Source of the DNA: a virus
IMG/VR virus record: IMGVR_UViG_3300025141_009936
Coordinates: 1 to 22,065 of that record
DNA: 22,065 bases
Reading direction: 5' to 3' (one strand)
In this document: positions 1-22,065 of the stretch, one piece after another
Position numbering within the stretch: position 1 is the stretch's first letter
Layout of the letters: every line of letters begins with the position of its first letter
Position numbers and translations under genes: made by a program
Notes under the pieces: generated by a model
What the model was told of the DNA's origin: nothing
Database searches by the model: none
The model's input: the letters and a program-made list of their open reading frames with translations, nothing else

Positions 1-26
1 CAAACTGAATCTTCTATTTTAGACAT
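1..26 (-). CDS. possible start of a further gene, cut by the window edge
   Basis: An ATG at 26-24 overlaps the stop codon of the preceding zinc-ribbon gene and opens a frame (MSKIEDSV...) that stays open to the window edge. Short overlaps like this are the rule in this genome, so it may be the next gene of the groES-groEL operon. There is no clear Shine-Dalgarno sequence and only eight codons are visible, so nothing can be said about function. Confidence 0.3.
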
Positions 27-276
27 CTGTTTTCGGCATTAGTTCTTCATTAATATGACTACACTTAGCGCATTGGTAAATTGGGATTGGTAAAAATCCT
101 GCCTTTCCTGTTGGATTCATTACTGGGGATATTTTCCTAAGTAATGTGACTTGCTGGAATGTTGGATTTCCGCAGTTGTCGCATTCCACCGAGTCTAAAT
201 CTTTCATTTGTAATCCTTCTAGATTTCTTGCCAATGATTTTTTTAAATTATCATTTCCTCCTGTTATTGATTCCAT
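19..276 (-). CDS. small zinc-ribbon protein, function unknown
   Basis: This 85-residue protein has two CxxC pairs, C-D-N-C near residues 32-35 and C-A-K-C near 69-72, separated by a stretch with LLRKISP, a Gly-rich turn and IPIYQC. That is the layout of a treble-clef or zinc-ribbon fold, and similar small proteins are common in marine T4-like phages. It could bind nucleic acid or a protein partner; the sequence does not say which. The start has a good Shine-Dalgarno sequence (AAGGAG, seven bases before ATG) that lies across the groEL stop codon. It is therefore likely co-translated with groEL and is the third gene of the chaperonin operon. Confidence 0.75.
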   Translation of the reverse strand: MESITGGNDNLKKSLARNLEGLQMKDLDSVECDNCGNPTFQQVTLLRKISPVMNPTGKAGFLPIPIYQCAKCSHINEELMPKTDV

Positions 277-285
277 ATTTTCTCC

Positions 286-1905
286 TTACATCATTCCAAA
301 GCCACCACCAGCCATTGGAGGTTCTTTGCCTTCCTCTCCAGGAAGATTTGTTATTACACACTCAGTAGTTAATAGGGTTCCTGCAACTGATGAAGCTTTT
401 TCTAAAGCTGTTCTAGTTACCTTGCATGGATCGATAATACCCGCTTCAAACATATCTACAATTTTTTCAGTTCTGGCATCAAAGCCTTTATTTTTTCCTG
501 CATCTTCAATTTTACTCCAAATAAGATCTGGATTAAGTCCACAGTTTTCCATTATTCTTTGAAAAGGAGAACTACAAGCTTTTGCAACTATATTTGCTCC
601 AGTCTTTTGGTGATCGTTTTCAAAATCTAATCCTGATTCATTGCAAGACATTAAAGCTATTCCTCCGCCGGCAACAATTCCTTCATCTAGGGCTGCTCTT
701 GTGGCATTAAGGGCATCTTCAACTCTATCTTTCTTTTCTTTCATTTCTATTTCAGATTGAGCTCCAATTCTTAAAATAGCTACTCCACCTGCAAGTTTTG
801 CTAGTCTTTCTTGGTTTTGTTCTTTGTCGTAATTAGAAGATGAATTATCAATATCGTGCTTTATTAAGTTTATTCTTTCTTCAATTGCTTCAACTGAACC
901 AGCTCCGTCAACAATAGTTGTTTTCTTATTGTCAATAGTAATAGTTGCCGCGGTACCAAAAACCTCCGGGGTAATTTTATCAAGTCTCATTCCTCTTTGA
1001 TAAGATACAACCGTTCCGCCTGTTAGTGCTGCAATATCTTCTAGGTATTGATTTCGCTTTTCACCAAAACCAGGAGCTTTCACAGCTGCAACCTTTAATG
1101 TTCCTCTAATTTTATTTACAATAAGTCCAGCCAATGCTTCACCATCAATATCTTCTGCCACAATAAGCAAAGGCTTGTTTTGTTGTATTGCTGCTTCTAA
1201 AACTTTTACAATGTCTTTAATGGACGTTATTTTTTTATCATACAATAAAATCCAAGGGTTTTCTAATTCTACTCTCATGTCAGAATTATTAGTAATAAAA
1301 TATGGAGATAAGTATTTACTTTCAAATTGCATACCTTCAACCATTTCCAATCTAGTATCGCCAGTTTGAGATTCTTCAACAGTTACTACACCTTCTCTAC
1401 CAACTTTAGAAATTGCTTCAGAAATTAAATTACCAACCTCTGTATCGTTATTTGCACTTACTGTTGCAACATTTCTAATATCTTCTTCAGAACTTATTTC
1501 TTTACTGCTATTCTTTAAAGCTTTTACAATACCCACTACAGCTTTATCTATACCACGCTTTAATTCAATAGGATGAGATCCTTGTTCAATTGCTGCAAAG
1601 CTTTGGTCAATTATAGACGCTGCTAGTACTGTTGCTGTAGTTGTTCCATCACCAGCTTCATCATTTGTTTGTTGAGAAACTTCTTTTACAATTTGAGCGC
1701 CAGCATTTTCTAATGGGTTTTCTAATTCTATAGATTTTGCAACTGTGACTCCATCTTTTGTTGAATGGTATTCACCATATTCTTTTTCTATTACAACATT
1801 TCTACCTCTAGGTCCTAGTGTTGTTTCTACAGCTTTAGATAGTTTATCTACACCGTTTTTTAACGCTTTTCTAGCGCTTGAATCAAAAGTTAATTCTTTA
1901 GACAT
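286..1905 (-). CDS. groEL: GroEL chaperonin (Hsp60), phage-encoded
   Basis: This is a full-length 539-residue group I chaperonin (bacterial GroEL is about 548). The N-terminal equatorial domain has TLGPRGRNVVIEK, KDGVTVAKSIEL and the nucleotide loop GDGTTTATVLA. The apical domain carries KAPGFGEKRN, and the second equatorial part has the VEDAL motif with the ATP-hydrolysis aspartate and VAGGGIAL. The tail ends GGGFGMM, a short version of the bacterial GGM tail. All ATPase residues I checked are intact, so it should be active. It would form the folding ring with GroES, probably for phage virion proteins such as the capsid protein. The start has a strong Shine-Dalgarno sequence (AGGAGA) inside groES, and the two genes overlap by 8 bases. 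A complete GroEL is unusual in T4-like phages, which usually encode only a GroES-like co-chaperonin. Confidence 0.97.
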   Translation of the reverse strand: MSKELTFDSSARKALKNGVDKLSKAVETTLGPRGRNVVIEKEYGEYHSTKDGVTVAKSIELENPLENAGAQIVKEVSQQTNDEAGDGTTTATVLAASIIDQSFAAIEQGSHPIELKRGIDKAVVGIVKALKNSSKEISSEEDIRNVATVSANNDTEVGNLISEAISKVGREGVVTVEESQTGDTRLEMVEGMQFESKYLSPYFITNNSDMRVELENPWILLYDKKITSIKDIVKVLEAAIQQNKPLLIVAEDIDGEALAGLIVNKIRGTLKVAAVKAPGFGEKRNQYLEDIAALTGGTVVSYQRGMRLDKITPEVFGTAATITIDNKKTTIVDGAGSVEAIEERINLIKHDIDNSSSNYDKEQNQERLAKLAGGVAILRIGAQSEIEMKEKKDRVEDALNATRAALDEGIVAGGGIALMSCNESGLDFENDHQKTGANIVAKACSSPFQRIMENCGLNPDLIWSKIEDAGKNKGFDARTEKIVDMFEAGIIDPCKVTRTALEKASSVAGTLLTTECVITNLPGEEGKEPPMAGGGFGMM

Positions 1906-2197
1906 TGTTTTCTCCTCTTGTAACTATGCAAAATAAATCTATTTCGCTTATTATTAAAATATCGCCTTCTTCCATTTCAACAGTATATGCTGCTCTTTTA
2001 GGATATGCCACAATATCTCCAACTGCTACCATTGGTTCGATAAGGGTTCCAAAATTATATGCTGCTGGGCCTACTGCCTTTACAACACCTCTACTTATAC
2101 CTTCTTGCGAAATATCTGGTAAGATAACTCCACCTGAAGTCATTTCTTCTGGATCTAATTGTTTAATCGCTACTTTTCCTCTGATTGGTACTACCAT
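1898..2197 (-). CDS. groES: GroES co-chaperonin, phage-encoded
   Basis: From the ATG at 2197 this is a 99-residue GroES (bacterial about 97). It has the N-terminal strand VVPIRGKVAIKQL, the G-G-V-I-L-P motif at the start of the mobile loop region, GRGV-like SRGVVKAVGP, VGDIVAYPKR and a C-terminal ILIISEIDL strand. The frame also has an ATG 30 bases upstream (2227), but that adds ten low-complexity residues (MNKNNNGGFK) not found in the family. The ATG at 2197 has a near-perfect Shine-Dalgarno sequence (GGAGG at 2205-2209, seven bases away) that lies inside that extension, so 2197 is preferred. GroES caps the GroEL ring. It heads the groES-groEL-zinc-ribbon operon and follows a copy of the recurring promoter motif. 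Confidence 0.95.
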   Translation of the reverse strand: MVVPIRGKVAIKQLDPEEMTSGGVILPDISQEGISRGVVKAVGPAAYNFGTLIEPMVAVGDIVAYPKRAAYTVEMEEGDILIISEIDLFCIVTRGENNV

Positions 2198-2204
2198 TTT
2201 AAAA

Positions 2205-2209
2205 CCTCC
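2205..2209 (-). promoter_or_regulatory. Shine-Dalgarno site that fixes the groES start
   Basis: GGAGG sits seven bases before the ATG at 2197, and there is no comparable site before the upstream in-frame ATG at 2227. This supports the 99-residue GroES over a 109-residue form. Confidence 0.8.
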
Positions 2210-2233
2210 ATTATTGTTTTTATTCATAACTAT

Positions 2234-2250
2234 TTAATTTACTAATATAA
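2234..2250 (-). promoter_or_regulatory. putative promoter motif upstream of groES
   Basis: The minus strand reads TTATATTAGTAAATTAA. It shares TTATATTA with sites before four other genes in the window and lies in the short gap between DNA polymerase and groES. It probably starts the chaperonin operon transcript. No -35 element matching a host sigma-70 consensus is evident. Confidence 0.45.
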
Positions 2251-2266
2251 ATATAATTCTTAGACA

Positions 2267-4723
2267 TTATATTGTTGCTTTTTCTTTTATTATTTCATTA
2301 TATTCTTCTAATATATTTTTAACGTTATCTATTTTATTAAATTCTTTAAGTTGGTCTAATACCTGCTTCTTAAAAAATATTTCATAGTCTAATTCAAATA
2401 TATCTTTTCTTTTTCCTATTAGATCTAGGTCTTCTTCATTGAGACATATTGCCGTTTGCCTATCTCTAGGTTTAGTATCTTCTTCGCAGTTACTTTTAAT
2501 GTAAAATAGGTATGGATTATCAGTATTTTTAATTGTAGTTTCTAACCTATCATTTGCCCATACTGAAGCCTTTACGTGTTGTGGCATTGTTTTTACATAT
2601 TCGTTAAATCTTCTGGTAAATGATTTTGATATACCTATTTCTTTATATCCAACAGATTCTACTTTTTTTCTTAATGCTAATAGGTGTCTAATATCTAAAC
2701 CATCCCTAACTGCTAATTCTGCAATTTTGTTCATTGCTCCTTTCATAAATTCTGGTGTATCTTTACGAATAATATTCATACCTCTAATATACTTATATCC
2801 AGTATCTCTTACTATTCCATAATATCTTTTCTTTGAATTACCAAAGTATATTTTTTCCATGTCATATTCAAATTTTAAATCCATTAGCATGTATTCATCT
2901 TGCAGTTTAGGATTGTATTTTTTAACATATTCTTCTTTTAGTGCGTCATTAAATACTTCTAATTGACTTTCCATTTGTTCTGCAGTCTTACCAGCTGATT
3001 TTACAAATATAGAATCTGTATCTCCGTATAGAGTTTTGTGGCCATATTCATTAAATTTTAATACAGCAAATTTAAGAGCCTGTCTTGCAAAATATGTAAT
3101 AGCATCTGCTACTTCTGGCTTATATAGTCTGAATTGGTTAAAGCCCATAGCGCCATATGCAGAGTTTAATATAATTTTATATGCCCATTGCCTTTTTTCC
3201 ATTGCTACAATATCATCGCCAGTGTATTCACCAGCCTTTAATGCTCTATTTATTTCAACCCTTTTTAAGAATAGCTTTTTTAATACATAAGGTAATAATC
3301 CTAATTTATGTTCTTGTGAATAGAATAAGTATCTACCTCCAAAAAGAGTATCATCATGGCCAGTATCAATAAATGGAATTTTATCTTTATTTAATTGGTC
3401 AATTATTTCTTCAATATTTATACCAAGCTTTTTACAATCTTTTTCAGATGCTATAAATGTTTCTGGACTTAGATTAAATGCCATCATAGCTGTTGGATAA
3501 AGTGAAGTATAATCCATAACAGTTACGTCATCATGTTTACCTGGTTCAGTTGGATTAAAGACTATTGCACCTGCGTATTGTTGCTTTCTTCCATGTCTTC
3601 TTGTTGGAAATATTAGTTTTTGGTGAAACTCTTTTAAAATATAGTTATCAACAATCATAGATTTATAAAAAACTAAACCTAAAGAATCTAAATTTGCAAT
3701 ACTTTGTATTGTTGTATATAGGCCAAAGATGTTTATTTTATCATTTATTTCTTTAAGTATTTCAACATCACGTATACCATACTTTATAAATCCTTTATAA
3801 TTAGTATTCCAATCTTTCCAAGTAACGTCTGTTAATTTGTCTAATCCTTTTTCACCAACAATTTCTTTAACGGCCGTAGCTAGTTTATAGTTTGGTAAAT
3901 TATAACCCATATCTTGAACGCCTTCCATCATATCAATATGATCTAGGCCTTTGATATTTACTTTCCAATATTCACCGCGTTTTCTAATATAAACATCTTT
4001 TATTGGCGATAAGTTTTCATATGGCAAACCTAAAACCCTACATCTATTTACTATATATGGAAGATCATAACCTGCAGAATACCATCCGCTAATTACGTCT
4101 ACTTTCATCATATTTAATGTATTAATAAATCCTAGTATTGCTGTTTCTTCTTTTTTGCACAGCATAATTACATGGGTACCGTCATCAATAATTTTAGGTT
4201 CATCATAATCTTTTGTATGCTCAGGATGCCAGGAAAATACAAAATATTTTTCTACTTGTGGTATATAACACTGAATAGATGTAATTGGCTGTTTAGCTTT
4301 TTCTGGCATATTATCTTTAGGATTTTCTGGATCAAACCAAGTCTCAATATCAAAATACATGATGTTTCTTTTATCAGACCATTCCAATCCTTTATCCAAT
4401 ATAAAATTAAACTCTGGGCTTTTATCTGACTCGTATATTCTTCCTGGATAATCTTTTCCTACTTGATTTCTCATTTTTATAGAGGTATAACTAACTTTAT
4501 ATACCTCTTCTTCGTGTAAAGATTTGTATATAGTAGTATCACTACAATCAAATTGCTTGATGTCTAATATATCTTCAATGTGTTTTGCAGAATAATAGAA
4601 ATAATCTTTAAAATTATCAACCTTAGTTGTAAAATTTCCGTTTTCGTCATAGCCAAATTGGTAAATTTTATAAATTCCTTTGTCAAATTTTGACGTTATT
4701 CTTGATAGTTTGAATGTGCTCAT
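2267..4723 (-). CDS. family B DNA polymerase, T4 gp43-like
   Basis: This is the replicative DNA polymerase with proofreading exonuclease, 818 residues against 898 in T4 gp43. The exonuclease motifs are visible: FDIETW (Exo I), the SGWYSAGYDLPY segment (Exo II) and YGIRDVEIL (Exo III). The polymerase motifs follow in order: VMDYTSLYPT (motif A), KIILNSAYGAMG (motif B) and YGDTDSIFV (motif C), whose aspartates bind the metals. All look intact. The start at 4723 has no Shine-Dalgarno sequence and follows a promoter-like motif that ends about ten bases upstream. The sequence upstream is nearly duplicated in front of rnh, which suggests that the two replication genes are co-regulated. It is the only gene of its transcription block before groES. 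Confidence 0.97.
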   Translation of the reverse strand: MSTFKLSRITSKFDKGIYKIYQFGYDENGNFTTKVDNFKDYFYYSAKHIEDILDIKQFDCSDTTIYKSLHEEEVYKVSYTSIKMRNQVGKDYPGRIYESDKSPEFNFILDKGLEWSDKRNIMYFDIETWFDPENPKDNMPEKAKQPITSIQCYIPQVEKYFVFSWHPEHTKDYDEPKIIDDGTHVIMLCKKEETAILGFINTLNMMKVDVISGWYSAGYDLPYIVNRCRVLGLPYENLSPIKDVYIRKRGEYWKVNIKGLDHIDMMEGVQDMGYNLPNYKLATAVKEIVGEKGLDKLTDVTWKDWNTNYKGFIKYGIRDVEILKEINDKINIFGLYTTIQSIANLDSLGLVFYKSMIVDNYILKEFHQKLIFPTRRHGRKQQYAGAIVFNPTEPGKHDDVTVMDYTSLYPTAMMAFNLSPETFIASEKDCKKLGINIEEIIDQLNKDKIPFIDTGHDDTLFGGRYLFYSQEHKLGLLPYVLKKLFLKRVEINRALKAGEYTGDDIVAMEKRQWAYKIILNSAYGAMGFNQFRLYKPEVADAITYFARQALKFAVLKFNEYGHKTLYGDTDSIFVKSAGKTAEQMESQLEVFNDALKEEYVKKYNPKLQDEYMLMDLKFEYDMEKIYFGNSKKRYYGIVRDTGYKYIRGMNIIRKDTPEFMKGAMNKIAELAVRDGLDIRHLLALRKKVESVGYKEIGISKSFTRRFNEYVKTMPQHVKASVWANDRLETTIKNTDNPYLFYIKSNCEEDTKPRDRQTAICLNEEDLDLIGKRKDIFELDYEIFFKKQVLDQLKEFNKIDNVKNILEEYNEIIKEKATI

Positions 4724-4733
4724 AGTTTAATTT

Positions 4734-4794
4734 TTATATAGGTAATATAAACAATTTATTTAAAATAAAAAAATATTTGGTTAAAAGTTATTAA
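4734..4794 (-). promoter_or_regulatory. putative promoter of DNA polymerase, near-duplicate of the rnh upstream region
   Basis: The core, TTATATTACCTATATAA at 4734-4750, belongs to the recurring motif. Beyond it the similarity to 20722-20782 continues without gaps: from the GG at 4741 to 4794, 45 of 54 positions match by hand count, including a distal block reading TTAATAACTTTT on the minus strand. A spacing-conserved pair of blocks about 40 bp apart suggests a promoter plus an activator site. It overlaps the stop codon of the upstream gene. Confidence 0.6.
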
Positions 4795-6281
4795 CAATTT
4801 AGATCGTAGTATTGTCCAGTTTTAATTAGCATGTTTGCTTTAACCATTTCTTGCATTATGGCCCAGCTTTCTTTCCAATTGCTGTCAAGTTTTAATCCGT
4901 GGCCACCTTCAGATATAATAACCTTTAGTATTTGATCGTGTCTTATAGAAGTATTACCCAATGAAGACATTATTCTTTTTATTAAATCTATATTTGTTTG
5001 ATTTAAGGTTATTTTTTTAGTTTTAGCAGTTTTTATTTTTGAAACAATTGTGGAAGATGGTTCTTCTTTAATCATTTTAACTTTACAAGTTTCTCCTACC
5101 AATACTTCTCCCATTTCTGTTTGACTTAGTTCTTCCATTATAACTTCTCTAGGAATAATTGGTTGTGTTTTTACTTTTGGGGCAACTCTAGCAACTTTCC
5201 TCTTTTTTATTAAGTGAGGATTATTTTTAAGCCTACAGTAAACAGAGTACTGGCAAAGACTTACTTCAGTACCGTATGATTTTAGTTCATTTTGCTCATC
5301 TTCAAATATTTTAATACCATTTTCTGTTGTATAGTTCCACAATTCTTTATGAAACTGTATATCTAAAATTTCTTTTTGGTTTTCTCGTATCCAAACAACT
5401 CTTTCGCCTAAAGGTACTTCTTTTTTAGATAAACCTGGAAACATTAATTCTAGAGTTTCGCATGCGCCTGGACCTGGAGCTACAAACTTTGAATCGTGGC
5501 TAAAGTTTAATTTTGGATTAACAGAGTTAGAGGTTGAACAATGGTACCCATAATAGTCTCCTATCATGCTTTCACCGGTTAAGTATAAAAATCCTTCATA
5601 AAGATCTTTTGCTTCTCTCATCCCTGTCATAACTGTTTTTTTAGGATTATGTCCAGAAGGTCTATGTGTCCAAGATGCTATCCATTCGCAAACATTAGAC
5701 CATGTTCCTTTATCATCATGCCTAGCATTTCCTAGATACCATTCATTAACAAACCTTCTTCCAGCAGTTTGAATACTTGTGTGTAATTCAGTAGTACCCC
5801 ATATTTTTTGTTTATTTTCTTTAGCTGCAACTGCAATTTTTCTAAGTTTTTTGGTATATTCTCCAACTTCACCTGTTTCTTTAAAATCTTGTTGCTCTTT
5901 ACCTAGCAAAATAAAATCTATATGGGCTTTTTTATTATCGTCAATTCCAGTTAAAACATTGTGTACGCCCCTTGCTCCATAAAAGTGAGATATAATAGTA
6001 TTACCAATAACATTTTGCCATTTTAGTCCTGGAACAGTAACTATATTTTCCATAATATAGACCATCCTATCATCTGCCGTTATTGAAGGATGAAAATATT
6101 CTACTTCTAATCCAAGTGCTGGATCTGTTGGATTATATGATTCAACTATTCCTTTTTGGAAAAGCGTTCTCCTATTAACCATTTTGACAAAGTGCTCGTA
6201 GTCTTTTAATATATCCCAATCAAGGCTATTTCTTAATGCTTGATCTTTTGTACTACCTGCAGGTATTAAAATATTAGGCAT
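4791..6281 (-). CDS. DNA-base hypermodification family protein (aGPT pyrophosphorylase / hmdU-kinase helical domain-like)
   Basis: This 496-residue protein resembles the phage family named alpha-glutamyl/putrescinyl thymine pyrophosphorylase, which shares a HhH-DNA-glycosylase-like fold with the 5-hmdU DNA kinase helical domain. Family-like signatures appear in the expected order. An N-terminal helix carries NRR and a TDP turn (residues 37-54), and ADDR is at 69-72. A long helical segment follows, then IGDYYGYH (240-247), the APGPGA turn (268-273), and EVSLCQYSVYCR (339-350), matching the family's E-x-x-L-C-x-(F/Y)-x-x-Y motif. Known members act on hydroxymethylated pyrimidines in phage DNA. 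After residue 355 a Lys-rich linker leads to a C-terminal segment that looks like a winged helix. It overlaps the HAD gene by 8 bases and is third in the MIPS-HAD operon. The assignment rests on remembered family motifs, and the exact reaction is unknown. Confidence 0.6.
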   Translation of the reverse strand: MPNILIPAGSTKDQALRNSLDWDILKDYEHFVKMVNRRTLFQKGIVESYNPTDPALGLEVEYFHPSITADDRMVYIMENIVTVPGLKWQNVIGNTIISHFYGARGVHNVLTGIDDNKKAHIDFILLGKEQQDFKETGEVGEYTKKLRKIAVAAKENKQKIWGTTELHTSIQTAGRRFVNEWYLGNARHDDKGTWSNVCEWIASWTHRPSGHNPKKTVMTGMREAKDLYEGFLYLTGESMIGDYYGYHCSTSNSVNPKLNFSHDSKFVAPGPGACETLELMFPGLSKKEVPLGERVVWIRENQKEILDIQFHKELWNYTTENGIKIFEDEQNELKSYGTEVSLCQYSVYCRLKNNPHLIKKRKVARVAPKVKTQPIIPREVIMEELSQTEMGEVLVGETCKVKMIKEEPSSTIVSKIKTAKTKKITLNQTNIDLIKRIMSSLGNTSIRHDQILKVIISEGGHGLKLDSNWKESWAIMQEMVKANMLIKTGQYYDLNC

Positions 6282-6669
6282 GCAAATCCTCTAAATGTCT
6301 TACATTTTCTTTTTCAGTAAAATCATGTGAAACATGTATTACTTTTCCATTCCAACCTTTTTCTATTTCTTCTTTTTGTACAATGTCATCTTCAAAGAAA
6401 AACTGAACTATAATTTCTTCTTCATGCTTTAAAAACTTTAAAGTATTTGCCTTATGTATACCTGAAGTTTCTCTAGACTTTTCAGTAAATGGCAAGGGAT
6501 TAAAATAAACTTTATTTTTTATTCCATGTTTTAATAAAAATGCTTTAGTTTCTGGTTCTTCTTCATAGCTTCTGCCAGTTATTATTACATCGTTTGGGCC
6601 TGGTCTTACACCGCATATTCCATTTCCTAAATGGATTACCCCATCAATATCAAATCCGTTTACTTTCAT
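6274..6669 (-). CDS. small HAD-superfamily phosphatase
   Basis: This 131-residue protein has the HAD motifs in order. FDIDGV at residues 6-11 supplies the nucleophile Asp7 and the general acid Asp9. ITGRS at 30-34 is motif II, Lys73 is a candidate for motif III, and FEDD at 92-95 holds the metal-binding acids of motif IV. It has no large cap domain, so it is a compact phosphohydrolase that could take a small phosphorylated metabolite or a nucleotide or DNA-end phosphate. It starts two bases after the MIPS stop codon and overlaps the next gene by 8 bases, so the three are probably translationally coupled. An obvious candidate substrate is the inositol 3-phosphate made by its neighbour, but this is inferred from position only. 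Confidence 0.75.
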   Translation of the reverse strand: MKVNGFDIDGVIHLGNGICGVRPGPNDVIITGRSYEEEPETKAFLLKHGIKNKVYFNPLPFTEKSRETSGIHKANTLKFLKHEEEIIVQFFFEDDIVQKEEIEKGWNGKVIHVSHDFTEKENVRHLEDLHA

Positions 6670-6671
6670 AA

Positions 6672-7859
6672 TTATTTATTCATTTGTTTTGAAGTAGATT
6701 CAGTTAACCTTCTGTTTGCTAGTTCAGTGCATTCATAAACAGCGTCTGAAAACATCATTTGATCTGGCGGAGTTTTTTGAGTAAACGCAGATGGGCCTCT
6801 TAGTGCTCCTACTACTCCTAATTCTCTTGCAACTTTTAAGTATCTTATTGCGTCTATTACTACTCCTGCAGAATTTGGGCTGTCTTGAACACTTAATTGG
6901 GCGTCAAATAATACTGGAGAACCACCGAAACCTTCAAGCTCTAATCTAAAGTTTGCAACTTTATTATCTCCGTAAAAATGAATATATTCAGAGGGTCCTG
7001 CATGGAGGAAAGAATCTTCAGTAGAAATACCTCTAATTTCATTTTGAGCTCTAATAACATTTTCTTTAGAAATCTTTTTTGAAGCTAATCTAGTTTTGTC
7101 TTCCATATTTAAAAAGTCAGTATTACCACCAACATTTCTTTGTATGTGTGCTTTTACATGGTGACCTCTTTCAAATGCTAATTCTTGTAGCATCTGAGAT
7201 AAAATACTTGCCCCAAATTGAGAACGCATATCGTCTCCAACTAATGGTATACCAGCATCAATAAATCTTTGTTCCCAAGCTGGATCAGATGCAATAAATA
7301 CTGGGATACAATTTACAAAAGAAATTCCAGTTTCTAAACAAATTTCAGCCCAAAATTCTGTAGTTTTTTGCGAACCAACGGGTAAATAGTTAACAAGTAC
7401 TTCTACTTTTCTTGCTTTTAATTCTTTAATTATGGTATCTTTCCATTTTCTTTCTAATTTATTGGTCCAAGATACTCTATTCATATCTGTAGAATTTCTT
7501 AGCTTTTCAGAAACTAGAAATCTATTTTCTTCAGGATAATTATCCATTAAGCCCGCATAACCATCAATAACAGGGGCTTCAAATACTGGTGCTTTAGATT
7601 CAATAGTATCTACAATATTCCATGCACAGTTTGGTCGTTGTTGTAATGCTTCACCCAATGGTAAACCAGTCTTACGTTCGTCAATATCAAACCCTACTAC
7701 GAATTCAACATCTCCAGCTAAATAGCCTCCAATATCTGTTTTCATTACTCCTGTTGATGCTTTAGTATTTTCAGCATAATATTGTACGCCTTCTACAAGC
7801 GACTTTGCACAGTTTCCTGTTCCTATGATTCCTACTTTAATTTTGTTGTTTTTTGCCAT
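6672..7859 (-). CDS. ino1: myo-inositol-1(3)-phosphate synthase
   Basis: The enzyme converts glucose 6-phosphate to inositol 3-phosphate with tightly bound NAD. At 395 residues it matches the short prokaryotic form rather than the about 530-residue eukaryotic one. It has an N-terminal Rossmann motif (VGIIGTGNCAKS, residues 9-20), NYLPVGS, the GDDMRSQFGAS segment corresponding to GDDIKSQVGAT of mycobacterial Ino1, NVGGNTDFLNM, SKKISKENV, and the DSPNSAGVVIDAIR active-site segment. The start has an AAGGGGA Shine-Dalgarno sequence and a promoter-like motif upstream. It is an unusual metabolic gene for a phage. It heads a three-gene operon with a HAD phosphatase and a DNA-modification family protein. 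Alternative roles are supply of inositol for host lipids or osmolytes. Confidence 0.9.
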   Translation of the reverse strand: MAKNNKIKVGIIGTGNCAKSLVEGVQYYAENTKASTGVMKTDIGGYLAGDVEFVVGFDIDERKTGLPLGEALQQRPNCAWNIVDTIESKAPVFEAPVIDGYAGLMDNYPEENRFLVSEKLRNSTDMNRVSWTNKLERKWKDTIIKELKARKVEVLVNYLPVGSQKTTEFWAEICLETGISFVNCIPVFIASDPAWEQRFIDAGIPLVGDDMRSQFGASILSQMLQELAFERGHHVKAHIQRNVGGNTDFLNMEDKTRLASKKISKENVIRAQNEIRGISTEDSFLHAGPSEYIHFYGDNKVANFRLELEGFGGSPVLFDAQLSVQDSPNSAGVVIDAIRYLKVARELGVVGALRGPSAFTQKTPPDQMMFSDAVYECTELANRRLTESTSKQMNK

Positions 7860-7885
7860 TTTGATTCCCCTTTAATTTTTATTTG

Positions 7886-7900
7886 TTTTATATAATATAA
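7886..7900 (-). promoter_or_regulatory. putative promoter motif upstream of the MIPS operon
   Basis: TTATATTATATAAAA on the minus strand is a two-base-shorter variant of the recurring motif. It lies in the 101-bp gap at 7860-7960, one of the larger gaps in the window, and is followed 26 bases later by the MIPS start codon. Confidence 0.4.
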
Positions 7901-7960
7901 TAAATTTTTTTCAAATAGAAAAATTATTTCACTTTTAATTTCCCCATAATAAATACTAAG

Positions 7961-9031
7961 TTACGATAAAAAAACTATAGTTTTGTGATATTTATTTTCA
8001 CAATTATTTTCCATATCCCACCTATAAAATTCCCTGCTTAAATGTACGCTTTTTGGTTTTTCCATTGCGTCAAAAGATAGTTGTTGTTTTTCGTTTAATA
8101 TATTAGCTGGCCATGTTTTAGCTGTCCAACCATATAGATCACAAACAGAATCTATAGTTTTATTAAATATTTTTACAACTTCTGATCTTTGTTCCCACGT
8201 TCCATAAAATGGAGTATCTTTATAATATCCTGTTTTAGGTAATTTTCTACTTTCATCTTCAATTGGTAATGCATGTACTAATTCAATATTTTTTATATTT
8301 AAACACTTTAGTTGATCTGCCAAATATAATACCATAACCTCAGCGGCTTTAGCGTAGTCTTCTCTTCTACATAGGTGGTGTCTAATATCTATATTACCTG
8401 CGTAAAATGTTAAATGGGTTAAATTTTCAGCATTTATTCCAGATTTTTCTAGTATTTTATCTTTTAAACCGTCTCTTAATACAGAATAAAGGGTTAATCC
8501 GTCGTTACGGCTAGTCATATATCCTGGTTGATACATTGAAAAAGAGTGGCTATCACCAAAACATAATTTTGTGGTTTTTTCTACTATATCAAATTTTTCT
8601 GTTTTGTCAACTGCTTTTTGCAATTCTTCTAAATCTATTATGTGTGCTAAAGGAGATGTTGAACTATTTTTAAGTCTTTTTGAAACCATATCTACCAAAT
8701 CTGGCATTTCATGTTGTAAGGATAATAGTTTTCCTGGAAAACTTTCTAGCTGAATAAGTTTTTTACAAAAGTCATCGCCTAGGCCTCCAAAAAGATTAAG
8801 CGTGCCTTCATAACTTATACCCATATAGAGTATAATTACATCATAACTATTTAGTTTTTCTGATTTATCTAAAATTGTTACGTCAGTATACCCTGCGTTT
8901 ATACATTGGTTCATTACCTTGTGGGCCCATGCCCCGTTATGGTTTGATATTCTTTTTGATATTGCACCAGACAGTCCGTCAATACCTATTTTAATACCTT
9001 TATCTTCAATTTTATCTACTAATGTTATCAT
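7961..9031 (-). CDS. unknown protein with glycosyltransferase-like N-terminal half and SGNH-like C-terminal half
   Basis: I do not recognise this 356-residue protein as a whole. Residues 60-115 read as a Rossmann-type unit (YDVIILYMG, then NLFGGLG, then KLLSLQHEMPDL). It recalls the N-terminal domain of T4 beta-glucosyltransferase, where a strand is likewise followed by NFFGG and a second strand. From residue 157 it resembles SGNH/GDSL hydrolases: CFGDSHS (157-163) with a candidate nucleophile serine, AGNID (211-215) as the G-x-N-D block, and SVHLS (328-332) with a candidate catalytic His, although the usual Asp three residues before that His is Lys. It is the last gene of the hydroxymethylase operon, four bases after dUTPase. 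A role in adding or trimming a group on modified DNA fits the context but is inference. Confidence 0.4.
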   Translation of the reverse strand: MITLVDKIEDKGIKIGIDGLSGAISKRISNHNGAWAHKVMNQCINAGYTDVTILDKSEKLNSYDVIILYMGISYEGTLNLFGGLGDDFCKKLIQLESFPGKLLSLQHEMPDLVDMVSKRLKNSSTSPLAHIIDLEELQKAVDKTEKFDIVEKTTKLCFGDSHSFSMYQPGYMTSRNDGLTLYSVLRDGLKDKILEKSGINAENLTHLTFYAGNIDIRHHLCRREDYAKAAEVMVLYLADQLKCLNIKNIELVHALPIEDESRKLPKTGYYKDTPFYGTWEQRSEVVKIFNKTIDSVCDLYGWTAKTWPANILNEKQQLSFDAMEKPKSVHLSREFYRWDMENNCENKYHKTIVFLS

Positions 9032-9034
9032 ATT

Positions 9035-9475
9035 TTACTTTGTTCCTGATGAACCAAATCCTCCTTCTCCTCTTGTGGATACTGATTCATATAAATTATT
9101 TTCTTCTACTAATTCTATCGTTGGATCACCTAGTGGTAATAGTACAAACTGAACTATTTTATCTCCTGCTGCAATTGTTTGGTATTCCGCGCTTACGTTT
9201 GTTAAGTTTATATGTAGTTCTCCTTGATAACCACAATCAACTACACAAGCTCCTACATGTAATCCTTTTTTAGTAGCAACTCCAGATTTATTAAATGCTA
9301 TTAAAGCATATCCTTTAGGTACATTTACCTTTATCCCACTTGGAATAAAACATGATTCTCCAGGTGATAAGTCAGTTTTGCCAGTATAATCATTTGGTAT
9401 AAAAAAATCTACGCCTGCATCATTTGTGTTTGCTCTTGTTGGAGTCTTTACATCTTTAATTTTTGTTATTTTCAT
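9035..9475 (-). CDS. dut: dUTPase (dUTP pyrophosphatase)
   Basis: A trimeric-type dUTPase of 146 residues, hydrolysing dUTP to dUMP and pyrophosphate. The five family motifs are visible in order: NDAGVDFFIP (I), FNKSGVATKKGL (II, with K in place of the usual R before SG), VVDCGYQGEL (III, with the catalytic Asp), KIVQFVLLP (IV) and the C-terminal STRGEGGFGSSG arm (V). The enzyme keeps uracil out of DNA and supplies dUMP. It starts with an ATGA overlap on the preceding MazG-like gene and has a good AAGGAG Shine-Dalgarno sequence inside that gene. It lies in the hydroxymethylase operon, where T4-like phages often keep dCTP/dUTP hydrolysis. Confidence 0.95.
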   Translation of the reverse strand: MKITKIKDVKTPTRANTNDAGVDFFIPNDYTGKTDLSPGESCFIPSGIKVNVPKGYALIAFNKSGVATKKGLHVGACVVDCGYQGELHINLTNVSAEYQTIAAGDKIVQFVLLPLGDPTIELVEENNLYESVSTRGEGGFGSSGTK

Positions 9476-9753
9476 TTCTTTTTCTCCTTAATATAGTTAT
9501 CTAAACCGCCTAAATAAGCTACGCAGTCTAATAAGTTATCTTCTCTATAGTTATAAGAATGCCTAGATAGTTTTAAAGCTACCAATGCAGCATACATATC
9601 TTCAGCTTCAAAGTCTTTACCAGTCATACCACTAGCAATTTTTGCAGCACGTTCCATACCTTCGCTAAACGGACCGTATTTTCTTTCTTTTTCTTCTGAT
9701 CGATTATGAATTATTTCGTCAGCCCTTTTAAGTATTGATTCTTTCTTTTTCAT
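9472..9753 (-). CDS. MazG-like / DUF6378 small nucleotide-metabolism protein
   Basis: This 93-residue helical protein matches the phage DUF6378 pattern. A helix with N-R-x-x-E precedes K-Y-G (residues 25-27), followed by ALVALKLSR (56-64), then R-E-D-N-L-L-D-C-V-A-Y-L (70-81), whose spaced acidic residues resemble the metal-binding part of all-alpha NTP pyrophosphatases such as MazG. Catalytic activity is inferred and has not been shown for this family as far as I know. It overlaps the hydroxymethylase stop by ATGA and the dUTPase start by ATGA, so the three are tightly coupled. In T4 the dCTPase/dUTPase (gp56) feeds dCMP to the hydroxymethylase, and this protein may play the dCTPase part. 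Confidence 0.65.
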   Translation of the reverse strand: MKKKESILKRADEIIHNRSEEKERKYGPFSEGMERAAKIASGMTGKDFEAEDMYAALVALKLSRHSYNYREDNLLDCVAYLGGLDNYIKEKKK

Positions 9754-10607
9754 ATAAATAATTTTTTTATTTGTTTATTTGTAAAATCTACTAATTCTAA
9801 TTTTTCCATGCTTTTTTGTGGTAAAAATATTTTTTCTTTGTCTATATAATCTATAGTTATTTCAGGTTTTAGTATCCACTGCTCATTAAATTCAGGTAGA
9901 GCGTGTTTTAATGAATGCAAGGCTCGTACGCCTTCTTTAAGAATATTATCTCTCATTTTATAGTGCATTTCATATAAGTGTAAACTACCAGCAATATGAT
10001 AATAAGAACCTAGTTCTAGGTCTGGATATATTTCTCTTAATTCATTTAACATCAACTGTTGAAATAGAGCAAAATTAAATACATCATTACATAATCCAAA
10101 TATAATATCGTTACTACGCATATTAACACACAAGTGTAATTTATTATCTCGAATAAATACCTGTAAAAATTGCGTGCAAGGAATATCATGCCAATTTTTA
10201 GTTTTATGGTATGGCTGACCTATAACTATAGTACATCTTCTAGAATCTTTATCTTTTTTAAGTTCTGTTTTTATCCAATCCCATTGGTCACCTAATATAA
10301 ATGTACCGTAATTTGACTCTACTTCATTTTGGCCGTCCTGTATTCTTAACCAGATATTGGCACATTTACCAATATTATCTACTCTTGGGTTTCTAGACAG
10401 ATACCATAAAAATTCCATAACTGCATAATTATCATTAAATTTTCTAGATGGATAACCTATACCTAACTTTGTAGGGTCAGTTAATTCAAAAGATCTAAAA
10501 AGTAATTCTGTTTGATTGGTACCATTACTACTAACATCTTTACCAAAATAGGTAAGTGCTTGAAGTTCTGATAAAAATAGCTCATGTAGGCTGTCAAATT
10601 TATTCAT
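9750..10607 (-). CDS. thymidylate-synthase-fold enzyme, probably dCMP hydroxymethylase
   Basis: This 285-residue protein has the full thymidylate synthase layout: SNYG (98-101), the phosphate-binding DSRR (121-124), the catalytic Cys144 in DIPCTQ, VNMRSND (161-167) and GSLHLYEMHY (207-216). Aligned without gaps, the asparagine that reads uracil in ThyA (E. coli Asn177, in the LPFN motif) is Asp175 here, within GLCNDVF. T4 dCMP hydroxymethylase gp42 has the same RSNDxxFGxxND pattern with Asp179, and that Asn-to-Asp change is known to shift the preference from dUMP to dCMP. The likely product is therefore 5-hydroxymethyl-dCMP made with methylene-tetrahydrofolate. A dUMP-acting hydroxymethylase or methylase cannot be excluded. 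It heads an operon with MazG-like, dUTPase and glycosyltransferase/SGNH-like genes, after its own promoter-like motif. Confidence 0.7.
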   Translation of the reverse strand: MNKFDSLHELFLSELQALTYFGKDVSSNGTNQTELLFRSFELTDPTKLGIGYPSRKFNDNYAVMEFLWYLSRNPRVDNIGKCANIWLRIQDGQNEVESNYGTFILGDQWDWIKTELKKDKDSRRCTIVIGQPYHKTKNWHDIPCTQFLQVFIRDNKLHLCVNMRSNDIIFGLCNDVFNFALFQQLMLNELREIYPDLELGSYYHIAGSLHLYEMHYKMRDNILKEGVRALHSLKHALPEFNEQWILKPEITIDYIDKEKIFLPQKSMEKLELVDFTNKQIKKLFI

Positions 10608-10625
10608 ATAACCCTTTTTATTTTT

Positions 10626-10642
10626 TTATATAACTAATATAA
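10626..10642 (-). promoter_or_regulatory. putative promoter motif upstream of the hydroxymethylase operon
   Basis: TTATATTAGTTATATAA on the minus strand is one of the best copies of the recurring motif. The bases before it (TTTCAATTATTTTTA) also resemble those before the rnh copy. It lies in the 50-bp gap between the unknown 315-residue gene and the hydroxymethylase, whose ATG is 18 bases further on with a weak AGGG ribosome site. Confidence 0.5.
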
Positions 10643-10657
10643 TAAAAATAATTGAAA

Positions 10658-11605
10658 CTATAAAACTTTTTTATGATTATTTTCACTAATATTATAAAAT
10701 TCTTTTAATTCCATACACCTACTATATATAGTTTCTAGGCTTGTATTTTCTTTCCATTGTGAAAACTTACCAATTAAATCTATTCCAATTACTTTTTGTA
10801 TATCTAAATTATCTGATATTTGAGTTGTTTCAATGTAATTAATTATTTCGTTTCCATCAATGGCCTTGTCATATATATTTCTCATGCATTCATATATTAT
10901 AATATCTTTATTATATGTTTTTCTATAATACGGCTGTCCTGTGGCTAAAACCTGTTTATATATCCCTGATAATACTATATCCTCTTCTGATTGCAATTTG
11001 CAAACATATATAAATTTATCTGTGTGCGGTAAATTAAAACCCTCCAGGGAATAATTATCGATTATAGAATTTCTAAATTTTCCAGAAGAATCTAATTCAA
11101 CTAAGTCAACTAGATTTATAGTTGATATTAAGCGTTTAAAGGTTATTTCTAAGTCACTAAAGGATAACTTCTGAGGGTATTCTATACTTATTAATTGTTT
11201 ATCTATGCAGTTTTTATTTACACTTTCTTCTATTTTTTTAAATAATAATTCAAAACTATCTTCAGGGCCTAAACCTTGTATTGAAACATATTTTTGATAT
11301 TTATCTAATTGTTTAAGATAGCTAGTTTCCGTAGTTGTTTTACCTCTGGTGTATAGCGAATATAAATTAGAAAAGTTTTTAGGTTTTTTTGATGTAAATT
11401 TACCCCTATCATTATAAAATCTTTCATAATCTAAAATAGAGCAATCATTAAAAATATTTTTAACAAAATCAAATAGAGTAGGCGGAATAATTTCTTGCCC
11501 GTGGTTGCTATCCATTTTTTCCAATGTTTTATGTTTTATCAATGGTATATTTAAAACATATGAAACAAAATAAGATACTTGATTATTTCCTAATACATAT
11601 TCCAT
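10658..11605 (-). CDS. unknown protein, 315 residues
   Basis: I do not recognise this protein. It is soluble-looking, Asp/Asn/Lys-rich and without obvious membrane segments or signal peptide. The N-terminal part has hydrophobic strands and an Arg/Lys-rich middle (RGKFTSKKPKN near residue 67). The C-terminal part has a compact mixed region around residues 200-250 (KFIYVCKLQSEEDIV, then GQPYYRKTYN, then IYECMRNIYDKAIDG) that looks like a folded enzymatic or binding domain. It lies six bases after the giant adhesin-like gene, so the two are co-transcribed. In phages, a small protein after a fibre gene is often a chaperone or accessory for it; that is only positional reasoning here. The start at 11605 has no Shine-Dalgarno sequence. 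Confidence 0.8.
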   Translation of the reverse strand: MEYVLGNNQVSYFVSYVLNIPLIKHKTLEKMDSNHGQEIIPPTLFDFVKNIFNDCSILDYERFYNDRGKFTSKKPKNFSNLYSLYTRGKTTTETSYLKQLDKYQKYVSIQGLGPEDSFELLFKKIEESVNKNCIDKQLISIEYPQKLSFSDLEITFKRLISTINLVDLVELDSSGKFRNSIIDNYSLEGFNLPHTDKFIYVCKLQSEEDIVLSGIYKQVLATGQPYYRKTYNKDIIIYECMRNIYDKAIDGNEIINYIETTQISDNLDIQKVIGIDLIGKFSQWKENTSLETIYSRCMELKEFYNISENNHKKVL

Positions 11606-11611
11606 AGTTTA

Positions 11612-14600
11612 TTAATGTCTCATAAACATTACCGAGCAAGAAGTATAATAATTTTTTAAAATTGTTCCTTCATCTGTGGTTACAGATGCTGTAAGCTCAA
11701 ACATAACAGATTGAGAAATTATTTTTTCATTACCGGTATTACCAACATCTGGACTATAATACGGCTCGTGTCGTCCATCTCCTCCAGACTCAAATCCATC
11801 TGTATATCCAGATCCGCGGATTTGTTGAGTGTTAAATCCATTATATTGGTTTGTTAGTTTAGATTGAGAATACGCTCTCAATGCTGGAAAAAATATAGGC
11901 GCTTCTACAAAAGACTCTGATGTCATTGTATCTCCAAAGGATCCTGTTACTGAAGGACTTGGGGCCTGAATCTGGCCAGCTCCTGTATCTTTATATGTAT
12001 ACAATTCTCTTGCTTTCCACCTATAATTTAAGCCGTATCCTGCAGCATTTAGACCTGTCTTATAAGGAAAATAGGATATTAATTCATTTTCAGTAGTAAA
12101 GTTTTTTACCAATGTAGCCTGATTATCTACCTGTCGTGTCAAGTTTCTGTTATTTGGGTACCAGTTGTTTACAAAACCAGAGTCTAAAGTATACTTTAAC
12201 GGTGGATAACTTCTTGGTGGTGCGCCTTCTGTATGTCCAGTTTCGTGACTTGAGTTTCGAGCAGGAACTAATTGTGGAATTCCTTGTCTTATTGCTACTG
12301 AAGCTGTTAAATACGGGGCTGGCATGTTTAGTAACTCTTGATGGTGATACACTGTACTTGACCCAGTAAAACTTTTAATAACGGATCCTGACATAAGATT
12401 TAATGCTAAAATGCCCTTATAAACTGGAACTTGAACATTTAATGTTGGTTCAGTATGATAATGAGAATAATTGGTATCTAATATTGTTCCCATACCATTT
12501 TTAGTTGCATTTACTTCTGCAACTACTCCAGGATTAGTTACAAATCTAAGGTTTGAAACTTCTAGATGGTAGTATATTTTTCCTTGTGTTCCTATGTGAG
12601 CACAATTGCAATTTTCAATTGAACCAGACAGTCCAAAACTATAGAAATGTTTATTATATGAACCATAACCACTACCACTCGCTGCGGCGTAACTTGCAGA
12701 GTTTGATCCAGAAAAATAAAAAGCTGAAGAAGTAAATTCTCCAAGAGAAGGATTGTTTATTCCAACAGGTATATACTCTTTTGATTGAGAAAGAATACCT
12801 CCATTAGATTCACTATTTGCTAATCTAACGCCGTGTAATATTCCAGGACCATCTTTCCACTTAAACATCCTATTTGGATCACCAAAGTCTGGTGTTGGTA
12901 TTGGAAAACTACCTAATGGTCTATCCAATTGAAAAGATATTTCATCTCTAGTTACAGCGTTTGAAGCCCCATAATGAATAGAGGTTGTAAATGGAGGTAA
13001 TCCAAAAACATGCAATTCTTTTAGTGTATCTTGGTTTGACCTACCAAATTGATCTCCAATTGAAGTACCTGTAGCATTTCCATACGGACCAGGTAGTCCT
13101 GGTGGGTGAGAAGCTGAAATAGATTGAGTATATCTAATATCTCCAGATAGTAGGTGGGAATTTTCCGTTGACCAACCAAGTATATTAAACTTCGTTCCAG
13201 TTTCTTTCTTTTCCATAAATACGGTATCTGATCCTATGCATTGAATGCCATATTCTTCTCCTTCTATTGTTACAGTGCTTGAACTATTATTAGTCCATTT
13301 TAATTCAACCTTTGGTTCACAATTGGTTATACGCACTTCAGTTGTTGGAGATGTTGTATCAAAAATATGAGGGTGTCCTGAGTATGGGCCTGGAGGAGCA
13401 ACAATTGTCCAAAAACCATTGGATCCAGTTGCTTGAGCTTGAATAAATCCTTGTGGTCCTGTTGGTAAATAAGGAAACTCGCCATCATGATCTTCGCCAA
13501 TACAAATAAGTCTATCTGGTCCGGCGTTTGTGATGGTTTTTGCAACATATTGAATTGATGTATCTTTAAAAACACATGGACCATTAGATACCTCTAAACT
13601 CATTGTAAACCATCCAAAATTATTGTCATCATCGAGATCAGGGCTCATATGTATTTCAGTATCATAAGAATTTGTTAAATTTGCAATTGCGCCAAATATT
13701 GCAGGATTTGTCCATGCAGAGTTAGCGTCAGCATCATCTGTGATTACGTTCAAGGTATAGTCATTATATTGTAATATGGCCCCGTCAAGAGACCAAGTAG
13801 GTTGACTCACATCTGTATCTGTAAAGTTGTATATTGGAGATGAGCCTGCTAATGACATAGTTGGAAAACAATGCGTACCGTTTTTATCTGCAGAAAAGCC
13901 TGGATTAAGATATACGTCTGCGCACCCACTTATTGCTGGGCAACAGTTAGGCGTTAGCGTTGTATTTTCATATGGAAGTTCATCTGCATCATTAGTACAT
14001 TTTGGATTATCTGATGAGGCCGTAAAGCATAAACGTACTTTTCCTTTTATATGTGTAGTTGGGTCTAAAAGAAGAGTGCTAGGCCTATTGCTTTGTGTAT
14101 CATTAAATAAAAATGTCCCTTGACTATTTCCTACCAATTCCCACTCTATTGTGTCTGCATTAAAAAATGGGAGGTCTGATAACTTTACAGTTGTGCCAAA
14201 ATTTGATTGGCAAATATGATCCCCAAAACTTCTTGTTGGTTGTCTGTTCATGTTTAATTGAATACAACATGTGTCACTAGCTGCTATACCATATGAAGAC
14301 GTGCCCGCGCATACAATTGGAGCGGTATGCATACCCAAGTTTAAGAGCCACCAGATAGTAGTTGGGTGTCCTTGTTCAATTGGGTTAGTCATATATTCAT
14401 ACCAGGATGGGGTTGAAGCAGGACACCAAGACCCAGTATTTATAGCAACAGTATGTATTTTATTCCCCTCGAATGTCGAATCGTACTCAGAAGTAAAACC
14501 AGTAAATGCAGATGGATCTTTTACTATGTTTGTTGGTTTATACGCGTAGGAGCAACTTGGGTAAATATGGTTACCACTTCGACCATTAGTTGGATCTCTA

Positions 14601-16108
14601 GGTATCATGCTACCGGCGTATTGGTACTGGCTCCTATGCCAATTACCATGCAAGGAAGAACTATTTATTTTCCATGCAAGGCTATATGCAGCATTGCTAA
14701 ATGATGGGTGAGATTCGGTTAATGTTCCATAGTCAGCTGAATTTGAACAGAAATAGTGGAAGTGATTACCACTTGAGTAGTAGTATGTATTTCCTCCACC
14801 AAAAAGATCTGCATCACTTCCTGCGCAATAAATAAAGTAGACTCGGCCGGTTCCTGACCATCCTGCAGGGAATTTCAGATTCGAATGGTAGTAATGGAAA
14901 GCAATTGCATCATATGATGGTGAACTAAATGATCCTGAGTGATTGAATGCATTCTCTACTACTGCACTTTGTGAAACCAAGCTTGTATTCTCCCATGTTA
15001 TTGAACTTGTCCCAAATGTAAATGGAGTGGTTTGCATTGGTCCTAAATATCTTGTTTCAGTATAGCAAACGTTTAATGCAGTAGAAGACGTTACCTCAAA
15101 AATTGAAGCTGTTAATTGCTGTGTTCCTGTTCCAGACAAGCCATATGTAATTCCTTCACCACCACTAGCAGGATTAACTGTCCAAGATTTTATCGTGGTT
15201 CCTGCTCCTCCATCTTGTCCCATTCCTGACTCAGATCCTGATAGATTTATCTTTAGGGGGTCATAAAAAGATCCACTAAAACAGAAAGAAGCCGTTGAAC
15301 CACATAGAAAATCGTTTATACTTGCTGAAGGACTACATGAGCAATAATCATCAACAAAACCTCTAACAACAATTCCATTTTTTAATTGGTAGCTATTTGT
15401 TCCAGTTGTTAGAAAGTTTACCCCAATTGCGTTATTTTCTTCAAAACTCATTGATGTTATTTGAACATATTGATAGATGTCATTTTGCCAAGAAACTAGT
15501 TTGTATCCTATTCCTAATTGATTTGCTGGAACAAAACCATTTTGATTCGTCCATCCTCCTTGCCATTGTAATAACTCTTGGCCTGAAGTAACTGTGAAAT
15601 CAAAACCATCATCTGTAAATATATGGGTTGTTGGTAACCCTTGGTCACTTCCACTTGATACAAATATTTGTAAAAAATCAACACAAGCATTTTCCCTATC
15701 TTTTGATTGAACAAATTCAGGAATATTAAATAGACTACAAGATACTAGTCCGTTCGGCCTACTAAATACAGCTCTGTCGCCGGTGTCTGCGGATATTGCT
15801 GTTGATGTATCTACTTCAGCCCCATCAAAGAATTGCACAAATGATGTTTGTCCATTGGGAGTACTATCTGGAAAATTTATTTCCATTCCTTGTTGAACTG
15901 GAGCATTTGTGCCTGTGTCCATAACGGTATCAAGATTTGTCAGAAATGCAGTGTCACTTGAATATGGTCCATCTATTATTGTTGCATAGATAGGCTTAAA
16001 CCTCCATGGGTGTGGACCCAAGGAAGTCAGTACACTTTGACTCAAACTTGTTGAGTTAAAATCTCCATGATCTGTACTTATACTACAACTATTATCTGCT
16101 ATACACAT
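11612..16108 (-). CDS. giant adhesin or tail-fibre-like structural protein with PKD-like repeats
   Basis: This 1498-residue protein is beta-rich, with many Ser, Gly, Thr, Asn and aromatic residues and few charges, as expected of an extended fibre or surface protein. Several segments look like the Cys-containing PKD/Ig-like repeats of Bacteroidota surface proteins. The clearest begins TNAGPDRLICIGEDHDG (about 860-876), and related units lie near 620-720 and 730-850. Ser-Gly-rich stretches (FSGSFY near 277, FSGSNSASYAAASGSGYGS near 1132-1150) recall marine phage tail proteins. It has an unusually high Cys content (for example CSCSPS at 256 and NCCP at 721). There is no signal peptide and no transmembrane segment, so secretion by the host is unlikely and a virion location is more plausible. 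A receptor-binding fibre is the best guess. No Shine-Dalgarno sequence precedes the start. Confidence 0.65.
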   Translation of the reverse strand: MCIADNSCSISTDHGDFNSTSLSQSVLTSLGPHPWRFKPIYATIIDGPYSSDTAFLTNLDTVMDTGTNAPVQQGMEINFPDSTPNGQTSFVQFFDGAEVDTSTAISADTGDRAVFSRPNGLVSCSLFNIPEFVQSKDRENACVDFLQIFVSSGSDQGLPTTHIFTDDGFDFTVTSGQELLQWQGGWTNQNGFVPANQLGIGYKLVSWQNDIYQYVQITSMSFEENNAIGVNFLTTGTNSYQLKNGIVVRGFVDDYCSCSPSASINDFLCGSTASFCFSGSFYDPLKINLSGSESGMGQDGGAGTTIKSWTVNPASGGEGITYGLSGTGTQQLTASIFEVTSSTALNVCYTETRYLGPMQTTPFTFGTSSITWENTSLVSQSAVVENAFNHSGSFSSPSYDAIAFHYYHSNLKFPAGWSGTGRVYFIYCAGSDADLFGGGNTYYYSSGNHFHYFCSNSADYGTLTESHPSFSNAAYSLAWKINSSSLHGNWHRSQYQYAGSMIPRDPTNGRSGNHIYPSCSYAYKPTNIVKDPSAFTGFTSEYDSTFEGNKIHTVAINTGSWCPASTPSWYEYMTNPIEQGHPTTIWWLLNLGMHTAPIVCAGTSSYGIAASDTCCIQLNMNRQPTRSFGDHICQSNFGTTVKLSDLPFFNADTIEWELVGNSQGTFLFNDTQSNRPSTLLLDPTTHIKGKVRLCFTASSDNPKCTNDADELPYENTTLTPNCCPAISGCADVYLNPGFSADKNGTHCFPTMSLAGSSPIYNFTDTDVSQPTWSLDGAILQYNDYTLNVITDDADANSAWTNPAIFGAIANLTNSYDTEIHMSPDLDDDNNFGWFTMSLEVSNGPCVFKDTSIQYVAKTITNAGPDRLICIGEDHDGEFPYLPTGPQGFIQAQATGSNGFWTIVAPPGPYSGHPHIFDTTSPTTEVRITNCEPKVELKWTNNSSSTVTIEGEEYGIQCIGSDTVFMEKKETGTKFNILGWSTENSHLLSGDIRYTQSISASHPPGLPGPYGNATGTSIGDQFGRSNQDTLKELHVFGLPPFTTSIHYGASNAVTRDEISFQLDRPLGSFPIPTPDFGDPNRMFKWKDGPGILHGVRLANSESNGGILSQSKEYIPVGINNPSLGEFTSSAFYFSGSNSASYAAASGSGYGSYNKHFYSFGLSGSIENCNCAHIGTQGKIYYHLEVSNLRFVTNPGVVAEVNATKNGMGTILDTNYSHYHTEPTLNVQVPVYKGILALNLMSGSVIKSFTGSSTVYHHQELLNMPAPYLTASVAIRQGIPQLVPARNSSHETGHTEGAPPRSYPPLKYTLDSGFVNNWYPNNRNLTRQVDNQATLVKNFTTENELISYFPYKTGLNAAGYGLNYRWKARELYTYKDTGAGQIQAPSPSVTGSFGDTMTSESFVEAPIFFPALRAYSQSKLTNQYNGFNTQQIRGSGYTDGFESGGDGRHEPYYSPDVGNTGNEKIISQSVMFELTASVTTDEGTILKNYYTSCSVMFMRH

Positions 16109-16133
16109 ATATATAAATATAGAAATAAAACAA

Positions 16134-16346
16134 TTAACGACTAATCCAATCCTCTAATTCTTTTGGAGTTGGTATTCGTGTATTTATATCACAATTTTTG
16201 CAAAACCATCTTGCATTATTACTTGGATCAAATTTGATCTGTTGATGTTCGTGGGTGCATTTGTTTTGGAATTCCTCTATTTCTTTTTGGAGCTCCTTTA
16301 ATTTCTTGTTCATTTGATCTATCCTTACCATGAGTTTTCTCACCAT
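16134..16346 (-). CDS. small coiled-coil / zinc-finger protein
   Basis: The C-terminal half holds a probable zinc site made of C-T-H-E-H (residues 30-34) and C-K-N-C (49-52), after an N-terminal heptad-like helix (MNKKLKELQKEIEEFQNK). The frame has three candidate starts: ATG at 16346, 16331 and 16313. The last has an AAGGA Shine-Dalgarno sequence eight bases upstream and begins exactly at the coiled-coil helix, giving a 59-residue protein, so it may be the real one. The function is unknown. It sits between the ribonucleotide reductase and the giant fibre-like gene and overlaps a second small ORF in another frame. Confidence 0.6.
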   Translation of the reverse strand: MVRKLMVRIDQMNKKLKELQKEIEEFQNKCTHEHQQIKFDPSNNARWFCKNCDINTRIPTPKELEDWISR

Positions 16347-16407
16347 TGATACTTTTATGCATCAATTCTTTAAGGTATAACTCTTGAATCCAATCAGGTA
16401 ATTTCAC
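16228..16407 (-). CDS. possible small GTG-start protein overlapping the reductase end
   Basis: A GTG at 16407 is preceded by a perfect AGGAGG Shine-Dalgarno sequence five bases away, stronger than that of most genes in the window. It opens a 59-residue frame beginning VKLPDWIQELYLKELMHKS, a plausible helix, and ending with a basic tail rich in K, R and P. It overlaps the last codons of the reductase and much of the zinc-finger ORF in a different frame. Only one of the two small frames may be used, or both may be. The Shine-Dalgarno sequence overlaps the codons for the reductase C-terminal Gly-Gly-Ser, so its presence could be chance. Confidence 0.35.
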   Translation of the reverse strand: MKLPDWIQELYLKELMHKSINGEKTHGKDRSNEQEIKGAPKRNRGIPKQMHPRTSTDQI

Positions 16408-18253
16408 AACTTCCTCCTGCGCATGCTAATTCGCCTGATAGATTTGTATTGTCTTCAATCTCAATAACATTTGACAAATCTACTTCTGTCAATGAATTCA
16501 TCATTTCATTGTATTTTGTTTTTGTAATATCTTCAAATGGAGCTTGTGTATAAGAACCACCATCATAAGGTAGTACTGAAAGTCCATTATATGAATCTCT
16601 ATTTTGCCACATCCATTCTCCTGCCAATTCCCAATCTTTATCTTTTAAAGATATGGTTGCAGATACATTATGGGTATTTGAACCCTTTCTATGGCCAGAT
16701 TTGACCCATTCCGTTGCAACTTTTTTAACTCTATCTAATAATGCAAATGGAGATTCTGTTCTTAAAATTGAACCACTTGGAGATTTTTGAGGTACTGTTA
16801 TACATGCTGTGTCATGGGGTCTGAAATATTCATCTTCAACTAGTTCTGGGTGGTTAGAAAGGAGGTGCTGGTATATTGATTCATTTTTACCAACTCGTAT
16901 ACGTCTAATATAATAATTGTTATGCCACGCATGAATACCTGAACTTGTTCCTAAAACTAAACTTGTGGTACCTGCAGGTTTTACTGTAGTTGTTCTTGCT
17001 GCTTTATTTATTCCAATAAGTTTTGCAACTCTTGAATTTTCTCTTTTAACTTTATCAGCTGCTTGTTTCATATCATATCCTAATACGGTTCCGCTACCAA
17101 TACCTGTCATTGAAACCCCTATAAGTGCTTCTTTTTCAGTTGTTTCTCTCCATATATCTCTTAAATAGTGGAAATTTGTATATCCAGCCTGTAGTGTTCC
17201 TATGAATGCAGCTGCCTTAACTCTTTCATTTAGGTCTTCTTGAGATTCTATGTTTGAAACATTTACTTCACACAAATTACAAAATTGAAAAGGTCTTAAT
17301 GCGATTTCACAACACGGGTTAGTGCCCCAATCTTTATCATTGTTTAGATAAATTCCTGGTTCACCTGCACCAGATAATTCAACCCTTTTCCATAGGTCCA
17401 TAAAAAATTCTTTAGTGATTTTATGCCTCATTAAACAAGCTGAATTATTAGCTCTACCTCTTTGCGGATTCAATTCCCACCAATTACCTGCCTTGCAACC
17501 TATCATTTGATCGTCATCAGCACTAAATAAACTAATAAGCGCTGCTCTTCTGATACCTCCAGCTAATACTGCATCTGCTATATGACATACAATATCATGA
17601 GCTTCTAAAGTAGTTAATTTGTCTCCAGTTTCTTTAGATTCTAATATACCTTTTACTTTTACTACACATTCCTTTAATGGTTGAGGTCCTGGAGCTTTAC
17701 CTCCTGATGTCACAAGCATTGCTCCTTTTGGTCTAATATCTGAAAAGTCAAAATCAATTCTACTCCCTCCGCCATTCATATATGATTTCATAAGAACTTT
17801 AATAGCATCTGCCCAACCTTCAATTGAATCTCCAATTAAAAATCTTCTTTTTCTTTTTGGATATGGTTTTTGAATCATTGGTAATTTTTCAACATGGTGT
17901 TTTTGTACAGAGTATCCAACGCCTGTACCGCCTAATAATAAAAACATTGTTTCACTAAAAGCATCAATACTATCTATAGGGAGATATGCACAATTATAAA
18001 TTCTATTTGGAGAGATTTCAATTGGTTTTCCACCAAATTGTAGACTTCTCATAGAAGGAAGCACCTTTTTATCATATACTAATTTATATTTTTCTTCTAT
18101 TTCTTCCTTTAAATTTGGAAAAGTTTTTTTATGCATTGCTTTATTCCTGGTAACTAACTCTTCCCATGTCTCTCTTCTATTTAATTCTGGTACGTATTTT
18201 GCGTACTTCATATAAACTGTAATTTCTGATAGAATTTGATTTGATACTTCCAT
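16394..18253 (-). CDS. nrdJ: class II (adenosylcobalamin-dependent) ribonucleoside-triphosphate reductase, monomeric type
   Basis: It reduces ribonucleotides to deoxyribonucleotides using coenzyme B12 as radical source, so it needs neither oxygen nor an NrdB subunit. The key residues match Lactobacillus leichmannii RTPR: the first redox cysteine Cys88 in NCAY, the N-P-C-x-E site at 312-316 with the radical Cys314 and Glu316, and the partner Cys325 exactly eleven residues later, as in Cys408/Cys419. The C-terminal shuttle pair is C-A-G-G-S-C (611-616), the same CxxxxC spacing as in RTPR. GGTGVGYSV (108-116) and PAGTTS are also family-typical. At 619 residues it is shorter than RTPR (739). It has a good AAGGGAAG Shine-Dalgarno sequence, follows a terminator, and starts a new block. 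It would supply dNTPs; the host or environment must provide B12. Confidence 0.93.
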   Translation of the reverse strand: MEVSNQILSEITVYMKYAKYVPELNRRETWEELVTRNKAMHKKTFPNLKEEIEEKYKLVYDKKVLPSMRSLQFGGKPIEISPNRIYNCAYLPIDSIDAFSETMFLLLGGTGVGYSVQKHHVEKLPMIQKPYPKRKRRFLIGDSIEGWADAIKVLMKSYMNGGGSRIDFDFSDIRPKGAMLVTSGGKAPGPQPLKECVVKVKGILESKETGDKLTTLEAHDIVCHIADAVLAGGIRRAALISLFSADDDQMIGCKAGNWWELNPQRGRANNSACLMRHKITKEFFMDLWKRVELSGAGEPGIYLNNDKDWGTNPCCEIALRPFQFCNLCEVNVSNIESQEDLNERVKAAAFIGTLQAGYTNFHYLRDIWRETTEKEALIGVSMTGIGSGTVLGYDMKQAADKVKRENSRVAKLIGINKAARTTTVKPAGTTSLVLGTSSGIHAWHNNYYIRRIRVGKNESIYQHLLSNHPELVEDEYFRPHDTACITVPQKSPSGSILRTESPFALLDRVKKVATEWVKSGHRKGSNTHNVSATISLKDKDWELAGEWMWQNRDSYNGLSVLPYDGGSYTQAPFEDITKTKYNEMMNSLTEVDLSNVIEIEDNTNLSGELACAGGSCEIT

Positions 18254-18285
18254 TTGCTTCCCTTTATTGTTGTAAATTATTGTTG

Positions 18286-18313
18286 AAAAAAATAACTGGC
18301 TACTACACCAGTT
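18286..18313 (-). terminator. intrinsic terminator after the helicase gene
   Basis: On the minus strand AACTGG and CCAGTT form a 6-bp stem around an 8-base loop (TGTAGTAG) and are followed directly by ATTTTTTT. It lies between the helicase stop (18343) and the reductase start (18253), and is the clearest rho-independent terminator in the window. It separates the replication block from the reductase block. Confidence 0.75.
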
Positions 18314-18342
18314 GTACTAATAAATATCGATATATACATATA

Positions 18343-19686
18343 TCAGTTCATTTCGTCAAACTTCTTTTTCATGATTTTTCTTAAATATTCGTTATGGTTA
18401 TCCATTTCTTTTGTTGTTTCTTTTCCTTGTATTGAAGTATCTACATGGATATCAATTTGGCCATTTGATGCATTCATTTTGCTTGGAAAGGTAATTCCGT
18501 CTGGTCCGAACCTATTTTTAATAACGTGCCATCTACCTGTATTTGCCAATTTGTCTTCTATTTTTCTTGATAATGATAATACAAAATCTGCAGTCATAAT
18601 TTTACTATATGATTCTGCAATTTTTTCAGCTCCAATTATATCATCTTCTAATGCCGATCTGTTTGCTTGTGAAGCTGTCCAGACTGGTATTTCATATTCA
18701 CCGGCTAAACCTCTAAGATCTTCATAGATATTACCTAATTCTAATCTTACTTCTTTACCATGTCCTCTCAATAAATCTGCGTAATCTACTATAATTAAGT
18801 CTGGTTTTTTGCCTAGTGATGTGCATCTTTGTATATGGGCTGAAAGAGTATTTACTGTTGCTGCTTTTGTTGGATAATATTTTACAATTAGGTCTCCCTT
18901 TAGTGTTTCAACCTTTTTCTTAACGTCATCAATATTATATTTTAGTTCTTGAGCCTGTATTCCTGTAAATACTGAATCATATCTTAATCCAACATAAGCT
19001 GAGTTTAGTTCAAGTGTATAGTGTATTACATTTAATCCAGCCTTTACGGCGTTTGCGCCAACATTTACTAAAGCCCAAGATTTACCAATACCGGCTGGAG
19101 CAACCATTACGCCTAACTCTCCTTTACCTAAACCTCCATCAGCAATATCATCTATTGCATCCCAGCCAGTTGTAACCGTATTTCTTACGCTTTCTAAATA
19201 TCTTTCATCAATATGTTCTGCATATTCATGTCCCATATCTTTTTCCACACCAGCTTTCATTGCATTATCAACTTTAGCCTTTATTTCGTCATAATTTCCA
19301 CTATTTAATAATTCAACAGATTCAATAATAGCTTTTTTTATTTCTTGATTTTTGCAAAATTCTAAAGCCTTGTGTTTTATATAATCTAAATCTTCAGCTT
19401 CTAGATTTGAAAATGCAGCCTTTATATTATCAGCAATACTTTTTGCAAGAAGGTCATTTTCCATCTCTACAATTTTAATTTTCATTGCTTCTAAAGTAGG
19501 TGTAGTTTTATATTCCTTAAAGTATTCTTTAATTATATCAAGTATAACTATGTTTGCTTCTGAATCAAAGTAGCTTCCGTCTAATATATCTATTATTTGT
19601 TGTAAAAACAACTTATCCTTAAATAAGGCTGATATTAATTTTATTTGGAATGAGTATCCAAAGTCGCTTAATTTACTTACTTTCAT
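18343..19686 (-). CDS. replicative DnaB-family helicase, T4 gp41-like
   Basis: A hexameric 5'-3' helicase that unwinds DNA at the fork, about 447 residues. The N-terminal part (to about 130) is helical and contains F-x-x-x-Y-K-T-x-P-T, typical of the DnaB/gp41 N-terminal domain. The RecA-like C-terminal domain has a Walker A motif APAGIGKS (about residue 200), VIHYTLEL, the Walker B strand LIIVDYADLL, and TASQANRSA with the sensor Gln. A longer frame starts at 19722, but that would overlap rnh by 50 bases and add a non-family leader. The ATG at 19686 overlaps rnh by 14 bases and starts at MKVSKLSDFGYSFQIK, which fits the family, so it is preferred. Coupled to rnh upstream and ended by the terminator downstream. 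Confidence 0.92.
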   Translation of the reverse strand: MKVSKLSDFGYSFQIKLISALFKDKLFLQQIIDILDGSYFDSEANIVILDIIKEYFKEYKTTPTLEAMKIKIVEMENDLLAKSIADNIKAAFSNLEAEDLDYIKHKALEFCKNQEIKKAIIESVELLNSGNYDEIKAKVDNAMKAGVEKDMGHEYAEHIDERYLESVRNTVTTGWDAIDDIADGGLGKGELGVMVAPAGIGKSWALVNVGANAVKAGLNVIHYTLELNSAYVGLRYDSVFTGIQAQELKYNIDDVKKKVETLKGDLIVKYYPTKAATVNTLSAHIQRCTSLGKKPDLIIVDYADLLRGHGKEVRLELGNIYEDLRGLAGEYEIPVWTASQANRSALEDDIIGAEKIAESYSKIMTADFVLSLSRKIEDKLANTGRWHVIKNRFGPDGITFPSKMNASNGQIDIHVDTSIQGKETTKEMDNHNEYLRKIMKKKFDEMN

Positions 19687-20725
19687 TATCTTTTCTTCTA
19701 GCAAATACATCAAGCTTACCAAACGTATCTTTAAGCCATAGTTGTGGGTTTTTTATATTTAAGTTGAGCGTGTCATCTAAAGTCATAGATAAAAATTTTA
19801 TCTGTGTTAGCTTTGATATTGGTTTTTGTACAATTTCTAATATAGATTGCTTTGTTCTACCTGGAATGTCTACCTCATCTAATTGCATTAGTTCACGGTT
19901 TAATTCTAGCATTTTTTTACTGCTTAATATATCTGCTGATAATTTAGTTCCATCGTTTGATTCTTCAATATATTCAAATATGTCATTTAATTCTACTTTA
20001 TTATCTTCAAATAGTATAGGCAATCTTTTCATTAGTGTTTTTGTTCCGGCTCCTCTTATTCCTGGAATATCGTCTGAGCTATCTCCAGTTAAAACTCTGT
20101 ACATTAAGAAATTTTTAGAATATATATTAAATTCTTCCTTTATTGTTTCTTTGAAGTAAAATTTCTTTTTTGTTGGAGACCAAACTTGAACTCTATTGTC
20201 AACAAGTTGTAAAAAATCTCTATCAGTCGACATTATAATGCATTGGCTTTTAGGATATACTTGTTGCGAAATGTATGCCATTGCATCGTCTGCTTCTATA
20301 TTTTCAGGAGATAAAACGGTAACAGGCAGATTTTCTAAGTATTCAGAAAGTCTTTGTAATTGTTGAGCCATAGCTACGCGTTCATCATCTACACTGTTAA
20401 ACTCATTTATTCTAGTCATTCTGTGTTTTACCCTTCTGCTTGACTTATAGTTTGGAAAAATCTTTCTACGTTTTTGGCTTCCACCTTTTCCATCAAAACA
20501 AATAATAACCCTAGTTGGTTTTATATTTCTAATTGCATAGCCTATTGACATTAAAAATCCTGTTATTCCTCCAACATGTATTCCATTATCGTTTACAGTT
20601 GGTACAACAACAAAAGCCCTAATAAAAGTATTTAAGCCATCAATTAATAAAATTCTGTCGTCTGCACTTTTTGGAGTTTCGTCGTTTTTTAGACTATTTA
20701 GTAGTTGTGTATAGTTTTTATTCAT
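19673..20725 (-). CDS. rnh: RNase H / 5'-3' flap exonuclease, T4 Rnh-like
   Basis: It removes RNA primers and flaps during Okazaki-fragment processing. The 350-residue protein has the FEN-type acidic residues: LIDGLN (27-32, first metal Asp), CFDGKGGSQKRR (metal Asp and Arg/Lys-rich arch region), NIEADDA (acidic pair), STDRDFLQL, and then the helix-three-turn segment LTGDSSDDIPGIRGAGTKT. All the acidic residues expected for a T4 RNase H-like enzyme appear present. The ATG overlaps the putative promoter motif, with no Shine-Dalgarno sequence upstream, so the message may be nearly leaderless. It lies after tRNA-Ala and overlaps the helicase gene by 14 bases. Confidence 0.93.
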   Translation of the reverse strand: MNKNYTQLLNSLKNDETPKSADDRILLIDGLNTFIRAFVVVPTVNDNGIHVGGITGFLMSIGYAIRNIKPTRVIICFDGKGGSQKRRKIFPNYKSSRRVKHRMTRINEFNSVDDERVAMAQQLQRLSEYLENLPVTVLSPENIEADDAMAYISQQVYPKSQCIIMSTDRDFLQLVDNRVQVWSPTKKKFYFKETIKEEFNIYSKNFLMYRVLTGDSSDDIPGIRGAGTKTLMKRLPILFEDNKVELNDIFEYIEESNDGTKLSADILSSKKMLELNRELMQLDEVDIPGRTKQSILEIVQKPISKLTQIKFLSMTLDDTLNLNIKNPQLWLKDTFGKLDVFARRKDNESK

Positions 20726-20782
20726 ATAGGTAATATAAGAAAATTAATTGAATTAAAAAAATTTTAGGTGAAAAGTTATTAA
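20722..20782 (-). promoter_or_regulatory. putative promoter of rnh, near-duplicate of the DNA polymerase upstream region
   Basis: The core TTATATTACCTATAT at 20724-20738 repeats the motif found before DNA polymerase. The similarity extends gap-free to 20782 (45 of 54 positions identical from the GG at 20729, by hand count), including the distal block TTAATAACTTTT. The core runs into the rnh start codon. It starts eight bases after the end of tRNA-Ala. Confidence 0.6.
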
Positions 20783-20789
20783 AAAATTG

Positions 20790-21015
<226 letters not shown>

Positions 21016-22065
21016 TTAACCTATTGGGGGTGCTTCATCTGTATGTTCTAAGTCGTCTATTCCAAAATTGTCTACCTTGTACTCCATTATAAGAGTACTG
21101 CAAATTTTATCATATACTTCTTTCTTTAGATGTTCATCTTTTTCAAGCTTTTCATTCCAATCTTTTGATTGAAACTTAATAACTTCTCCATCGTCTGTTG
21201 TGTATGTATACCATGCGCCACTTTGAGAAACTAATTTATAGTCTTTCAAAACTCTCAACCATCCACCAAAATCATCAATTCCACTATCAAAGTAAATATC
21301 AAATTCTGCTGTTCGTAATGGTGGGCCCATTCTATTTTTAACAACTTGGCATTTTGTTTTAATACCAACAGTTTGATCTTGACCATTAACTTTTGCCTTT
21401 ATCTGTCCTGCGGCTTTTAGTCTTAATCTACAACTAGCATGAAAAGCAATAGCTTTTCCGCCTGAAGTTGTCCATGGATCACCAAACATAACTCCCATTT
21501 TTTGTCTAAGTTGATTTGTAAACATTAAAGCTATTCTTTGTCTTCCAATCATTTGCGTTATTTTACGCATTGCTTTTGAAAGAATAATAGCTTTACCAGT
21601 TGACCAACCATCCTTGTCGTAATCGGCTGATTGTTCTACTCTAGTTGTAGCGGCTGCTACAGAATCAACAACAATACTAACAAGTCTATCTTTGTCGCTT
21701 TCTCTAACTTTAGTTATTATATTGTCTATTACTTCAAAAATATCTTCAACTGTTTCCAATTGAATATACAACATTTTAGAAACGTCTATACCAATAGTTC
21801 TCAAAAACTCTTCATTCATTGCATTTTCTGTATCAATATATACAGCCAATCCATCTTTTTTCTGAGTATTTGCTAAAATTTGAGCTGCGACTAAAGATTT
21901 ACCTGAGGCTTCTAGACCGGTTATTTCGGTAATTCTACCAACCGGTATACCGCCATTAGGGCGATTAGAAATAGCCATATCTAACATCGACGATCCTGTG
22001 CTTATCCATTCAGTTAAATCAGTGGGTGTATCTTCTGCTCCATCTAAAAAATAAGCAACCTTATA
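21016..22065 (-). CDS. recA: RecA/UvsX-type recombinase, 5' end outside the window
   Basis: This is a strand-exchange recombinase that pairs homologous DNA and, in T4-like phages, drives recombination-dependent replication. The frame stays open to the window edge. An internal ATG at 21987 is not the start, because the codons before it continue the family sequence (WISTGSSMLDMA, equivalent to STGSLSLDIA in RecA). The visible part holds the Walker A motif GLEASGKS, the YIDTEN strand, the Walker B strand VSIVVDSVAA, and the L2-region block NQLRQKMGVMFGDPWTTSGGKA, which is closer to bacterial RecA than to T4 UvsX. It ends in an acidic tail (DDLEHTDEAPP). In order with rnh and the helicase it recalls the T4 uvsX-40-41 cluster. 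Confidence 0.95.
   Translation of the reverse strand, partial: YKVAYFLDGAEDTPTDLTEWISTGSSMLDMAISNRPNGGIPVGRITEITGLEASGKSLVAAQILANTQKKDGLAVYIDTENAMNEEFLRTIGIDVSKMLYIQLETVEDIFEVIDNIITKVRESDKDRLVSIVVDSVAAATTRVEQSADYDKDGWSTGKAIILSKAMRKITQMIGRQRIALMFTNQLRQKMGVMFGDPWTTSGGKAIAFHASCRLRLKAAGQIKAKVNGQDQTVGIKTKCQVVKNRMGPPLRTAEFDIYFDSGIDDFGGWLRVLKDYKLVSQSGAWYTYTTDDGEVIKFQSKDWNEKLEKDEHLKKEVYDKICSTLIMEYKVDNFGIDDLEHTDEAPPIG

Follow-up and report, generated by a model that had tools for sequence, protein, structure and literature searches.

Gene content of a viral cassette points to hypermodification of cytosine with inositol

Seven consecutive genes in a 22,065-nt stretch of viral DNA (the window), all on the minus strand, fairly likely encode a pathway that makes cytosine hypermodified with inositol. 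The upper block comprises genes for a thymidylate synthase (TS)-fold enzyme (9750..10607, 285 aa), a DUF6378 protein (9472..9753, 93 aa), a dUTPase (9035..9475, 146 aa) and a two-domain SGNH protein whose N-terminus resembles T4 beta-glucosyltransferase (BGT) (7961..9031, 356 aa). A 101-nt intergenic gap between the SGNH and MIPS genes (7860..7960) separates it from genes for a myo-inositol-phosphate synthase (MIPS; 6672..7859, 395 aa), a HAD phosphatase (6274..6669, 131 aa) and a PF18723 (HMUDK_hel) protein (4791..6281, 496 aa). Spacing within the blocks is tight: the TS-fold and DUF6378 genes overlap by 4 nt (9750–9753), the DUF6378 and dUTPase genes by 4 nt (9472–9475) and the HAD and PF18723 genes by 8 nt (6274–6281), while gaps of 3 and 2 nt separate dUTPase from SGNH and MIPS from HAD. 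No consensus promoter lies wholly within the 101-nt gap, and promoter-like matches around it are about as numerous as in shuffled sequence. The seven genes described in the initial annotation are all present, and profile searches placed five of them in Pfam families. About 100 other viral contigs carry the cassette with their genes rearranged, which rules out random co-localisation of the seven genes.

The putative MIPS matches Inos-1-P_synth (PF01658, 80 bits), TIGR03450 (299 bits), PDB entry 1gr0 (E 1.5e-80) and the phage family phrog_33138 (8e-143). It has both the Inos-1-P_synth domain and the Rossmann domain, and the core is conserved across phage MIPS proteins. In the PDB search the nearest solved enzyme is the mycothiol-type inositol-3-phosphate synthase of Mycobacterium tuberculosis (Ino1), to which both domains align; the match to the cyclitol-phosphate synthase 6k96 is weaker. 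The window protein scores far below the NCBIfam cut-off (299 versus 638 bits) and is therefore not the mycothiol equivalog. In the HAD protein, the DxD, T/S, K and DD motifs are all invariant among 19 homologues. Its closest PHROG (phrog_415, 3.1e-8) carries the name polynucleotide kinase, which was not accepted as its function, and a PDB sequence search with the HAD profile gave no match. In an independent HAD scan, MIPS was found in 77 of 80 loci, and the median gap between the two genes in related cassettes is 4 nt. This near-restriction to MIPS, abutting it beside three base chemistries, is in keeping with a phosphatase that acts on what MIPS makes, and HAD is predicted to be a dedicated partner of MIPS. 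Its absence near MIPS in 11 of 106 groups of the hydroxymethylcytosine (hmC) class, some of them truncated, counts against the proposed pathway.

That the genes form one pathway, as had been proposed, gains support from a near-obligate linkage: of 104 loci encoding the PF18723 helical protein in viral contigs, 102 also contain MIPS. One of the two exceptions is cut by a contig edge and the other is phage 44RR, in which a sugar-type Na+ symporter adjoins the locus. Of 35 groups that the PF18723 scan added to those of the MIPS scan, 34 likewise contain MIPS. Conversely, a DNA-modification gene lies within five ORFs in all 92 MIPS groups with 2.5 kb of sequence on both sides. MIPS, usually with HAD, occurs in three settings. 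In addition to the hmC/SGNH/PF18723 class, 28 groups, including Caulobacter phage Cr30, hold MIPS(-HAD) beside ADDT, mostly with a TET/JBP oxygenase and a P-loop kinase; these resemble the phage TET/JBP hypermodification systems, from which the window differs in that its hydroxymethyl base would come from the TS-fold enzyme. A further 12 groups, including Menderavirus, hold MIPS(-HAD) among 7-deazaguanine genes (FolE, QueC/E, TGT/DpdA), a system with a guanine analogue as base and with none of its genes in the window. MIPS was not found together with the alternative c33/PLP gene set (0 of 54). On the MIPS tree, 13 switches between the three settings are needed. Together with the linkage, this suggests that MIPS-HAD is a portable module supplying inositol to DNA-modification systems. 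The initial annotation had held that MIPS-HAD pairs found regularly in phages without a hydroxymethylase or aGPT-family gene would refute its pathway. Formally, 12 of 150 groups are of this kind; these carry the 7-deazaguanine set and so fit a broader reading. On that reading, towards which the evidence leans somewhat, myo-inositol, often O-methylated, would be a widespread DNA adduct, with a MIPS-HAD module common to three unrelated base chemistries (SGNH/PF18723 on hmC, ADDT on a hydroxymethylpyrimidine made by TET, and 7-deazaguanine) and with import of the cyclitol by a Na+ symporter in some phages.

Several other fates of the MIPS product were considered. The phosphate might be retained, for example in a phosphodiester to hmC, with HAD acting on DNA ends or on a phosphorylated intermediate; the product of MIPS is itself phosphorylated, some MIPS loci lack HAD, and the PHROG name of HAD would agree, but the confinement of HAD to MIPS loci beside three base chemistries, a few nucleotides away, makes this unlikely. 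Conversion before attachment to another cyclitol, or to an oxidised or aminated inositol, is rather improbable. The relationship to 6k96 and the variable tailoring genes, such as an FkbM-type methyltransferase in 55 of 106 hmC-class groups, would allow it; against it, the window cassette contains no dehydrogenase or aminotransferase, and its MIPS is nearest the M. tuberculosis enzyme. An ordinary metabolic role for MIPS and HAD, with the inositol serving as a compatible solute or in lipids or the cell surface and the gene neighbourhood an accident of operon layout, is very improbable given the proximity to DNA-modification genes throughout the 92 groups, among which no distant phage MIPS gene was seen, and the repeated switching between three different gene sets; metabolic genes do, however, occur in phages, and MIPS of Menderavirus Ps15 has been noted merely as a bacteria-like gene (PMC9025141).

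The protein annotated initially as glycosyltransferase/SGNH-like has features of both, divided between two domains. Residues 13–108 match an alignment of T4 BGT (hhalign, probability 95.9, E 5e-9), reaching BGT residue 100, and so cover its N-terminal acceptor domain. The C-terminal UDP-glucose domain of BGT has no evident counterpart: this part of the AlphaFold model (pLDDT 93.7) matches SGNH/GDSL hydrolases in Foldseek (3p94, E 8e-5, probability 1.0). GDSH, GN-D-RHH and H motifs are invariant in the homologue alignment, and the fold and the conserved GDS, GN and His blocks are those of an SGNH/GDSL hydrolase. A PDB sequence search with the SGNH profile gave only a chance-level match. The protein is a homologue of the acceptor half of T4 BGT at its N-terminus, joined to an SGNH-hydrolase fold.

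For the last gene, a combined pyrophosphorylase/hmdU-kinase-helical assignment had been suggested. The helical domain is present (HMUDK_hel, 38 bits against a cut-off of 25, aa 193–353), as a partial match to profile positions 137–276. The kinase part was rejected: no Pfam kinase match and no Walker A motif were found in the sequence, so the protein is not classed as a 5-hmdU DNA kinase. Its model (pLDDT 84) matches phage 31 ORF233c (3e-13), a phiRSL1 PF18723 protein (4.8e-5) and an ADDT-domain protein (0.044) in BFVD. Profile comparison revealed no sequence-level homology to ADDT or c33; the weak fold match suggests that the PF18723 protein and ADDT may belong to a common superfamily. A Foldseek search of the PDB with the model gave nothing significant, the top matches being short and mostly winged-helix, and a PDB sequence search with the profile gave no match. 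In the window's clade the protein has an additional C-terminal winged-helix-like domain. We propose that it is a DNA-base transferase.

The TS-fold enzyme (Thymidylat_synt, 60.8 bits in the Pfam profile search) has as its best PDB matches a CMP 5-hydroxymethylase (5jnh, 8.6e-22) and T4 gp42 (1b49, 1.3e-21). The catalytic Cys is retained, and an Asp occupies the position of E. coli TS N177 and gp42 D179, which is linked to dCMP specificity; PDB chain 6l18 has Asn in this column. Large related phages carry canonical thymidylate synthases separately, alongside the dCMP-type enzyme. The Asp and the best matches indicate an enzyme of the dCMP hydroxymethylase type, and the base is probably hydroxymethylcytosine; the hydroxymethylpyrimidine of the initial annotation is narrowed from a generic pyrimidine to cytosine. 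The product may be hm-dCMP or 5-hydroxy-dCMP; D-type TS homologues in Mosigvirus relatives are reported to make the latter (PMC13390438), which counts against the hmC step. Hydroxymethyluracil, the base of the known PF18723/ADDT systems whose 5-hmdU kinases gave PF18723 its name, is rejected as highly improbable on the specificity-position Asp, the PDB matches and the BGT-like domain, which belongs to the hmC glucosyltransferase family.

Two accompanying genes may act on nucleotide pools. The DUF6378 protein (PF19905, 40.5 bits), MazG-like in the initial annotation and present in 60 of 106 MIPS and 47 of 67 non-MIPS SGNH-class groups, is the only pool gene widespread in the cassette and a possible nucleotide-pool enzyme; the PHROG name phosphofructokinase was not accepted as its function. 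The dUTPase (PF00692, 65.2 bits; TIGR00576, 96.5 bits) is mostly limited to the window's clade.

In 44RR and its relatives, homologues of the SGNH and PF18723 proteins are fused and adjoin a symporter of the vSGLT class; the fusion and the close symporter occur in the same 19 records. In this group the symporter replaces MIPS. With the MIPS linkage and the repeated tree switching, the replacement supports inositol or a derivative as the putative adduct. The annotation of the 44RR symporter as a galactose or glucose transporter counts against inositol. Phage 44RR has gp42 and lacks known glucosyltransferase genes (PMC2993671).

Gene content, fold or family membership, key residues, and the patterns of linkage and replacement were observed; from these we infer the reactions, their order, the choice of transferase (SGNH or PF18723 protein) and the activation of hmC. 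The TS-fold enzyme would convert dCMP to 5-hydroxymethyl-dCMP, which would be incorporated at replication, with dUTPase and perhaps DUF6378 shaping the nucleotide pools. MIPS would convert host glucose-6-phosphate to inositol phosphate, and HAD would release free myo-inositol. The SGNH protein would bind 5hmC in DNA through its T4-BGT-like domain and, with the PF18723 protein, couple inositol to the 5-hydroxymethyl group; the inositol may then be O-methylated by the FkbM-type methyltransferase that half of the related cassettes carry. The hmC class yielded no kinase, which counts against this scheme as regards hmC activation, and no TET was found in the related hmC-class phages tested. The scheme resembles T4 hmC glucosylation in its dCMP-type enzyme with the D179 residue, its BGT-homologous domain and its nearby pool enzymes, and differs in the SGNH part in place of an evident glycosyltransferase donor domain, the proposed inositol supply and the PF18723 protein. 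With the thymidine hypermodification of ViI, M6 and phiW-14 (5-hmdU DNA kinase, ADDT) it shares the PF18723 domain, the principle of attaching a group to the 5-hydroxymethylpyrimidines of DNA and, in sister MIPS cassettes, ADDT. Unlike those systems, the window has a dCMP-type rather than a dUMP-type enzyme, no P-loop kinase, and a supply of inositol instead of amino acids.

To our knowledge, inositol is not known as a DNA modification. A literature search, the broader part of which was by titles and abstracts so that an earlier mention is possible, found nothing tying inositol or MIPS to phage DNA modification. The inositol reading can be tested in the cultured phages Cr30, Mendera and 44RR; since inositol and glucose are isomers, inositol-hmC and glucosyl-hmC would be isobaric and mass alone could not separate them. 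Possible roles emerge for two protein families so far unexplained, SGNH/BGT-N and PF18723-only, and a decoration can be proposed for the hmC of the Aeromonas phages 44RR and 31, whose genomes have gp42 but no known glucosyltransferase genes. If the reading is correct, the unexplained MIPS genes of cultured phages (Menderavirus, Cr30) would gain a function, and a cyclitol on DNA would add a chemically new class to the known base modifications.

The seven minus-strand ORFs of the initial annotation (4791-10607) are present in this 22,065-base viral contig fragment as claimed, and encode a TS-fold enzyme, a DUF6378 protein, dUTPase, an SGNH protein, myo-inositol-phosphate synthase (MIPS), a HAD phosphatase and a PF18723 protein. 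A 101-nt gap separates the first block (TS to SGNH) from the second (MIPS to PF18723), and inside either block neighbouring genes overlap or almost touch. The window also carries a phage-encoded GroEL and GroES pair (286-2227) and a minus-strand tRNA-Ala (TGC; 20789-20863). Genes for proteins of 1498 and 315 aa (11612-16108 and 10658-11605), neither with a Pfam match, separate the RNR gene from the cassette.

The cassette almost certainly modifies DNA bases, and the base concerned is very probably cytosine. The closest PDB entries to the TS-fold enzyme are CMP 5-hydroxymethylase (8.6e-22) and T4 gp42, the dCMP hydroxymethylase (1.3e-21), with thymidylate synthases far behind. It has Asp at the position of TS Asn177 and gp42 Asp179, as do all examined divergent-type copies from related cassette phages, including the second TS of Aeromonas phage 44RR; several of these phages also encode canonical Asn-type thymidylate synthases. 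The PDB ranking, the shared Asp and the coexisting Asn-type enzymes suggest that the substrate is probably dCMP. Mosigvirus homologues are reported to yield 5-hydroxy-dCMP instead (PMC13390438), so the product may be either the hydroxymethyl or the hydroxy form.

Viral contigs were scanned separately with MIPS, SGNH, PF18723 and HAD queries, and loci with identical marker proteins were merged into groups before counting; each scan comprises the 80 best matches, and the counts sample sequences close to the seeds rather than giving a full census. Co-occurrence of MIPS and a PF18723-family gene in other phages, part of a check proposed in the initial annotation, is found in 102 of 104 groups with a PF18723 protein among the matches listed, the exceptions being L240, a locus at a contig edge, and 44RR. 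In the PF18723 scan, MIPS is present in 34/35 listed groups that were new relative to the MIPS scan. In the independent HAD scan, 77 of the best 80 matches have MIPS in the same locus; of the remaining three, two are on contigs in which another locus showed MIPS. Among the matches listed, 67 SGNH-class groups lack MIPS; HAD occurs in none of these, and c33, a protein of ~400 aa with no family, in 54. An alternative cassette in 54 listed groups (e.g. L093:9917-14222 and L103:7253-11005) comprises the SGNH gene, c33 and a PLP-dependent enzyme, often with c41; it replaces MIPS/HAD/PF18723, and c33 and MIPS are mutually exclusive among the groups listed.

A second MIPS scan, seeded with the protein of Stenotrophomonas phage Mendera, revealed two further MIPS(-HAD) settings. 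Among the matches listed, 106 of 150 MIPS groups have the SGNH/PF18723 setting; 28 have ADDT, 21 of them with a TET/JBP oxygenase, 24 with a P-loop kinase and at least 26 with HAD; and 12 have 7-deazaguanine genes of FolE/QueC/QueE/TGT type (HAD in at least seven). The HAD counts are lower bounds, because the profile tally missed Mendera's own copy, which BLAST detects. Four groups have no DNA-modification set in view: MIPS is at or near a contig end in L294, L335 and L346, and L141 is a 4.3-kb contig. In all 92 listed groups where the contig extends 2.5 kb or more on both sides of MIPS, a DNA-modification gene lies within five ORFs, and settings are never mixed within any of the 150. In Caulobacter phage Cr30, one of the ADDT groups, a gene with the annotation 'SNF2 DNA repair protein' (L003:3700-5028) matches TET/JBP oxygenase. 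On a maximum-likelihood tree built from 64 MIPS proteins, with a few long branches uncertain, 13 setting changes are required (minimum 2; shuffles 23.6); judged from this phylogeny, the MIPS gene has therefore moved repeatedly between settings.

The label pyrophosphorylase/hmdU-kinase-helical, originally given to the 496-aa PF18723 protein (4791..6281), holds for its helical part (HMUDK_hel, 38 bits; cut-off 25) but not for the kinase, as the protein lacks a kinase domain. No solved structure matches its model (pLDDT 84) significantly; of predicted viral structures, ORF233c of Aeromonas phage 31 and a further PF18723 protein match it, and an ADDT-domain protein does so weakly. Members of the window's clade have a winged-helix-like C-terminal domain (~aa 420-496; 4791-5022) that the shorter homologues lack.

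The 356-aa SGNH protein (7961..9031) is modelled confidently (pLDDT 93.7, pTM 0.91) and aligns with SGNH/GDSL hydrolases across ~200 residues (3p94, E 8e-5, probability 1.0); the motifs GDSH, GN-D-RHH and a late His are invariant. Residues 13-108 align with T4 beta-glucosyltransferase over its N-terminal 100 residues (hhalign 95.9%, E 5e-9), an alignment also checked from the single sequence. The protein would combine a hydroxymethylcytosine (hmC)-DNA-binding module and an SGNH catalytic domain in one chain. SGNH and PF18723 homologues are fused into a single polypeptide in 44RR, 31 and relatives, and so very likely work together.

The SGNH protein occurs with different suppliers in different cassettes: MIPS/HAD/PF18723 in some, c33 and the PLP enzyme in others, CofD and nucleotidyltransferase-like genes together with a T4-BGT relative in L104 and, in Aeromonas phage 25, UDP-galactopyranose mutase. 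It is therefore likely to be general to hmC-type modification and not inositol-specific. The L104 row (9833-15525: SGNH, dCMP-type TS, cupin-like, T4-BGT relative, CofD, IspD-like nucleotidyltransferase) may represent a new donor chemistry in the glycosylation of hmC. The mutase adjoins the SGNH cassette at L123:2755-6026 (phage 25) and L096:14470-16750, which suggests that the hmC of phage 25 carries a furanose sugar. A PF00145 C5-cytosine methyltransferase-like gene lies near the SGNH gene (L256:5635-6822, L212:3421-4671; 19 MIPS groups among the matches listed), and one sub-clade has a cysteine synthase-like gene between SGNH and MIPS (L067:9002-9880).

The PF18723-containing fusion occurs in 19 Aeromonas phage records, the same 19 that have a close (81% or more) sodium symporter directly upstream; these are close relatives and so represent few independent events. 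A further 18 records contain SSF matches of greater distance. No MIPS match is found in the Aeromonas phages carrying fusion and symporter, and 44RR-type phages have gp42 and lack glucosyltransferase homologues (PMC2993671). The nearest structures to the 44RR-type symporter are vSGLT and SGLT, and database records name it a galactose or glucose transporter. It may import inositol, replacing synthesis.

Inositol or a direct derivative is the probable adduct; in the route towards which we lean, the PF18723/SGNH pair would couple free inositol to hmC. An FkbM-type methyltransferase gene, absent from the window, is present in 55 of the 106 listed SGNH/PF18723 groups with MIPS, and there O-methyl-inositol is a natural guess. 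In the part of the literature covered by a limited search, inositol is not named as a DNA adduct; the MIPS of the Menderavirus Ps15 was noted merely as a bacteria-like gene (PMC9025141). Base hypermodification in phage DNA is already known as a kind of system; the SGNH/BGT-N protein would be new, as would the inositol supply and its use across three chemistries.
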